Source: Gemmataceae bacterium (GTDB taxonomy: Bacteria; Planctomycetota; Planctomycetia; Gemmatales; Gemmataceae). From it: a DNA stretch of 64,000 bases. A model generated the notes under the pieces. It saw only the letters and a list, made by a program, of their open reading frames with translations. It did not search any database and was not told the DNA's origin. Below are positions 1 through 64,000 of the stretch, in pieces (the stretch's first letter is position 1; the number at the start of each line of letters is the position of its first letter). The position numbers and the translations under genes are program-made. The DNA is taken from the NCBI GenBank assembly GCA_019636445.1, contig JAHBXO010000005.1:186001-250000 (forward strand). Direction: 5' to 3'.

Positions 1-2772
1 GTGCCGCTGCTCACCGGCTTCGGCGTGAACGCGGCCTTCCTCGGCCACGACCTGCACGGCCTTTGCCGCGGGCCGGACGGCAAGCTCTACTTCAGCGTCG
101 GCGACCGCGGCTTCCATGTCGCCACGAAGGAAGGCACCACCCTCAGCGGCCCGCGCACCGGCGCGGTCTTCCGCTGCAACCTCGACGGCACCGAACTCGA
201 GGTCGTGCACCGGGGCCTCCGCAACCCGCAGGAACTCGCTTTCGACCAGTACGGCAACCTCTTCGCCGACGACAACAACTGCGACAAGGGGGACCACGCC
301 CGGCTCGTCTACATCGTCGAGGGCGGCGAGAGTGGATGGAACATGGCCTATCAAACCATCCCCGCGCCGTACATGTCCGGCCCCTGGTTCGCCGAGCGCC
401 TCTGGCACCTGCAACACGAAGGCCAGCCGGCGTACATCGTGCCGCCAGTCGGCGCGATCGGGGCCGGGCCGAGCGGCTTCCTTTTCACCAGCGGCACGAG
501 CCTCGCCGATCGCTACAAGAACTCGTTTCTGATGTGCAACTACACCGGCAACGGCGGCCTCGAATCGTTCAAGGTGAAGCCGAAGGGAGCGGGCTTCGAG
601 ATCGACGACTATCACGACTTCCTGAAGCCGATCATGGCGACGGATGCCGAGTTCGGATACGACGGCAAGCTCTACGTCAGCGACTTCGTGAACCTCGACT
701 GGAGCGGCAAAAGCCTCGGCGGCCGGGTGTACACGGTGTTCGATCCGAAGAAGCTCGACAGCGACGTGGTGCGGGAGGCGAAGAAGCTGTTCGAGGATGG
801 GTTCGCGAAGTTGAACGCGGAGGGCGTGACGAAGGAGAACGGTGAGCGCTGGGAGAACCTGCTCGGCCACGCCGACCAGCGCGTGCGACAGAAGACACAG
901 TTCCTGCTCGTCGATTGCGTGCGGTCCGGCAACGAAACAAGCAAATCCGGCGCGACCACGATCCTGCTGTCGACGACCTACCAAACATCGAACCCGCTGG
1001 CCCGGCTGCACGCGCTCTGGGCGCTCGGCCAGTTATCCAAGAACAGTCCGGATTACCTGAAATGGATGGTCGGATACCTCAATTCCGATCCGGACGCGGA
1101 GTTTCAGGGCCAAATCGCGAAGGTGCTCGGCGACGCGGGATACGGTGCGGCCATCCCCGAACTGATCAAGGCGCTCAACCACTCGAACGCCCGCGTGAAG
1201 TTCTTCGCCGCGCAATCGCTCGGCAAGCTGAAGGCGAAGGCGGCGATCGATCCGCTCTTCGAGGTGATTCGCCAGAACAAGGACGCCGACCCGCACCTGC
1301 GGCACGCCTGCGTCGTGGCGCTCGAGCGGATCGGCGACGCGGACGCCGTCGCGGCGAAGGCGAAGGACGCGAGTGCATCCGTCCGCCTCGCCGTCGTGCT
1401 CGTGCAGCGTCGGCTGAAGGACCAGCGGATTGCGACGGCCTTGGACGATGCCGACTGGTTCATCCGCGCCGAGGCGGCGCGGGCGATCCACGACGTGCCG
1501 ATGGACGATCTGATGCCGAAGCTCGCGGCGCTGCTCCCGAAGCTCGGCGAGAAGCCGATCCCGGACGGCGATCCGCTCGTGCGCCGCTGCATCTCGGCCG
1601 CGTACCGGCTCGGCGGCGCGGACGAGACGAAGGCGGTCCTCGCCGTCGTGCCGAACGCGAACTTCTCCTCGGCCGTGCGGGCGGAGGCGCTCGGGGCGCT
1701 CGCCGACTGGGCCGAGCCGCCGCCGCGCGACCGTGTCACCGGCTTCTGGCGGCCGCTGCCGAAGCGGAACGCCGCCCCGGTTCGCGCCGCGTTCGAAACG
1801 AACCTCGCGGACCTGTTGAAGAAGACTGACGGCGCGCTGCAGACGGCTGTCATCGCCACGATCCAGAAGCTCGGCGTTCAGGCGGATGAATCGCAGTTCG
1901 CGGTCTGGGCGAAGGACGCGAAGGCCGAGCCGAACCTGCGCGTGGCGTCGCTCCGCTATCTCGCGAGTCGGAAGGCGAAGGACCTCGACGCGATCCTGAC
2001 GGCGGCGCTCGCGGATGCGAATCCGCTACTGCGAGCCGAAGCACGCGAGCGGATTGCGGCCATCGACGCGAATCGGGGTACGGCCCTGTTCGACGAAGCC
2101 CTATCGAGTTCGGGTACGACCATCGCCGAGCGCCAGCGTGCCTTCGCGTTGCTTCCCACGCTGAAGGGTTCGCAAGCCGGGAAACTGCTCGACGTCTGGA
2201 GCGCGAAGCTGGCGGCGGGCACGGTGCCGGCGGAGTTGAAGCTCGACGTGCTGGAAGCGATCAAGGCCGCGCCGTCGGCGAGCCGGGATGCGAACCGGGC
2301 AAAGTTCGAGAAGGCCGAGTCGGACAAGTTCCGCGTGAGTCTCGTCGGCGGCGACGCGGACAAGGGCCGCGAGATCTTCTTCAACCACACGGCCGCCCAG
2401 TGCGTTCGCTGCCACACGGTGTCCGGGAGTGGCGGTGTGGCCGGGCCGGAGCTGACGAAAGTGATGGAGAAAAACAAGGAGAACGCCCGCGAACACTTCC
2501 TCGAATCGCTCTTGAAGCCGAACGCCAAGATCGCCGAGGGGTTCGCCAGCGTGTCGATCTCGACGCTCGACGGTGCGACGATCGCCGGCGTCATCGTGAA
2601 GGAGGATGCGAAGGTGCTGACGATCAAGAAGCCCGATGGAGCGACCGTTGTGGTGGCGAAGGCGGACATCGAATCGCGGACGACGCCGACGTCGCCGATG
2701 CCGTCGGTGGAGCGGACACTCTCGCCGCGCGAGGTGCGCGATCTGGTGGAGTATCTGACGACGTTGAAGTGA
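1..2772 (+). CDS. PVC-type CxxCH heme protein with beta-propeller and HEAT repeats (5' partial)
   Basis: The reading frame is open from the first base, and the product begins in the middle of a glucose-dehydrogenase-like propeller, so the gene starts upstream of the window. The 923 visible residues contain a propeller (about 1-240), a long alpha-helical HEAT-like region (about 300-720) and a C-terminal cytochrome c domain. That domain has the heme motif C-V-R-C-H at 801-805 and a possible axial Met in S-P-M-P near 900. This architecture is typical of large exported heme proteins expanded in Planctomycetes, thought to act in periplasmic oxidation of sugars or other compounds; the substrate is unknown. 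A second member of the superfamily lies at 54781-57369. The fold assignment is secure, the physiological role is not. Confidence 0.85.
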   Translation: MPLLTGFGVNAAFLGHDLHGLCRGPDGKLYFSVGDRGFHVATKEGTTLSGPRTGAVFRCNLDGTELEVVHRGLRNPQELAFDQYGNLFADDNNCDKGDHARLVYIVEGGESGWNMAYQTIPAPYMSGPWFAERLWHLQHEGQPAYIVPPVGAIGAGPSGFLFTSGTSLADRYKNSFLMCNYTGNGGLESFKVKPKGAGFEIDDYHDFLKPIMATDAEFGYDGKLYVSDFVNLDWSGKSLGGRVYTVFDPKKLDSDVVREAKKLFEDGFAKLNAEGVTKENGERWENLLGHADQRVRQKTQFLLVDCVRSGNETSKSGATTILLSTTYQTSNPLARLHALWALGQLSKNSPDYLKWMVGYLNSDPDAEFQGQIAKVLGDAGYGAAIPELIKALNHSNARVKFFAAQSLGKLKAKAAIDPLFEVIRQNKDADPHLRHACVVALERIGDADAVAAKAKDASASVRLAVVLVQRRLKDQRIATALDDADWFIRAEAARAIHDVPMDDLMPKLAALLPKLGEKPIPDGDPLVRRCISAAYRLGGADETKAVLAVVPNANFSSAVRAEALGALADWAEPPPRDRVTGFWRPLPKRNAAPVRAAFETNLADLLKKTDGALQTAVIATIQKLGVQADESQFAVWAKDAKAEPNLRVASLRYLASRKAKDLDAILTAALADANPLLRAEARERIAAIDANRGTALFDEALSSSGTTIAERQRAFALLPTLKGSQAGKLLDVWSAKLAAGTVPAELKLDVLEAIKAAPSASRDANRAKFEKAESDKFRVSLVGGDADKGREIFFNHTAAQCVRCHTVSGSGGVAGPELTKVMEKNKENAREHFLESLLKPNAKIAEGFASVSISTLDGATIAGVIVKEDAKVLTIKKPDGATVVVAKADIESRTTPTSPMPSVERTLSPREVRDLVEYLTTLK

Positions 2773-2817
2773 TCGGGATCGCACTGCCCACGGACGGTCG
2801 TCCGCGGGCTTCGCCCA

Positions 2818-3939
2818 CTACCACAATCGGCCGGGATTGAACACGTTGTCGGGGTCGAGCGTCGTCTTCACGTGCTTCATCAGTTCCCAATCGGCACCGG
2901 TCTTCGCCGGCTTCGTCGCGCCGCGCCGTAAAACAAAATCCGGGCCGGGGCGTTCGTCCGTGTGTAGCCAGACGATGCCGTTCATCGGTTGCGAATGAAT
3001 CAAGGCATCGCCGCGGTTGAACCGGTTCGCGAACTCGGCGACCTGGCTCGGCCGTACGCTCGCCTTCCCGATGAACCGGCTCGCCGGGCGAACCTGAAGA
3101 TCGGTAACGGTCTGCCAGAGGCCGAACAGGTCGCGCACGTCCCGTTTGAGTTCGTCCAGCAGCGTCTTCTTCTGCCAGTCGACGGTGACGCGCTTCTCGC
3201 CGAAGCCGACGAGGAGAATCCAGTCGCCGGGGATGGAGGCTGCGCCGGTCTCGGCCCACGCGGCGGCGTTGAGGAGTTCGATCGCAACGGGCCGGCTGTT
3301 CGACTTGTGCAGGAGATCGAGCACACCGTCCAGTTCCGCGGAACGGCAACCGAACGCGACGGTCGCGGTCGCTTCCGGTCGGGGCTTCACCTTGAGCGTG
3401 ACGTGCGTGATGAGGCCGAGCGTACCGAGCGCGCCGGTCTGGAGTTTCATGAAGTCGTAACCGGCGACGTTTTTGACGACGCGACCGCCGCCCTTCACTT
3501 CCACGCCGTCGTCGGTGAGGAAGCCGATGCCGATGACGGCGTCGCGCAGCGTGCCGTGGCCGAGGCGGTGCGGGCCGCTGGCGTTCGCGGCGATCGCGCC
3601 GCCGAGCGTGGCCCGCGCCGGCAACGGCACGTCCACCGGCAGCCACTGGTTCTCCCGTTCCAGCACACGGTCGAGTTGCGCGATGGTCAGGCCGGCCTGC
3701 ACCGTGATGGTCATGTCGCGGGCCGGATAGTCGATCACCGCATCGAGCGCGGTCGTGTCGAGGGCGATCCCGGGTCGCTTCGCCGGCAACCCGAGATCGA
3801 GCATGGTCCGCCCGCCGACCGGATAGACGGCCTTGCCAGCGGCGCGACACTCGCGCACGAGCCGACCCGCGTCCGACACCGACGGGGCGCGAACGATCGG
3901 GACGCTACCGAGGCCGGGCAATTCGAGCGTTTCGTTCAC
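2818..3939 (-). CDS. FAD-binding oxidoreductase, glycolate oxidase GlcE-like
   Basis: The 373-residue product has the N-terminal FAD-binding (PCMH) fold: Y-P-V-G-G-R-T near the start, and later G-A-I-A-A-N-A-S-G and V-V-K-N-V-A-G-Y-D-F, which is characteristic of GlcE subunits. In bacteria GlcE works with GlcD and the Fe-S subunit GlcF to oxidise glycolate; neither partner is in the window, so this may act alone or with distant genes. I chose the GTG at 3939. The frame stays open to 4074, but an upstream start would run into the divergent kinase gene and adds residues unlike the family. There is no strong ribosome-binding site. A related D-lactate or alditol oxidase role is possible. Confidence 0.8.
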   Translation of the reverse strand: MNETLELPGLGSVPIVRAPSVSDAGRLVRECRAAGKAVYPVGGRTMLDLGLPAKRPGIALDTTALDAVIDYPARDMTITVQAGLTIAQLDRVLERENQWLPVDVPLPARATLGGAIAANASGPHRLGHGTLRDAVIGIGFLTDDGVEVKGGGRVVKNVAGYDFMKLQTGALGTLGLITHVTLKVKPRPEATATVAFGCRSAELDGVLDLLHKSNSRPVAIELLNAAAWAETGAASIPGDWILLVGFGEKRVTVDWQKKTLLDELKRDVRDLFGLWQTVTDLQVRPASRFIGKASVRPSQVAEFANRFNRGDALIHSQPMNGIVWLHTDERPGPDFVLRRGATKPAKTGADWELMKHVKTTLDPDNVFNPGRLW

Positions 3940-4001
3940 GGTTCGTTCCCGCAGGGCGGCAGTCTCCAATGCCCTTCGTTTTACGAACCCCCCGCGAGTT
4001 T

Positions 4002-4012
4002 CTAGATTGGAA
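4002..4012 (+). promoter_or_regulatory. CTAGATTGGAA motif before kinase gene
   Basis: The 11-mer CTAGATTGGAA ends 22 bases before the kinase start at 4035. It occurs again, in the same orientation relative to the gene, upstream of the other kinase (18840-18850). TAGATT could serve as a -10 element, but no good -35 is visible. The shared use is an inference from two sites only. Confidence 0.3.
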
Positions 4013-4034
4013 TCAATCTCTTTCAGGATCGCGC

Positions 4035-6074
4035 ATGGCGTCTGCCGATTCCACGGCCGAATTTCTCCGCGCACTCGAAGCGACGGGTTTCCTCGCGGCC
4101 GACCAGTTCCACGCGCTCAAGGGCTGGGTCCAGCTCAAGCACCCCGATACGCAGGAGATCGCGCGGGAACTGAACAAGCGCGGCTGGCTGACCGGTTTCC
4201 AGATCAAGGAGATCTTCCGCGGCCGGGGCAAGTCGCTCGTCGTGGGGCCGTACCGGGTCCTGGACCTGCTCGGCGAGGGGGGCATGGGCCGCGTCTTCCG
4301 CGCTCTGCACACGCGGTTGGGGCGGGAAGTCGCGCTCAAGGTGATTCGGCGAGAGAAACTCGCGAATCCGCTGACGGTGCGGCGCTTCCGACAGGAGATC
4401 CAGGCCGTCGCGCAACTGTCGCATCCGAACGTCGTCATGGCGTTCGATGCGGACGAGGCCGGCGGCGATCATTACCTCGCGATGGAATACGTCGACGGTA
4501 CCGACCTCACGAAGCTCGTGCGCGATCGTGGGCCGCTGCCGGTACCGGTGGCGTGCGACTATGTCCGCCAGGCCGCACTCGGGCTGCATCACGCGTTCGA
4601 ACGGGGTCTGGTCCACCGCGATGTGAAGCCGAGCAACATGATCGCCGCCAAGACCGGTCAGGTGAAGGTGCTGGACCTCGGACTGGCGATGCTCAACGAA
4701 GCGCCCGGCGGCGAGGATGCGGCCCGCGTGACGCAGGAAGGCTTCGTCATTGGCACGCCGGACTTCCTCGCGCCCGAACAGGCGCAGAACCCGCTCCACG
4801 TCGACACGCGGGCCGACATCTACGCGCTCGGCGCCACGCTCTACTATCTTCTGACCGGCAAGGTACCCTACGAAGGCAGCAACCCGACCGAAAAGCTGAT
4901 GAAGCACGTCTCCGATCCGCCGCCGAGCCTGTTGCGGCGATTGCCGAACGCCCCGCCGCAACTCGATCAACTGATCCAGTGGATGATGGCGAAGGACCCG
5001 AAGGCGCGGCCGCAGACCCCCATGCAGGCGGCCGGGGCACTCGCCCAGTTCGTACCGGGCGCAGCCGCCAACCCTTATCCACCGCCGGCATCGTACCCGC
5101 CGGCCGGGCTTCCCATCGGCCCCATCGATCCCTCCGGCAGCAGCCAGATCTTCCGCCTGCCTCAATCGGAAGCGCCGGCCCGCGTGCGCGAGCGCATTCA
5201 GGGGGGCGGGTCGCGTGCCGCGCTCTTCATCGGAATCGTCGCGGCCGTGCTCGTCGGCGTGCTCGGTTACTGCCTGTACCGCTTCACGCTCATGCCGGAC
5301 CCGGCTCCCGAGCCGGAATACGCCAATCCGCTGGGAATGAAGTTCGTGCTGGTGAAACCGGGCGAATTCCTGATGGGTTCGCCGGAGACCGAACCGGGCC
5401 GCGGCCCGGAGGAAGGACCGGTCGGCAAAGTCGCGATCGATCATCCGTACTTCATCGGCACGACCGAAGTGACCAGCGGCCAGTACCAGCAGATCATGGG
5501 CAAATCGCCGGCGTGGACGGCGGGCCGCGTGCGCGGCGGTACCGAATGGCCCGTCGAAACGGTCTCCTGGCTGGAGGCGCAGGAGTTTTGCAAGAAGCTC
5601 AACGAACGGGACCGGGGCCGACGCCGCGGGTGGGACTATCGGCTGCCAACGGAAGCCGAGTGGGAATACGCGTGCCGCGCCGGCACCGACACGGCCTTTG
5701 CGCACGGCCCGGAACTGTTGCCGGAACATGGCGAGAACATCCAACTGCCGAAAAACGAGCTGCCGGAGGACGAAGGCAAACCAAAACCCACCGAAATGCC
5801 GAGCAAGGTCGGCGCGTCCCGGCCGAACGCCTTCGGGTTGTTCGACATGCACGGGAACGTATCGGAGTGGTGCCAGGACTATTACGAACGCGGATACCCG
5901 GAAGGCGTTCGAACGAACCCCGCCGGGCCTGCAACGGGCGACCTCCGCAGCGTGCGTGGCGGGGCCTTCGACGAACCCGCGACCCGGGCGCGATCCGCGG
6001 CCCGGCGAGGCATGCAACCGGAGCTGCGGGATCGCGGCGTCGGATTCCGCGTCGTCCTCGCGCCGAGTCCGTGA
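4035..6074 (+). CDS. Serine/threonine protein kinase with extracytoplasmic FGE-sulfatase-like domain
   Basis: This 679-residue protein begins with a helical segment (about 8-70) of a kind often found before planctomycete kinases. A Hanks-type kinase domain follows: glycine loop G-E-G-G-M-G at 80-85, catalytic Lys102, H-R-D at 194-196, and D-L-G (for DFG) at 214-216. A Pro-rich linker leads to one membrane span (about 395-417) and a formylglycine-generating-enzyme-like domain (about 430-676, with G-N-V-S-E-W and G-F-R-V-V). The kinase should be cytoplasmic and the FGE-like domain outside. The usual C-terminal catalytic cysteines of true FGE are absent (R-G-G-A-F-D-E in that region), so I read it as a sensor or ligand-binding domain, not a sulfatase-maturation enzyme. 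The ATG at 4035 was chosen because the conserved helical segment starts just after it. Confidence 0.9.
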   Translation: MASADSTAEFLRALEATGFLAADQFHALKGWVQLKHPDTQEIARELNKRGWLTGFQIKEIFRGRGKSLVVGPYRVLDLLGEGGMGRVFRALHTRLGREVALKVIRREKLANPLTVRRFRQEIQAVAQLSHPNVVMAFDADEAGGDHYLAMEYVDGTDLTKLVRDRGPLPVPVACDYVRQAALGLHHAFERGLVHRDVKPSNMIAAKTGQVKVLDLGLAMLNEAPGGEDAARVTQEGFVIGTPDFLAPEQAQNPLHVDTRADIYALGATLYYLLTGKVPYEGSNPTEKLMKHVSDPPPSLLRRLPNAPPQLDQLIQWMMAKDPKARPQTPMQAAGALAQFVPGAAANPYPPPASYPPAGLPIGPIDPSGSSQIFRLPQSEAPARVRERIQGGGSRAALFIGIVAAVLVGVLGYCLYRFTLMPDPAPEPEYANPLGMKFVLVKPGEFLMGSPETEPGRGPEEGPVGKVAIDHPYFIGTTEVTSGQYQQIMGKSPAWTAGRVRGGTEWPVETVSWLEAQEFCKKLNERDRGRRRGWDYRLPTEAEWEYACRAGTDTAFAHGPELLPEHGENIQLPKNELPEDEGKPKPTEMPSKVGASRPNAFGLFDMHGNVSEWCQDYYERGYPEGVRTNPAGPATGDLRSVRGGAFDEPATRARSAARRGMQPELRDRGVGFRVVLAPSP

Positions 6075-6078
6075 TTCC

Positions 6079-6429
6079 TCAGCCGAAGACTTCGCGGTAC
6101 GCGTCTTCGTTGAAACCGACGAGCATCGTCTTCCCGACTTTCGCCGTCGGTGCCCGAAGGTTGCCCGTCGGCCCCATGATGAGGCCGAGGATCGTGTCGT
6201 CGTCCGGGCGGTCCTTCTTCAAGTTCAGCCGTTCGATCTTCTTCCCCTTCATCGCGATGATCGTGTCGATCCCCGCGAGCAATCCGAGCGCCGCCTGCGT
6301 GTCGATGCGATCCTTCGTGGCGTTGACGGTCTCCTTCGCGACGATCCCGGCAGGCCCAAGGAACCCCTGGGCATTCTGACAGGTCGTTCAAGACTTGCGG
6401 AAATAGAGCCAGTCGATGGCCTTCGGCAT
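6079..6429 (-). CDS. ArsC/Spx-like thioredoxin-fold selenoprotein (in-frame UGA = Sec14)
   Basis: Reading leftward from the ATG at 6427-6429 gives 116 residues if the UGA at 6388-6390 is decoded. The N-terminus is M-P-K-A-I-D-W-L-Y-F-R-K-S, then UGA, then T-T-C-Q-N-A-Q-G-F-L. The UGA falls exactly where ArsC/Spx-like proteins carry the first Cys of their CxxC redox motif, giving U14-T-T-C17 at the end of strand 1. The frame continues without any other stop and ends with the family's cis-proline loop (N-L-R-A-P) and a G-F-N-E-D-A-Y motif. A purine-rich G-G-G-G-A lies about 8 bases before the ATG. A hairpin fitting a bacterial SECIS follows the UGA. The likely role is a thiol/selenol redox protein or reductase of unknown substrate. 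A normal gene caller would start at 6282 (TTG) and lose the active site. SelA, SelB, SelD and tRNA-Sec are not in the window. Confidence 0.82.
6354..6390 (-). promoter_or_regulatory. Candidate bacterial SECIS element with UGA codon
   Basis: Immediately after the UGA (6388-6390) the mRNA can form GCCCAG-GGGUUCC-UUGGGC (6372 to 6354). The stem has six pairs (one G-U), with a possible extra G-C pair inside the loop, and the loop is G-rich and contains GGUU. The loop begins 21 bases after the UGA. A stem of at least four pairs, a G at the start of a small apical loop and this distance agree with the general description of bacterial SECIS elements bound by SelB. Pairing was judged by eye. Confidence 0.6.
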
Positions 6430-6483
6430 GATTGTTTCCCCGGATGTTGGAGTCAGTCGTTCGGAACAAGAAAGTTTCCCGTT

Positions 6484-6541
6484 GTAGAACGGACTTCTAG
6501 TCCGTCTTTCCTAGCTCGGACGGACTAGAAGTCCGTCCTAC
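6484..6541. repeat. Inverted repeat, ACGGACTTCTAGTCCGT family
   Basis: Arms of 23 bases at 6484-6506 and 6519-6541 are mutual reverse complements with one mismatch, separated by 12 bases. Each arm is itself nearly palindromic (GGACTTCTAGTCC). It lies in the 202-base gap upstream of the selenoprotein gene, so its promoter must work around or through it. The rest of the gap holds only the terminator at 6590-6621. Confidence 0.85.
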
Positions 6542-6589
6542 GGGTAAATCATCTCGTGCCGCTCGCCTCATGATAGGCGCGACGGACGT

Positions 6590-6621
6590 GGGAAAAACAA
6601 GACCCGGCACAAGGCCGGGTC
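6590..6621 (-). terminator. Rho-independent terminator of the BON gene
   Basis: On the minus strand GACCCGGC, a 5-base loop and GCCGGGTC form an 8-pair GC-rich stem, followed at once by TTGTTTTTCCC. It lies just past the stop of the BON-domain gene (6632) and should separate its transcript from the selenoprotein gene downstream. Confidence 0.8.
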
Positions 6622-6631
6622 TCGTGGACGA

Positions 6632-7342
6632 TCAACGGAAGCTCGTGCGCCAGTAGTCGTGCGGCGTCTGGAGCCGGCCGAGCCACCAGTGCCCGTCTTC
6701 CCATTCGAGGACGACTTTCCGCCAGCCCGGCGGGACCTTCGGGAAGGGGTAGAACGGCCCGATGAACGGGAAGGCGTTGTACGGGTATGCCTGCGGGTAC
6801 GCGACGCGCGACAGGTTGTTGTGCGGGGCGTAGGTCGGCCAGGCGTAGGGAGGCAGCGGGGGGCCGCTCATCTCGCCGCCGCCGGGCATCATCGCGGCGC
6901 CGCCGGGCATGCCGAGCGGGGTCGGTTCGACCAACGGGGTCCCGCCGGTCGAGGGCGGAACCGCCGCGATCGGCTGGGCGGCGACGGGACCAATCGCCTG
7001 CGCCTTCACGAGCAGGTTGGTCGCCGGCATCGACAGGCCGTCGCGGACTTTCTTCACACCCACCACGCGGCGGATGTCGTCGATGATCTGGCCGTGGGTC
7101 GTCGAGTCCTTGGCCGTGCCGGTCACGGTTACCACGCCGTCGACGCAGGAGATCGAGACGTCGGCGTTCGCCGCCGATCCGGTCGCGGTCAACTGGGTCG
7201 CGACGGCGTCGGCGAGCGCCTGGTTGCTCGACGCGGCGGTCTTGGTCGCGGTTTGCGGGAGCTTGGCCGGTTCGGCCGCGCCGGCGGCCGCCAGGCCGCT
7301 ACCGGCGACCACCGCCGACAAAAAAAGCGAACGCACGTTCAC
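6632..7342 (-). CDS. Exported BON-domain protein
   Basis: This 236-residue protein has an N-terminal signal peptide (hydrophobic to about residue 20, A-A-G-A-A-E). A single BON domain follows (about 40-110), with V-D-G-V-V-T-V-T-G-T and the D-D-I-R-R-V-V-G-V-K-K-V pattern typical of BON folds. The second half is low-complexity, rich in Pro, Gly and Met, and ends in a short aromatic segment (W-E-D-G-H-W-W-L-G). BON domains bind phospholipid or other envelope components, so an envelope-stabilising role is likely. The GTG at 7342 is preceded by GGAGG with 7-base spacing, which fixes the start. It is monocistronic. Confidence 0.85.
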   Translation of the reverse strand: MNVRSLFLSAVVAGSGLAAAGAAEPAKLPQTATKTAASSNQALADAVATQLTATGSAANADVSISCVDGVVTVTGTAKDSTTHGQIIDDIRRVVGVKKVRDGLSMPATNLLVKAQAIGPVAAQPIAAVPPSTGGTPLVEPTPLGMPGGAAMMPGGGEMSGPPLPPYAWPTYAPHNNLSRVAYPQAYPYNAFPFIGPFYPFPKVPPGWRKVVLEWEDGHWWLGRLQTPHDYWRTSFR

Positions 7343-7612
7343 GGGAATTCCTCCGGGGTCCTGGACCGCGTCAGGCCGGGTGACGGCACGCGCCTGGGCA
7401 GTACCCGTTCATTCGTCACCTTGAACCCATCCGGTACAGTCGCACCTCTGCGAAAACTCGGTCTTCCGAACTGTCATTCGGACTACAACCGGCAGATCGT
7501 GCAATCTTTTCCCCGTTCCCCGTCGATTCCGAAAAATCCGTCCGGAATCATTCAAGTTCCGTCCCCCATTCGTTAGAGTGTCCTCGACTCCACTCGCTCA
7601 CCCGGAACCCCC

Positions 7613-8344
7613 ATGAACAGCAATCCCATCCGTGCCGTGATCGGCCTCATCGCCATCGGTGCCTTCGTCTACTTCACGTTTTTCGCCGGAAACTACGGCG
7701 CCAAAGTGACCGAAGGGAACATCGAGGTCTATTACAAGGATGGCGCGACCAAAGAGCAGGCGCAGACGCTCGCGTCCCACCTGAGTCGCGTCTGGGGAGC
7801 CGCCCCCGACAAGCGCAGCGTTCAACTGGTCAAGAACGGCGACACGCCCCGGTTCCGCATGGTCGTCAAACCCGAATTCCAGAACGACGCCAATTTCCTC
7901 GCCCAGCTCGGCATCTTCGGCGCACAACTCTCGCGCGATGTCTTCGGAGGCGTGCCGATCGAACTCGAAGCCTGCGACGACCACCTGAAAACTGTGAAAG
8001 CCTTGCCCATTCCGCCCGCGTTCCGACACGGAATCCTGAAGGGCAAAATCGAGCTGTTCTACGGCGACGGCGTCGCGAAGGCGGAAGCCGAGAAACTGCT
8101 GGCGTCCCTCGAAAAGGAATTCGCGAACGCCCCGGTGCCGCTGCTGACCGTGACCTTGACGAAACGGGACGCCACCTTCACCGTTAGCATGCCCTACGAT
8201 CCCGAAAAACTGAAGGCCCCCGAAGTTCGCGCGGCGCTTAAAACCTACTGCACGGCCCTGTCGCAGACGGCGTTCGACGGCGCGCCGGTCGAGTGGGCCG
8301 CAGTCGATCCGTCGTTCAACCTGATCGAAGTCCTCAAGCCGTGA
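7613..8344 (+). CDS. Membrane-anchored protein with internal duplication, unknown function
   Basis: I do not recognise a family for these 243 residues. A hydrophobic segment at about 4-24 anchors it. The rest contains two similar units: one starts near residue 31 (G-N-I-E-V-Y-Y-K-D-G, then a helix with Q-A-Q-T-L-A-S-H-L), and one near 140 (G-K-I-E-L-F-Y-G-D-G, then K-A-E-A-E-K-L-L-A-S-L). Each is followed by a strand, a helix and a second strand, suggesting a duplicated alpha/beta domain. It sits 8 bases before the sulfatase gene on the same strand, so the two are probably co-transcribed. Confidence 0.75.
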   Translation: MNSNPIRAVIGLIAIGAFVYFTFFAGNYGAKVTEGNIEVYYKDGATKEQAQTLASHLSRVWGAAPDKRSVQLVKNGDTPRFRMVVKPEFQNDANFLAQLGIFGAQLSRDVFGGVPIELEACDDHLKTVKALPIPPAFRHGILKGKIELFYGDGVAKAEAEKLLASLEKEFANAPVPLLTVTLTKRDATFTVSMPYDPEKLKAPEVRAALKTYCTALSQTAFDGAPVEWAAVDPSFNLIEVLKP

Positions 8345-8352
8345 GATTACCG

Positions 8353-9756
8353 ATGTTCCGCTGGCTTCTCGCCGCCGTTGTGGCTCTGTCGTCCACCGCG
8401 GCGCTCGCCGGGCCGCGCAAGCCGAACGTCGTGTTCATCTTCGCCGACGATCTCGGCTGGCGCGACCTCGGCTGCTACGGGCAGACCAAGATCCGCACGC
8501 CAAACATCGACCGGATCGCCGCCGAAGGCGTGAAACTGACGCGCGCCTACTCCGGCAACGCGGTCTGCGCGCCATCCCGGTGCTGCCTGATGACGGGCAA
8601 GCACCCCGGCCACGCCTACATCCGCGACAACCGCCAGTGGAAGCCGATGCAGAAGTGGAGCGGTCAGGTGCCGCTGCCCGAAGATACGGTCACGCTTCCG
8701 AAGCTCTTCCAGCAGAACGGCTACGCCACCGGCGCGATGGGCAAGTGGGGCCTCGGCTCGCACGAAAACTCCGGCGACCCGAAGAAGCAGGGCATCGACC
8801 ACTTCTTCGGTTACGAGTGCCAGGCGCACGCCCACAACCACTACCCCGCGTACGTCTACCGCAACGGCGCGAAGGTCCCGCTCGACGGCAACGACGACAA
8901 GCCCACCGGCAAGCAGTTCACGCAGGACCTCTTCGAAACCGAGGCACTGACGTTCATCCGCGACCACCAGAAGGATCCGTTCTTCCTCTACCTGCCGTTC
9001 ATCATCCCGCACGTGGCGATCCAGGTGCCGGAAGATTCACTCGCCGAGTACAAGGGGAAGTTCGACGACAAGCCGTACACGGGCAAGGCCTACCTGCATC
9101 ACGACCACCCTCGCGCCGGCCTCGCGGCGATGATCACCCGCATGGACCGTTCCGTCGGCCGCATCCTCGACCTTTTGAAGGAATTGAAACTCGACGACAA
9201 CACCATCGTCGTCTTCACCAGCGACAACGGCCCCGTCGGCCTCTTCGGCGGATCGGACAATCCGTTTTTCGAGTCCAAAGGTGAACTCCGCGGCTGGAAG
9301 GGCAGCCTCTACGAAGGCGGCATTCGCGCTCCGTTCGTCATGAAATGGTCCGGCAAGATCCGCCCCGGCACCGAAAGCGACGTGCTCACCGCGAATTGGG
9401 ACGTGCTGCCGACGCTCTGCGCCGCCGCCGGCATCGCGCCGCCGAAGGGAATCGACGGCATCAACATCCTCCCCGCCCTTGTCGGCCTCGGGAATGTCGC
9501 CCCGCGCGAATACCTCTATTGGGAATTCCCCAGCTACACCGGCCAGCAGGCCGTACGACTGGGGAACTGGAAAGGCACGCGGCAGAACCTGCGCATGAAG
9601 CTGAGCGAAATCGAACTCTACGACCTCGCGAAGGACCCCAACGAGACGACGAACGTGGCCGCGGCGCACCCAGACGTGGTGAAGCGGATCGCCGAGATCC
9701 TGGCGAAGGAGCACGAACCGTCGAAACTCTTCCCGCTGCCGAGCGTGGACAAGTAA
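8353..9756 (+). CDS. Type I sulfatase (arylsulfatase family)
   Basis: The 467-residue product starts with a clear signal peptide (M-F-R-W-L-L-A-A, cut near A-L-A/G-P-R). The sulfatase signature C-A-P-S-R at 72-76 contains Cys72, to be converted to formylglycine. F-A-D-D-L-G-W supplies metal-binding aspartates, G-K-W-G-L-G and T-S-D-N-G-P are the downstream family motifs, and a short C-terminal domain follows. It should hydrolyse sulfate esters in the periplasm, probably on sulfated polysaccharide. I chose the ATG at 8353 over upstream options because the signal peptide begins there; it starts 8 bases after the preceding gene's stop. No catalytic FGE gene is in the window. Confidence 0.93.
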   Translation: MFRWLLAAVVALSSTAALAGPRKPNVVFIFADDLGWRDLGCYGQTKIRTPNIDRIAAEGVKLTRAYSGNAVCAPSRCCLMTGKHPGHAYIRDNRQWKPMQKWSGQVPLPEDTVTLPKLFQQNGYATGAMGKWGLGSHENSGDPKKQGIDHFFGYECQAHAHNHYPAYVYRNGAKVPLDGNDDKPTGKQFTQDLFETEALTFIRDHQKDPFFLYLPFIIPHVAIQVPEDSLAEYKGKFDDKPYTGKAYLHHDHPRAGLAAMITRMDRSVGRILDLLKELKLDDNTIVVFTSDNGPVGLFGGSDNPFFESKGELRGWKGSLYEGGIRAPFVMKWSGKIRPGTESDVLTANWDVLPTLCAAAGIAPPKGIDGINILPALVGLGNVAPREYLYWEFPSYTGQQAVRLGNWKGTRQNLRMKLSEIELYDLAKDPNETTNVAAAHPDVVKRIAEILAKEHEPSKLFPLPSVDK

Positions 9757-9816
9757 AGATTGGCAGGGATTGATTTCCGGGTGGACTCCGAGAGGCGACG
9801 GGGCGACTCGATCGCT

Positions 9817-10030
9817 GATGTCTTTTGGCCCCGGCAGGGGCCGCGGGTTGTAGCCACGGGTGGAGCGTAGCGGAACCCGTGGTTGGCGGAACGAAGTCAA
9901 CGACCCCGGAAGGGGTCGCGGAACCGACCGCCGTCCCTTCGCCCCTTCGGGGCGAGTCATTTCATCGACGCAACCACGGGTTCCGCTGCGCTCCACCCGT
10001 GGCTAAAGTCCGTTGCCCCATTCGGGGCAA
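9817..10030. repeat. Composite hairpin repeat A, copy 1
   Basis: This fills most of the 386-base gap between the convergent sulfatase and exonuclease genes. Two 33-base units, 9852-9884 and 9972-10004, are reverse complements with one mismatch, and each is a CCACGGGT...ACCCGTGG hairpin. Smaller GC hairpins (GGCCCC/GGGGCC, GACCCC/GGGGTC, GCCCC/GGGGC) lie before, between and after them. A diverged second copy with the same order is at 23583-23781. I see no coding sequence in the gap. Confidence 0.85.
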
Positions 10031-10142
10031 AAAGGCCAAGTACTAAGCTCGAGGTTCCAATCGCCTTCGGGTGAGGCCGACCTTCGCTGTGACGTGGATA
10101 GTCCTCGATCTTTGGGACAACGAGACTCTAACGACCAGTCGT

Positions 10143-11147
10143 TCAATCGTAGCTGTCGCGCGTGTCGGCGTAGAGGTCGCCGTTCGGGCCGCCCTTGTAG
10201 AAGCGCCGGCCGAGCGTGACGTTGTACGGCGTCCACGCCGTCTGGTTGTTCCGATCCTCGCGAACGTCCCGCAGGACCATGTGCATCCGCGTGTCCATCA
10301 GGTCGATGGCGTGCAACAGGATCGCCTCGGGCGTCATGGGCACTTTCGGGCTGCCGTGCTCCAGCGTCCCGTGATGGCTGAGGATCATGTGTTTGAGACG
10401 GATCAGCATTTCCCGCGGGAACGGTTCGCCCATCAGCTCTTCCACCTTCGGCATCTGCTCGACCAGCATTTCGACGCCGATGGATATATGGCCGATCAGT
10501 TGCCCCTCGTCGCAGTAGCCGAAGCTGCGGGTGTAAGTGAGTTCCCGGGTTTTTCCGATGTCGTGCAGGAACAGGCCCATCAGGATGAGGTCGCGGTCGA
10601 CGCCGGGGTAGAACGGCACGAGCTTGTCGGCGATGTCCATCATCGAGACGGTGTGTTCGAGCAACCCGCCGACGTAGGCATGGTGCAGCTTCACGCCGGC
10701 GGGGCAGGCGGCGAACGCGCGCATGAGCGCGTCGTCCATCAGGAAGCACTCCGCCAGCGCGCGAAGGTGCGGGCTGTCCAGGCGCAGCAGGTAGGTCCGC
10801 AGCTTGTCGGACAGCTGGCCGATGTCGAACGGCGTGTGCGGCATGAAGTCGCCGAGTTCGACCTTCTGGTGCTCCACCTTCTCGATGTGGTTGAGCACGA
10901 CTTGCAGCGTGCCCATGTAGTTCTGGACCTTGCCGTCGCACCGGACGAAGTCGCCGTTCTCGAAGGTGCGGAAGACCGATTCGCCGGCGTTCCACATGCG
11001 CGCCGACAGGCCTCCGGTCCGGTCGCGGATTTCCAGCTGCAGGTAGAGGTTGCCGTTCTTGTTCGCGCGGAGCTGCTTGTCGCTGGCGAGGAAGATTTCG
11101 TCGAAGGCGTCGCCGTCGCGGAGTTGTTCGATGGATTGCCGGCTCAT
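10143..11147 (-). CDS. YhaM-like 3'-5' exoribonuclease (OB fold plus HD domain)
   Basis: This 334-residue protein has an N-terminal OB-like nucleic-acid-binding domain (about 15-100, N-L-Y-L-Q-L-E-I-R-D-R-T-G). An HD hydrolase domain follows (about 150-310) with the metal ligands in G-G-L-L-E-H-T, L-H-D-I-G-K, I-L-S-H-H-G and H-A-I-D-L-M-D. This matches the YhaM family, which degrades single-stranded RNA or DNA from the 3' end. The frame is open far upstream, but that part is antisense to nothing conserved and lies over the glycosyltransferase gene, so I start at the ATG 11147, where the OB domain begins. It follows the glycosyltransferase by 14 bases. Confidence 0.9.
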   Translation of the reverse strand: MSRQSIEQLRDGDAFDEIFLASDKQLRANKNGNLYLQLEIRDRTGGLSARMWNAGESVFRTFENGDFVRCDGKVQNYMGTLQVVLNHIEKVEHQKVELGDFMPHTPFDIGQLSDKLRTYLLRLDSPHLRALAECFLMDDALMRAFAACPAGVKLHHAYVGGLLEHTVSMMDIADKLVPFYPGVDRDLILMGLFLHDIGKTRELTYTRSFGYCDEGQLIGHISIGVEMLVEQMPKVEELMGEPFPREMLIRLKHMILSHHGTLEHGSPKVPMTPEAILLHAIDLMDTRMHMVLRDVREDRNNQTAWTPYNVTLGRRFYKGGPNGDLYADTRDSYD

Positions 11148-11161
11148 GGTGGGGTACTCGA

Positions 11162-12232
11162 TCAGGAACGGTCGCGAAGGGCGGCGCGCGCGGCGGGCGC
11201 CCAGGGTTGCGGACCGACGCGCACGCCGTCGTCGGTCGTGAACAAGCTGCGGAACGAACGGATCCCCTGCGTCGCGAAGCGCGGCAGGCAGGTGAGGCCC
11301 CAGTACAGCAGGGCCTTCCGGTCCAGACCGCATTCCCGCAGGAGCTGTGCGAAGCGGCGGTTCGCCTCGCGATACTCCTTGCGGTCGTACGCGAGGTAGG
11401 CGTAGTAGAAAAGTTCGTCCTTCAGCGTGCGCCGGAGCAGGGCGATTTCGTCCGGCCCGAGGGGAACGCCGCTGGCGAGGTGCGCCCGGCGCGTGTCGCA
11501 GAATTCGAGCGCCATGCGATCCCAACCCGTCGTCATCTGCGAGGGGTGCTGGACGTAGACGGCCAGCGCGTCGGGGCAGAATGCGAAGACGCGCCGCGCC
11601 GCGATCCGCAGGTACAGTTCCCAGTCGCCGGCGGCGTTGAGCTTCGGGTTGAAGTACCCGGATTCGTCCAGCACTTCGCGGCGCTGGTAGACGGCCCCGG
11701 TGAAAACGATGTTCCGGCGGATGAGTTGGCGGTGGAACGCGGTGCGCTCGAAGACGCGGAATCCGTCGACGGCGGCATGCGGCAAGTCGCGGAACTCGTC
11801 GCGGCCGGCCCACTCGCTCCAGGGCGTGAAGCCCTCGGTTTCGTTGCCGACGTGCGCCTCGGCGAAGGCGACGCCGACCTCCGGGTGCGCGTCGAGAAAT
11901 GCGAGCATCTTCGGCGCGACGCCGGGCAGCCAGAGGTCGTCGGAATCGAGGTAGGCGATCACGCGACCGGTCGCGGCGACGATGCCTGTGTTCCGCGCCG
12001 TCGAGAGGCCTTTGTTCGTCTGGTAGACGTACCGGAGGTCCGGCCCCGCGAGGAGATCGATCGTGGCTTTCGTTTCGTCGGTCGAGCCATCGTCGACGAC
12101 CACGATTTCGAGGCCGTCGACGCCGGCATTGCGCAGCGAACCGAGGCAGGCGGTGAGGAACGAGGCCCGATTGTAGGTGCAGACGATGACACTGAGCGGC
12201 GGTCGTGCAGTGCCCGGGGCGGGAGAACTCAT
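11162..12232 (-). CDS. Glycosyltransferase family 2
   Basis: The 356-residue product is a GT-A fold enzyme. V-I-V-C-T-Y-N-R begins the nucleotide-sugar site, V-V-D-D-G-S-T follows, and Y-L-D-S-D-D (about residue 95) is the metal-binding DxD. It has no membrane span and is likely cytosolic or peripherally attached, transferring a sugar to a cell-surface glycan or lipid carrier. The acceptor cannot be told from sequence. It heads a probable two-gene transcript with the exonuclease and is divergent from 12407, with a 174-base promoter region between them. Confidence 0.9.
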   Translation of the reverse strand: MSSPAPGTARPPLSVIVCTYNRASFLTACLGSLRNAGVDGLEIVVVDDGSTDETKATIDLLAGPDLRYVYQTNKGLSTARNTGIVAATGRVIAYLDSDDLWLPGVAPKMLAFLDAHPEVGVAFAEAHVGNETEGFTPWSEWAGRDEFRDLPHAAVDGFRVFERTAFHRQLIRRNIVFTGAVYQRREVLDESGYFNPKLNAAGDWELYLRIAARRVFAFCPDALAVYVQHPSQMTTGWDRMALEFCDTRRAHLASGVPLGPDEIALLRRTLKDELFYYAYLAYDRKEYREANRRFAQLLRECGLDRKALLYWGLTCLPRFATQGIRSFRSLFTTDDGVRVGPQPWAPAARAALRDRS

Positions 12233-12406
12233 GATCGATATCGGGCCAGTCGCCGGCGGATACGGTCCTTGTCACATGATACGGGGGATCGCGGGGAATT
12301 CATCGCGGGCCGGCACCCCGACCACCACACAATTTCCTTTGGGGAGCCTCGCGCGCCGCGATACACTAGCCGCAGCGGCTCCCCATTCCCGTTCGGAAAT
12401 TCCCCC

Positions 12407-13378
12407 ATGCCCTCCAAAGGCCAGATTACCGCGACCACTTGCGTCTTCTACGAGCGCCCCGTGGTGTTCTCGCAATTGGAGCACGCCGTCGCGAAGGACT
12501 ACGAGATCGCCAAGACCGTTGAGGAACCCGCGACGGAATGGATGTTCGCCGGTTCGACGCTGGTGATCCCCTACCGGCCGGACGTGCGCGGCTTCGCGAT
12601 GGTCGATCTGGTCGATCATCCCTGGCCGGACACGATGGGCGATCCCGTGAAGGAACAGATGCTCTTCGCCGCGTGGGGATCGGGGCAGTTCGGCCCGTTC
12701 GCGCAGCCCGGCGGCCTCAAGCGGGCAACGGAGCAGTGCTGGGGATGGCCGCCGGGAAAGGGTGTGCCGGAGGCCGTCTCCGGCTTCGCCCGCGCCCGCA
12801 TCAGCTACTCGCTTGGCGGCGCGGCCGAGGGCGTCCAACTCGTCCCGGACGACTACGATCCGATCGGCGAACTCCAATTCCTCACCGAACTGACCTCGCG
12901 CCTGATGAATCTGCCGCAGACGCTCTGCTACTACAATCCGAACGGCGAAGTGCTCCGGGGCCGGGCGGAGTTCAAGGACGCGATGAAATACGCCGCGAGT
13001 GACGGAGAACCGCCACTGGAGCTTTGGGCCAACGTCCGCGTCTTCAACCTCGTCGAGGGCTGGCTGATGATGGATACCGCCGGCCACATGCAGTTCAACG
13101 CCCCGAACAAACCGCCCTTCCCCGATTTCGAAGCCATCTTCCCGAAGGGCAAATACGACCCGCGCGAGGTCGATACGTTTTTCCGCAATCTCGCGCTCTA
13201 CCTGCTGGCCAACGGTGCCACGACCATCAAGGACGGCGACACCATCGACGGCCCCGGCGGGAACTGGAAGGTTCTGGCCCGGAAGGACGGGCTGATGATG
13301 CCGCCCCGCAATACGCTCCGCCTGCACCCCGTCGGCGAAACGATTCCGGAACCGTACGGCACGATGGGGAACGAATAA
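12407..13378 (+). CDS. DUF4261-like protein
   Basis: This 323-residue soluble protein has no signal peptide or membrane span. The middle (W-G-S-G-Q-F-G-P-F) and the end (I-K-D-G-D-T-I-D-G-P-G-G, then an N-T-L-R-L-H-P segment) resemble my recollection of DUF4261 proteins, whose function is unknown. The match is from memory and only moderate. The chosen ATG 12407 is the first Met where the conserved part begins; the same frame is open upstream but runs antisense over the glycosyltransferase. The gene ends 87 bases before the coiled-coil membrane protein gene. Confidence 0.6.
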   Translation: MPSKGQITATTCVFYERPVVFSQLEHAVAKDYEIAKTVEEPATEWMFAGSTLVIPYRPDVRGFAMVDLVDHPWPDTMGDPVKEQMLFAAWGSGQFGPFAQPGGLKRATEQCWGWPPGKGVPEAVSGFARARISYSLGGAAEGVQLVPDDYDPIGELQFLTELTSRLMNLPQTLCYYNPNGEVLRGRAEFKDAMKYAASDGEPPLELWANVRVFNLVEGWLMMDTAGHMQFNAPNKPPFPDFEAIFPKGKYDPREVDTFFRNLALYLLANGATTIKDGDTIDGPGGNWKVLARKDGLMMPPRNTLRLHPVGETIPEPYGTMGNE

Positions 13379-13465
13379 GGGATTCCGGGGTCGGACGATG
13401 GCGCGATAGGATGATGAAATCGGTAGCCGCGACCGTCGTTGTTCGGGAAAGGCCGGAACGCGAAC

Positions 13466-15166
13466 ATGACCCCGACAATACCCGCCCCGCTGGACCGCTC
13501 CATCGCCCGCGCCCGCCGAAGGTTGTTCGGCGACCGCTGGCTGCACGCCGTCGGTCTGGGTGTCACCGCCGGACTGGGCACCGGACTGCTGTGGTTCCTC
13601 GCCGAACCGTGGCTCTTCAGCACGCCCGTCGACGGCGTGCGCTGGATCGTCGCCGGTGCCGCCACCGGCCTCGGGGCGCTCGCCGGGACCGTCTGGTCCT
13701 TCGCCACGCGACCCTCGAAGGCCGTCGCCGCACTCGAACTCGATCGCCGCTTCGCATTGCACGAACGCGTCACCACCGCCGTCGGCCTGCGGTCCGAAGA
13801 ACGCGAGTCCCCGGCCGGGCAGGCGCTGCTCGCCGATGCCGCCGCCCAGGTCGCCACCCTGCGCGTCGCCGAGAAGTTCCCGATCCGCCCGCGCCGCAGC
13901 CTCGGCGGCGTTCCCGTCCTCGCCGCGTCTCTCGCCGCCGCCTTCGCCTTCTACCACCCCGACACCTCCGGTGCCGCGCCGACGACCGAAGGCCCCGCCG
14001 GCCGCAACCCCCTCGCCGCGACCAAACTCCCCGCCGACGCCGCCAAACTGCCCACCGAGAAGTTCACCAAGATGGTCAAGCCCGACCAGTTGGACCGCAA
14101 GAAATCGAACGAACTGCTCAAACTCGAGGAGGAACTCGACAAGACCATGGAGAAGTGGCGCAAGGACGACGCCAAGGACGAACAACAGGCCCGCGAGAAG
14201 GTAGCGGAACTGACCGCGCTCGAGGACAAGATCGCGAAGTTCAAGGAGCAGGAGTACCAGAGGTTCAAGCAGTTGGAGGAGCAACTCCAGCAACTCGACA
14301 AACTGAACAAGGAGAAGGAATTCGAGGACGGCCCGGCCAAGGAGTTCAACGACGCGCTCGCGAAGGGAAACCTCAAGAAGGCGGTCGAGGAACTGGACGA
14401 ACTCAAGAAGAAGGTAAAGGAGAAGAAGTTCGAGCCGAAGGATTTGGCCAAGCTCGACAACCAGATGAAGGAGATGAAGAAGCAACTGACGGCGAACAAG
14501 GAGAAGAAGGAGAAGCTCGACCAGCTGCGCAAGAAGATCGATCAGGCCAAGAAGGACGGGAAGGACGCCGAGGCGCTCGAGCGCGAGCTGGCACAGGCCG
14601 AGGCGGAGATGAAGCAGGCCGGTGAACAGATGGAGAAAATGGCGCAGAAGATGGAAAAGATCCGCCAGATGGCGCAGAACGGCGAGATGGAAAAGCTCGC
14701 GGAAGAGTTGGCGCAGCTCGGCGACCAGATGAAGGGGATCGAGGGCGAGATCCAGGACCTCGAAGACGCCGACGATTACTTGCAGAAGCTGCGGGACGAA
14801 CTCAAGAAGGCGTGCAAGCAGTGCGAGGGGAAGAAGGGGAACGGCTCGCCCGAGCCGAAGGACGACGCGGAATGGACGCCCGAGGGCCAGGTGGGCATGG
14901 GCAAGCGCAAGGAGGACAAGGACGCGAAGACGAACTCGAAGGACGAGCGCATCCGCGGCCTCTTCGACAAGACGGGACAGAAGCGCTACGCCGGGGCGAT
15001 CAAGGGGCCGGCGTTCACGAAGAAGTCGACGGTGGAACTGGGCCAGCAGATCCAGCAGGCGGCCCAGGAGGCGCCGCGCGCGATCGACGCGCAGCAGGTG
15101 CCGAAGGAAGCCCAGGCCGGCGTGAAGGAATACTTCGAGAAGATCGGCGGCACCGAAAAGAAGTGA
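13466..15166 (+). CDS. Membrane protein with long coiled coil, DUF4175-like layout
   Basis: The N-terminal 170 of 566 residues hold two or three membrane segments (about 27-50, 58-80 and 150-165) around a conserved-looking stretch A-L-E-L-D-R-R-F. Residues about 190-470 are almost wholly charged (Lys, Glu, Gln, Leu) and form a long coiled coil with short repeated patterns such as K-E-K-K. A Cys pair (K-A-C-K-Q-C) lies near 450. The C-terminus is globular and ends K-E-Y-F-E-K-I-G. The layout recalls DUF4175 membrane proteins, but I cannot confirm homology. It converges with the large kinase gene, with 10 bases between the stops. Confidence 0.75.
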   Translation: MTPTIPAPLDRSIARARRRLFGDRWLHAVGLGVTAGLGTGLLWFLAEPWLFSTPVDGVRWIVAGAATGLGALAGTVWSFATRPSKAVAALELDRRFALHERVTTAVGLRSEERESPAGQALLADAAAQVATLRVAEKFPIRPRRSLGGVPVLAASLAAAFAFYHPDTSGAAPTTEGPAGRNPLAATKLPADAAKLPTEKFTKMVKPDQLDRKKSNELLKLEEELDKTMEKWRKDDAKDEQQAREKVAELTALEDKIAKFKEQEYQRFKQLEEQLQQLDKLNKEKEFEDGPAKEFNDALAKGNLKKAVEELDELKKKVKEKKFEPKDLAKLDNQMKEMKKQLTANKEKKEKLDQLRKKIDQAKKDGKDAEALERELAQAEAEMKQAGEQMEKMAQKMEKIRQMAQNGEMEKLAEELAQLGDQMKGIEGEIQDLEDADDYLQKLRDELKKACKQCEGKKGNGSPEPKDDAEWTPEGQVGMGKRKEDKDAKTNSKDERIRGLFDKTGQKRYAGAIKGPAFTKKSTVELGQQIQQAAQEAPRAIDAQQVPKEAQAGVKEYFEKIGGTEKK

Positions 15167-15176
15167 ACCGCCGGGT

Positions 15177-18100
15177 TCACTTCACCGCGAACACTTCCAC
15201 CTTCGCGATGTGCAGCGTGTGGTCCTTGCCCGTCGCAGTGTTTTCCAGGATGAAATCGAGCGGCGCGCCGACCGGGGCCGTGAAATCGAGCGCCGCCGTC
15301 TGCCAGGTCCCGCCCGTCGCGGGCAGCGCGAGCTGCGCGATGCGCAGGAACTTCTCCTTCGGCTTGCGCACGCTCGCCGTGGTCGTCACGCCCTCCGGGG
15401 CGAGGTATTCGACCACGACGCGATAGGCCTGGCCTCCGACGATCTTGCTCATCGAGCCTTCGCCGAAATCGAACTGCACCTGCGACGACACCGCGTCGTT
15501 CAGGTTCGTCACGCCGAGCGCCGGCCGGCCCTTCACCTCCCCGCCCGTGAATTCCGCCTCGGATTCGGTCTTCCAGCAATGCCCCTTCACGCCCGCGGGC
15601 AGCAGCTTCCAGGTTTCCGCCGACGGCTTCTTGTCCCGAATCGAATACTGGAACGGGACCTTGTCCGCGAAATCGACGGCGTAAACCTTCTCGCCGGCGG
15701 GCGCGGGATTCGTGGCCTTCGGTTCCGTCGCCGCGGATTCCCGCAGCGGAACGATTTCGACCTTGTGGAGGTAGAGCGTGTTCCCCTCGCCGACGGTGGT
15801 GTTGGCGATCTGAAGGTCGATTTCGGTTTCCGCGTCCGGCCGGACGAAGTCGATCGTCGCCGTCCGCCAGCGGCCGCCCGTCCCGGCCAGGTCGATCGCG
15901 GCGATGGAGAAGTAGCCGTCTTTGGGTTTGCGGAGTTGGGCCTTGCCCTTCGCGTCGTTCTTGGTGAGGTATTCGATCTTCGCCCGATAGCGTTCGCCGG
16001 CCTTCAGCGCGCCCAGATCCCGAATGAGCAGCTGACTGCTGAGCGTATCGTTCAGGTTGGTGACGCCGAGCCCTGCGCGGCCTTCCACCTCCCCGGCGCG
16101 GAACTCCGCGACGGAGGCGGCGTTCCAGCAATCGACGAACACGCCCGGCGGAAACGCCGGTACCGGTTCGCCGGCGAACTTCCGCTCCGCGAACGTGGAG
16201 CGGAACGCGGGTACGGAATCGAAGGCCACCGCATGAACGGCGGGCCCTTCGATCGCGGCCTGCGGGACCGGTTTCGCCGCAGACACGAGCGCCGCCAGTT
16301 TCAGCGCCCGGATCCGCAACGTACCGCCCGCGCCGGTGTCGTTGTTGTGGAATTCGAGCCGACCGGCGGTCGCGCCCTTCAGATCGAGTTCGAAGGTCGC
16401 GGTCTTCCAGGTTCCGTTGGTCGGATCGAGCTTCACGAGATCGAAGGCCTTGTCGCGCGTCGGCTTCGTGGGCAGGAAGCGCAGGTTGAGTTTGGACGTC
16501 GACATGGAATCGGTCCGGTATTCGAGTGTCAGGTGCGCCTTGCCGTCGAAACCGTCGGTTTCGGGCGAGAGAAGCATGGCGGAACCTTTCTCGAGTAGAT
16601 TCTTCGAACCGATGACCATCGTGCCGTCGAGCAACTCGGCAAAGAACTCGGCCTGATCGTTCTCGCGCCAGGGGCGGCCGGTCCAGTTTGCCGGCCAGGC
16701 ACCGGTCTTCTGATCGACCTTCCAGTCCTTCTGGTCGTTGGCACCCGCGACGAGTTTCCCGACCTCGCGGAACGCCTGCAGCTTCGCCGCATCCAATGCG
16801 TAACGGGGCGCACCCGCGACATTCGGGACGGGTGGATCGGATTCAGCGATCTCGATCTTGCGGATGTGCAGGAACTTCTCGATGCCCAGGGTTCGCGAGC
16901 CGAAGGTGATCTGGATATCGCCCGTTTCGGGCATCGTGAACTTGTGCGAGTACCACTTCCAGGTTCCGGAACCGACCTCCGTGGTCGCGATTGTCTTCCA
17001 ATCGCCGAGGATTTGAACCGAGGAGTATCCTTTCACGCCGGTGTCGGTCTTCGTTTCGAACCGCACTTCGTAACTCTTGCCGGGCTGGAACGACACGAGG
17101 TTCGCGCGATCGGGTCGGAAGACGAGCTGGGTCGCGGCCGTGCCCTCGCTCGCGCCGACGAGGAAGATCCGTTGTCCGGCAAAGGCTTCATTACGGAATT
17201 CCCCGGTCGCCTCCATGCGATAGACCTGGCAGTTCCACCCGGCGGGAAGTTTGCCAAGGCGCCCTTCGCGGAGCTGGTTGTGCTGGAAGACGGCGCGGAA
17301 GGTCTCGATCTCCGCCGGGTCGAATTTCTGCACGATCCGACCGGTGGCCGCCGGCTGCGCGGTCGTCGCGACGACCGGCGTGGTCTTCGTCGGTTCCACC
17401 TTGTTCGGGGCCGGCTTCGGCGGGTTCCCCTTCGGCGGTGTCGGGTCGGGGTTCGGCTTGGCGGGATTCGCCAGGGCCGTCGCGGGCGGCACCGCGATCG
17501 GCGTGCCCGCGGCATCCGATTCGTTCGTCCCGCCACCGAGGACCGCCCACGTCACGACTCCGACCGCGACGGCGACCGCGCCGCCCACGCCGGCATACAG
17601 CTTCCACGGCTTCTGGGATCGGGCCAGACCCAAACGCTTGCTCGCGCCGATCCGCGCCGTGCCCCCCGTCGCCAGTTCGCTCAGGGTCGCCTGCATCTCC
17701 ACCGAGTTCGCGAGGTCCGTGCCCGACAGGCTCACCACCATCCGCTGTGCTCCGGCGTTCGGCAGCCATTCCGCCACCGCCGTAATGACTTCGCCTGGCG
17801 TCTGATATCGCTTCTCCGGTTTCTTGTTCAGCATCTTCGCCACCACCTTCGCCAGCCCGGAAGGGAAGGTGCGGTCGATCGTCGTCAGCGACGGCGCGTC
17901 CTTCATCTGGTGCTGCACGAGCTTCTGCGTCGTGTTGCCGGAGAACGGCGGCGTGCCCGTCACCAGCGCGAAAAACGTCGCGCCGAGGCTGTAGATGTCG
18001 GATCGGATGTCGATGTTCGGCGCGTTCATCGCCTGTTCGGGCGAAATGAAATCGGCCGTGCCGACGATGGCGCCCTCGTCCATGCGCTCCGTGAGTTTGT

Positions 18101-18782
18101 CCGTCTCGTTGGTGGACGAGCGAGCGAGGCCCATGTCGAGGATCTTCACCGTGCCGTCCTTGGCGAGCATCAGGTTCGCCGGCTTGATGTCGCGGTGGAT
18201 GAAGTTCTTTTCGTGAGCGTGTTGCAGGCCGGCGGCGGCCTGGGCGATGTACTCGACGGCGCGCGACGGCGTGACCGGCCCGCCCTTGCGCAGCAACTCC
18301 TCCAGCGTCTGACCTTCCACGTATTCCATCACGAGGAAGTGCACGTCCCCCTGATGGCCGACATCATGGATGCGCACGATGTTCGGGTGATCGAGCGCCG
18401 CGGCGGCCCGCGCCTCGCGCAGGAACCGCTCCACATTCAACTTCGCATACTGGTCGTTCTTCGAGGGCGGGAGGACCTTCAATGCGACCGTCCGCTTCAA
18501 CGTCTCGTGCTCGGCGAGGTAGACGGCTCCCATGCCCCCCTGCCCGATCTGTTCGCGCACCACGTACGAACCGAGCTTGAAGCCCCGCCACCGGCCGGTG
18601 AGCAGCAGCTTCGCCTGGAATTTCGTGAGCACCCCCTGCTTCACCATCAGCGCCGCGGAGGCCGTCGGATCGACGGGAAGATTGGGAAACGCGGAGAGGC
18701 TTTGTTCGAGTTGGCTGCCGGGGTGGATACCGCTCTTGCGGACCAAGTCGATCAGTTCGATCGTGGACGCGGGTGCGCGCAT
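15177..18782 (-). CDS. Large serine/threonine kinase with tandem extracytoplasmic beta modules
   Basis: This 1201-residue protein has a short helical leader (8-65) and then a Hanks kinase domain: G-Q-G-G-M-G at 80-85, Lys102, H-R-D near 196, D-M-G in place of DFG, and an S-P-E-Q activation-segment end. One membrane span lies at about 393-414. A Pro/Lys/Thr-rich linker leads to roughly four tandem beta-rich modules. The last two are clearly related, sharing the pattern G-R-x-x-L-G-V-T-N-L-N-D and ending in H-K-V-E-I or A-K-V-E-V. They resemble jelly-roll carbohydrate-binding folds. The likely job is sensing a ligand outside the membrane and signalling inside. The ATG 18782 fits the start of the leader conserved with the kinase at 4035. 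Confidence 0.9.
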   Translation of the reverse strand: MRAPASTIELIDLVRKSGIHPGSQLEQSLSAFPNLPVDPTASAALMVKQGVLTKFQAKLLLTGRWRGFKLGSYVVREQIGQGGMGAVYLAEHETLKRTVALKVLPPSKNDQYAKLNVERFLREARAAAALDHPNIVRIHDVGHQGDVHFLVMEYVEGQTLEELLRKGGPVTPSRAVEYIAQAAAGLQHAHEKNFIHRDIKPANLMLAKDGTVKILDMGLARSSTNETDKLTERMDEGAIVGTADFISPEQAMNAPNIDIRSDIYSLGATFFALVTGTPPFSGNTTQKLVQHQMKDAPSLTTIDRTFPSGLAKVVAKMLNKKPEKRYQTPGEVITAVAEWLPNAGAQRMVVSLSGTDLANSVEMQATLSELATGGTARIGASKRLGLARSQKPWKLYAGVGGAVAVAVGVVTWAVLGGGTNESDAAGTPIAVPPATALANPAKPNPDPTPPKGNPPKPAPNKVEPTKTTPVVATTAQPAATGRIVQKFDPAEIETFRAVFQHNQLREGRLGKLPAGWNCQVYRMEATGEFRNEAFAGQRIFLVGASEGTAATQLVFRPDRANLVSFQPGKSYEVRFETKTDTGVKGYSSVQILGDWKTIATTEVGSGTWKWYSHKFTMPETGDIQITFGSRTLGIEKFLHIRKIEIAESDPPVPNVAGAPRYALDAAKLQAFREVGKLVAGANDQKDWKVDQKTGAWPANWTGRPWRENDQAEFFAELLDGTMVIGSKNLLEKGSAMLLSPETDGFDGKAHLTLEYRTDSMSTSKLNLRFLPTKPTRDKAFDLVKLDPTNGTWKTATFELDLKGATAGRLEFHNNDTGAGGTLRIRALKLAALVSAAKPVPQAAIEGPAVHAVAFDSVPAFRSTFAERKFAGEPVPAFPPGVFVDCWNAASVAEFRAGEVEGRAGLGVTNLNDTLSSQLLIRDLGALKAGERYRAKIEYLTKNDAKGKAQLRKPKDGYFSIAAIDLAGTGGRWRTATIDFVRPDAETEIDLQIANTTVGEGNTLYLHKVEIVPLRESAATEPKATNPAPAGEKVYAVDFADKVPFQYSIRDKKPSAETWKLLPAGVKGHCWKTESEAEFTGGEVKGRPALGVTNLNDAVSSQVQFDFGEGSMSKIVGGQAYRVVVEYLAPEGVTTTASVRKPKEKFLRIAQLALPATGGTWQTAALDFTAPVGAPLDFILENTATGKDHTLHIAKVEVFAVK

Positions 18783-18839
18783 GGACGATTCGGGGAAAGG
18801 GTAAACCGGTATTCGCACCGGAACGGCACGAATGAATCG

Positions 18840-18850
18840 TTCCAATCTAG
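18840..18850 (-). promoter_or_regulatory. CTAGATTGGAA motif before large kinase gene
   Basis: Read on the minus strand this is the same 11-mer found before the kinase at 4035; here it ends 57 bases before the start codon. It may be a shared promoter or operator element. With only two occurrences the evidence is weak. The surrounding 161-base gap has no gene. Confidence 0.3.
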
Positions 18851-18943
18851 TTCACGATTTTTCCCGCCGCGCCGCAGCCGGCCGGCAATCCCGCGAGAAA
18901 TGAACGTCCGCTTGCGCGGGAGACGAATTGTCCTCTCCCAGTG

Positions 18944-19939
18944 CTAACGCGGAAGCTCGCCACTGATTCGCAGGTCCGCGAGGCACTCACGCAGGGCATC
19001 CTCGACCGGCCTCGGCGTCAGCCCCAACTCGCGCAGGCTCGCCGTCGCGTCGAACATCATCGACCGCCCCGCCAGTTTCACCCCCGTCACCGTCGCCGCC
19101 GGAGGACGGCCTGTGACCACGTCCGCGACGAACTCGCCGACATACGCCGCCGCCAACGCGAGCCCGTACGGCACCTCCCACGTCGGCCGCGGCACGCCAA
19201 CCCGATCCGCGACGAAATCGAAGACCCGCTTCACGCTCCAGTTCTCGGCCCCCAGCAGGTATCGCCGGCCCGGCACGCCCTTCGCCATCGCGAGCGTCAT
19301 CCCGGCCGCCACGTCCCGCACGTCGATCAGGTTCAGGTCCGCATCGAGGTAGGCCGAACGCTTGCCGAGCGCACAGTCGAGGATCATCCGCGTCGGCGGC
19401 GACAGCCCCGCGTCGCCGGGGCCGACCGGGAGCGTCGGATTCACCACGATCACCGGTTTCCCTTGCTGTGCCAGTTGCATCGCGTACCGTTCCGCCCGGT
19501 ACTTCGAGCGGCAGTACGGCCCGATCGCGTCGCGGATGGTCACATTTTGATGTTCGTTGATCGCCGACGACTGATCCGCCCGAGTGAGGATGCTCTCCGT
19601 GCTGCAATGGAGCACGCGCTCCGCCCCGGCCGCGAGTGCCGCGTCGAGGACGTGCAAGGTGCCGTGGAAGTTGACGCGGGTGAACTCGCCGCGCCGGCGC
19701 GTCCAAAGATTCGGATTGGCGGCGAGGTGATAGACGAACCGAGCGTCCTTCATCGCAGGAGCGACGGCGTCGCGATCGCGGATGTCGGCGAAGACGACTT
19801 CGGCACCGGGCGGATGCAGGACGTTCGCGCCGGGCTTCTCGACGATGCGAACACGCTCGCCGCGGTCGACGAGTTGCGGCACGAGGTGCCGGCCGATAAA
19901 CCCGCCGCCGCCGGTGACGACCGTGAGAGGAGAAGTCAT
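18944..19939 (-). CDS. NAD-dependent epimerase/dehydratase (SDR, HpnA-like)
   Basis: This 331-residue extended SDR enzyme has T-G-G-G-G-F-I-G at 8-15 for NAD(P) binding, D-I-R-D around 53, and the catalytic Y-C-R-S-K with Tyr and Lys four apart, preceded by the Ser in C-S-T-E-S. It resembles dihydroflavonol-reductase/HpnA-type epimerases, which act on nucleotide sugars or related ketones; the substrate is not clear. Its ATG overlaps the stop of the upstream Gfo/Idh/MocA gene (ATGA at 19936-19939), so the two are translationally coupled and probably work on the same sugar. Confidence 0.88.
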
Positions 19940-21045
19940 ACTCCGGCCGCCAGGAATTCCTTCACCGTCGTGACGCGGTGTTCCTTCGCTGCGGCGAAGA
20001 CCGCCTCGCAGAGCGCGATCGTCTCGAGGTTGTCGCGGCCGCCGATCTCCGGCTCCGTGCCGTTCTCGATGGCAACGAGCAGTTGCGCCATCGTGCCGAC
20101 GAACGCATCCGGGAACCAGACTTCCTTCCACTCCGGTTTGATCCATGTTCCCGGCTGGCGCTTCGTGCTATAGGCGATCGTACTCGGCTCTTTCGCGGGG
20201 TACTTCGGCCAGCCGATGGTGCCGGTGGCGAGGCCGTCGGTGCCTTCAATGCGCCAGCGGATGCCGAAGTCGCTGGCGGCGCCTTCGCGGCCGGGGCCGG
20301 TCCAGACGTCGTCCCAGGAACTCGCCCGCGCGCCGGAGTCGTATTCGAGGATGTACAAGTTGATGCCGTCGGTGTGCGGGAACTTCGTGCGCGGGTCGGG
20401 CCGCGTGCTGGCGAGGACGCGGTCCGGCGTGCCGAGCCAGTAGCGGAAGGTGTCCAGGTGGTGGATGCTCATCACGAACGTGGAGAGCGACGGCAGCCCT
20501 TCGGCCCACGGCATCCAGTGCGGGATCGCCCTCATGTCGATGGTCGCCAGCACCGGCTCGCCGAGCCAACCGCGAGAGAGCAGGTCCTTCGCGGCCCGCA
20601 CCGATTGATCGAACCGCATGTTCTGGTTCACGGCCAGCACGATGCCGGCGTCGGCGCATCGTGTCACGAGGCCGGCCGCCTCGTGCACGGAGAGCGCCAA
20701 CGGCTTCTGTGCGAGGATGCCACGCAGCCGGCCACGACCGAGTTCGACGGCGCGGCGAATCAAGTCCGGCTGTGCGTCCGGCGGCACGGCTACGTCGAGA
20801 ATCTCGATGCTCGGATCGGCGAGCAGCTTTTCGATGCTCTCGTGAACGGTGGCGATGCCGTGAAGCTTCGCCACTTCGGCTGCCGTCGCCACGTTCCGCG
20901 ACGCGATGGCCACGGGGTTGAACCCCGCCTGCCGGTACGCGACGAGGTGGCAATCCCGCATGATGAAGCCGCTGCCGGCGCAGCCGATCCGCCAGTCCCT
21001 GCGGCGTGGGAGTGTGGGAAGGTGGTTGAGCGGCGGTTCGATCAT
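19936..21045 (-). CDS. Gfo/Idh/MocA family oxidoreductase
   Basis: This 369-residue protein has a Rossmann domain at the N-terminus (I-G-C-A-G-S-G-F-I, about 20-28) and the conserved A-Q-K-P-L-A-L segment near 124-130, corresponding to the E-K-P motif of the family. The C-terminal substrate domain contains the H-H-L-D stretch typical of sugar dehydrogenases. It likely oxidises or reduces a sugar or cyclitol with NAD(P). The ATG at 21045 was chosen because the Rossmann fold starts soon after. It is upstream of, and overlaps by four bases, the epimerase gene. Confidence 0.88.
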
Positions 21046-21069
21046 GTCGGCGTTCCGGGGATGGCTGTT

Positions 21070-21218
21070 ATATAGCGGTGGGCTTGCCCACCGGGCGGGT
21101 TCGAGTCTTCGAGAACCCGCCGAGGGCCTCCGCGAGAACGCAACACTCCCCGACGCGCCGATGCCCACGGCGGACCTCGCCGACTCGGTCCGCCCGGTGG
21201 GCAAGCCCACCGCTATAT
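21070..21218. repeat. Long perfect inverted repeat B
   Basis: Arms of 29 bases at 21070-21098 and 21190-21218 are perfect reverse complements. Each arm is itself built on the palindrome GTGGGCTTGCCCAC. The 91-base interior contains a further hairpin (GGGTTC...GAACCC). The element fills the gap between two minus-strand genes and ends two bases from the stop of the gene at 21221. Nothing in it looks coding. Confidence 0.9.
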
Positions 21219-21220
21219 GA

Positions 21221-21868
21221 TCAGGATTTCCCCAACACGAGATCGACGACCCAGCAGCCGCGCACGTGCGGCCCTTCACTGCGGCAGTGGGCGAGGATGT
21301 CCGCGTTCTCGCAGCCGGCGTCCTGGAGCGCATCCGCGAGGATCGGCAGCCGGTCGAAGGCGCGGTCGTCGTAGATGCCCTGCGCGATGGCGACGGCGGT
21401 CGATGTGAGCCACGCGGGATCGACGGCGACGGGGCGGAAGGGATTGCCGAAGATGTCGCGGATCAAATCGCAATGGGCTGGAGAAGGGAGTCGGAATGGA
21501 TAGCCATCATCTGTTCCGCCCGTTCGATGAAAAGTTCCATTCCACTCGTAAACGGACGCAGTCAGAGCGGCCGCCTCGGCCATCCATAATCGGTCGTCAC
21601 AATTCTCGGGTCCTGCGTCCCACATCTCGTCCCGTACGTCCCACGCGCGTTCCACAAAGGATTGCAGAGTCGTTTCGTCCACTTCATGATCGGCGAATCG
21701 TTCAACCACTTCGATAGCCCGGCGGCTCCGTTCGTCCGACAACCGATCCCACGATGCCCGCGCGATGGCGACACCCAAGAGTCGCAATTTCCGGTCGCTT
21801 ACCTTCCCGATCAACACTTGTAGCATTCGGAACGGTTCGGATGCACTCAGCCACTCCGCCTCCGTCAT
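21221..21868 (-). CDS. Gemmata-type 'DRKLRL' protein, unknown function
   Basis: This 215-residue soluble protein starts M-T-E-A-E-W-L and contains [11 protein letters not shown]. It ends with [11 protein letters not shown] and [14 protein letters not shown], a pattern I recall as highly repeated in Gemmata-like genomes. Function is unknown; it is mostly helical and acidic. The frame is open upstream, but the ATG 21868 is where the family begins, and it sits 11 bases after the Uma2 stop. The two genes are probably one transcript. Confidence 0.75.
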
Positions 21869-21879
21869 GGCATCCCCTA

Positions 21880-22524
21880 TCACCGGCGCGGATTGATCAC
21901 AAGCGAGAACCCCGGCAGCACCTTCGGCGTGAACTTCGAGCCGAACGGATGAATCGTCATCGTCCATTTCTTGCCGCGTCGGACGTACTGGATCAATGAC
22001 GGCTTCTGCGAATCGACCGAACCGTCGACGACCCAGTATTCCTGAATCGTTGGCACCGACAGGTACAGTTCCGGATTTCGTCCGAGATCTTTTTCAATGC
22101 TTCCTTCCACGAGGACTTCCGCGACGAGTAGCGGACTGACGTCATTCCACTTCGCATTCGGCCGTTCGTCTTCGTCCGGGAAATTGGCATAGGCCGCAAG
22201 GTCCGGCTCCGGCACCGTGATGCGGACGGATTGGGGCAAGTAGACGCGCCCTTTCGGAGTCACATAGTTGATGACCGTTGGGTTATCGTCCGAGTACCGT
22301 TCGACGGCGCGACGCAGCCAGCGTTCCAGCCGATTCTCGGGAATGTTGGGTGAGGGCGACACGTACAACCTCCCGTCGATGATCTCGTATTTAAACCCTC
22401 CTACGTATTCCGCCCGGTCGGCCTCGCGTTCCGTCACGGTTCGGCCATGATCGGCCGGGCCGAAGCGCAGCGTCTTCTTCGCCTTCGGCTTCTTGACCGT
22501 TCGTTCCACGCTCGGTGCCCGCAT
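21880..22524 (-). CDS. Uma2 family (DUF820) restriction-endonuclease-fold protein
   Basis: This 214-residue protein has the Uma2 layout: Y-E-I-I-D-G-R-L-Y near 50, P-D-L-A-A-Y in the centre, V-A-E-V-L-V-E-G-S and the D-x-x-x-K-x-x-x-Y pattern, then E-Y-W-V-V-D. The family has a PD-(D/E)xK-like fold and is greatly expanded in Cyanobacteria and Planctomycetes; its biological role is unknown. It starts after a basic N-terminal tail (K-K-P-K-A-K-K). It lies 13 bases downstream of ispH on the same strand and 11 bases upstream of the 'DRKLRL' gene. Confidence 0.85.
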   Translation of the reverse strand: MRAPSVERTVKKPKAKKTLRFGPADHGRTVTEREADRAEYVGGFKYEIIDGRLYVSPSPNIPENRLERWLRRAVERYSDDNPTVINYVTPKGRVYLPQSVRITVPEPDLAAYANFPDEDERPNAKWNDVSPLLVAEVLVEGSIEKDLGRNPELYLSVPTIQEYWVVDGSVDSQKPSLIQYVRRGKKWTMTIHPFGSKFTPKVLPGFSLVINPRR

Positions 22525-22537
22525 CGTTCGCCCTCCG

Positions 22538-23473
22538 TTAGTTCCGCACCAGCACCCGCAGCTCGCGCGGCAAGGGGAAGCTCACGTGCTCCTCGCGGAT
22601 CACGCGGTTCTCCAGCGTCGCGCCGAACTTCTCCTTCAGATAATCCACGCAGTCCTGCACGTGGTCCTCCGGCGCGCTCGCGCCGGCCGTCACCAGCACC
22701 GTATCGTCCGGCTCGAACCAGGCCGCGTCCAACTCGGTCACGCGGTCGATCAGGTACGCCCGCTTGCCGCAGGTCCGGGCGATCTCCGCCAGCCGCTGGC
22801 TGTTCGAGCTGTTCTGGCTGCCCAGCACCAGCACCACGTCCGCCTCCGGCACCAGCTCCCGCACCGCCTCCTGGCGGTTCTGCGTCGCGTAGCAGATGTC
22901 GTCCTTGTTAGGCCCGACAATGTGCGGGAACCGCCGCTTGAGAGCCGCGATCACCACGTTCGCCTCGTCCACGGACAGCGTCGTCTGCGTCAGGAAGGCG
23001 AGCTTCGTATCCGCTGGGAATTCCAGCTTCGCCACGTCCAGTTCATCCTCGACGAGCACCATGCAGTGCGGCGCCTCGCCCATCGTGCCGAGAACTTCGT
23101 CGTGTCCTTCGTGCCCGATCAGGATGATCGTGTAGCCCTCCTTCGCGAACTTCACCGCCTCCATGTGCACTTTCGTCACCAGCGGGCAGGTGGCGTCGAT
23201 GGCGCGGAGGTTCCGCTCCTTCGAATGTTCCCGAATCCGCGGCGAGACGCCGTGGGCGCTGTAAAGGACGGTGCCGCCGTTCGGCACCTCCGAGATGTCG
23301 TCGACGAAGACGACCCCCTTGGCGCGGAACCGTTCGACGATCGGCCGGTTGTGCACGATCTCGTGGTAGACGTAGAGGGGGCTGCCGAAGAGGCTCAGGC
23401 TGGTTTCGAGCGTCTCGATGGCCATGTTGACGCCCGCGCAGAACCCGCGCGGGTTGGCCAGAAGGATCTTCAT
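22538..23473 (-). CDS. ispH: 4-hydroxy-3-methylbut-2-enyl diphosphate reductase (IspH)
   Basis: IspH makes IPP and DMAPP in the last step of the MEP isoprenoid pathway using a [4Fe-4S] cluster. The 311-residue protein shows the three cluster cysteines in G-F-C-A-G (near 12), D-A-T-C-P-L-V (near 96) and C-Y-A-T (near 197). Also visible are the substrate-binding histidines in V-H-N-R-P and G-H-E-G-H, and the T-Q-T-T-L-S motif. The ATG at 23473 is preceded by GGAGA at a good distance, and M-K-I-L-L-A-N-P is the usual start, so I prefer it to an ATG 8 codons upstream. It may be co-transcribed with Uma2. Confidence 0.96.
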   Translation of the reverse strand: MKILLANPRGFCAGVNMAIETLETSLSLFGSPLYVYHEIVHNRPIVERFRAKGVVFVDDISEVPNGGTVLYSAHGVSPRIREHSKERNLRAIDATCPLVTKVHMEAVKFAKEGYTIILIGHEGHDEVLGTMGEAPHCMVLVEDELDVAKLEFPADTKLAFLTQTTLSVDEANVVIAALKRRFPHIVGPNKDDICYATQNRQEAVRELVPEADVVLVLGSQNSSNSQRLAEIARTCGKRAYLIDRVTELDAAWFEPDDTVLVTAGASAPEDHVQDCVDYLKEKFGATLENRVIREEHVSFPLPRELRVLVRN

Positions 23474-23582
23474 GATGCGTTTCTCCGTTGCGGTCATCGT
23501 ATCGCGGGAGGGCGTTCCCCGCCAACCGCAACGGCGGACGGGAGTTCACGGTGGATGGGAATTGGAACCGGCGAAGATGTTC

Positions 23583-23781
23583 GATGTCTTGGCCCCGTAG
23601 GGGCCGCGGACTGTAGCCACGGGTGAAACCCGTGGAATTCGTCCATGGGTATTCTGCCCCGGCAGGGGCAGGGGAACGTCATTGGTTCCGTCGCCCCTGC
23701 CGGGGCGAGTGAATCCTCAACCGCGACCACGGGTTCCGCTTCGCTTCACCCGTGGCTACATCCCGATGCCCCTCCGGGGCA
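23583..23781. repeat. Composite hairpin repeat A, copy 2
   Basis: This lies in the 367-base gap between the 3' end of the GT39-type gene and the 5' end of ispH. It has the same order as copy 1 at 9817: GGCCCC/GGGGCC hairpin, CCACGGGT hairpin (23615-23635, shorter than in copy 1), CCCCGGCAGGGG-type hairpins, the inverted CCACGGGT unit (23726-23757) and a last GCCCC/GGGGC hairpin. No coding sequence is apparent in the gap. Confidence 0.8.
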
Positions 23782-23840
23782 AAGAGTGCAGGATCCTTTG
23801 AAATATCGAATGTTTGCCGACAGAAATCCCCTGAAACACG

Positions 23841-25235
23841 TCACGGGTACTTGCGTACGTAGAGGAACGCCGACGCGAGCTTGAAGTGTTGTTCGTGGAT
23901 CAGTTCCAGCCCGGCAGCCCGCATCTTCGCGTCCACGTAGGCACGGCGTTCCTCCGGCTTGTAGAAGTCCATGACGGCCCACGCACGGCCACCCGGCGGC
24001 ACGGCCGTCGCCGTGTCCAGCTTCCGCAACTCGCCGAAGAAAAAGTACAGGTAATTATCCTCGTCGCTGAAGATCAGGTCGCCCGGCTGGCGGTGTTCGT
24101 TGACATACTTCTTCACCGATTGCGCGTCCGGCTTTGGCCAGGGTTTGACGAGGTGGATCGCCGGCGGAACCGCGACGGAGATTAGCAGAGCCACCGTGGC
24201 CGCGCGCGCCCAGCGCGGGAATCGCAGCAGATACACCTCCAGCCCGTAGCAGCCGATGAGCAGCACACAGGGCGCGATGAAGTGCATGAGGCGGTTGAAA
24301 CCGTACGGGTACGATTTCACGGCGGCGGCCATCAAGGCCAGCACGAACGGGACGGCAAGGACGACGGCGAGGCTGCGGCGATTCGAGCGAACGAGGTTTG
24401 CGAAGCCCCACGGTGCGAGCGCCACGAGGGCGAGGCCGCCGGGCAGGAAGGCATACTGGAAGACGGTGGCGGTATGCTCGGCGGCCCAGCCGGGCACGGT
24501 CACGGGCCGGGACCAGTTCGGGAAATCGCGGTCCCATTCCAGCACAAGGCCGGTCACGCGCTGTTGCTTGATCGGGCCGAAGTAGAGCATGGCGAAGGTG
24601 CCGACCGACACGGCAAAGCCGAGCGCCCAAGCGGCAAGCCCGGCGGGCCGGGCACGCCACGCGGCCGGCACCTGCGCGAGCAGGAGACCGCCGAAAATGA
24701 ACGCCATCGGATACGAGAAGCAGAGCACGGGCGGAATGATCGCGGCGAGCGCGAGCAGTCGGCGCACGGGGTTCCAATCTTTCGTGCGCAGGTAGGCGAT
24801 GAGCAGCAGTGTCGTCAACAGAGCGTCGCCGGTGTAGGGTTTGACGGTGCAGCCGAGCCAGATGTGGTTGTCCGAGAGGGCGACGAGGGCGACGGCGACG
24901 GGCACGAGGTTGGGTGCGAGCGAGATCCGGGCGAGCGGCACGGTGGCGAGAAGCGTGGCGCAACTGCACAGGAACGGGAGGGCGCGCCAGATGTACGGTT
25001 CATCCCCGAACGCCAGGTGTATCGACTTCAGCAGCCAGAGGTAGATCGGTGGAGCGGCGACGGCGTTGTGCAGCGGACCGAGGAGCAGGCCCCAATCCTT
25101 GCCCATGACGTTGGCAATGAGGACGGCTTCGTCGTACCAGATGGTGTGGTTTTGGAGGTAATGCCAGAGTCGCAGGGCGAGGCCGAGCGCGACGGCAAGG
25201 CAGGTGAGCGCGCGCGGCGAAAGGGACGGACGCAT
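23841..25235 (-). CDS. Polytopic glycosyltransferase, GT39/ArnT-like
   Basis: The 464-residue product has about nine or ten hydrophobic segments and the N-terminal W-Y-D-E motif (near 33), whose Asp-Glu pair is the catalytic/metal-binding feature of GT-C enzymes that use polyprenyl-phosphate sugars. A soluble C-terminal part follows (about 385-464). It should transfer a sugar outside the inner membrane to a lipid or protein acceptor; neither donor nor acceptor can be told. It is on the same strand as ispH, but repeat A copy 2 separates them. Confidence 0.82.
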   Translation of the reverse strand: MRPSLSPRALTCLAVALGLALRLWHYLQNHTIWYDEAVLIANVMGKDWGLLLGPLHNAVAAPPIYLWLLKSIHLAFGDEPYIWRALPFLCSCATLLATVPLARISLAPNLVPVAVALVALSDNHIWLGCTVKPYTGDALLTTLLLIAYLRTKDWNPVRRLLALAAIIPPVLCFSYPMAFIFGGLLLAQVPAAWRARPAGLAAWALGFAVSVGTFAMLYFGPIKQQRVTGLVLEWDRDFPNWSRPVTVPGWAAEHTATVFQYAFLPGGLALVALAPWGFANLVRSNRRSLAVVLAVPFVLALMAAAVKSYPYGFNRLMHFIAPCVLLIGCYGLEVYLLRFPRWARAATVALLISVAVPPAIHLVKPWPKPDAQSVKKYVNEHRQPGDLIFSDEDNYLYFFFGELRKLDTATAVPPGGRAWAVMDFYKPEERRAYVDAKMRAAGLELIHEQHFKLASAFLYVRKYP

Positions 25236-25298
25236 CCGACGGCTCCGAGGGGGACGCCGCGTGATACCGACTCCGGGCCGGTCGCGCCTACCCGAACT

Positions 25299-25934
25299 TC
25301 ACTTCCCGCTCATCTCGTCGAGTTCTTCGGTGGTGAAAGCGTTCGCCACCGGCTTACAGAACCGGACCTGCTCCCGCATCCGCGCGGTATTCGCCGACGC
25401 GGCCGCGTACGCCACGGCCTGCGTCGCCGCGGTCCACGTCCCGACCGAGCCGGTCATGCCCAGCCCGCCGGCTTCGGCGAACGAATCCTGATTCGCGCCC
25501 AGATAAATGAACTGCCACTTGTAGACCGATTGCTGGTGCTCGATCATCTCCTTCACCTTCGCCCGCGAGAACTCCTTGCTAGAGTTCTCCTGACCGTCCG
25601 TCAGCACCACCATCACGACCAGCCCCGGCCGATCCGCCTCGGGCAGCTTCGCCAGCCGTTCGCCCGTCTCCACGATCGCCCGGCCCAGCGCGTCCAGGAG
25701 CGCCGTGTTCCCGCGAGGTACCAGCGAGCAATGCGGCACGTTCCGGATCGGCACGCCGCGGTGCACGAACTCGTACTCCGTATCGAACTGGACCAGCGAG
25801 AAGAGCGCCTCGCCCGGCTGGCGCTTCTGCTCATCGATGTACCGGTTCAGGCCGCCCTCCGCGTCGGTCTGGCACGCGTGCATCGAACCGCTGCGGTCCA
25901 TCACCACCGTGATATCCGTGAGATCGTTGCGCAT
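25299..25934 (-). CDS. VWA-domain protein
   Basis: Nearly the whole 211-residue protein is one von Willebrand factor A domain. D-R-S-G-S-M at 13-18 is the MIDAS D-x-S-x-S, G-N-T-A-L supplies the MIDAS Thr, and V-L-T-D-G-Q-E the last Asp. It resembles TerY/stress-type VWA proteins without extra domains. There is no signal peptide, so it is probably cytosolic and mediates a metal-dependent protein contact. GGAGG lies 8 bases before the ATG 25934, supporting that start over one 9 codons upstream. Confidence 0.88.
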   Translation of the reverse strand: MRNDLTDITVVMDRSGSMHACQTDAEGGLNRYIDEQKRQPGEALFSLVQFDTEYEFVHRGVPIRNVPHCSLVPRGNTALLDALGRAIVETGERLAKLPEADRPGLVVMVVLTDGQENSSKEFSRAKVKEMIEHQQSVYKWQFIYLGANQDSFAEAGGLGMTGSVGTWTAATQAVAYAAASANTARMREQVRFCKPVANAFTTEELDEMSGK

Positions 25935-25990
25935 GGGCGAGGCCTCCGAAGGGAACCGCAAGACGGGATTGGCGAATTATACCCGTCCAA

Positions 25991-27304
25991 TCATCGCTCT
26001 CCGATGCACCAAAGGAACTTTTCTCCGCGAAGATAAAGCCGGTCGCCAATCGGCACCGGGGAGGCGTCCACGGGGTCGCCGAGCTTGTTCGTCGCCAGCA
26101 CGTCGAGCGAGTCGCCGGGCTTGAGGACGACCGTCACGCCGTCGCGATCGGTGAAGTACAGCCGGCCGCCGGCGTACACCGGCGAGGCATAAAACTGCCG
26201 CACGCCGGGCAGTCGCTCCCGCTCGAAGACCGGCTTCCCGGTCTTCGCGTTCAGTACGGTCAGCAGGTTCAAATTCGCTTCGGTGAAGTAGAGATGGTCC
26301 CCGACCAGCACCGGCGACGGCACGTAGGGCGTCGCCTTCTTGAACGACCAGTTCGCCTGCGACGGCTCCAATTCCCCCTTCGATGCCAGCGGGATCGACA
26401 CGGCCGCGGCACCGCGATAGCCGCTCATCACGATCGCCGCGTCGCCGTACTTCAAGGCCGACGGGATCGGGTTCACGGTCATGCCGGAGCAACTCCAGAT
26501 CACCTCGCCGGTCGCCAGGCCGTGGCTGCGGATGCGCGTGGTGCCGTTCAGGATCACCTGCGTGCGGCCCCCGTGTTCGACCACCAACGGAGTCGTCCAG
26601 GTACTCTTCTCGTCGCGCTTGGCGGTCCAGATCGGTTCGCCGGTCTTCGCGTCGAGGCAATGCAAGGCGGAATCGGCCTCCTGATCCCAGTTCAGCAAGA
26701 GTCGGCCGGCGTGGACGACGGGCGTGACGGCTTCGCCCCAGCCGAGGCGGGTGTTGAGCCGGCCGAGATCGCGCGACCAGAGAAGGTTGCCGGCAAGATC
26801 GTAGCAGTACACGCCGAAGGAACCGAAGGACACATAGAGTCGTTCGCCGTCGGTCGTGGGCGACCCGGCGGCGTAGGAATGCGTTTCGTGGTGGCCTTCG
26901 TGCGGCACTTTCTCGGCGGCAATCTTCGACCAGAGCGGCTTGCCCGTCTCGCGGTCGAACGCGGAGACGAGGAATCGGTAGTAGTTCTTTGGTGCCGTGG
27001 TGTTCCGCTTGAAGTCGAGTGTCGGTTTGGGCCGTTCGGCGTCACTCGCGACACGGCCGGTCTCCTCGGCGGAGAGGACGAAGATCGAGTTGCCCCAGAC
27101 GATCGGCGTGGCACTGCCACGGCCGATGAGCGGGGCCTTCCAGAGGATGTTCTGTCCGCTGGCACCATCCCACTTGACGGGTGGCTTCGCGGTGGGGGCG
27201 GTGCCGTCGGCGTGCGGACCGCGCCAATGGGGCCAGTGATCGGCGGCGAGCGCGGGTGCGGCGAGCACGAGGAGCAGGTAGATTGCGAATCCGTGTCGCG
27301 GCAT
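25991..27304 (-). CDS. Exported PQQ-type beta-propeller protein
   Basis: This 437-residue protein has a signal peptide (hydrophobic to about 20, A-L-A/A-D-H). The planctomycete opening W-P-H-W-R-G-P follows, then repeated beta-propeller blades with L-N-W-D, A-K-T-G-E-P and A-K-T-G-K-P turns typical of PQQ/BamB-like repeats. It has no cytochrome domain and none of the catalytic residues needed to call it a dehydrogenase, so a binding or scaffold role in the periplasm is as likely as an enzymatic one. GGAG sits 8 bases before ATG 27304, which fixes the start. It follows the zinc-ribbon gene by 37 bases. Confidence 0.85.
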   Translation of the reverse strand: MPRHGFAIYLLLVLAAPALAADHWPHWRGPHADGTAPTAKPPVKWDGASGQNILWKAPLIGRGSATPIVWGNSIFVLSAEETGRVASDAERPKPTLDFKRNTTAPKNYYRFLVSAFDRETGKPLWSKIAAEKVPHEGHHETHSYAAGSPTTDGERLYVSFGSFGVYCYDLAGNLLWSRDLGRLNTRLGWGEAVTPVVHAGRLLLNWDQEADSALHCLDAKTGEPIWTAKRDEKSTWTTPLVVEHGGRTQVILNGTTRIRSHGLATGEVIWSCSGMTVNPIPSALKYGDAAIVMSGYRGAAAVSIPLASKGELEPSQANWSFKKATPYVPSPVLVGDHLYFTEANLNLLTVLNAKTGKPVFERERLPGVRQFYASPVYAGGRLYFTDRDGVTVVLKPGDSLDVLATNKLGDPVDASPVPIGDRLYLRGEKFLWCIGER

Positions 27305-27341
27305 GGCGGAATCTCCGAGGTCGGACGCGAACCCGGGTTGG

Positions 27342-27842
27342 TCACCGGGCCACGCCCCAGAAGAAGAGGAAGGCGAGCGAGCCGAGCAGGAAGATCGCGG
27401 TGAGGACGACGCCGGCGATGGCGGTGCCGTTGCGATTCGAACGCAAGCCGAGGCACCCGAGCACGAGGCCGACAAGCGTCAGCGGGATGCCGATGAGCGG
27501 GCACCAGAAGACGAAAACCGAGAGGATGCCGATGATGAGTGAGGCATCGCCCAGCCCGGTGCCATCGTTGTCGCGACGACGGCGTCGATCATAAAAGTCG
27601 TCGTCGTAATCGTCGTCCTCGTCGGCGTAGCGCCGCGAGCGTCGTCGACCGCGGGAACTCGAAGGCCGCTCGCCTCGATCCTCCGGTTCACGCTTCGATT
27701 CCCGATCGGACCGCCGGTCGGCTTGGGGCTTGGCGACGAAAACCTGGTGGCAGCTGCCGCACTCGACCTCCTGCCCCTGATACTGGGCACCCAGTTCCAG
27801 TTCGCATTCGCACGTCGGGCAACGGACGGTAATCGTGGCCAT
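27342..27842 (-). CDS. Zinc-ribbon, DUF4190-like membrane protein
   Basis: This 166-residue protein opens with a zinc ribbon (C-P-T-C at 9-12 and C-G-S-C at 28-31). A highly charged, Arg/Asp/Ser-rich disordered region follows (about 40-95), then two membrane segments (about 100-125 and 138-162) with G-I-L-S-V between helices. The tail matches DUF4190-like two-helix membrane domains. Function is unknown; the ribbon would face the cytoplasm. It starts 24 bases after the prs stop and is likely in the prs transcript. Confidence 0.78.
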   Translation of the reverse strand: MATITVRCPTCECELELGAQYQGQEVECGSCHQVFVAKPQADRRSDRESKREPEDRGERPSSSRGRRRSRRYADEDDDYDDDFYDRRRRRDNDGTGLGDASLIIGILSVFVFWCPLIGIPLTLVGLVLGCLGLRSNRNGTAIAGVVLTAIFLLGSLAFLFFWGVAR

Positions 27843-27866
27843 GGAGTGCAGCCAAGTGGGGATGCG

Positions 27867-28856
27867 TCAGTCGTCGAACAGCACGGTGAGCGAATAGTTC
27901 TCGTGGATCCGGTGGATGGCCTCGGCCAGCAACTTGCCGACGGAGATGACTTCCAGGTTCGGCAGCGATTTGCGCTTGTCCTCGGGGATCGGAATCGTGT
28001 CGGTCGTGATGATCTTCTCAATACCGGCCGTCCGCAACTTGTCGACGGCACCGGCACAGAGCACGCCATGGGTGCTGGCGACGAACACGCGTTTGGCACC
28101 GGCGGCGCGAGCTGCGCGGGCGGCACCGGCGATCGTTCCGCCGGTCGAGATCATGTCGTCGAAGACGAAGACCGTCTTGCCGTCGATCGGCGCTCCGATG
28201 ATATGCGCCTGTTCCGTGGTCGTCGCGTTCGAACGGCGCTTGTCCACCACGGCGATCTGTTTGCTGCCCAGCCCTTTCTGGTACTTCAGGGCCTTCTTGA
28301 TCGCACCCTCGTCGCTGGAGAGCACGACGATCTCGTCCGGCGGGATGCCGAGCGTGCGGATGTACGCGATGATCTCGCGGGAGGCGTACAGGTGATCGAC
28401 GGGGATATTGAAGAAACCCTGGATCTGCGCGGTGTGGAGATCGAGGCAAAGCACGCGATTCGCGCCGGCGGTGGTGAGCACATCCGCCACAAGTTTGGCG
28501 GTGATGGGAACGCGACCCTTGTCCTTGCGGTCCTGCCGGGCGTACGCGTAGTAGGGGAGCACCACCGTGATCCGCGCGGGGCTCGCGCGTTTGAACGCAT
28601 CGAGGATCACCAGCAGTTCCATCAGGTTCTGGTTCACCGGTTCGCAGGTCGGCTGCACGATGAACACGTCGCGACCACGAACGTCCTCGTCGATACGCAC
28701 GTTGGTTTCGCCATCGGGGAAGTCGTCGACGACGAGGCGTCCGAGGGGGATCTCCGACTTCATCACGATCGACAGTTCGCGGGCGATCCGCTCGGCGAGG
28801 GGTCGATTGGCGCGACCGCTGAAGAGCTTGAGCTTTTGCTGGGTCGAAACCGTCAC
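27867..28856 (-). CDS. prs: Ribose-phosphate pyrophosphokinase
   Basis: Prs makes PRPP from ribose 5-phosphate and ATP for nucleotide, His and Trp synthesis. At 329 residues it has normal length. F-S-G-R-A-N starts the fold, Y-Y-A-Y-A-R-Q-D-R-K is the ATP/flexible-loop segment, D-L-H-T-A-Q-I-Q-G-F-F follows, and V-F-V-F-D-D-M-I-S-T-G-G-T is the PRPP-binding loop. All signatures of class I enzymes are present. A good sigma-70 promoter lies 31-59 bases before the start. The downstream zinc-ribbon and PQQ genes may share the transcript. Confidence 0.97.
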   Translation of the reverse strand: MTVSTQQKLKLFSGRANRPLAERIARELSIVMKSEIPLGRLVVDDFPDGETNVRIDEDVRGRDVFIVQPTCEPVNQNLMELLVILDAFKRASPARITVVLPYYAYARQDRKDKGRVPITAKLVADVLTTAGANRVLCLDLHTAQIQGFFNIPVDHLYASREIIAYIRTLGIPPDEIVVLSSDEGAIKKALKYQKGLGSKQIAVVDKRRSNATTTEQAHIIGAPIDGKTVFVFDDMISTGGTIAGAARAARAAGAKRVFVASTHGVLCAGAVDKLRTAGIEKIITTDTIPIPEDKRKSLPNLEVISVGKLLAEAIHRIHENYSLTVLFDD

Positions 28857-28886
28857 GGTGGAATCCCTGATGCCCGATGGGGAGTC

Positions 28887-28915
28887 ATTATCGGAGCGGG
28901 CGCGGTTCGGGTCAA
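28887..28915 (-). promoter_or_regulatory. Sigma-70-type promoter of prs
   Basis: On the minus strand TTGACC (28915-28910) and GATAAT (28892-28887) are spaced by 17 bases, placing transcription start near 28880 and a leader of about 25 bases before the prs ATG. Consensus match is 5 of 6 in both boxes. Confidence 0.65.
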
Positions 28916-29052
28916 TCGGATGGCTTGCGCATTTCTCGTGCCATTCGCCTTGGATTTCAAGGGGAATTCGAATCTCTTGCGCCGAAAAAAGAATTTTCGC
29001 GACCTAAAGGCGCGTCCGCAAAGGGACTCGATGCGCCGTGAATATTTTCTCG

Positions 29053-29080
29053 TTGACCCGCGCGCGCGCGCCTGTAAGAT
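29053..29080 (+). promoter_or_regulatory. Sigma-70-type promoter of dprA
   Basis: TTGACC (29053-29058) and TAAGAT (29075-29080) are spaced by 16 bases. The spacer is an unusual alternating CG run (CGCGCGCGCGCG). The predicted start is near 29087, leaving about 60 untranslated bases before the ATG 29149. The 292-base gap between prs and dprA holds this promoter and the divergent prs promoter, and no gene. Confidence 0.55.
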
Positions 29081-29148
29081 TCTGCCCACCTAAGGACGGG
29101 TCGATTGGCAGGGAAGCCACTTTTTTGTCTCCCCTCGCGGTCGCCTCC

Positions 29149-30315
29149 ATGTCGAACGGCGAGTCGAACGCCGCTCCGAACGGGTTGAATCCCGCGCTCC
29201 GCGACCACCTCAAACTTGCCCTCGTACCCGGCCTCGGGCCGAAACTCACCGCCGCGCTGCTCGATCGGTTCGGATCGCCCGCCGCGGTGCTCCGCGCGAC
29301 CGCGAGCCAACTGCGCAGCGTGCCGCTCGTCGGCGAGAAGCTGGCGGAGTCATTCGCCGAGTCGTTCCGGACGATCGACGTTGCAGCCGAGGAAGCGCTG
29401 CTCGCGAAACACGGCGTTCGAGCCGCGGTTTCGGGTGACGTCGACTACCCGGCTCGGCTGACGACTATTCCCGGCGCGCCGAGCCTGCTCTACCTGCGCG
29501 GCACGCTGGACGCCGCCGACACGAACGCGATCGGCATCGTCGGCTCGCGCGCCTGCACCCCCTACGGCAAGCGCATGGCCGAACGCATCGCCGCCGGACT
29601 CGCCCGCGCCGGTTGGACCGTGATTTCCGGCCTTGCCCGTGGCATCGACGGAGCGGCCCACCGCGGCGCGCTCGACGCGGGCGGCCGCACCCTTGCCGTC
29701 CTTGCCGGAGGTCTGTCCCGCATCTATCCGCCCGAACATGCCGATCTCGCCAACGAGATCGTTCGCCGCGGGTGCCTGATCTCCGAGACGCCGATGACCG
29801 TCGCCCCGCAGCCCGGCATGTTCCCGGCACGCAACCGCATCATCAGCGGTCTCTCCCGCGCCGTCGTGGTCGTCGAGGCGAACATCAAGAGCGGGGCGCT
29901 CATCACGGTCGACCATGCCGCGGAACAAGGGCGCGAAGTCTTTGCCGTTCCCGGGCCGGCCGATAGTCCGGCGAGCGCCGGTTGCCTGGAACTGATCCGC
30001 AAAGGCGCCAAAATGGTCCGCGACGCGGACGACGTACTGGAAGACCTGCGCGGCATCTCGCCGCCGGATCCGCCACTCCGAAAAGTCGTCGCCACGAATC
30101 CGACGCCGAGCCTGTTCGAACCGCCCGCGCCAACCGGATTGAATCCGCTCCAACAATCGGCGTGGGACGCCCTCGCGGACGGCGCGAAGCATGTCGACGA
30201 GTTGGCGCGATGCACCGGTTCCGGAATCGGCGCTCTGAATCCGGCTCTCATGCAGTTAGAATTGAAAAAGCTGATCCGCCGATTGCCCGGCAACCAGTAC
30301 GAACGACGAACGTGA
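29149..30315 (+). CDS. dprA: DNA-processing protein DprA
   Basis: DprA loads RecA on incoming single-stranded DNA during natural transformation. The 388-residue protein has an N-terminal SAM-like helical region (about 10-80). The Rossmann-like DprA core follows, with G-I-V-G-S-R near 126, S-G-L-A-R-G-I-D-G-A-A-H, and F-P-A-R-N-R-I-I-S-G-L-S. A C-terminal winged-helix-like domain (about 325-385, DprA_WH) completes it. I chose the ATG 29149 because earlier in-frame starts lie before the promoter. The metallophosphoesterase gene follows after 10 bases. No other competence gene is in the window. Confidence 0.95.
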   Translation: MSNGESNAAPNGLNPALRDHLKLALVPGLGPKLTAALLDRFGSPAAVLRATASQLRSVPLVGEKLAESFAESFRTIDVAAEEALLAKHGVRAAVSGDVDYPARLTTIPGAPSLLYLRGTLDAADTNAIGIVGSRACTPYGKRMAERIAAGLARAGWTVISGLARGIDGAAHRGALDAGGRTLAVLAGGLSRIYPPEHADLANEIVRRGCLISETPMTVAPQPGMFPARNRIISGLSRAVVVVEANIKSGALITVDHAAEQGREVFAVPGPADSPASAGCLELIRKGAKMVRDADDVLEDLRGISPPDPPLRKVVATNPTPSLFEPPAPTGLNPLQQSAWDALADGAKHVDELARCTGSGIGALNPALMQLELKKLIRRLPGNQYERRT

Positions 30316-30325
30316 CAGGGGACGC

Positions 30326-31174
30326 ATGCCGCCACCGGAGAAAGTACTCCCGATGCTCCGCAAGGCGATCGACCTCGTGAAGGCGACGCCGGGCCGGTCC
30401 GGGCACTTCGTCCGAATGCAGAACTGCGCCGAAGTCCTGGTCGTCGGGGACCTGCACGGGAACGTCGCGAACTTCCAATCGATCTGGAAACTCGCCGACC
30501 TCGCTCGATTCCCCGCTCGCCACCTCGTCGTACAGGAACTCATCCACGGGCCGTTCCGCTATCCGACCGCCGGCGAAAAATCGCATCAATTGGTCGACCT
30601 GTTCGCGATGGCGAAGACGCAGTTTCCGGATCGCGTGCACTATCTGCCGGGGAACCACGAAATGGGGCAGTGGACCGGCCGGAAGATCCTGAAGGGCGAC
30701 GCCGACCTGAACGAACAATTCCGCCTCGGCGTGTTGACCGCGTACGGCAAGGTGGCGATGCCGGAGATCTACCGTGCGTACATGGAACTCTTCCAGGTCT
30801 GCCCGCTGGGGTTGCTGACACCGAACTACGTCTTCCTGAGCCACACCTCGATCGCGCCGAAGCACCTCGCGGGGTTCTCGCTCGCGCAGCTCGAGCGCGA
30901 ATCCTACTCCGATGCCGACCTGCAGCCGGGCGGTGCCGTGTACGGCATCCTCTGGGGCCGCGACACCTCCGCGGAGGCGGCGGGGGCGTTCCTCCAGAAG
31001 GTCGGCGCCGACCTGCTCGTCACGGGCCACATCCCCGCGGACGAGGGCTACACCGTGCCGAACGACCAGCAGGTGACGCTCGATTGTTCGCAATCCCCCG
31101 GCGGCTACGTCCTCTTCCCGACCGATCGATCCCTGACGCACGCCGAGTTGGTGAAACACGTCGGTTTGGTGTGA
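30326..31174 (+). CDS. Calcineurin-like metallophosphoesterase
   Basis: The 282-residue product has the metal-binding motifs of the superfamily in order: V-V-G-D-L-H-G-N (about 39-46), L-P-G-N-H-E (about 110-115) and V-T-G-H-I-P (about 234-239). An expected early Asp ligand is covered by G-D-L-H. It has no signal peptide and is presumably cytosolic. PrpE-type phosphoprotein phosphatases or diadenosine-tetraphosphatases are the closest kinds by motif, and a role opposing the Ser/Thr kinases is possible but not shown. It is probably co-transcribed with dprA. Confidence 0.85.
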   Translation: MPPPEKVLPMLRKAIDLVKATPGRSGHFVRMQNCAEVLVVGDLHGNVANFQSIWKLADLARFPARHLVVQELIHGPFRYPTAGEKSHQLVDLFAMAKTQFPDRVHYLPGNHEMGQWTGRKILKGDADLNEQFRLGVLTAYGKVAMPEIYRAYMELFQVCPLGLLTPNYVFLSHTSIAPKHLAGFSLAQLERESYSDADLQPGGAVYGILWGRDTSAEAAGAFLQKVGADLLVTGHIPADEGYTVPNDQQVTLDCSQSPGGYVLFPTDRSLTHAELVKHVGLV

Positions 31175-31196
31175 ACTTCCCTTCGGGAATTCGGTC

Positions 31197-31226
31197 TTGC
31201 CTGCGGGGGGCCGTTTCGTGTAAATA
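31197..31226 (+). promoter_or_regulatory. Candidate promoter of the TetR-RND operon
   Basis: TTGCCT (31197-31202) and TAAATA (31221-31226) are 18 bases apart. Transcription would start inside the palindrome at 31229-31244, so a bound repressor would block it. Boxes are imperfect; confidence rests on the position next to the operator. Confidence 0.45.
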
Positions 31227-31228
31227 AC

Positions 31229-31244
31229 CGGACGGACCCGTCCG
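31229..31244. promoter_or_regulatory. Candidate TetR operator
   Basis: The inverted repeat CGGACG-GACC-CGTCCG lies just after the predicted -10 box and 9 bases before the GGAGG of the TetR gene. Size and position fit autoregulation by the TetR protein encoded next, controlling the whole efflux operon. Confidence 0.6.
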
Positions 31245-31263
31245 TTAATTAATGGAGGCGCCC

Positions 31264-31923
31264 ATGGGCGCCGCACCCGCCCGCAAACCCGGGCGACCCA
31301 AAGACCCCGACCGCGAACGCCGACGCCGAGAAGAGATTCTCACGGCGGCCGCCACCATCTTCGCAAAGCACGGCTACGCCGAGACCGACGTGCAGGTCAT
31401 CGCCGATGCGCTCCAGGTCGGCAAAGGCACCATCTACCGCTACTTTCCCACGAAGCGCGAGCTCTTCCTCGCCGCTGTCGATCGCGGCCTGAAGGATCTC
31501 GACGATTCGATCACCGGCATTCTGACCTCCCGCGACATCGACCCCATCGAACTCGTTCGCCGTGCCGTGCGGGCGTATCTGAAATTCTTCCACGACCGCC
31601 CGGAGATGGCGGAACTGTTCATCCAGGAGCGGGCCGCGTTCCGCGACCGGCATACCCCGCTCTACTTTTCGCCCGGCTACGACAAGCAATCCCGTGACGA
31701 GCCGTTCGTGCGGGCGCTCATCACCGCCGGCCGGTTGCGCGACGCGAAGCCCGAACACCTGCTGATGGTCACCGGGGACCTGCTCTACGGCACCGTGATG
31801 TCCAATCACCTCTCGGGTCGGCCGAGCAGCCCGAACGCCCAGGCGGACGCCATTCTGGACGTGCTCTTTCATGGCATTCTGAGCGACCGCGAACGCAAAC
31901 GGCAAAAGGGGAACCCGTCGTGA
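31264..31923 (+). CDS. TetR/AcrR family repressor of RND efflux operon
   Basis: The N-terminal helix-turn-helix domain is clear: R-R-R-E-E-I-L-T-A-A, then F-A-K-H-G-Y, and the recognition helix V-G-K-G-T-I-Y-R-Y-F-P-T-K-R-E-L. The C-terminal half (about 70-219) is the variable ligand domain. There are two possible starts; the ATG at 31264 has GGAGG with 5-base spacing, while the ATG at 31252 has none and lies inside that signal, so I take 31264 (219 residues). The stop overlaps the GTG of the adaptor gene, so repressor and pump are coupled. Ligand unknown, probably a pump substrate. Confidence 0.9.
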   Translation: MGAAPARKPGRPKDPDRERRRREEILTAAATIFAKHGYAETDVQVIADALQVGKGTIYRYFPTKRELFLAAVDRGLKDLDDSITGILTSRDIDPIELVRRAVRAYLKFFHDRPEMAELFIQERAAFRDRHTPLYFSPGYDKQSRDEPFVRALITAGRLRDAKPEHLLMVTGDLLYGTVMSNHLSGRPSSPNAQADAILDVLFHGILSDRERKRQKGNPS

Positions 31924-33158
31924 AACGTCTTCCACTGTTCTTGATCGCGGCCGTGATCGGCTGTGCGCCCAAGTCGGAAACGGCCACGAACACCGAGTCG
32001 TTGCCGGTCGTCGTGACCGTCGCCCCCGTCGAGTCCCGATCGCTGGATCGCACCGTTTCCGCCGTCGGAACGCTCAACGGCTACGAGGAGGTCGTGCTCG
32101 CGCCCAAGGTCGATGGCCGCGTCGTCGCCATCCGCGCCGATGTCGGCGACGTGGTCGCACCCGGTGCGACGCTGTTGGAACTGGAAGCGACGGATTACGA
32201 ATTGTCCGTGGTGGAGGCGAAGCAGGCGCTCGCGGCCGAGCTGGCGAAGCTCGGTCTGTCCGCGCTGCCCGCCGGCGAATTCGACGTCGAGACGGTGCCG
32301 TCGGTGAAGCGAGCGGCGGTGGCGCTCGAGGAGGCGGCGCGGAAGTTCAAGCAAAAGGCGGATCTGTTCAAGCGCGACGCCGTATCACGGGACGAGTACG
32401 ACGTGGCCGAGACGGAGAAGCGGCTGGCGGAGGCGACGAAGACGCAGGCAGCGACAGAGGCGAAGGCGGTGCTCGCCGCGGCGCGCCTACGGAAGGCGAC
32501 GCTTGACCTGGCGGAGCAGCGGCTGCGCGATTGCAAACTCGCCGTGCCGACGCCGACGGGAACGACGCGCGACCCGAAGGCGATGCGCTACGCCGTCGCG
32601 GAGCGGATGCTCACGGAAGGCTCGATGGTGCGTGCGATGCCGACGACGAACGCGTTCAAGCTGGTGCTGGCGCACGCCCTCAAGCTGCGGGTGATGGTGC
32701 CGGAGCGGTACTCGGCGGAGGTGAAGGTCGGGCAGACGGCCGACGTGAAGGCGGACGCCATGCCGGGCAAGACCTACACGGGTCGGATCGTGCGCGTGAA
32801 CCCGTCGATCGACACGCTTACGCGGTCGTTTCAGGTCGAAATCGAAGTGCCGAACGCCGACGGAACACTGAAGACCGGCGGTTTCGCGAAGGCGGAGATT
32901 CGCACGCGGACCGAAGCGGACGTGCGCAGCGTGCCGCCGGAGTCGATCGTCAGCTTCGCTGGCGTGAACAAGTTGTTCCTTGTCGAGGGAACGAAGGCCA
33001 AAGCTGTGGAGGTGCAAGTCGGCACGCGCGAGAAGACGTGGGTGGAAATCCGCGGCGACCTCCCGGCAAATGCGAAGGTCGTGACCAGTGGACAGACCCA
33101 ACTGGTCGACGGCTCGTCAATTCAAGTAAGAGATTTAGCCACAGATAAACACAGATAA
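31920..33158 (+). CDS. RND efflux periplasmic adaptor (membrane fusion lipoprotein)
   Basis: This 412-residue protein starts at a GTG overlapping the TetR stop (GTGA). A lipobox-like A-V-I-G-C (Cys14) suggests lipid attachment. The adaptor order is lipoyl half (A-P-K-V-D-G-R-V, near 60), an alpha hairpin (about 90-205, coiled coil), the second lipoyl half, a beta barrel (M-V-P-E-R-Y-S) and the membrane-proximal domain. It should link the RND pump to an outer-membrane channel, which is not in the window. The last eight residues, D-L-A-T-D-K-H-R, and the stop codon are encoded by the left arm of an intergenic repeat, so the original C-terminus was probably replaced. Confidence 0.92.
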   Translation: MKRLPLFLIAAVIGCAPKSETATNTESLPVVVTVAPVESRSLDRTVSAVGTLNGYEEVVLAPKVDGRVVAIRADVGDVVAPGATLLELEATDYELSVVEAKQALAAELAKLGLSALPAGEFDVETVPSVKRAAVALEEAARKFKQKADLFKRDAVSRDEYDVAETEKRLAEATKTQAATEAKAVLAAARLRKATLDLAEQRLRDCKLAVPTPTGTTRDPKAMRYAVAERMLTEGSMVRAMPTTNAFKLVLAHALKLRVMVPERYSAEVKVGQTADVKADAMPGKTYTGRIVRVNPSIDTLTRSFQVEIEVPNADGTLKTGGFAKAEIRTRTEADVRSVPPESIVSFAGVNKLFLVEGTKAKAVEVQVGTREKTWVEIRGDLPANAKVVTSGQTQLVDGSSIQVRDLATDKHR

Positions 33159-33221
33159 ACACGGATGAAGAACAAAATCTTGACAGTCTTTATCCGTGTT
33201 CATCCGTGTTGATCTGTGGCT
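33137..33221. repeat. Inverted repeat F (AGCCACAGATAAACAC type)
   Basis: Arms of 33 bases at 33137-33169 and 33189-33221 are reverse complements with four mismatches and a 19-base spacer. It is AT-richer than its surroundings. The left arm provides the stop codon of the adaptor gene; the element fills the gap to the permease. Sequences of this type (CACAGATNAACACGG) are, from memory, widespread in planctomycete and related genomes. Confidence 0.85.
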
Positions 33222-33240
33222 GAATGTTTGAGAGCGAATT

Positions 33241-36200
33241 ATGATCTGGGACATTTGCATTCGTCGACCGGTCTTCACCTGCATGCTGGTGCTCGCACCG
33301 GTCGTGCTCGGCCTCGCGTCCTACGGCCGCCTTGGTGTCGAACTCTTCCCGAACGTGGACGTGCCCGTTGTTGTCGTCACGACGACGCTCAAGGGTGCGA
33401 GCGTCGAGGAGATGGAATCGTCCGTCACGAAGCCGCTCGAAGAGGCGGTGAACACCGTCTCCGGCATCGACGAACTGCGCTCCACGACGAAGGAAGGGCT
33501 GACCCAGATCGTCGTCGGCTTCAAGCTCGAGAAGAACGGCGACATCGCGGCGCAGGAGATCCGCGACAAGCTGTCCATCGTGAAGCAATCGCTGCCGATC
33601 GGCACGGATGAGCCCAAGGTGGAGAAGTTCAACCTCGACGCCGCACCGGTCGTCACGGTGGTCGTCTCCGCCCGGCGATCGCTGCGCGAAGTGACGGAGA
33701 TCGCAAAAAAGCTCATCAAGGAAGACCTCGAAGGCGTGTCCGGGGTCGGGGCGGTCGTGCTCGTCGGCGGGCAGAACCGGACGATCAACGTCTGGGCCGA
33801 CCCCGGAAAACTCAAGGCACGCCAACTCTCGATCGAGGATGCGAGACGGGCGCTCGTCGAGCAGAACGTGGAACTACCCGGTGGGAAGGTGGACGGTGGT
33901 CCGAGCGAGGCCGGTCTGCGAATCGTCGGCAAGCTGAAGCGAGTCGAGGAGTTCCCGGACATCATCGTGGCGAATCGCGGCGGCGCGCTCATCCGCCTGC
34001 GGGACATCGTCGCCGGACCGGACGGTACCGAAGCCGGCGGCATCGAGGACGGCGTCGAGGAACAGCGCGGCCTTTCGCGACTCGACGGCGACATCGCCGT
34101 GTCCCTCGTCGTTCAAAAGCAATCCGGCGGGAACACGGTCAAAGTGGCCGATGCCATCAAGGCGCGCCTGGACAAGATTCGTTCGACGCTGCCCGCCGAC
34201 GTCCGCGTGGACGTCATCCGCGACCAGTCGAAGTTCATCAAGGGATCGATCGAGGAAGTGAAGTTCCACCTGTTGCTCGCAGCCGTGCTGGTCAGCGGCG
34301 TCATCTACCTGTTCATCCGCGACTGGCGCACGACGGTAATCGCCGCGCTGGCCGTGCCCACGAGCATCGTCGGCACCTTCGCCTTCATGGACTTCATGGG
34401 CTTCTCGCTCAACAACATGACACTGCTCGGCCTCATCCTCGCCGTCGGGATCGTCATCGACGACGCCGTCGTGGTGCTGGAGAACGTCTTCCGGCACATG
34501 GAGGAATACGGCCGCACCGGTTGGGAGGCCGCCAGCGTGGCGACGAAGGAGATCGCCCTCGCCGTACTCGCGACGACGCTCTCGCTCGCCGTCATCTTCG
34601 CCCCGATCGCCTTCATGTCCGGCCAGGTCGGCCGCTTCTTCAACAGCTTCGGCTTCGTCGTCGGGTTCGCCATCCTGCTCAGTATGGTTGTTAGCTTTAC
34701 ACTCACGCCAATGCTCTGCGCCCGGTTTCTCAAGCCTCTCAAGCACGGCCACTCCACCACGGGCGGCCTCTGGGGATGGGTCACGCGCCGTTACGTCGGC
34801 ATCCTCGCCTGGAGCCTGCGGCACCGCTGGGTCATTGTCGTCACCACAATCCTCACCTTCCTCAGCACGCCGGCGCTCTTCGTACTCGTCGGGTCGGACT
34901 TCGTACCGAAGGACGACCAGTCCGAATTCGAAGTGGCGATCAACCTTCCCGATGGCACCACGCTCGACACCGCCAGCCGGACCTGCGCAACCCTCGAAGC
35001 GCGCTTCAAGGAACTGCCCGGCGTGCTCAGCGTCTTCACCGTCATCGGCGAGACCAACGGCAAGTCCGCCAAGGGCCAGGGGGACGTGACGATCGCGAAC
35101 ATCTACTGCCGCATGATCGACCTGCGCGAGCGGAAGTACACGCAGGCGAGCGTGATGGCCAAGGCGCGCGTCGTGTTGCGGGACTTCCCGGACCTGCGGG
35201 CGAACGTGCAGGAGGTGAAGTTGTTCAGCTCGTCGGCCTTCAAGAACGTGCAGCTCGAAGTGAGCCTGCGCGGGCCGGACATCGACACGCTGAACGTCGC
35301 GGCCGCGAAGTTGAAGAAGTTCCTGCAGGGGAACCCGATCTACACGGACGTGGACACGAACGCATCGAGCCGGACACCGGAGTTGCAGGTCCATGTGCAG
35401 CGGGATCGCGCGGCGGACCTCGGCGTGCCGGTGGTCGCCGTCGCCTCAACGCTCGGTGTGCTCGTTGGCGGCGAGCCGGTGTCGAAGTACAAGGACGGGC
35501 CGGACCAGTACGACGTCTGGCTGCGGGCGAACCTCGCGAACCGGGACCGCGAATCGGCGATCCGGATGCTCACGGTGCCGTCGCGTACCGGACAACTCGT
35601 GGACCTCGGGAACCTCGCGGATTTGAAAGTCGACCGCGCCCCGGCCGCCATCGAGCGCTACAACCGCCAGCGGCAAGTGACAGTCACATCGAACCTCGCC
35701 CCCGGGGTGGCACTCGGGAACGCCCTCCCGCTCGTCGAGCAGTTCATCCAGACCCTGGACCTTCCGCCGGAATACCGGTACGAGTTCCTCGGCGAAGCGA
35801 AGCTGATGCAGGACTCGAACGACAACTTCGCCATCGCCTTCGTGCTGGCGTTCCTGTTCATGTACATGATCCTGGCGGCGCAGTTCGAGTCGCTCGTCCA
35901 CCCGATCACGATCCTGATGGCGGTGCCGCTGACGCTGCCCTTCGCGCTCGTGTCGCTATTCCTACTGCGGACTCCGCTCGATGTGTACGCGATGATCGGC
36001 CTCTTCATGCTGTTCGGCATCGTGAAGAAGAACGGCATCCTGCAGGTGGACTACACGAACGTGCTGCGGGCGCGGGGGATGCCACGGAATCACGCGATCC
36101 TGGAAGCGAACGAGAAGCGGTTGCGGCCGATCCTGATGACGACGATCATGCTGGTGGCGGCGATGGTGCCGATCGCCACGGGTCAGGGGCCGGGCGCCTC

Positions 36201-36438
36201 GGCGCGGGCCAGCATGGCGAAGGTGATTCTGGGCGGGCAACTCCTTTCACTTTTGCTCTCCCTGCTGGTGACGCCGGTGGCGTATTCGATCTGGGACGAC
36301 CTCACGAACTGGCTGCGGCGCAGAGTGCAAGGTACCACTCCGCCAGCGGAAGAGACGGTGATTGATCTGGAACGATCCGCCGTTCGCGAAATATTGCCGG
36401 AAGATAAAGTTGACACCCCGGGCGCAAGGGTGGGATAA
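33241..36438 (+). CDS. RND multidrug efflux permease (HAE1/AcrB type)
   Basis: At 1065 residues the protein has the normal length of a full RND pump. One membrane span at the N-terminus precedes a large porter loop, a block of six spans follows, and then the repeat of the same pattern. The proton-relay aspartates are visible in the fourth span (V-G-I-V-I-D-D-A-V-V-V-L-E-N), and the F-x-P-x-A-F-M-S-G segment follows. The second half has the matching G-I-V-K-K-N-G-I-L in place of a relay Lys region. It exports drugs or lipophilic compounds driven by protons with the adaptor encoded upstream. The stop codon overlaps the -10 box of the next promoter. Confidence 0.95.
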   Translation: MIWDICIRRPVFTCMLVLAPVVLGLASYGRLGVELFPNVDVPVVVVTTTLKGASVEEMESSVTKPLEEAVNTVSGIDELRSTTKEGLTQIVVGFKLEKNGDIAAQEIRDKLSIVKQSLPIGTDEPKVEKFNLDAAPVVTVVVSARRSLREVTEIAKKLIKEDLEGVSGVGAVVLVGGQNRTINVWADPGKLKARQLSIEDARRALVEQNVELPGGKVDGGPSEAGLRIVGKLKRVEEFPDIIVANRGGALIRLRDIVAGPDGTEAGGIEDGVEEQRGLSRLDGDIAVSLVVQKQSGGNTVKVADAIKARLDKIRSTLPADVRVDVIRDQSKFIKGSIEEVKFHLLLAAVLVSGVIYLFIRDWRTTVIAALAVPTSIVGTFAFMDFMGFSLNNMTLLGLILAVGIVIDDAVVVLENVFRHMEEYGRTGWEAASVATKEIALAVLATTLSLAVIFAPIAFMSGQVGRFFNSFGFVVGFAILLSMVVSFTLTPMLCARFLKPLKHGHSTTGGLWGWVTRRYVGILAWSLRHRWVIVVTTILTFLSTPALFVLVGSDFVPKDDQSEFEVAINLPDGTTLDTASRTCATLEARFKELPGVLSVFTVIGETNGKSAKGQGDVTIANIYCRMIDLRERKYTQASVMAKARVVLRDFPDLRANVQEVKLFSSSAFKNVQLEVSLRGPDIDTLNVAAAKLKKFLQGNPIYTDVDTNASSRTPELQVHVQRDRAADLGVPVVAVASTLGVLVGGEPVSKYKDGPDQYDVWLRANLANRDRESAIRMLTVPSRTGQLVDLGNLADLKVDRAPAAIERYNRQRQVTVTSNLAPGVALGNALPLVEQFIQTLDLPPEYRYEFLGEAKLMQDSNDNFAIAFVLAFLFMYMILAAQFESLVHPITILMAVPLTLPFALVSLFLLRTPLDVYAMIGLFMLFGIVKKNGILQVDYTNVLRARGMPRNHAILEANEKRLRPILMTTIMLVAAMVPIATGQGPGASARASMAKVILGGQLLSLLLSLLVTPVAYSIWDDLTNWLRRRVQGTTPPAEETVIDLERSAVREILPEDKVDTPGARVG

Positions 36439-36439
36439 T
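36410..36439 (+). promoter_or_regulatory. Sigma-70-type promoter of the FHA gene
   Basis: A perfect TTGACA (36410-36415) and GATAAT (36434-36439) are 18 bases apart and lie within the end of the permease gene; the -10 box includes its TAA stop. The predicted start near 36446 gives a leader of about 125 bases before the FHA ATG. It uncouples the FHA gene from the efflux operon. Confidence 0.65.
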
Positions 36440-36571
36440 GCGCCGGATTCCCGTGGAAATGGAGATTGGGGCAACTCGACATCCGCTCCCGCGTGCTATA
36501 AATGTTGGCACCGGCGAAGTTGATCCCGATACCGCACCGTTTCTTCGATTAGCCCGTTATCAGGTTCTCGC

Positions 36572-37249
36572 ATGAAAACCGTTACTTTTCTCGTGCTCGA
36601 AGGCGTCGACAAGGGGCGCGTCTTTCGCGATCTCCCGATCCCTTGCACGATCGGCCGCGAGGAGGGGAACGGCCTGCGCCTCAACGACGAACGCATCAGC
36701 CGCTACCACGCCAAGGTGCAGTACGAAGACGGCGACATCATCATCACCGACCTCGACAGCACCAACGGCACGCGCGTGAACGGTTCCACCGTACAGATCC
36801 GCCGCCTGCGCCCCGGCGATCAGGTTTCCGTCGGCCGTTCCATGCTGCTCTTCGGCACCATGGAAGAGATCGCGGCCCGGCGCGGTTCGCACGCCGGCAT
36901 GCCCGTCGCCGGCAACGTCCCCATGCTCCGCCTGGACGAACTCGCCAAGACCTTCGGCAACAAGAACATCGCCGAGATGACCCAACGCAGCGACAAGACC
37001 CCCGGCGAGTGGAGCCCACGCGAAGACGAACTTCCCCCGCTACCGCAAAAGCTCACCGGAGCCCAGTCGGCCCGTCTGTCGGAAATGCTCGACTACATGC
37101 ATCAAGGGCTGACCTCGGCCGTCGAGAACATCGAAGCGAACGAGGACGGCACGGAGGTCAAGCTCGGCTTCAACGAGTGGCAAACCATCCAAGCAGTGCA
37201 GATGCTGCTCGCGCGATACGTCCGCATGATCGCCGAACCGGATCTGTGA
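36572..37249 (+). CDS. FHA-domain protein
   Basis: This 225-residue cytosolic protein has an N-terminal FHA phosphothreonine-binding domain (about 1-100): G-R-E-E-G-N near 29, then R-I-S-R-Y-H-A-K and D-L-D-S-T-N-G-T-R-V-N-G, the standard binding loops. A linker and a C-terminal helical part (about 155-225) of unknown fold follow. It probably reads out phosphorylation by Hanks-type kinases such as those in this window. It has its own promoter, and its downstream neighbour is convergent. Confidence 0.92.
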   Translation: MKTVTFLVLEGVDKGRVFRDLPIPCTIGREEGNGLRLNDERISRYHAKVQYEDGDIIITDLDSTNGTRVNGSTVQIRRLRPGDQVSVGRSMLLFGTMEEIAARRGSHAGMPVAGNVPMLRLDELAKTFGNKNIAEMTQRSDKTPGEWSPREDELPPLPQKLTGAQSARLSEMLDYMHQGLTSAVENIEANEDGTEVKLGFNEWQTIQAVQMLLARYVRMIAEPDL

Positions 37250-37303
37250 TCGGACCAAACTTCTCACACACGAAAATCGCGACCGCAATCGAGCGGTCGG
37301 GTT

Positions 37304-39100
37304 TCATCTCGCCAGCAGGCTTTTCGGCAACTCGACGAATGCGTCCTTGGGCGGAGCTACCCCGAGCATCCACGCGGTAACGGTCGCGGTATGTTGCGGA
37401 GTGACCGGTTCGGCGAATCGGCCGGTCGCGATGCCGGGCCCATAGACCAACAGCGGCACATGCCGGTCGTAATCGTGCGGCGTGCCGTGCGAAGTGCCCT
37501 TCGATTTCAACGGATCGCCAATCAGGTGATACGGTTTCAGAACAATATACACGTCGCCGGCACGATCGGGATGGAACGAGCGTTGGACGAGCCGAAGTTG
37601 CTCGGCGGGATCGGTCGCCGTTGCGATCTGCTGTGCGGTGTAAGCCTCCTGAACGCCCGGTTGCTTTTTCAACCATTCGGCCAGTTCCTTGGCCACCGTA
37701 TTGCGATCCAACCCCTTCGCTTCGATCTGTCGGGTGTTCATATAGACCCACGGAGCCGGGATCGATTCGATCCAGAGGCCGGCCTTCCCCTTCGATGACT
37801 TCGCGTCGTCGGCGAGATCCTCGACCTTTTCGTCCGGTCCGACCGGTTTGCCGAACTTCGTGCGCAGGAAGCTTTCGGCACCGGCCACGAGCTTCACGCT
37901 GCTGACGCGCGTGGCGTCGGCCGCGGTCGGAATCGTCCGCGCGGCGACTTCCGGCAGGGGGCAAACGCCATGATCCGCCGTGATCGCCATCGAATATCGC
38001 CCCGCGCCGACCACGCGATCGAGGTGCGCCAGCAGGTCGGCCACAATCGCGTCCGACCGCAGCGTTACGTCGAGCACCTCCTGCGAGTCGGGCCCGAAGG
38101 TGTGGCCGATCAGGTCGTTCGAGGAAAAACTGACGACGAGCAGGTCCGGCTCGTCGTCCGCCCCCAGACTCTCGGCGCGGATGCACGCCTTTGCGAAGGC
38201 GAGTAACAGTTCATTGCCCATCGGCGAGTTCGCAAGCGCGTCGTAATACTCCTTTTGGAGCCGGTCCTTGCCGCCCGTCATCTTGTGCGGGAAGGTCGTT
38301 GTCCGCCCGTTGGTCGCGTTCTCCCCCTTCACGTCGTCCGGCCCGCTGAAGGCTTCGTAATCGAGGCCGGGTCTCACCCGGTTCCAGGTCTTCCCATACC
38401 AGCGCTCGGCGAGTCCGGACTTGTTGAACTCCACCACCCACTTCGGGAGCGTGTCGGTGTAGTAGGTCGAGGTCGTGAATTGTCCGTTGAACCAGTACGC
38501 GCCGTCCGGCCTCTTCCCGGTTGGCAGGATCGCCGAGCGATCCTTGAGCGAAAGCCCGAAGACCTTGCTTTTCGGGTGTTCGCGTTTCAGCACATCGGCC
38601 ACCGTCTCGGCGAGCATCCGGTCCGGGTTGCCCACCGACTTGGGCTTGCGCGCGGTTTCATCCGGTTTCGAAGCCTTGGATGCCGGCGTAGCGGCTGGGA
38701 AGATCTTTGGCGGCGGGACGAACTCGTAGCGGTCCGAACCCGCACAGTAAACCTGAGCCGCGGCTTTGCGGTCGTACCATTCGTTGTTGATGATACCGGT
38801 CTTGTCGAGAGTCGCGCCACTCAGGATCACCGAGTGACCCGGTCCCGTGCTCGTGCTGGCGTAGGGATAGTAGCAGTTTGCGAACCACGCCCCGTCGGTC
38901 TGGATCCGTCGGAACCCGTTCGGCCCGAACAACGGCCGCCATCGGTCGACGTAATCGCCCCGCAGCTGGTCGAAAACAACGACGACGGCCAGCCGTACCG
39001 GACGATTCGCCGCGACGACGGGGGGCGTCGAGCGGGGCCGGGACACGGCGGCGATCGCCGCGAGCGCGGCGAGGAAGGCGAGCAAGGTCAGGCGGGGCAT
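37304..39100 (-). CDS. Exported alkaline phosphatase, PafA/nucleotide-pyrophosphatase-like
   Basis: This 598-residue protein has a signal peptide (hydrophobic to about 18). The alkaline phosphatase superfamily core follows: V-V-V-F-D-Q-L-R-G-D (first metal Asp, near 44), the nucleophile region S-T-S-T-G-P-G-H (near 85), N-N-E-W-Y, V-S-F-S-S-N-D-L-I-G-H with metal ligands, and I-T-A-D-H-G-V. This order fits monoesterases such as PafA, which use Thr as nucleophile. It would release phosphate from organic esters in the periplasm. Substrate preference (mono- versus diester) is not certain. Confidence 0.88.
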   Translation of the reverse strand: MPRLTLLAFLAALAAIAAVSRPRSTPPVVAANRPVRLAVVVVFDQLRGDYVDRWRPLFGPNGFRRIQTDGAWFANCYYPYASTSTGPGHSVILSGATLDKTGIINNEWYDRKAAAQVYCAGSDRYEFVPPPKIFPAATPASKASKPDETARKPKSVGNPDRMLAETVADVLKREHPKSKVFGLSLKDRSAILPTGKRPDGAYWFNGQFTTSTYYTDTLPKWVVEFNKSGLAERWYGKTWNRVRPGLDYEAFSGPDDVKGENATNGRTTTFPHKMTGGKDRLQKEYYDALANSPMGNELLLAFAKACIRAESLGADDEPDLLVVSFSSNDLIGHTFGPDSQEVLDVTLRSDAIVADLLAHLDRVVGAGRYSMAITADHGVCPLPEVAARTIPTAADATRVSSVKLVAGAESFLRTKFGKPVGPDEKVEDLADDAKSSKGKAGLWIESIPAPWVYMNTRQIEAKGLDRNTVAKELAEWLKKQPGVQEAYTAQQIATATDPAEQLRLVQRSFHPDRAGDVYIVLKPYHLIGDPLKSKGTSHGTPHDYDRHVPLLVYGPGIATGRFAEPVTPQHTATVTAWMLGVAPPKDAFVELPKSLLAR

Positions 39101-39185
39101 GATGCGTACTCGGCGGGAGGTCGAACGGTGTTAGGTTACACGCTCGACCCCGCGACGGCGCGAAGACCGGACGAAGATTTCCGAC

Positions 39186-40457
39186 TCACGGGAACAGGCC
39201 GCGGCGCTGCTTCTCGATCGCCACTTTCTTCACGCCCAACCCGAGCGCGGCCATGCGCATCGGTATCCCGCGATCCTTCGACATCTTGCGCACGCGGTGG
39301 AACGCGTCGAGCATCAGCTCGCGCAGCTTCTCGTTGACCTGCGTATGGCTCCACATCAGTTGCTGAATGTCCTGCACCCACTCGAAGTACGAGACCGTCA
39401 CGCCGCCGGCGTTGCAGAGGATGTCCGGGATCACGAAGATGTCGCTGCCCGACAGCAGCGCGTCCGCTTCCGGCGTCGTCGGGCCGTTCGCCCCTTCAGC
39501 GAGGATGCGGCACTTCAGCTTCGTCGCGTTTTCCTTCGTGATCTGTCGTTCCATCGCGGCCGGCACCAATACCGTGCACGGCGTCGTCAGCAGATCGGCA
39601 TCGGCGATCGCCTCCGCGCCGGGGAAGCCGACGACGGATTTTCTCGCGTCGGCGTTCACGTAGCGGATGAGCGCGGCCACGTCGATGCCGTTCGTATTGC
39701 GGATCGAACCGTATCGATCGCCGACCGCGACGATCTTGGTGCCGTGTTTGGCCAACTCCTCGCACGTAACCGAGCCGACGTTGCCGAACCCCTGCACGAC
39801 GGCGGTCGCCTCGTGGGGTTCGATCTTCAGTTCGGCCAGCGCCTCGCGGATGCAAAACACGACACCGCGGCCCGTGGCCTCGCGCCGGCCGATGCAGCCG
39901 CCCAACTCCACCGGCTTGCCCGTCACGATTTCCGGACACGCGTAGCCGATCTTCATGCTATACGTGTCGTAGATCCACGCCATCGTCTGTTCATCGGTGC
40001 CCATGTCCGGCGCCATCACGTCCGTGCGCGGCCCGATGATTGGCAGCACCTCCTCCGTGAAGCGCCGCGTCAGCCGTTCCTTCTCGCCCAGGCTCATCGT
40101 GGCCGGATCGCAGGCGATGCCCCCCTTTGCGCCGCCGTACGGCAGGTTCATGATGCCGCACTTCCAACTCATCCACATGGCCAGCGCGGCCACCTCGCCG
40201 ATGTCCACGTGGGGCGAATACCGCAAGCCGCCCTTGCTCGCTCCGCTGGTGAGCGAATGCTGCACGCGATAGCCGATGAACACTTCCGTTTCGCCATTGT
40301 CCATCTTGATGGGGATGGCGCAGACCAGCGATCGCTTCGGCACGGCCAGCCGCTCGGCGATGTTGGGATCGAGGTCGATGAGTCCGGCGACATCGCGCAG
40401 CTGGTCGCACGCCATGCGGTACACGGGGCTCTGTTCAAAGAGATTCGGCTCGCTCAT
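39186..40457 (-). CDS. Glutamate/leucine dehydrogenase family protein
   Basis: This 423-residue enzyme has the length of hexameric glutamate dehydrogenases. K-G-G-L-R-Y-S holds a substrate-binding Lys, P-Y-G-G-A-K-G-G the catalytic Lys region, and V-V-Q-G-F-G-N-V-G-S the NAD(P)-binding turn. I-L-A-E-G-A-N-G-P-T and L-C-N-A-G-G-V-T-V-S complete the family signature. It converts glutamate to 2-oxoglutarate and ammonia or the reverse. Cofactor choice and direction cannot be told. It is monocistronic; a 319-base gap follows upstream. Confidence 0.93.
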   Translation of the reverse strand: MSEPNLFEQSPVYRMACDQLRDVAGLIDLDPNIAERLAVPKRSLVCAIPIKMDNGETEVFIGYRVQHSLTSGASKGGLRYSPHVDIGEVAALAMWMSWKCGIMNLPYGGAKGGIACDPATMSLGEKERLTRRFTEEVLPIIGPRTDVMAPDMGTDEQTMAWIYDTYSMKIGYACPEIVTGKPVELGGCIGRREATGRGVVFCIREALAELKIEPHEATAVVQGFGNVGSVTCEELAKHGTKIVAVGDRYGSIRNTNGIDVAALIRYVNADARKSVVGFPGAEAIADADLLTTPCTVLVPAAMERQITKENATKLKCRILAEGANGPTTPEADALLSGSDIFVIPDILCNAGGVTVSYFEWVQDIQQLMWSHTQVNEKLRELMLDAFHRVRKMSKDRGIPMRMAALGLGVKKVAIEKQRRGLFP

Positions 40458-40776
40458 CGCATTCGGCTCCGCCGGGGAAAGGGGTGCGGTGCATCATAGG
40501 GGAAACGGGGCGGACGCCTCAACCACAGCACGCACCGCAACGGCACAGCACCGTGCGGGCGCACCTCGCGCGGGAATCGTCTTTCCGCCGCCACCGCGCC
40601 ACCCTCCGGCGGAAAGACGCCCGATTTCCGGAAGCGCCGTAGCCAGGTAAGGACTTACGCCGATTCGATGCGTTCAAGGGATGAACGGGATCGCTCCATT
40701 CGCCCCGGCATATGAACTTTTGAACATTCCACTTCCACGCTGGCAATCGACCGCGCGCCCCGGTACACTCCTTCCC
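40458..40776. other. Gene-free gap with long hairpin between gdh and R-M genes
   Basis: This 319-base region separates the divergent dehydrogenase and restriction-modification genes. It holds a perfect 13-base inverted repeat, CGTCTTTCCGCCG (40578-40590) and its complement (40607-40619), with a 16-base loop. A weak promoter for the R-M gene (CTGGCA 40740-40745, TACACT 40764-40769) would start transcription at or beside the ATG 40777, which has no ribosome-binding site. I see no open gene in it. Confidence 0.6.
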
Positions 40777-43704
40777 ATGACGCCCCAGCAATTCATCGCC
40801 AAGTGGAAGGCCGCCGAACTCAAGGAACGCGCGGCGTGCCAGGAGCACTTCCTCGACGTCTGCAAACTCCTCGGCCAGCCGACGCCGGCGGAGGCGGACC
40901 CGACCGGCGAGTGGTACACCTTCGAGAAGGGGGTGGACAAGGACACCGGCGGCCAGGGCTTCGCCGACGTCTGGCGGCGCGGCTTCTTCGGCTGGGAATA
41001 CAAGGGCAAGCGCAAGAACCTCGCCGATGCCTACCGCCAGCTCTCGCAGTACCGCGAAGCCCTCGCGAACCCGCCTCTGCTCATTGTCTGCGACCTGAAC
41101 CGCTTCGAAATCCACACCAACTTCACTGGCACGGTGAAGGAAGTCCACGCCTTCGACCTGGACGGCCTCGCGGAGCCGGAGAACCTCGCGAAGCTGCGGA
41201 ACGCCTTCACGAACCCGGACGCGCTGAAGCCGGGCCGCACGCAGGCGCAGGTGACGGAGGAGGTGGCCGAGAAGTTCGTCGAGCTGGCTGACGGACTGCG
41301 GAAGCGCAATATCGAGCCGCACGCGGCCGGGCACTTCCTGATGAAGCTGATGTTCTGCATGTTCGCGGAGGACATCGGCCTGCTACCGGAGAAGCTCTTC
41401 GAGCGGACGGTGAAGGGGGCGAAGTGGGAGCCGGAGAAACTCTCGAAACTGCTGCGCGGCCTGTTCGAGGCGATGGCGAAAAAGGACAGCCTCTTCGGCG
41501 CGGATGAGATCCCGTGGATCAACGGCGGCCTCTTCAAGGACGCCGACGTGATCGACCTGGAGAAGCGGGAAATCCAGACGCTCGCGGCTGTCACGGAATT
41601 CGACTGGTCGAACATCGAGCCGTCGATCTTCGGCACGCTCTTCGAGCGCATCCTGAACCCGGACAAACGCAGCCAACTCGGCGCCCACTACACCAGCCGT
41701 GAGGACATCGAGACGCTGGTGGAGCCGGTCATCATGGCCCCGCTCCGCCGCGAATGGGCCGAGGTGAAGGCGAAGGCCGACAAGCTCTGGGAAAAGATCA
41801 AGGACAAGACCAAGGGCACCGGCGCGGCGAATCCGTTGGGACGGCGGAAGGAAGCCATTCGGGAATCGAAGGAACTCAAGGCTCTACGGAAGTGCCTGAA
41901 CGATTTCCTCTACCGCCTCGCGCATGTCACGGTGCTGGACCCAGCCTGCGGCTCCGGCAACTTCCTCTACGTCGCCCTGCAATCGCTCCTGAACCTCGAA
42001 AAGGAAGTGATCGCCTATTCGAACGCGCACGGCGTGCCGGTGCTGATCCCCGGCGTGCGGCCGACGCAACTGCACGGCATCGAGTTGAACCCGTACGCCC
42101 AGGAACTGGCGCAGGTGGTGATCTGGATCGGCTACCTGCAATGGATGAAGTTCAACGGCTTCGTCGCCCCGAGCGACCCGGTGCTGGACGCGATGACCAA
42201 CATCGAGAACCGCGACGCCATCCTCGACCTGAGCGATCCGGAACACCCGAAGGAGCCGGAGTGGCCAGTGGCGGAGTTCATCGTGGGGAATCCACCGTTT
42301 TTAGGAACGAAGAAGTTACGGAGTGAACTTGGTGACATTTATGTGGAATCCATGTTCAAGATGTACGCAAGTCGCATCCCGAACTTTAGCGATCTCTGTT
42401 GCTATTGGTTTGAGAAATCGCGTTCGATGATTGAAGATGGAAAACTCAAAAGAGCTGGATTGATAGCCACGCAAGGTATCCGTGGAGGCGAAAATCGCGT
42501 GGTATTGAAGAGAATCAAAGAGTCAGGAGATATTTTCTTCGCGGTAGGAGATCAAGACTGGTATCTCGATGGCGCAGCGGTTCACATCAGTATGGTTGGA
42601 TTTGACAACGGTGAAGAAGAACATCGACTATTGGACGGGGAGAAGGTTAAAGTTATCAATCCGAATCTCTCGGCAAACACCAATGTTACCGATTCGAAGA
42701 AACTAAAGTATAATCGTTCAATTGGATTTGTCGGTGATGTAAAGTCGGGAGCGTTTGATATCGGATACGCAGAAACGGTCGAGTTGTTGAAGCAGCCGAA
42801 TGCACACGGAAAACCAAGCAGCGACGTACTATTTCCGTGGATCAACGGCCTAGATGTAACACGTAGACCTCGCGATATGTGGATCATTGATTTTGGATCT
42901 GAAATGCCAGAATCGGAGGCTGCATTATATGAACAACCGTTTAACTATGTTCTACATAACGTCAAACCGCTTCGCGACAAGGTAAAGCGGGCGGCCTACC
43001 GTGATTATTGGTGGATACATGCCGAACCGTGTGAAGTAATGAGGCAGCAGATTTTCCCGCTCACACGTTTTCTCACAACTACGGTAGTTTCAAAGCACCG
43101 AATCTTTGCCTGGATCATTCCGCCCACGATTCCAGATCATCAACTTATAGCTTTCGCTCGATCGGACGATTACTTCTTCGGTGTCCTTCATTCTAGGATA
43201 CATGAAGTCTGGGCACGTTCTCAAGGCACTCAAGTCCGCGAACGCGAATCCGGCTTCCGCTACACACCGACGACGTGCTTCGAGACGTTTCCCTTCCCCG
43301 AGCCGACCGACGCGCAGCGGGCGGCCATCGCGGCGGCGGCGAAGGAACTCGATACGCTCCGCAACAACTGGCTCAACCCGCCGGAGTGGACGAAGACGGA
43401 AACGCTGGAGTTCCCCGGCTCCGCCGACGGGCCGTGGAAGCGGTACGTCGTGCGGCCAAACGCGCAGGGGATCGGCACCGTGAAGTATCCGCGCATCGTG
43501 CCGAAGGACGCCGCCACGGCCGCGATGCTCAAGAAGCGGACGCTCACGAACCTCTACAACGAACGGCCTACCTGGCTGGCCAACGTTCACCGCAAACTCG
43601 ACGAGGCGGTGTTCGCGGCCTACGGCTGGTCGCCGGGGATGACGGACGACGAACTGCTGGCGAAGCTGCTGGAGCTGAATTTGAGCCGGGCGGCGAGCGA
43701 ATAG
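40777..43704 (+). CDS. MmeI-like single-chain restriction-modification enzyme (type IIL/IIG)
   Basis: The 975-residue protein joins nuclease, methyltransferase and specificity domains. The N-terminus has a PD-ExK nuclease site, Asp64 and then E74-Y-K76, in the D-x9-E-x-K spacing I recall for MmeI. A helical region follows. The N6-adenine methyltransferase has motif I D-P-A-C-G-S-G-N-F at 388-396 and motif IV N-P-P-F at 505-508. After that come the target-recognition region (about 600-830) and a C-terminal helical part. Bases about 42298-43235 are strikingly AT-rich with different codon use, while both flanks are GC-rich, so the segment from just after motif IV through the target-recognition region was probably exchanged. 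The ATG 40777 has no ribosome-binding site and may be leaderless. Confidence 0.9.
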   Translation: MTPQQFIAKWKAAELKERAACQEHFLDVCKLLGQPTPAEADPTGEWYTFEKGVDKDTGGQGFADVWRRGFFGWEYKGKRKNLADAYRQLSQYREALANPPLLIVCDLNRFEIHTNFTGTVKEVHAFDLDGLAEPENLAKLRNAFTNPDALKPGRTQAQVTEEVAEKFVELADGLRKRNIEPHAAGHFLMKLMFCMFAEDIGLLPEKLFERTVKGAKWEPEKLSKLLRGLFEAMAKKDSLFGADEIPWINGGLFKDADVIDLEKREIQTLAAVTEFDWSNIEPSIFGTLFERILNPDKRSQLGAHYTSREDIETLVEPVIMAPLRREWAEVKAKADKLWEKIKDKTKGTGAANPLGRRKEAIRESKELKALRKCLNDFLYRLAHVTVLDPACGSGNFLYVALQSLLNLEKEVIAYSNAHGVPVLIPGVRPTQLHGIELNPYAQELAQVVIWIGYLQWMKFNGFVAPSDPVLDAMTNIENRDAILDLSDPEHPKEPEWPVAEFIVGNPPFLGTKKLRSELGDIYVESMFKMYASRIPNFSDLCCYWFEKSRSMIEDGKLKRAGLIATQGIRGGENRVVLKRIKESGDIFFAVGDQDWYLDGAAVHISMVGFDNGEEEHRLLDGEKVKVINPNLSANTNVTDSKKLKYNRSIGFVGDVKSGAFDIGYAETVELLKQPNAHGKPSSDVLFPWINGLDVTRRPRDMWIIDFGSEMPESEAALYEQPFNYVLHNVKPLRDKVKRAAYRDYWWIHAEPCEVMRQQIFPLTRFLTTTVVSKHRIFAWIIPPTIPDHQLIAFARSDDYFFGVLHSRIHEVWARSQGTQVRERESGFRYTPTTCFETFPFPEPTDAQRAAIAAAAKELDTLRNNWLNPPEWTKTETLEFPGSADGPWKRYVVRPNAQGIGTVKYPRIVPKDAATAAMLKKRTLTNLYNERPTWLANVHRKLDEAVFAAYGWSPGMTDDELLAKLLELNLSRAASE

Positions 43705-43822
43705 AGGGATGATTGAGGCGAGCGGGGGGCGTCAGCCCGACGTGGCCGGAGGGCGACGAACAACATCACGATGACACCGGGACGCTCGCGGGGGTTTTTC
43801 CACGCGTAGTATGCGAGGCTCG

Positions 43823-44122
43823 CTAGGGGACGCGCCGTCGCCAGTATCCGGGCTTGCGATGATGGTTCGCGACGGCGAGAACCAAGAGGCCCCACGGTTC
43901 TTCCAGGTAGACCAAATAAAACGGGAACCGTTGAAAGCGACCGATCCGCGTGCCGTAGAGATGTGGCAACCCCATCTGCGGATTGGAGGAAATGCGGCTG
44001 ATCGCGCCGTCGAGATCGGCCATAAAGCGTGCGGAGAGTCCGAGGCCGATCCGGGCGTAGTACCGTCGTTCTGCACGGGCTTCGGCAATGGCGAGCCGGT
44101 GAAACTCAACGGGCGCCGTCAT
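43823..44122 (-). CDS. RelE/ParE family toxin
   Basis: This 99-residue basic protein has the RelE/ParE fold pattern: helix A-I-A-E-A-R-A-E-R-R-Y-Y, the D-L-D-G-A-I-S-R-I helix, P-x-x-G, then R-R-F-P-F-Y-L-V-Y-like strands (R-F-Q-R-F-P-F-Y-L-V-Y) and a C-terminal H-H-R-K-P-G-Y-W. The family includes ribosome-dependent mRNA nucleases and gyrase inhibitors; the sequence does not decide which. GAGG lies 6 bases before ATG 44122, better than the ATG at 44128. It overlaps the antitoxin end by 17 bases. Confidence 0.85.
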   Translation of the reverse strand: MTAPVEFHRLAIAEARAERRYYARIGLGLSARFMADLDGAISRISSNPQMGLPHLYGTRIGRFQRFPFYLVYLEEPWGLLVLAVANHHRKPGYWRRRVP

Positions 44123-44366
44123 CGCCATCCTCGAGGATTTGCCGTCGAGCTGCGTCCCACGGTACCGACGTTACCGCACCGGAACGGACATCGGCGAGGC
44201 GTTTTTGAATTTCGTCCGCCCAGGATTGCTCGACGTCCGACTCGTCCGACTCGTCCATCTTGGACGGCGAATCCAAACTCGCCAGCAATCGGGCCGCCAC
44301 TTCACCGCGATCCGATTCGGAAAGCGCCAATGCACCAGCGAGGACCGTTCGCAGACTATCGCCCAT
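44106..44366 (-). CDS. Addiction-module antitoxin
   Basis: This 86-residue acidic protein has L-S-E-S-D-R-G-E-V-A-A-R-L-L near the N-terminus and W-A-D-E-I-Q-K-R-L-A-D-V-R-S-G near 50-64. This is the usual pattern of short helical antitoxins (putative addiction-module component family) that pair with RelE/ParE toxins. It is upstream of and overlapping the toxin, the normal order, so synthesis is coupled. The pair neutralise each other; whether it stabilises the neighbouring restriction system is only a guess. Confidence 0.85.
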   Translation of the reverse strand: MGDSLRTVLAGALALSESDRGEVAARLLASLDSPSKMDESDESDVEQSWADEIQKRLADVRSGAVTSVPWDAARRQILEDGDDGAR

Positions 44367-44424
44367 CGTTCACCCCGTTGGCAATCTATCGCGATTCGCG
44401 GGAGTCCGCAATGATGTTCCGCCT

Positions 44425-45384
44425 CTACTCCTTCACGTGCGCGATGACGGCCTGCATCGTCGGGAAGACGTACGCGGCGGCGCCCACGTGGGTCGCGTCC
44501 AGCCAGATCAGCTTCGGCTGACCCGTCGCCTCCCATAACCGCTTCATCGCCACCGGCGGCACCACGTCGTCCCGGCTCGCCGCGATCAACAGCAGCCGCT
44601 TGCCCTTCAGCCACTTCGCGTACGTGATCGGGTCCACCGGGTCGATCAACTTCTTCAGCTTCTTGACGTCGCCGCCGAGGAACTCGTTGATCGCGCGGAA
44701 CGGGGCGGCCTTCGGGTGGTGGTAAAAGGCGTCCACGAGGTCCCCGCCGCCGAGGAGCAGGCAGGCGGTCGTCAGGCGCGGTTCGGCCGCGGCGACGAGG
44801 CCGCCGACGAAACTGCCGAGGCTGGTGCCGACGATGCCGAGCTTCTTCGCGTCCACTTCGGGTCGCTGGGCGAGCCAGGCGGCGGCGCGGCGGCAGTCCA
44901 GCACGGTTTGCGTGATCGCCTTCACGGAGTGGTCGATGTCGGTGGAAAGCAGGCGGATGCGTTCCTTCGTGGGCCGGCGCGGTCCGTAGTACGCCATCTG
45001 CACGACGAGGGCGGCGACGTCGTGCTGGGCGAGCCACATTGCCTCGCCGCGCGAGACGACCTGGGCGCCGTCGAGGATGTCCAGCACGATCACGGCCGGC
45101 ACGTTTTTCTTGCCCTTCGGCACGAAGTACTCGCAATGGACCGTGTTGTTCTCGACGTGCGGCGATTCGACCGGCGACGGGAAGCGGAGTTTGTAGATCT
45201 CCACCCCGCTGGCGGGCAGATCGTACTTCTTTTCGAGTTCGACGGGGAACGAATGCTTCGCGAGGTGGAAGCGCTCGGGGACGTCGGCATTGTCGCCGAC
45301 GGGGACGAAGTCGACGGTGGACTTCGCCGGTTCGGCGGCGGGGGCGAGGTTGGCGAAAGCGAGAAGCAGGATCAGGGCGCGCAC
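44425..45384 (-). CDS. Exported alpha/beta hydrolase
   Basis: This 319-residue protein has a signal peptide (L-I-L-L-L-A-F-A-N-L-A-P-A-A). The alpha/beta-hydrolase nucleophile elbow is G-T-S-L-G-S, with S-R-D-D-V-V-P as the likely Asp and D-A-T-H-V-G as the catalytic His. It is probably an esterase, akin to acetyl-xylan esterase or dienelactone hydrolase types. The GTG at 45384 is preceded by GGAGG with 7-base spacing, so I prefer it to the ATG 10 codons upstream. It follows the pseudopilin gene, with repeat D copy 1 in the 186-base gap. Confidence 0.85.
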   Translation of the reverse strand: MRALILLLAFANLAPAAEPAKSTVDFVPVGDNADVPERFHLAKHSFPVELEKKYDLPASGVEIYKLRFPSPVESPHVENNTVHCEYFVPKGKKNVPAVIVLDILDGAQVVSRGEAMWLAQHDVAALVVQMAYYGPRRPTKERIRLLSTDIDHSVKAITQTVLDCRRAAAWLAQRPEVDAKKLGIVGTSLGSFVGGLVAAAEPRLTTACLLLGGGDLVDAFYHHPKAAPFRAINEFLGGDVKKLKKLIDPVDPITYAKWLKGKRLLLIAASRDDVVPPVAMKRLWEATGQPKLIWLDATHVGAAAYVFPTMQAVIAHVKE

Positions 45385-45450
45385 GCGAAGGCCTCCGGGC
45401 TGGCGATGCCCCATCGTACCGCGCGAGGGGGGCGGAGAGAAGCAAAACAA

Positions 45451-45565
45451 GACTTCCGAAGTCCGGCTTCGGCTACGGAAGTCCAACGTGGAACGGTCTT
45501 TCCCGAACCTGTTCTCGCTCTGCGACCATTCGACTTCCGAAGTCGAAGCCGGACTTCGGAAGTCG
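45451..45565. repeat. Paired hairpin repeat D, copy 1
   Basis: Two units based on the palindrome ACTTCCGAAGT occur: 45451-45484 and 45529-45565. The second is a 37-base hairpin unit identical to one at 59836-59872. The element lies between two minus-strand genes and fills most of the gap. Confidence 0.9.
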
Positions 45566-45570
45566 ATCGA

Positions 45571-46569
45571 CTACTCGATGTTGACCTCGCCGCCGGCGAT
45601 GGTGGCGAGGGCACGCCAGGGGGCGAGGGCGATGGTGTTGGACACGAACTTCACAGATCCGTCGCCCATGAGGACGTTCACGCCGCCGGTGTGGAAGCTG
45701 CGCGCGGCGACGAGGGCCTGGCTATTGCTGGAGTTCTTGCAGTCCCAGACGCCGGTCTGGTTCGGCGTGTAGTGGTGGTTGTAGATGGTGTAGGTCAGGT
45801 GGCCGTTGAGCCATTGGCCGGCGCGGTCGGCGGTCCAGGTGCCCGGTGACTGACAGAGCGAGGGCATGTCGGGGGAACGGCTCGACCCGTTGTAGGCTTC
45901 GGTGGTGATGGTCGGCAGCCGCAAGACGACCTTTCGCACGTCCGGGGGCGCGACGCCGGCTGTCGGAACGATACCGTCGCCGAGGGTCGATTCCGAGAAG
46001 GCGGCGGTATTGGAGAGTCCGTCGATGGCGTCGGCGAAGCGTCGGGGCGTGAGCTGGAAGAGTCCGTCGCCGATATTCAGGTGGACGGTGTGGGTGACGT
46101 TGCCGGCGGCGTCGCGGAGGGTGCCGGTGCCGTTGTTCACGAGGTAGTTGGTGCCCTGCGTGGTCGCGCCTTGCACCACGCCGTTGGCGGGGTCGCTGGG
46201 GCAGACGCCGAAGGGCAGGCGGAAAGTGTGCGCGGTCACGTTCGTGCCGGTGGCGATCGTCGAGGTGTAATCGACGAGTTGGCGCAGGCTGTCCTGTTCG
46301 CAGTACGGGAGCAGGCGAGAGAGCGCGGAGTGGACGAACGACGACGTGAGCCGGGCGGGCGGCAGCTTCTGCTCGGCGGACTCGAAGTTGTGCATGGCCA
46401 GCCCGATCTGTTTCAGGTTGTTCTGGCATTTCAATCGGGCCGCCGATTCGCGCACCTTCTGCACGGCCGGCAACAAGAGGCCGATCAGGATGGCGATGAT
46501 GGCGATGACGACGAGCAATTCGATGAGCGTGAAGCCGCGCGCACGGCGCGGCCCGGAATGCGAGCGCAT
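45571..46569 (-). CDS. DUF1559 protein with prepilin-type N-terminus
   Basis: This 332-residue protein begins with a type IV pseudopilin leader: basic R-A-R-G, then [11 protein letters not shown] and a hydrophobic helix, to be cut after Gly12. [11 protein letters not shown] and the DUF1559 domain follow, ending with [14 protein letters not shown], the characteristic H-x9-D-G motif. This is the most expanded family in Planctomycetes; its members are thought to be envelope or pseudopilus-related, with unknown function. A GGGGA lies 9 bases before the ATG. Confidence 0.92.
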
Positions 46570-46639
46570 GGTGGAAAGTCCCCGATGAATGGATGCAATG
46601 GAACGCCGACGATGTCGCCGACATCCGAACCGATCGAAT

Positions 46640-47128
46640 TCAAACGGGGAATCGCGGCGGCGGATCGGGAGGAACGGACGGACGAGATCGAACGATCTCG
46701 GAGGAGGTTAAGACCACGTCGACGGGAACGAGCGGGAAATCAACGACCGCAATCGCGAGCTGGGGCGTGGCCGGCTCGGCGGCAATCCAACTCCCCGACG
46801 ACTTTCCTTGGCAGCTCTTGGCGAACAGGCCGACGACCCAGATCACCTCGGGTTTGGACTTCGTGCAACAGCTCTTCGCGCCCGGCTTCGCGCAGCACGA
46901 TTCGACCGGCGCGAGCCGAACGGTTTTCTTCGGCTGGGAACAGCAGCAGGTGGACGATTGCCGGTCGGCATCGGTGCGGCAGCCGCAAGCGCCGCCCCCG
47001 CAGCGGGAGCGCTGCGCGGCCGAGGGGACAACCGCGGGGAAACCGACCAGTGAAACAACCTGGGCGCAGGCGAGCAGGACCGCCACGAGGGAACGGAACG
47101 AGAGCCACGAGTGGCGCGGTCGGCCCAT
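46640..47128 (-). CDS. Cys-rich exported protein, unknown function
   Basis: The 162-residue product has a signal peptide (about 1-38, hydrophobic V-A-V-L-L-A-C-A). The mature part is very rich in cysteine: Cys 43, 48, 50, 61-63, 78-79, 87-88 and 106, including C-C-C and two S-C-C. A hydrophobic stretch E-V-I-W-V-V-G-L and a Val/Pro-rich tail without Cys follow. I know no family. Metal binding or dense disulfides in the periplasm are possible. ATG 47128 is preferred because the signal peptide starts there; 47179 is possible. It lies between the pseudopilin and GT87 genes on the same strand. Confidence 0.6.
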
Positions 47129-47186
47129 CGGATGCGCTGCGGGACAAGGTGTGCGTCCGGGGCATCCTATGGACGGCAAACCCGAA

Positions 47187-48512
47187 TCAAGTGGCCGGCG
47201 TTCGGATTCCGCGCCCGGCGGCGAGCGCGACGATCACGGCGATCGTCGTGAGCGCGTAGGCGGCGGTCGCGGCACCATAGACGAGCGCGAGGTCTTGCGT
47301 CTGCGGGGCCAGGAGGCTCGGCACGACGAGCAGCAATCCGATGACGACCGACGCGCCGATGACGCAGCGCCGCGTGCGCGAAGGGAGTTCCGCCGCCGTC
47401 GCCGCCCACGCCAGCACGACGAACGGCACGATCAGCGTCGTGGCGTGGTGCTTCCAGGTACGCTCGCTGAAGAGCAGCATGCCGAGCAGCACGAGGGCGA
47501 ATTCCGCCATCAGCAAAGGCCCGGCGCGCGGGACGCCGGCGCGGTGCGTCGGCCAGCGGCACAGCGCCACGATCGCGACGGCGAACAGGCCCATCAACCC
47601 CTTCACGATCAACTGCGCCTGCCCCGGCGCGAGCGACGCGACGTTGTGGTAGTCGGACGCGACCGGCTTGTCGTCCTCGTCGTAGTCGAGGAACGACGGT
47701 TCGGCCGTCAGCAGCCGGAACGTCAGGCCGGGGATCGACTGGTTCGCGTGCTCGCTCGTCACTTTCCCTTCGACCACGAACGGCTTCACCATGGTGTCGA
47801 ACCAGGAGCCGAGGAGTTCGACGTTGCGGCTCCAGCCGAGTGCGGTGCCGGGGACAATGAGGAGCCAGAGCGCGAGACCGACGAGCGTGCCGGCGACGGC
47901 GCGCCAGGCGCGCTTCCAGACGAAGTACGGCAGGAAGAGCGCGGGCGTAACTTTGCAAGCGATGGCGAGCGCGAGGACGACGCCGGCTGCAAAGTCGCGG
48001 CGCGCCGTGAAGAGCGCGAGCGCGCCGAGCACGAGGAATGCGATGAAGAGGTTCACGTTCCCGTGCGAGAGGTCGCCGAGGATCGGGTGCATGGCGAACA
48101 GCACGGCCGCGCCCAAGGCCCAGCCGGGCGGTTTGGCACCGAGCGCACGCACCGCCCAGCGCAGGAACCAGACCGCCATAGCGACCTTCGCGGCGAACCA
48201 CGCCATGGCGCCGAGGAGCGGGGGGAGGGCGACGAACGGCGCAAGCACGAGCGCCATGATCGGCGGGTTCGGATAGTTGAAGGCGGTATAGATGTTCGTA
48301 GGGGTCTGGAGGGCGAGGATCTGCGGCCGCCAGCGAAGGAACGCGGTGCGCGTCAACTCGCCGGTTCGGCTCGGTTTCTCGGCCTTGAGGTAGTAGCGGA
48401 CGGCAGTGGCGGCGAACGCGAGGACGAGCAGGAGGCCGAACGCGCGGCCGAGCCGCGCCGGCGCGGGCGGGCGGCGGATGGAGAACGCGGTCGGAGTTTG
48501 AACGTCTGGCAT
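47187..48512 (-). CDS. Polytopic glycosyltransferase family 87-like protein
   Basis: This 441-residue membrane protein has about nine hydrophobic segments and the N-terminal features of GT87 polyprenyl-phosphate-mannose transferases: F-N-Y-P-N-P-P near 82, and H-G-N-V-N with surrounding loops (near 155). It probably builds lipid-linked glycans at the inner membrane. The start M-P-D-V-Q is supported by a GGA 8 bases upstream; earlier in-frame starts overlap the divergent sigma gene. The 163 bases between these two genes should hold both promoters. Confidence 0.82.
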   Translation of the reverse strand: MPDVQTPTAFSIRRPPAPARLGRAFGLLLVLAFAATAVRYYLKAEKPSRTGELTRTAFLRWRPQILALQTPTNIYTAFNYPNPPIMALVLAPFVALPPLLGAMAWFAAKVAMAVWFLRWAVRALGAKPPGWALGAAVLFAMHPILGDLSHGNVNLFIAFLVLGALALFTARRDFAAGVVLALAIACKVTPALFLPYFVWKRAWRAVAGTLVGLALWLLIVPGTALGWSRNVELLGSWFDTMVKPFVVEGKVTSEHANQSIPGLTFRLLTAEPSFLDYDEDDKPVASDYHNVASLAPGQAQLIVKGLMGLFAVAIVALCRWPTHRAGVPRAGPLLMAEFALVLLGMLLFSERTWKHHATTLIVPFVVLAWAATAAELPSRTRRCVIGASVVIGLLLVVPSLLAPQTQDLALVYGAATAAYALTTIAVIVALAAGRGIRTPAT

Positions 48513-48675
48513 CGCGGATCCTACGGGACGGCCGGAAAGATACCCCGGATTGCCCCGTCGCCACAAGTCGAACGCGTTCCTGGGCGGAATCGTCGATTTC
48601 CCGGCCGATTCGCACCGATTTTCGTACCCATTCAATCGGCGGACGGGCCGCCTTCGTCTCATCCAGTAGGGAACT

Positions 48676-49311
48676 ATGGCCAAGGGCGGGACAGGACGGA
48701 ACAGTCCGCCGGACCCGCACAACCGGACCCCCGGTCATGCCGGGCGGTCCGGTCCGCCCCGGCCCGCGCCCGCAGCGGCTCCCACCCCCGTCGAACGGCT
48801 CCTGGTCGAGACGTTCGAACAGATCCGCGACGAACTGGTCAGCACGATCGCCTATGTGATCGGCCATCGCGACGATGCCATGGACGTGGCGCAGGAAGCG
48901 TTCGTGAAGTGCTGGCGGGCGAAGGAATCGATCCCGGACGTGCAGAACCTGCGGGCCTGGATCTTCCGTGTGGCCCTGAACGCCGCGCGGGACCACCAGC
49001 GCAGCGGCTGGATGAAACGCGCCAAGCCGTTGATCGCGGAGGAAGTCTTGCTGCCGGCGCGCGACGTCTCGGCGACGGAGCGGATCGTGGAGAACGAGAA
49101 CGTGGCGCGGCTTCGCGCGGCCATTCTCGACCTGCGGGACGAAGAACGCGAGATTTTTCTCTTGCGTCAGAACGGGGATCTGACCTACGAACAGATCGCG
49201 GAGTTGCGCGACATCCCCGTGGGCACCGTCAAGACGCAGATGCGGACGGCGCTCATCAAATTGCGGAAAGTCTTGAACCCCGACGCCGACGGACCGGCGG
49301 GCGACATTTGA
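48676..49311 (+). CDS. ECF RNA polymerase sigma factor
   Basis: This 211-residue protein has a Pro-rich non-conserved N-terminal 40 residues, then sigma region 2 (about 50-110, with D-V-A-Q-E-A-F-V-K-C-W and R-A-W-I-F-R-V-A-L-N). A linker leads to region 4 (about 145-200, with E-R-E-I-F-L-L-R and I-P-V-G-T-V-K-T-Q-M-R-T-A). It lacks regions 1 and 3, so it is an ECF factor. It is 14 bases upstream of the gene whose product starts with an anti-sigma zinc domain, so that protein is very likely its regulator. Confidence 0.93.
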   Translation: MAKGGTGRNSPPDPHNRTPGHAGRSGPPRPAPAAAPTPVERLLVETFEQIRDELVSTIAYVIGHRDDAMDVAQEAFVKCWRAKESIPDVQNLRAWIFRVALNAARDHQRSGWMKRAKPLIAEEVLLPARDVSATERIVENENVARLRAAILDLRDEEREIFLLRQNGDLTYEQIAELRDIPVGTVKTQMRTALIKLRKVLNPDADGPAGDI

Positions 49312-49325
49312 GGACGACGGACGAT

Positions 49326-52300
49326 ATGGACCCGGCCTGCGATCGCTGCCGCGAGCAACTGCTCGACCTCCTCTACGGGTTGTTGGACCCGGCCGAGGAA
49401 GCGGCGGCGCTCGCGCACGTCGCATCGTGCCCGGCGTGCGCGCAGGCGAAGTCCGACGCCGCCGCGATGCAGGGTCTGTTCGCGACGGCCGCCAAGGCGC
49501 CGTTCCCCGAAGTGAAATTCGAAATTCCGGTCGACGCCGAACCGGCGAAGCCGGCCGCGCCGCCACGGCGGGTGCCCGTGTGGGCCGTTGCCGCCGGGCT
49601 GCTTGTCGCGTCCCTGGCGATGCTCGCGCCGGCGATCCGCGACTATGCGAATCACCGCGAACACTCCGCCAGCGTCGCGCAGGCTCGCCACAAGCTGACG
49701 GAACTCGACGCCGCCGACGCCGCCCGCGTCGCGCGGCAAATCGAACTTATCGCCAAACTCGACCGCGAACTCACCGACGCGCGAGAGTCCCATAAGCAAC
49801 GCATCAAGACCTGGGTGAACGCCGAGGTCGCTGCCGCGGCGCAGCCCTTCAAGTTGGAAGTCTCCGGCCCCGTGTCTGCCATCCCCGGCGCGCCGAACGA
49901 ATACGCGGTCGCCACCTCGTCCGCGGGTAAGCCGCTCGCGACGACGATCGCCGCCACCGTCCGCGACGCTCGCGGCACCGTCTACCATGCCCAGACGCTC
50001 CCCGCCGGCGAAACCAAGATCCGCCTGCCCGCCAGCCTGTGGGCGAAGTTCCCGGCCGGTGCCGACGATCTCGTTCTCGCCGTGACCGCGACCGACGCCA
50101 CCGGTGCCAAGGCCGAACTCGCCGAACCAATCCAACTCCTCGCCCCGGTGCTGTCCACGCTCGTCGTCACCGACAAGCCGCTGTACCGGCCCGGCGAGCG
50201 CGTCTTCTTCCGCAGCCTCACGCTCAACCGCACGAGCCTGCAACCGCCGGCGCGCGACCTCACCATCCGCTTCGAGCTGCGCAAGCCCGACGGCGCCGTA
50301 CTCGAAGGCTCCGTCGTCACCGGCACCACGCAACCGGTCGTCAACCGCGATGGCCTCGACATTCCCGTCGTCGGCCCCGACGGCCAGCCCGTCCGCGGCA
50401 TCGCCTGCGGCGTCCTCGGTCTGCCCGAAACGATCCCCGGCGGCGAGTACACCCTCGTCGCCTTCGAACTGCCTCCCGGCTGGGCCAGCCCCGAACCGCC
50501 CAAAGGCTCCATACCCATCGGCACGCGCCGAATCACCGTCGCCAAGTATCGACCCGAAGTTCTCACCAAGACTCTCGAATTCGACGCCCGCACCTATGGC
50601 CCCGGCGACACCGTGAAGGCCAAGCTCACGGTCAAGAACCAGAATCGTCCGCTCGCGAACATCGGCATCCTCGTCGCCGCCGTCCACGGCAACAACGTCC
50701 GGATTCCGGTGAAACAGCCCGGCCAACTGAAGGCCGACGGCACCGCCGAAATCGCCTACACCCTGCCGAACCTGCCGGACCTCAAGAACCCGACGCTGAC
50801 CGTCACGATCCTCGACGAGAACAACGAAACCATCGTCCGCCGTGTCCCACTCGCGTCGAAGTCGCTCTCGCTGGAATTCTTCCCCGAAGGCGGCGACCTG
50901 ATTGAGGGTCTACCGAACCGCGTCTATTTCCGCGCGACGACCGCAACCGGCGCGCCCGCCGACATCGCCGGATATCTTTCCGACGGCACGAAGACCATTT
51001 GCGAAGTGAAGACGCTGACCGACGCCGAGCATCCCGGCGCCAACCAGGGCCTCGGGCTGTTCACGTTCACCCCGGAGCCTGGCAAGCGCTACGCCCTGAA
51101 GCTGCACCGCCCCGTCGGCACCGTCGAACCGAAGATCGCCGCGAAGGAACTCACCTCGCTCGGCACCGGCTACGCGCTGCCGAAGGCCGAGGCGAACGGC
51201 GTCGTCCTTTCCATTCCGAACGGCGTCGTGGATGCGAACCAAACACTCAAGGGAAGCGTCGCCGCCCCGTCGAAGCGGAATCTGATCGTCGGCGTTTACA
51301 CACGCGGCCTCGTCGTCGGCCATGCCCGGCTCAGGGTCGAACCCGGAAAGCCCGCCGAATTCGCCATCGCTCCGCCGGCGGTCGCGATCGGAGGGGTGAC
51401 CCGCGTCACGGTGTTCGAGGAACCGGCCGCCGACGCCGGCCGCTCCGACCTCGTGCCGCTCGCCGAACGGCTCGTCTTCCGCCGCCCCGCCTCGATACTG
51501 AAACTCGCCTACAGCGCCGACAAGGCTCGCTACGCCCCCGGCGACCGGGTCTCGCTCACCGTGAGCGCGACGGACGAGAAAGACCGGCCGACCGCCGCCG
51601 TCGTCATGGCCGCCGTCGTCAACCAGAGCGTGATCGCGATGGCGGACGACAAGGCCGAGCGCCTCCTGCCCACGCACTTCTTGCTCTCCGGCGAACTGCA
51701 GAACCCCGAGCAACTCGAACACGCCGACTTCGTCCTCACGAGCCATCCGAAGGCCGCCGAGACGCTCGATTTGATCCTCGGCACGCAGGGCTGGCGGCGC
51801 TTCGCCGAAGTGAACGGCGAGTTCCGCTCGTCCACCGTGAGCGACTCGCAGAAGCAGCGATTCTGGATCGCCAACGGCCGGCTGGACGCCATGACCGGAT
51901 CGGCCCGACCCGAGCGCGTCACCACGAACCAACTGACCGCGACCAGCGCGATCGACGCGAAGATCGAACAACTGGAAGGCGCGAAACGGACCGCCGAACG
52001 AGAGCGCGACCGCAAGTCGGCAGAGTGGGCGAAGGTGAACGACGAATTGCGGCGATCGGCCGGCGCGGAAGCCGAGTCGCTGCGCCGGTCGACGTTCAAT
52101 TGCTTTGTGGGGCTATTTGGCATTGTCCTCCTCGCCACGATTGTTTTGGTCGTCCGGAGTTTGAAGACGAAGCGGTTGAAAACCGCGATGATCATTCTCT
52201 CCGTCATGGCCGTCGCCCATTTCGCCATCGGCTATGCGATCCAAGACCAATTCAAGATGTCCGCCGACCTGGCGGAAGGCTTGGAACCCACGACCGACTC

Positions 52301-54710
52301 GCGCGAGGTCGAACCCCTGCCGGCCGGCCCCGATCTTCGCGATAAAGTGGAGAACGTGCCGGAGCCTCGCAAAGCCGTCGCCGAGGCACCGCCGCGAGCG
52401 GACATCGGTCCCGCGACTCCGGCGCGACCCGTGCCGCCGACGAAGTCGAAACTCCTCACGGACCGCGCCGACCGCGCGGTCCGCGCCGTTGCGGACACCA
52501 CCCCGAACGGCGCCGAGATGGCCGCCATCGACCGCGTCAAGAAGTCGCTCGCCCGCCACGCCCCGTTCATCGTCCGTGAATACGCCCACCTGCCGATGCG
52601 AGTCGATCCGCTCGACGCCACGCGCCGGGACTTCACCGAAACCGTCCTCTGGCACCCCGTGCTCGTTCTACCCGGCGACGGGCGCGGCCGGATCGACTTC
52701 CATGTCTCGGACGCCACGAACGCCTACCGCGTCCTGCTCGCCGGCCACACGCTCGACGGCCGGCTCGGAGCTACGACCGATCAACTCGAAGTCCGCAAAC
52801 CGCTCGAAATCGACGTCAACCTGCCTCCGGAACTCAGCCTCTCCGACAAGCCTTTGCTCCCGCTCGTCGGGACCAACAACACCAGTCGCAGCTATGAGGC
52901 TCCTGCGGACTACTGGTCCGATTTTCTGGTCTCCGACGTGACGACCCGTACCTTCCGGCTCGGCCCGAACCGAAGCCAGCGGCGATTCGTGCCCGCGCAA
53001 CCGCTCGGCGTCGGACCGGCGCGCGTCCGCGTGAGCGTGGCCGGCGGAGGCCAGACCGACGCCGTGGAACGCGTCGTGTCCATCGTCCCCGATGGCTTTC
53101 CGCTCGCCGGCACCGCCAACCTCGAACTCGCCGGCACCGCGAAGACGACCCTCGACATTCCCGACAACCTCGTCCCGCGATCGCTCTCGGTGCGGCTCCA
53201 GGTCTTCACGAATTCCCTCGCCGACATCCAGTCCGGCCTCGACGGTATCCTCCGCGAACCCCACGGCTGCTTCGAACAGGCTTCCTCCGCGAACTACCCG
53301 AACGTCCTCGCCCTCGAGTACCTGAAGGACGCCAACCGCTGGAACTCAGGTGCCGCCGAGCAGGCCCGCGGACTACTGGAACGTGGTCTGCAACGACTCG
53401 CGAGTTTCGAAGTGCAGCCGCCCACTGGATCCCGCGCGGGTTTCGAGTGGTTCGGCCATCATCCCGCCCACGAATGCCTCACCGCTTACGGCCTCGTGCA
53501 ACTTGCCGACATGGCCCGGCTCGTGCCCGTCGACCCCGCGCTCGTCGCACGCACCAAGGCCTTCCTGCTGAGCCGCCGCGACGGCACCGGAGGCTTCGCC
53601 CGCAAAAAAGACGCCCACTCCTTCGGCGCCGTGCCGGACAGCGTGGCCAACGCCTACATCCTCTGGGCGTTGAAGTCGGCCGACCCGAATCTGGACCTTG
53701 CCAGCGAAGCCAAAGCCGTCGCCGCCGAAGCGCTCGCCTCCGGCGACCCATACCGCCTCGCGCTCGCCGCCAATGTCCAACCCGCACCGGAACTCGTGAA
53801 GGCACTCGTTGCCAAGCAGGCACCCGACGGTTCCTTCCCCGGTGCCGAGACGAGCATCACCCGCTCCCGCGGCCGCGACCTCATCGTCGAATCGACTGGC
53901 CTCGCCGCGCTCGCCCTCCTCGCCGCAAAGGAGTCCGCGCCCGCTGGCGCGCTCGCGAACGCCATCGCGTTTCTCGTCAAGGCCCGCGATCCCCACGGCG
54001 CGTTCGACGGCACGCAGGCGACCGTACTTGCCCTGAAGGCGATCGTCGCCCACAACCGCGCCCACCGCCGCCCGCCCGAAGCTGGCGAAATCGTCGTCCG
54101 CGTCGACGGCAAGGAAGTGGCTCGGCTCCCGTTCGACAACGGCGACCTGCGGCCGACCGTCCTTGAATTCAACGAACTCCGAACGCTGTTCCCGACCGGC
54201 CGGCACGAAATCGTCCTTGAGACGACCGCGAAGCAAACCTACCCCGTAGCCGTGTCGTGGAGCGCCCACTCCACCAAGCCCGCATCGGCCGCCGATGCGC
54301 CTATCTCCCTGAGTACAAAGCTCTCGGACAAGAGCCTGACCGAAGGTCGAACAACACGATTGACGGTGAACCTCGCGAATCGCGAAGACCGCGACACCGG
54401 CATGGCCGTCGCAGTGATCGGGATCCCGGCGGGGCTGAAGCTTCCCACCGATTTCGGTCAGTTCAAGGCGCTCACGGCCAAGCCCCAGCAGGGTGAACCC
54501 GAGTTGAGTCATTGGGAAGTCCGCGGCCGGGAACTCGTCCTCTACTGGAGAGGCCTCGGCCCGAAACAGACAGTCGAACTCACACTCGACCTGATCGCCG
54601 AAACCCCGGGCGAGTACCGCGGCCCCGCGAGCCGGGCGTATCTCTACTACGGTTCCGAATCGAAACTCTGGATCGATCCGCTTGCCATTCGCATCCAACC
54701 GCGCGAGTGA
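49326..54710 (+). CDS. Anti-sigma zinc domain fused to alpha-2-macroglobulin
   Basis: The 1794-residue product begins with an anti-sigma ZAS/zf-HC2 domain: Cys8 and H31-x3-C35-x2-C38. A membrane span (about 83-104) is followed by a short coiled coil and macroglobulin domains (about 180-920). Two further spans (about 924-948 and 953-977) flank a positive loop R-S-L-K-T-K-R-L-K. A Pro/Glu-rich linker (about 978-1095) leads to the A2M domain and the thioester domain with C1315-F-E-Q1318, the intact C-x-E-Q motif. Bacterial A2Ms trap proteases by thioester linkage. Here the trap is physically joined to the sigma regulator. The ATG 49326 was chosen because it opens the zinc domain and lies 14 bases after the sigma stop; the frame is open long before, but that part is antisense to other genes. 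Confidence 0.9.
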   Translation: MDPACDRCREQLLDLLYGLLDPAEEAAALAHVASCPACAQAKSDAAAMQGLFATAAKAPFPEVKFEIPVDAEPAKPAAPPRRVPVWAVAAGLLVASLAMLAPAIRDYANHREHSASVAQARHKLTELDAADAARVARQIELIAKLDRELTDARESHKQRIKTWVNAEVAAAAQPFKLEVSGPVSAIPGAPNEYAVATSSAGKPLATTIAATVRDARGTVYHAQTLPAGETKIRLPASLWAKFPAGADDLVLAVTATDATGAKAELAEPIQLLAPVLSTLVVTDKPLYRPGERVFFRSLTLNRTSLQPPARDLTIRFELRKPDGAVLEGSVVTGTTQPVVNRDGLDIPVVGPDGQPVRGIACGVLGLPETIPGGEYTLVAFELPPGWASPEPPKGSIPIGTRRITVAKYRPEVLTKTLEFDARTYGPGDTVKAKLTVKNQNRPLANIGILVAAVHGNNVRIPVKQPGQLKADGTAEIAYTLPNLPDLKNPTLTVTILDENNETIVRRVPLASKSLSLEFFPEGGDLIEGLPNRVYFRATTATGAPADIAGYLSDGTKTICEVKTLTDAEHPGANQGLGLFTFTPEPGKRYALKLHRPVGTVEPKIAAKELTSLGTGYALPKAEANGVVLSIPNGVVDANQTLKGSVAAPSKRNLIVGVYTRGLVVGHARLRVEPGKPAEFAIAPPAVAIGGVTRVTVFEEPAADAGRSDLVPLAERLVFRRPASILKLAYSADKARYAPGDRVSLTVSATDEKDRPTAAVVMAAVVNQSVIAMADDKAERLLPTHFLLSGELQNPEQLEHADFVLTSHPKAAETLDLILGTQGWRRFAEVNGEFRSSTVSDSQKQRFWIANGRLDAMTGSARPERVTTNQLTATSAIDAKIEQLEGAKRTAERERDRKSAEWAKVNDELRRSAGAEAESLRRSTFNCFVGLFGIVLLATIVLVVRSLKTKRLKTAMIILSVMAVAHFAIGYAIQDQFKMSADLAEGLEPTTDSREVEPLPAGPDLRDKVENVPEPRKAVAEAPPRADIGPATPARPVPPTKSKLLTDRADRAVRAVADTTPNGAEMAAIDRVKKSLARHAPFIVREYAHLPMRVDPLDATRRDFTETVLWHPVLVLPGDGRGRIDFHVSDATNAYRVLLAGHTLDGRLGATTDQLEVRKPLEIDVNLPPELSLSDKPLLPLVGTNNTSRSYEAPADYWSDFLVSDVTTRTFRLGPNRSQRRFVPAQPLGVGPARVRVSVAGGGQTDAVERVVSIVPDGFPLAGTANLELAGTAKTTLDIPDNLVPRSLSVRLQVFTNSLADIQSGLDGILREPHGCFEQASSANYPNVLALEYLKDANRWNSGAAEQARGLLERGLQRLASFEVQPPTGSRAGFEWFGHHPAHECLTAYGLVQLADMARLVPVDPALVARTKAFLLSRRDGTGGFARKKDAHSFGAVPDSVANAYILWALKSADPNLDLASEAKAVAAEALASGDPYRLALAANVQPAPELVKALVAKQAPDGSFPGAETSITRSRGRDLIVESTGLAALALLAAKESAPAGALANAIAFLVKARDPHGAFDGTQATVLALKAIVAHNRAHRRPPEAGEIVVRVDGKEVARLPFDNGDLRPTVLEFNELRTLFPTGRHEIVLETTAKQTYPVAVSWSAHSTKPASAADAPISLSTKLSDKSLTEGRTTRLTVNLANREDRDTGMAVAVIGIPAGLKLPTDFGQFKALTAKPQQGEPELSHWEVRGRELVLYWRGLGPKQTVELTLDLIAETPGEYRGPASRAYLYYGSESKLWIDPLAIRIQPRE

Positions 54711-54780
54711 TCCGCTCGCCGTCCGCGCGCCCGCCGCTTATACTGCCACTCCACCGACTCCCCTTTTTCGGGATCCCAGC

Positions 54781-57369
54781 ATGCGCCGCGCTCTCCTCCT
54801 GCTTCCGCTCTTGGCGGGGCTCTGTTTCGCGCCTGTCTCCGAAGGCCAGGATAAGAAGAAAAAGCCCGCTCCGCCGAAGAACGCGAAGCCGTCCTTCGCC
54901 GCCGATCCCGCGGCATTCAAGGTCGCGAAGGGGTTCAAGGTCGAACTGCTCTACAGCGTGCCGAAGCCGCAGGAGGGTTCGTGGGTGAACCTCTGCGTCG
55001 ATCCGAAGGGCCGGCTGATCACGAGCGATCAGGGCGGCTTCCTCTACCGGATCACCGTGCCGCCGATCGGCACCAGCGAAGGGACGAAGGTCGAGCGCAT
55101 TCCCGCCGACATCGGCGGCGCGCAGGGGCTGCTCTGGGCGTTCGACGCGCTCTACGTGATGCCGAACGTCCGCAAGACGATGCCCGGCGGCACGAAGATC
55201 GTCCCCGGCCTCTACCGCGTCACCTCCAGCAAGAACGACGACACGCTCGACAAGGTCGAGGAACTGCTGACCTTCGAAGGCGCCGGCGGCGAGCACGGCA
55301 CGCACGCCATCCTGCCGCACCCGGACGGCAAGCGCCTGACGCTCGTCTGCGGTAACCAGACGAAACTGCCGAAATACGACACGACGAAGGTGCCGCCCGT
55401 CTGGGGCGAAGACCACCTGCTGCCGCGCATGCCCGACGGCCGCGGCTTCATGGCCGGCGTCATGGGGCCGGGCGGCTTCATCCTCAACGTCGACAAGAAC
55501 GGTAAGAACTCCGAACTCTTCAGCGTCGGCTTCCGCAATCAGTTCGACGCCGGCTACAACCGCGACGGCGAACTCTTCACCTACGACGCCGACATGGAAT
55601 GGGACATGAACACACCGTGGTACCGCCCCACGCGCGTCTGCCACGTCACGAGCGGCAGCGAGTTCGGCTGGCGCAACGGCGCGGGCAAGTACCCGGCCTA
55701 CTACCCGGACAATCTCCCCGGCATCGTGAACATCGGCCCCGGCTCGCCGACCGGCACCTGCTTCGGCTATGGGGCGAAGTTCCCGGCCAAGTTCCAGGAC
55801 GCGTTCTTCATCTGCGACTGGAGCTACGGCAAGATGTATGCCGTCCACATGAAGCCCAAAGGATCGACCTACGAAGCCGTGGCCGAAGAGTTCGTGACCG
55901 GCACTCCACTGCCGCTGACGGACGTCGTGATTAATCCGGTCGATGGCGCAATGTACTTCGCCGTCGGCGGCCGCGGCGTGCAGAGCGGATTGTACCGCGT
56001 GACGTATGTCGGTACTGAAAGCACGGCCCACCCATTCGCTGGAAACGGTGTCAAGGGCGTCGTCTTGAAGGATCTCGCCCAAAGTCAGGGCCACACCGAT
56101 CCGAAAGCCGTGGACACAGCCTGGACCTATCTCTCGTCGCCGGACCGGACTATCCGCTTATCGGCACGCACCGTCCTGGAATTCCAGCCGGCTTCGACTT
56201 GGTCCGATAAAGCTCTGGCCGAGTACGACCCCGTCCGATCCATGACCGCCCTCCTCGCGCTCGCCCGCGTCTCGGCCCCGTGTCCGCAGCACGCGAAGAC
56301 GGATAGCCCGAAGCCCGATCCCGAACTTCGCGGCAAAATCCTCGCCGCGCTCGGCCGCATCGACTTCGCCAAACTGACCGACGAACAGCGGCTCGACATG
56401 ATCCGCGTCTACCACGTTCTCTTCAACCGCTTCGGCCCGCCAACGGAAGCCGAGAAGGCGGCGTGGCTCGCGAAGTTCGAACCGGCGTTCCCCACGAAGA
56501 ACCGCTATGTCGACGGCGAACTGTTCCAGGTCTTCGTCTACCTCGCGCACCCGAAGGCGGCCGAGTGGGGCCTGAAGCTGATCGCGAACGCGCCGACGCA
56601 GGAAGAGCAGATGGAATACGCCCGCGCGCTGCGCGTGCTGAAGACCGGCTGGACGCCGGAATTGCGCAAGGGCTACGCCGAATGGCTGGTGAGTGCGAAT
56701 AACTTCCGCGGCGGGAACAGCCTCTCGGGCTTCCTGCGCATCATGCGCGAGGACTTCGAGAAGACCCTGCAGCCCGGCGAGCGCGAGGCAATCGCGAAGC
56801 AACTGGCGGAATCGGCCGCGGGGCCGAAGGGGCCGCAGGTCGGCCCGGCCCGCGCCGTCGTCAAGAAGTGGACGCTCGACGAACTGGCCCCCAAGCTCGA
56901 AGCCGCCATCAAGGCCGGCGGACGCGACTTCGACCGTGGCCGCAAGATGTTCAGCGAAGCTCGCTGCTTCGGCTGCCACCGCTACGACAACGACGGTTCC
57001 GCGTTCGGCCCGGACCTCTCCGGCGTCTCCGGCCGTTTCGGACCGAAGGACCTCCTCGAATCGATTCTCGACCCAAGCAAGGAAGTCAGCGACCAGTACG
57101 CCGCCACGATCTTCGACCTGGAGGACGGCACGACCGTGACCGGCCGGATCGTGAACCTGAACGGCGACAACTATAACGTGAACACCGACATGTTGAACCC
57201 GAACGATCTGAAGCCGATCAACCGTAACAACATCGCATCCATGAAGCCGTCGAAAACTTCAATGATGCCGAACGGCCTCATGGACGTGCTGAAGGAAGAC
57301 GAGGCCCTCGACCTGATGGCATACCTGCTTTCTCGCGGGGATCGCAACCACGCGATGTTCAAGAAGTGA
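54781..57369 (+). CDS. PVC-type CxxCH heme protein with propeller
   Basis: This 862-residue protein has a signal peptide (L-L-L-L-P-L-L-A-G-L), a Lys/Pro-rich linker, and a propeller of the PQQ/glucose-dehydrogenase-like kind (about 45-440, with L-C-V-D-P-K-G-R-L and E-F-G-W-R-N-G). Helical HEAT-like repeats follow (about 460-690), then a C-terminal cytochrome c domain with C-F-G-C-H (about residue 730) and a G-P-D-L segment. It is likely a periplasmic oxidoreductase or electron-transfer protein. It differs from the protein at 1-2772 in length and order of insertions but shares the whole architecture. The ATG 54781 starts the signal peptide. A hairpin with a T-run follows the stop. Confidence 0.88.
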   Translation: MRRALLLLPLLAGLCFAPVSEGQDKKKKPAPPKNAKPSFAADPAAFKVAKGFKVELLYSVPKPQEGSWVNLCVDPKGRLITSDQGGFLYRITVPPIGTSEGTKVERIPADIGGAQGLLWAFDALYVMPNVRKTMPGGTKIVPGLYRVTSSKNDDTLDKVEELLTFEGAGGEHGTHAILPHPDGKRLTLVCGNQTKLPKYDTTKVPPVWGEDHLLPRMPDGRGFMAGVMGPGGFILNVDKNGKNSELFSVGFRNQFDAGYNRDGELFTYDADMEWDMNTPWYRPTRVCHVTSGSEFGWRNGAGKYPAYYPDNLPGIVNIGPGSPTGTCFGYGAKFPAKFQDAFFICDWSYGKMYAVHMKPKGSTYEAVAEEFVTGTPLPLTDVVINPVDGAMYFAVGGRGVQSGLYRVTYVGTESTAHPFAGNGVKGVVLKDLAQSQGHTDPKAVDTAWTYLSSPDRTIRLSARTVLEFQPASTWSDKALAEYDPVRSMTALLALARVSAPCPQHAKTDSPKPDPELRGKILAALGRIDFAKLTDEQRLDMIRVYHVLFNRFGPPTEAEKAAWLAKFEPAFPTKNRYVDGELFQVFVYLAHPKAAEWGLKLIANAPTQEEQMEYARALRVLKTGWTPELRKGYAEWLVSANNFRGGNSLSGFLRIMREDFEKTLQPGEREAIAKQLAESAAGPKGPQVGPARAVVKKWTLDELAPKLEAAIKAGGRDFDRGRKMFSEARCFGCHRYDNDGSAFGPDLSGVSGRFGPKDLLESILDPSKEVSDQYAATIFDLEDGTTVTGRIVNLNGDNYNVNTDMLNPNDLKPINRNNIASMKPSKTSMMPNGLMDVLKEDEALDLMAYLLSRGDRNHAMFKK

Positions 57370-57384
57370 CCGGGGCCGAAGTGT

Positions 57385-57416
57385 GGGGCACTCGCGCAGC
57401 GAGTGCCCCCTGAACA
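57385..57416 (+). terminator. Rho-independent-like terminator after the CxxCH gene
   Basis: GGGGCACTCGC-GCA-GCGAGTGCCCC forms an 11-pair stem (57385-57409), followed by CTGAACATTTTTC. It lies 15 bases past the stop at 57369. The same GCACTCGC/GCGAGTGC core recurs at 57500-57520, so it may be a repeat serving as terminator. Confidence 0.6.
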
Positions 57417-57499
57417 TTTTTCTTTCGACTCGATCGGACGTCAGACCGAATACCATCCGCTCCGAATCGCTCTAACTTACGTCGATTTCAGACTTGGGA

Positions 57500-57520
57500 G
57501 GCACTCGCGGGGCGAGTGCC
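57500..57520. repeat. Hairpin repeat E (GGCACTCGC unit)
   Basis: GGCACTCGC-GGG-GCGAGTGCC is a 9-pair perfect hairpin. It is related to the terminator hairpin at 57385-57409 by its core. The two flank the 163-base gap between the convergent CxxCH and DUF1549 genes. Confidence 0.75.
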
Positions 57521-57532
57521 CGAATCGTTCAT

Positions 57533-59701
57533 TCACTTCAGGTACACGAACTCGTTCGAATTCAACACGGCCCGGCAAGCGTCTGCGAGGGCGGTACGAA
57601 CTGCCGCGTCGGCGGGCATCCGCGCCATCGCGTCGACCGTTTGGACCTTCAAGAACTCTGCAAGCGTCGCATGTTCCGCCGGTGTCGGTGCGCGGCCCAC
57701 GGCGCGGCGATAGAGGCTGCTCAAGCGCGCCGCCTCGTCCTTCGATTCCGCCACGAGCGCCGTCGCCAGCGCCAGGCTGCGGTCGCGTGCGAAGGGGCCG
57801 TTCATCAGGATGAGCGCCTGCGGGGCGAACGTGCTGACGTTCCGCCCGGTGCACGGCGTCAGCGTGTCGGGCTGGTCGAACGCCTCGAAGAGCGGCAGGC
57901 GGACGTTGCGCTTGGCGAAGAGGTAGATCGAGCGGCGGACGTGCTGCTTCGGGTCTTTCGTAACGGTCCAGAGTCCGTCGGGTTCGCCCTCGGTGAAGAT
58001 GAGGTCGTACACTTCGGGTTCGAGCGGCACGCGGACGCCGGGGCCGCCAACGGCACGATTGAGTTCCCCGCTGGCGGCGAGCATCGCATCGCGGATCGCC
58101 TCGGCTTCGAGGCGCTTGCGGTTCTGCTTGCCGAGCAATCGATTATCGGGATCGGCCGCGTTCGGCGTCCCAACGGACGATTGCCGGTAAGTCTTCGACA
58201 TCACGATCATCTTGTGGATTCGCTTGAGTTTCCAGTCGTTTCGCATCAGGTCGGTCGCCAGCCAGTCGAGCAGTTCCGGGTGTGTGGGCTTCTCGCCGGT
58301 GAGGCCGAAGTCGGCGACGGTGCGGACGATTCCCTTGCCGAAGTAGTGGTGCCAGAGCCGGTTGACGATCACGCGGGCGGTGAGGGGCTGGTCGTTCGAG
58401 GTGAGCCAGTCGGCGAACTCGACGCGAGATTTCGGTTCGAATTGATCCGGAGCGAGGACGCGGGGGACGTTCATCGTCACGACGGCGCCTTGGCGCGACC
58501 AGTCGCCGCGGGGGCGGATGAAGGTCGTCGGCCGGTTCGGTTCGTCGGCGAGGGACCATGTCGCGGCCGGCAGTTGCGGCGCATCGGCCTCGATGGCGAA
58601 CTGTTGCTGTCGCAGAGCATCCCGTTTCGCCTTCTCGGCCGCCGGCATCGCGTTCAGCACGTCGTCCCACGACACCTTGATGACCGGTTGGATATCCTTG
58701 ACGAGCTTCTGCTGCTCGGGGGTCCGCTTCTTCGGGTCGGTGTCCAGCGCCTCGCGGTACTTCGGCGCGAGCGCGGCCCGCTTCGCGGCGGTCACCTTGG
58801 CCCGCACCGGCGCGTCGATCGCCTCGATCTGCTTCTTGATCGGCGCGAGGCGTTTGGCGATTTCGGCTTTCGCCTTGTCGTACGCGGCTCTCTCCTCGTT
58901 CGTGGCCAGGCTCACTTCCGTATATTTCGCGGCGGCGAAGAACGCCTGCACGCGGTAGTAGTCGGCCGTCGAGATCGGATCGGTCTTGTGGTTGTGGCAG
59001 CGGGCGCAGCCGAGCGTGATGCCGAGCACGGCCGAACCGATGCCGTTGACCATCTCCGTGAGGTATTCCTGGCGGATCATTTCCTTGTCGAGGTTGCCGC
59101 TGACCATGTGCGACGGTCCGCAGCGGTGCATGCCGGTGGCGATCAAGAGTTCGGCCACCGTTCGCGGATCCTTGCCGGCGGCGAGTTCGTCCCCGGCAAT
59201 CTGTTCGCGGAGGAAGGTCTTGTACGGCTTGTCGTCGTTGAAGCTCTTTACGACATAGTCGCGGTAGCGCCAGGCGTGGGGGCGGTCGGCATCCAGTTCG
59301 TAGCCGTTGGATTCGGCAAAGCGGACGGCATCCAGCCAGTGCTGCGCCCAGCGCTCGCCGAAGTGCGGGCTGGCCAGCAGACGGTCGACTACCTTCTCGT
59401 AGGCGTTTGCGGAGGTGTCCTGGACGAAGGCGTCGATCTCGGCGACGGTCGGCGGCAAGCCGGTGAGGTCGAAGGAGACGCGGCGGATCAGCGTGAGCTT
59501 GTCCGCCTCGGGCGAAAGGCCCAGTTTCTTCTCGGCGAGTTTCTCGCGGACGAAGCCGTCGATGGTGGAATGCTTCGTCGAGCGGACAGGCTTGACATAC
59601 GACCAGTGGGCGCGATCCTCCGGCGTGATGGCCGGCTCGCGCGGCTTCTCGTCGGCTCGAACGGCGATCGCAATCAGCAAGAGGACGGACAGACTGCGCA
59701 T
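57533..59701 (-). CDS. DUF1549/DUF1553 protein with CxxCH motif
   Basis: The 722-residue protein starts with a signal peptide (L-S-V-L-L-L-I-A-I-A-V). DUF1549 follows (about 45-250): D-G-F-V-R-E-K-L, T-G-L-P-P-T, W-A-Q-H-W-L-D and, within it, C-A-R-C-H, a likely heme-binding motif. A coiled-coil insert with K-R-L-A-P comes next, then DUF1553 (about 450-700) with V-N-R-L-W-H-H-Y-F-G-K-G. These PSD-type proteins occur in planctomycetes, usually beside a DUF1501 partner, which I do not see here. Function is unknown; a periplasmic polysaccharide-related or electron-transfer role has been discussed. It lacks an N-terminal cytochrome (PSCyt1) module common in relatives. Confidence 0.9.
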   Translation of the reverse strand: MRSLSVLLLIAIAVRADEKPREPAITPEDRAHWSYVKPVRSTKHSTIDGFVREKLAEKKLGLSPEADKLTLIRRVSFDLTGLPPTVAEIDAFVQDTSANAYEKVVDRLLASPHFGERWAQHWLDAVRFAESNGYELDADRPHAWRYRDYVVKSFNDDKPYKTFLREQIAGDELAAGKDPRTVAELLIATGMHRCGPSHMVSGNLDKEMIRQEYLTEMVNGIGSAVLGITLGCARCHNHKTDPISTADYYRVQAFFAAAKYTEVSLATNEERAAYDKAKAEIAKRLAPIKKQIEAIDAPVRAKVTAAKRAALAPKYREALDTDPKKRTPEQQKLVKDIQPVIKVSWDDVLNAMPAAEKAKRDALRQQQFAIEADAPQLPAATWSLADEPNRPTTFIRPRGDWSRQGAVVTMNVPRVLAPDQFEPKSRVEFADWLTSNDQPLTARVIVNRLWHHYFGKGIVRTVADFGLTGEKPTHPELLDWLATDLMRNDWKLKRIHKMIVMSKTYRQSSVGTPNAADPDNRLLGKQNRKRLEAEAIRDAMLAASGELNRAVGGPGVRVPLEPEVYDLIFTEGEPDGLWTVTKDPKQHVRRSIYLFAKRNVRLPLFEAFDQPDTLTPCTGRNVSTFAPQALILMNGPFARDRSLALATALVAESKDEAARLSSLYRRAVGRAPTPAEHATLAEFLKVQTVDAMARMPADAAVRTALADACRAVLNSNEFVYLK

Positions 59702-59791
59702 GGAAGAGTTCCGGCGGCGGGATGCTTCCACGATAGTCGGAGCCGCGTGGAATCGCAAGCGCGGGAAAATGGTTCGGCTTCACGCATAGCC

Positions 59792-59872
59792 CGACTTCCG
59801 AAGTCCGACTTCGACTTCGGAAGTCCTCCGATCCGTTCGACTTCCGAAGTCGAAGCCGGACTTCGGAAGTCG
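59792..59872. repeat. Paired hairpin repeat D, copy 2
   Basis: Two units based on ACTTCCGAAGT occur at 59792-59825 and 59836-59872. The second, 37 bases, is identical to 45529-45565. It lies between the accD stop and the DUF1549/DUF1553 start, both minus-strand genes. Confidence 0.9.
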
Positions 59873-59898
59873 GAGAAACGTCGATCTGACAAGAGCGA

Positions 59899-60720
59899 TC
59901 ACTTCATGTCGCAGTAGTCGATGAGCTGCGCCAGTTCGGTGCGCAGATCCTTGCGGTGGACGATCCGGTCGACGAATCCGTGCTTGAGGAGGAATTCGCT
60001 CGTCTGGAAGCCGTCGGGCAGTTCGATGCGGATGGTGTTCTTGATGGTGCGGGCGCCGGCGAAACCGATCATGGCCTTCGGTTCGGCCAGCGTGATGTCG
60101 CCCTGGAACGCCCAACTGGCAGCGACGCCGCCCATCGTGGGGTTCGTGAGCACGCAGATGTAGAGGCCGCCGGCGGAGTCGTAGCGGGCCAGTGCGGCCG
60201 ACACCTTCGCCATCTGCATGAGGGAGAGGATGCCCTCCTGCATGCGGGCGCCGCCACCGGAGCCGGACACGAAGATCAACGGCACGCGAAGTTCGGTGGC
60301 GCGCTCGGCGGCGCGGGCGAGCTTTTCGCCGACGACGCTGCCCATGCTGCCGGCCATGAAGGCGAAATCGGTGATGCCGATGACGACGCCGCGGCCGCGG
60401 ATAAACCCCTGCCCCGTGACGGACGCGTCCTTGAGGCCCGTCTTCTTCTGCTGGTCGACGATGCGCTTGGAATAGGGGACGTTGTCGACAAAGCCGAGCG
60501 CGTCCACCGGCTTCAGGTCGGTGTCCCACTCCTCGAACGTGTTCTCGTCCAGCAGCTGCGCGATCCGATCGGCGGCCGACGTGGTGAAATGGTGCTGACA
60601 CTGATCGCAGACGTTCAGGTTCCGCTCGACATCTTTTTTGAAAAGCATGGCCTTGCAGGAAGGGCACTTGATCCAAAGCCCTTCGGGAACGCCGCGTTTG
60701 AGCGAATCGTTGGCGGACAT
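59899..60720 (-). CDS. accD: Acetyl-CoA carboxylase carboxyltransferase subunit beta
   Basis: AccD with AccA transfers the carboxyl group from biotin to acetyl-CoA in the first step of fatty acid synthesis. The 273-residue protein has the zinc ribbon with Cys19, 22, 38 and 41 and then the crotonase-like core with G-S-M-G-S-V-V-G-E and [11 protein letters not shown]. It contains the conserved [11 protein letters not shown]. Length is normal for the beta subunit. AccA and the biotin subunits are not in the window. It is divergent from the methyltransferase gene. Confidence 0.96.
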
Positions 60721-60769
60721 GAACCCCAGGCCACCGTGTGGCTCCAGAACCCGCGGCGGAAAGCCGCAA

Positions 60770-60796
60770 TTGACCGTGACGGGGAAATTGTACTAT
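60770..60796 (+). promoter_or_regulatory. Candidate promoter of the methyltransferase gene
   Basis: TTGACC (60770-60775) is followed 15 bases later by TACTAT (60791-60796), or 18 bases later by TATTTT (60794-60799). The spacing of the better -10 is short, so confidence is limited. It gives a leader of about 50 bases. Confidence 0.4.
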
Positions 60797-60850
60797 TTTC
60801 GTCCGATTCCGCCATCGGATCGGATGGGAAAGCGACAGCGAGAAACGATC

Positions 60851-61966
60851 ATGCATCTGTTGAAATCGCTGGTGCCCGCCAGGTTCCGCAAGGCCTATCG
60901 ACGAATTCGACCTTTGCCAGGCCCGGATCTCCTCGGAGCTTGGCAATCGTATTGCCAGAAATGGTGCCTAGGCTATTGCGAGGTCACTCCGGACCGGTTT
61001 CATATCAGCGGGTGGCTTGCAATCGAGGCGAACCGACGGCCGCACGTCGGATTTCGTGTCAATGGGCGGATCCCGGAGGAAACGGTCTTCCCGTATCCCC
61101 AACCGGAAGTGGCCGCGCAATTGCCCTTCGCCCCCGGCGCCCGCGAGAGCGGATTCACGCTGACTGGTTCCCAAAGCCTTCCGGGCGACATCGTCGTCGA
61201 AGCCTTTGATCGTCGCACCGGCGCCCCGTTGGGGGACGACTATCGGCCCCTGGAATTTCCCGCTGTCGAGCGTTGGGGCCCCATGCCGGACCCCCAACGG
61301 ACCGTCCGCGTGGTCGGTTCGGCCGCGGAGTTCAACTTCCGCTATGGCGGCTGGATGAGTTTTCGATCGCTGTCCGCTGCCGTCGAACATTCAACGGGGC
61401 AGTCCATCGAGGCTTTTCCGCGAGTTCTGGATTGGGGGTGCGGCTGCGGGCGCGTCGCACGGCACTTCCTGAATGTCTCCGGACTATCGGTAACCGGAGC
61501 GGATGTCGATGCGGACAACATCGCGTGGTGTCGGCGGAATCTGCCGAACGGGACATGGTCGGAACTATCCCTCAGGCCGCCGTCGCCGTTCGCCACCGGG
61601 AGTTTCGACCTCCTGTACGGCATCTCGGTGTTGACGCATCTGCGCGAAGACGACCAGTTCCGCTGGTTGGACGAGCTTCATCGTATCTTGCGACCCGGTG
61701 GACTGGCATTACTGACTTTCCACGGCGAGGCCAGTTTGCCGTGGTCCGGGATCACGGGGGAGCGGTACGCGGTGCTGTGTCGGCACGGGTTCTGCGACCA
61801 ACCGAACGGACTCTATGACGCGGCCCTCGCCGAAGCCGATTACTATCGCGACACCTTTCACACGGAAGAGTACATCCGGCGGGAATGGGGCCGACGATTC
61901 GACGTTCTGGCGATTCGCCACTGCGCGATCGGCAATCAGGACCTGGCCGTACTGCGAAAGGCGTGA
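60851..61966 (+). CDS. Class I SAM-dependent methyltransferase with N-terminal beta domain
   Basis: The 371-residue protein has a non-enzymatic N-terminal half (about 40-145), beta-rich and with I-S-G-W-L-A-I and N-G-R-I patterns like a small carbohydrate-binding or immunoglobulin-like module. A class I methyltransferase follows (about 165-320): motif I L-D-W-G-C-G-C-G near 192-199, the acidic A-D-V-D-A-D after strand 2, and F-D-L-L-Y-G-I-S-V-L. Such two-part enzymes are seen in glycan-modifying clusters. Target unknown. Its codon use and base composition are slightly less GC-rich than its neighbours, so recent transfer is possible. Confidence 0.8.
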   Translation: MHLLKSLVPARFRKAYRRIRPLPGPDLLGAWQSYCQKWCLGYCEVTPDRFHISGWLAIEANRRPHVGFRVNGRIPEETVFPYPQPEVAAQLPFAPGARESGFTLTGSQSLPGDIVVEAFDRRTGAPLGDDYRPLEFPAVERWGPMPDPQRTVRVVGSAAEFNFRYGGWMSFRSLSAAVEHSTGQSIEAFPRVLDWGCGCGRVARHFLNVSGLSVTGADVDADNIAWCRRNLPNGTWSELSLRPPSPFATGSFDLLYGISVLTHLREDDQFRWLDELHRILRPGGLALLTFHGEASLPWSGITGERYAVLCRHGFCDQPNGLYDAALAEADYYRDTFHTEEYIRREWGRRFDVLAIRHCAIGNQDLAVLRKA

Positions 61967-61999
61967 AATGAAACCGGCCGGGGCTTTCGCCCCGGCCGG
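61966..61999 (-). terminator. Rho-independent terminator of dnaK
   Basis: On the minus strand CCGGCCGGGGC-GAAA-GCCCCGGCCGG forms an 11-pair stem with a GNRA tetraloop (61999-61974), followed by TTTCATTTC. It lies 17 bases past the dnaK stop and may also act for the convergent methyltransferase gene, whose stop ends at 61966. Confidence 0.7.
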
Positions 62000-62016
62000 C
62001 CGCAATATCGGGTCGT

Positions 62017-63960
62017 TTACTTTTTCACTTCGTACTCGGCGTCGACGACATCGTCGCCGGCTTTCTTCTCCGGCTCGCCACTCGGTGTCGCCGCACCGGC
62101 CCCGGCGGCCTTGTACAGGTGCTGCGCCATCGCCTGCGCCACCGTATCCAGTTCCGCCACGGCCGATTTCAGCGCCGCGAGGTCGGTGCCGTCCTTCAGG
62201 CCCTTCACCTTCTCGATCGCCTTCTCGATCGGCGCCTTGTCGGCCGCAGTGATCTTGTCGCCGCTGTCCTTGAAGAGCTTCTCAAGTTGGAAGACCTTGT
62301 TGTCCGCCTCGTTACGGGCATCCGCCAGTTCGCGCTTCTTCTTGTCCTCGTCGGCGTGCGCCTCGGCGTCGCGGCGCATCCGTTCGACTTCGTCCTTGTC
62401 GATGCCGCTGGAATTCGTGATGCGGATCTGGTTCTCCTTGCCCGTGCCGAGGTCCTTGGCGGACACGTTCAGGATGCCGTTGGCGTCGATATCGAATTTC
62501 ACCTGGATCTGCGGCGTGCCGCGCGGGGCCGGCGGAATGCCGTCCAGGTGGAACTCGCCGATCTTCTTGTTGTCGCGGCTCATCGGCCGTTCGCCCTGGT
62601 ACACCTCGATGAGCACCGAAGGCTGGTTGTCGGACGCCGTGCTGTAGACCTTCTCGATGGTCTTCGGGATCGTCGTGTTCTTGGGAATCAACACGTCGAG
62701 GATGCCGCCGAGGGTTTCGAGGCCCAGCGAGAGCGGAGTCACGTCGAGGAGCAGCAGGTCGGACTTGGCGCCGAGGAGCAGCTGCGAGCCGAGAATCGCC
62801 GCTCCGATGGCGACGACTTCGTCCGGGTTCACACCCTTGTGCCCTTCCTTACCGAAGATCTCCTTCACGAGTTGCTGCACGCGCGGCATCCGCGTCATGC
62901 CACCGACCATGACGATCTCGCCGATGTCCGACGGTTTCTTGCCGGCATCCTGCAGGGCTTGCAGCACCGGCTTCTTGCATCGCTCGATGAGGTGCTCGAC
63001 CATGCGCTCGAACTGGTTGCGCGTGATGGTCAGCATCAGGTGCTTCGGTCCGCTCGCGTCCGCCGTGATGAACGGCAGGTTGACGTCGGTGCTGGTCTGC
63101 TGCGAGAGGTCCTTCTTGGCGCGTTCGGCCGCTTCCTTGAGGCGCTGGAGGGCCATCTGGTCCTTGCGCAGGTCGATGCCGTGTTCCTTTTTGAACTCGC
63201 CGGCGATGAAGTCGATGAGGACTTCGTCGAAGTCGTCGCCGCCGAGGTGGGTGTCGCCGTTCGTGGACTTCACGTCGAAGACGCCGTCTTCGCCGACTTC
63301 AAGGACGGAGACGTCGAAGGTGCCGCCGCCGAGGTCGAAGACCGCGATGGTCTGGTCCTTCTTCTTGTCCATGGCGTACGCCAACGAGGCCGCGGTCGGC
63401 TCGTTGATGATGCGCATCCGCTGCTTGTCTTTTTTGCCGGTCTTCGGATTGTCGACGTCCCACTCGGTGTCGAAGCCGGCGACGGCAGCCGCGTCGATGG
63501 TGGCCTGACGCTGGCTGTCGTTGAAGTAAGCCGGAACGGTAATGACCGCCTTGCGCACGGTATGCCCGAGATAAGCCTCGGCGGCTTCCTTGAGCTTCCG
63601 GAGAATCATCGCGGAGATTTCCGGAGGCGTGTAGGCCTTGCCGTCGATGTCGACCTTCACGAGGTCGTCCTTGCCGCCGGTGATCTTGTACGGCACGAGC
63701 TTTTCTTCGCTCTCCACCTCGTAGTGCCGTCGGCCCATGAAGCGCTTGATCGAATAGATCGTGCGTGCGGGGTTGGTGATCGCCTGCCGCTTGGCCGGAT
63801 CGCCGACGAGGCGGTTGCCGTCCTTCGCGAAGGCGACGATGCTGGGCGTGATCCGGTTGCCTTCCTGATTGGCGATGACTTTGACTTCGTTGCCTTCCAT
63901 GACCGCGACCACGGAGTTGGTCGTGCCGAGGTCGATGCCGATGATTTTCTCTTCCGCCAT
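62017..63960 (-). CDS. dnaK: Chaperone DnaK (Hsp70)
   Basis: DnaK folds and protects proteins using ATP with DnaJ and GrpE. At 647 residues it has normal length. [10 protein letters not shown] at the N-terminus, [20 protein letters not shown] and [10 protein letters not shown] are the nucleotide-domain signatures. The interdomain linker region reads [12 protein letters not shown], and the substrate domain and lid follow, ending in D-A-E-Y-E-V-K-K. I chose ATG 63960, the usual M-A-E-E-K-I-I-G start, with GGAG 10 bases upstream. The 40 bases before it in the window show no CIRCE element. GrpE and DnaJ are not in the window. Confidence 0.98.
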
Positions 63961-64000
63961 GGTCCGGGTCTCCAAGAGTGTATTGGTTGTTTATGGTACT

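Follow-up and report, generated by a model that had tools for sequence, protein, structure and literature searches.

A gene on the minus strand of the analysed 64,000-nucleotide stretch (hereafter the window), part of a 5.9-Mb Gemmataceae (Planctomycetota) genome, is almost certainly a genuine selenoprotein gene (probability of about 0.96). It belongs to the ArsC-related UxxC family NF041106, and we predict that selenocysteine (Sec) is inserted at its codon 14 with the help of a SECIS element. This reading is supported by the exclusive exchange of Sec and Cys among homologues, a covarying SECIS hairpin, the presence of a Sec machinery, a dN/dS of ~0.15 and the predicted fold. The features of the gene are collected in Table 1.

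Table 1. Coordinates of the features of the predicted selenoprotein gene in the window
Feature	Position	Strand	Basis
Predicted ArsC/Spx-like selenoprotein gene	6079..6429	-	116 codons and stop, ATG start; matches to NF041106 and PF03960
Probable ribosome-binding sequence GGGGA	6437..6441	-	7 nt before the ATG; from sequence
Predicted Sec14, in-frame UGA, first residue of U-x-x-C	6388..6390	-	Only TGA or a Cys codon in 166 family rows (two partly overlapping sets)
Cys17, putative resolving Cys of UTTC	6379..6381	-	Invariant in the family alignment; opposite the second CxxC Cys of Spx
Bacterial SECIS hairpin GCCCAGGG-GUU-CCUUGGGC	6354..6372	-	8 bp, -12.7 kcal/mol; covariation, covariance model, bSECIS criteria
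L-R-A-P, cis-Pro loop of the thioredoxin fold (Pro94)	6148..6159	-	Conservation; aligned with L-R-R-P of Spx
Terminal TGA, serving as the actual stop codon	6079..6081	-	Family homology ends there

A reading of the sequence alone had proposed a frame of 116 codons open except for one UGA. Our analysis bears this out and places the frame on the minus strand, which that reading had not specified: it starts with an ATG at 6429-6427 and contains a single in-frame TGA at 6390-6388. The product harbours the motifs U14-T-T-C17, L91-R-A-P94 and G105-F-N-E-D-A-Y111, the last two of which had been described as family hallmarks, and the ribosome-binding sequence postulated before the start codon is present (6441-6437). 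Under the standard code the longest ORF in the same frame codes for only 67 residues from a TTG at 6282, also as predicted. The UGA is retained in the closest relative (91% identity), and dN/dS is ~0.15 over the frame as a whole; the parts before and after the UGA are both constrained.

When U is treated as C, the NCBIfam model NF041106, 'ArsC family (seleno)protein', is matched with 135.9 bits (cut-off 85). The match covers positions 1-107 of the 107 of the model and residues 5-111 of the protein, and it thus spans the UGA. The [UC]xxC motif required of this family is UTTC here, and only TGA or a Cys codon is found at its first position in the relatives. The Pfam ArsC model PF03960 is matched with 40 bits (cut-off 24), and the window gene product is the only PF03960 protein found in its genome. 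The Spx/MgsR model TIGR01617 gave 40.2 bits, below its curated cut-off of 75, and the ArsC equivalog TIGR00014 was absent from the NCBIfam matches up to an E-value of 1. Profile alignment placed the UGA exactly opposite the first CxxC Cys of Spx, which agrees with the position assigned to it from the sequence alone, and L-R-A-P opposite L-R-R-P of Spx. In the family alignment L91, A93 and P94 are invariant and R92 is nearly so. The AlphaFold model has a pLDDT of 91.7, and its best structural neighbours include Spx of Bacillus subtilis (PDB 1z3e, 3ihq) and YffB (1rw1), which share the ArsC-type thioredoxin fold and the cis-Pro loop (VIA Z 7.5-8.5; Foldseek E-values 5e-5 to 7e-4). The Z values are in a middle range, so that sequence counts for as much as fold in the family assignment. 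Spx has Cys in its CxxC where the window protein would have Sec in UxxC, and the window protein scores under the Spx cut-offs.

The gene had been presented as an overlooked selenoprotein. The selenoprotein part of this claim is supported, but the implied novelty is not, since NF041106 is already curated as a (seleno)protein family and the UxxC family is listed in reviews, as 'Arsenate reductase-like protein, NF041106, UxxC' in 2026 (PMC13188914) and as 'arsenate reductase-like protein, UxxC' in PMC9312934. The window gene is thus a true member of a known selenoprotein family rather than the founder of a new one. It shares with NF041106 (ArsC_rel_Se_1) the full-length match, the UxxC motif, a bacterial host with Sec machinery and a downstream SECIS; we found no difference, and it represents a member from another Gemmataceae genome. 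Bacterial ArsC-like selenoproteins have been reported (PMC1794560), and marine metagenomes contain both UxxS and UxxC types (PMC1088965, PMC2398784). Arsenate reductase 2 (cd03032, UxxC) of the Global Ocean Sampling selenoproteome (PMC2398784) belongs to the same superfamily and has the same motif, but it comprises marine metagenome sequences, unlike the window gene.

We then considered the codon aligned with the UGA in homologues. The family is matched in 89 of the 102 genomes of the order. Among 86 members from the order, the codon is TGA in 63, TGC in 17 and TGT in 6, with no other codon present (L102 was set aside because its N-terminal motif is missing close to a contig end). A wider scan of species genomes yielded 80 loci, 72 with TGA and 8 with Cys, from Planctomycetota and from records labelled Acidobacteria, Melainabacteria/Obscuribacterales, Tectomicrobia and Binatia, labels that may be wrong for metagenome-assembled genomes; this set has some genomes in common with that of the order. 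The search for homologues with an aligned Cys or further UGA copies, suggested as a check on the sequence-only reading, thus returned both. Within the window's own genus the sister genome (91% identity) has TGA, and Limnoglobus roseus has Cys (TGT). A cultured relative, Gemmata sp. IIL30 (locus L113), also carries TGA. A tree built with the Sec column masked requires at least 11 Sec/Cys changes, five of which are forced by well-supported branches; the exact counts are soft because the alignment is short. One member, L106, keeps the TGA with its second motif Cys replaced by Val (UTTV), next to UVTC in its sister L105 (about 1001-1321 in each).

The genome of the window encodes all the components looked for, namely selA (557 bits), selB (380 bits, full length), selD (365 bits) and tRNA-Sec with a TCA anticodon. 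Since this machinery is present and the aligned position holds only Cys or UGA, neither of the findings named beforehand as fatal to a selenoprotein, a genome without Sec-insertion genes or close homologues with disrupted downstream frames and neither Cys nor UGA, was obtained. Two different tRNA-Sec genes, both with this anticodon, were detected, one on contig C5 (L013:1501-1594) and one on contig C31 (L014:1501-1594), the latter contig possibly a contaminant. Their long variable arms differ, and both can pair. Three genomes of the same genus have one strong tRNA-Sec match each; more than one such gene is known from some genomes (PMC5330540). The selD gene itself carries an in-frame TGA, in T-C-A-G-U-A-G-K, and directly upstream of it lies a SelW-like gene with a C-A-A-U (CxxU) motif (TIGR02174, 62 bits, cut-off 34; L010:2484-2726, contig C24). 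By their sequences, these two are the predicted second and third selenoproteins of the genome.

Complete Sec-insertion gene sets have been reported for Gemmata obscuriglobus and Isosphaera pallida (PMC4807772), and selA exceeds the cut-off in 90 of the 102 genomes of the order. Two well-assembled genomes with neither selA nor selB over the cut-off (G050 and G094) have the Cys form, and two others (G100 and G101) lack both selA and the ArsC-like gene. The TGA form occurs without a selA match in three assemblies, G040, G082 and G086. Missing contigs are the likely cause, since G040 and G086 have selB and G086 also has tRNA-Sec; only G082, 88% complete, is devoid of selA, selB and tRNA-Sec.

Further support, beyond what the sequence-only reading had considered, comes from a hairpin that begins 15 nt past the UGA. 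Counted from the UGA, positions 19-26 pair with positions 30-37, leaving a GUU loop. Bacterial SECIS elements are described as having a loop of 3-9 nt with a G in the first two positions, a stem of 4-16 bp, a distance of 16-37 nt from the UGA and an MFE of at most -7.5 (PMC13188914). The hairpin lies within all of these ranges, with its GUU loop located 23 nt past the UGA, its 8-bp stem and its energy of -12.7 kcal/mol. Across the family, 92% of stem cells are paired in Sec genes vs 40% in Cys genes, and the third-position entropy of codons 7-11 past the UGA is 0.1-0.8 bits in Sec genes vs 1.3-1.9 in Cys genes. In 35 cross-phylum sequences from outside the window's genus, 93.9% of cells are paired and 35 cells carry double changes, with GC/CG/UA/AU at one stem pair and AU/GC at another. 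None of 500 shuffles scored as high, and slid registers were 30-61% paired. The SECIS of E. coli formate dehydrogenase, the model bacterial SECIS, likewise has a stem-loop just 3' of the UGA whose small apical loop contains G/U; the stem sequence of the window hairpin presumably differs from it and is family-specific.

As an Rfam search with relaxed E-values returned no SECIS family at the hairpin, we built a family-specific covariance model, trained on the cross-phylum sequences without the window's genus. It scored 54 bits (E-value 3e-14) at the UGA and hairpin of the window, the runner-up in the whole genome reached 17.8 bits, and the terminal TGA (6081-6079) gave no match. Together with the NF041106 match across the UGA and the retention of the UGA under constraint, this score indicates that the ArsC/Spx-like frame is more than a product of chance. 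Only one of the 23 Cys genes matched the model strongly (L044, 33 bits), the others scoring below 18 bits or not being found. Much of the SECIS hairpin is thus retained in this Cys form (L044:1528-1572), probably as a relic of a Sec-to-Cys change in the recent past. Conversely, the TGA is present in L170 (4040-4084), L171, L175, L176, L180 and L154 with a hairpin sequence unlike that of the family. Downstream of the TGA, L170, L171, L176 and L180 carry GCGCCGACGCGTTCCTCGAGAACGCC or a near variant of it, which may represent another type of SECIS.

These data bear on two other ways of interpreting the codon. If the UGA were a real stop, resulting from a nonsense mutation or a sequencing error, the locus would be a pseudogene or only the 67-residue downstream ORF would be made, and a standard gene caller would indeed stop at the UGA and start at the TTG. 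The truncated ORF would, however, lack the active site, purifying selection acts on both sides of the UGA and the hairpin covaries. Conservation of the UGA in dozens of independently sequenced genomes, in the order as in the wider set, in effect refutes this explanation, which we consider hardly credible, and agrees with the initial view that the gene is not a pseudogene. Any suppression of the UGA would open the frame, so that it might also be read as another residue, by general recoding such as UGA=Trp or by unspecific read-through. This is just as improbable, as Cys is the sole exchange partner, TGA is the true stop of the same gene in a genome with the full Sec machinery, and the SECIS-type hairpin is a specific feature of the TGA forms.

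The selenoprotein gene appears to stand alone. A BON-domain gene (6632-7342) lies upstream on the same strand, and a convergent gene for a Ser/Thr kinase with an FGE-sulfatase domain (3969-6074) ends 4 bp downstream. Clustering of the genes flanking 81 loci revealed no widely conserved partner, arsenic-related or other; the largest clusters consist of the gene itself and of apparent reading-frame shadows or lineage-local neighbours. A sigma-70 promoter scan, uninformative for Planctomycetota, found nothing. The stretch that separates the selenoprotein gene from the BON gene contains an inverted repeat, ACGGACTTCTAGTCCGT/ACGGACTAGAAGTCCGT (6489-6536). The genome has eight copies of its 18-base arm, with three instances of an inverted pair at a near-equal spacing of 11-12 nt, so that the repeat resembles a small palindromic element of the dispersed kind. 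The best Rfam matches (MIR4380 and others) all remained below their gathering scores, and that of MIR4380 sits on an inverted repeat upstream.

Under the selenoprotein reading, the ribosome would start at the ATG at 6429 and meet the UGA at codon 14, where SelB-GTP-Sec-tRNA(Sec), held by the hairpin (6372-6354), would insert Sec; translation would end at the TGA at 6081. The product is predicted to consist of one thioredoxin-fold domain, of the ArsC/Spx type. In it, Sec14 probably pairs with Cys17 beside cis-Pro94 to give a selenenyl-sulfide redox couple, which may reduce disulfides or other oxidised substrates, whether small molecules or proteins. Judging from family and motif, the protein is most likely a stand-alone selenol/thiol oxidoreductase.

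Two more specialised functions are less likely. A true ArsC-type arsenate reductase with a catalytic Sec would fit the PF03960 match and the name 'arsenate reductase' given to related selenoproteins (PMC1088965, PMC2398784, PMC13188914). However, similarity to ArsC proper is weak, Spx and YffB being nearer, and the motif is UxxC rather than UxxS, the motif of the family listed under the ArsC model TIGR00014 (PMC13188914), which the protein does not match. As the recurring neighbours of the 81 loci show no arsenic-gene linkage either, we regard this function as unlikely; arsenate reduction by the window protein is possible but unsupported. Even less probable is an Spx-like redox regulator that binds RNA polymerase and uses the selenenyl-sulfide as its switch. 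Spx provides the closest solved structures, the first Cys of its CxxC switch lies opposite the UGA and its Leu-Arg-Arg-Pro opposite Leu-Arg-Ala-Pro, but the TIGR01617 score amounts to 40 of the 75 bits of the curated cut-off. If this were nevertheless its role, the protein would serve as a sensor with Sec that targets RNA polymerase, not as a plain oxidoreductase.

The window thus contains a clean example of a small redox gene of which an ordinary gene caller would report no more than a 67-residue fragment devoid of the active site. Its family makes a useful evolutionary data set for the repeated interchange of Sec and Cys inside one bacterial order, with at least five changes demanded by well-supported branches, and follows a pattern in which the SECIS decays once Cys replaces Sec.
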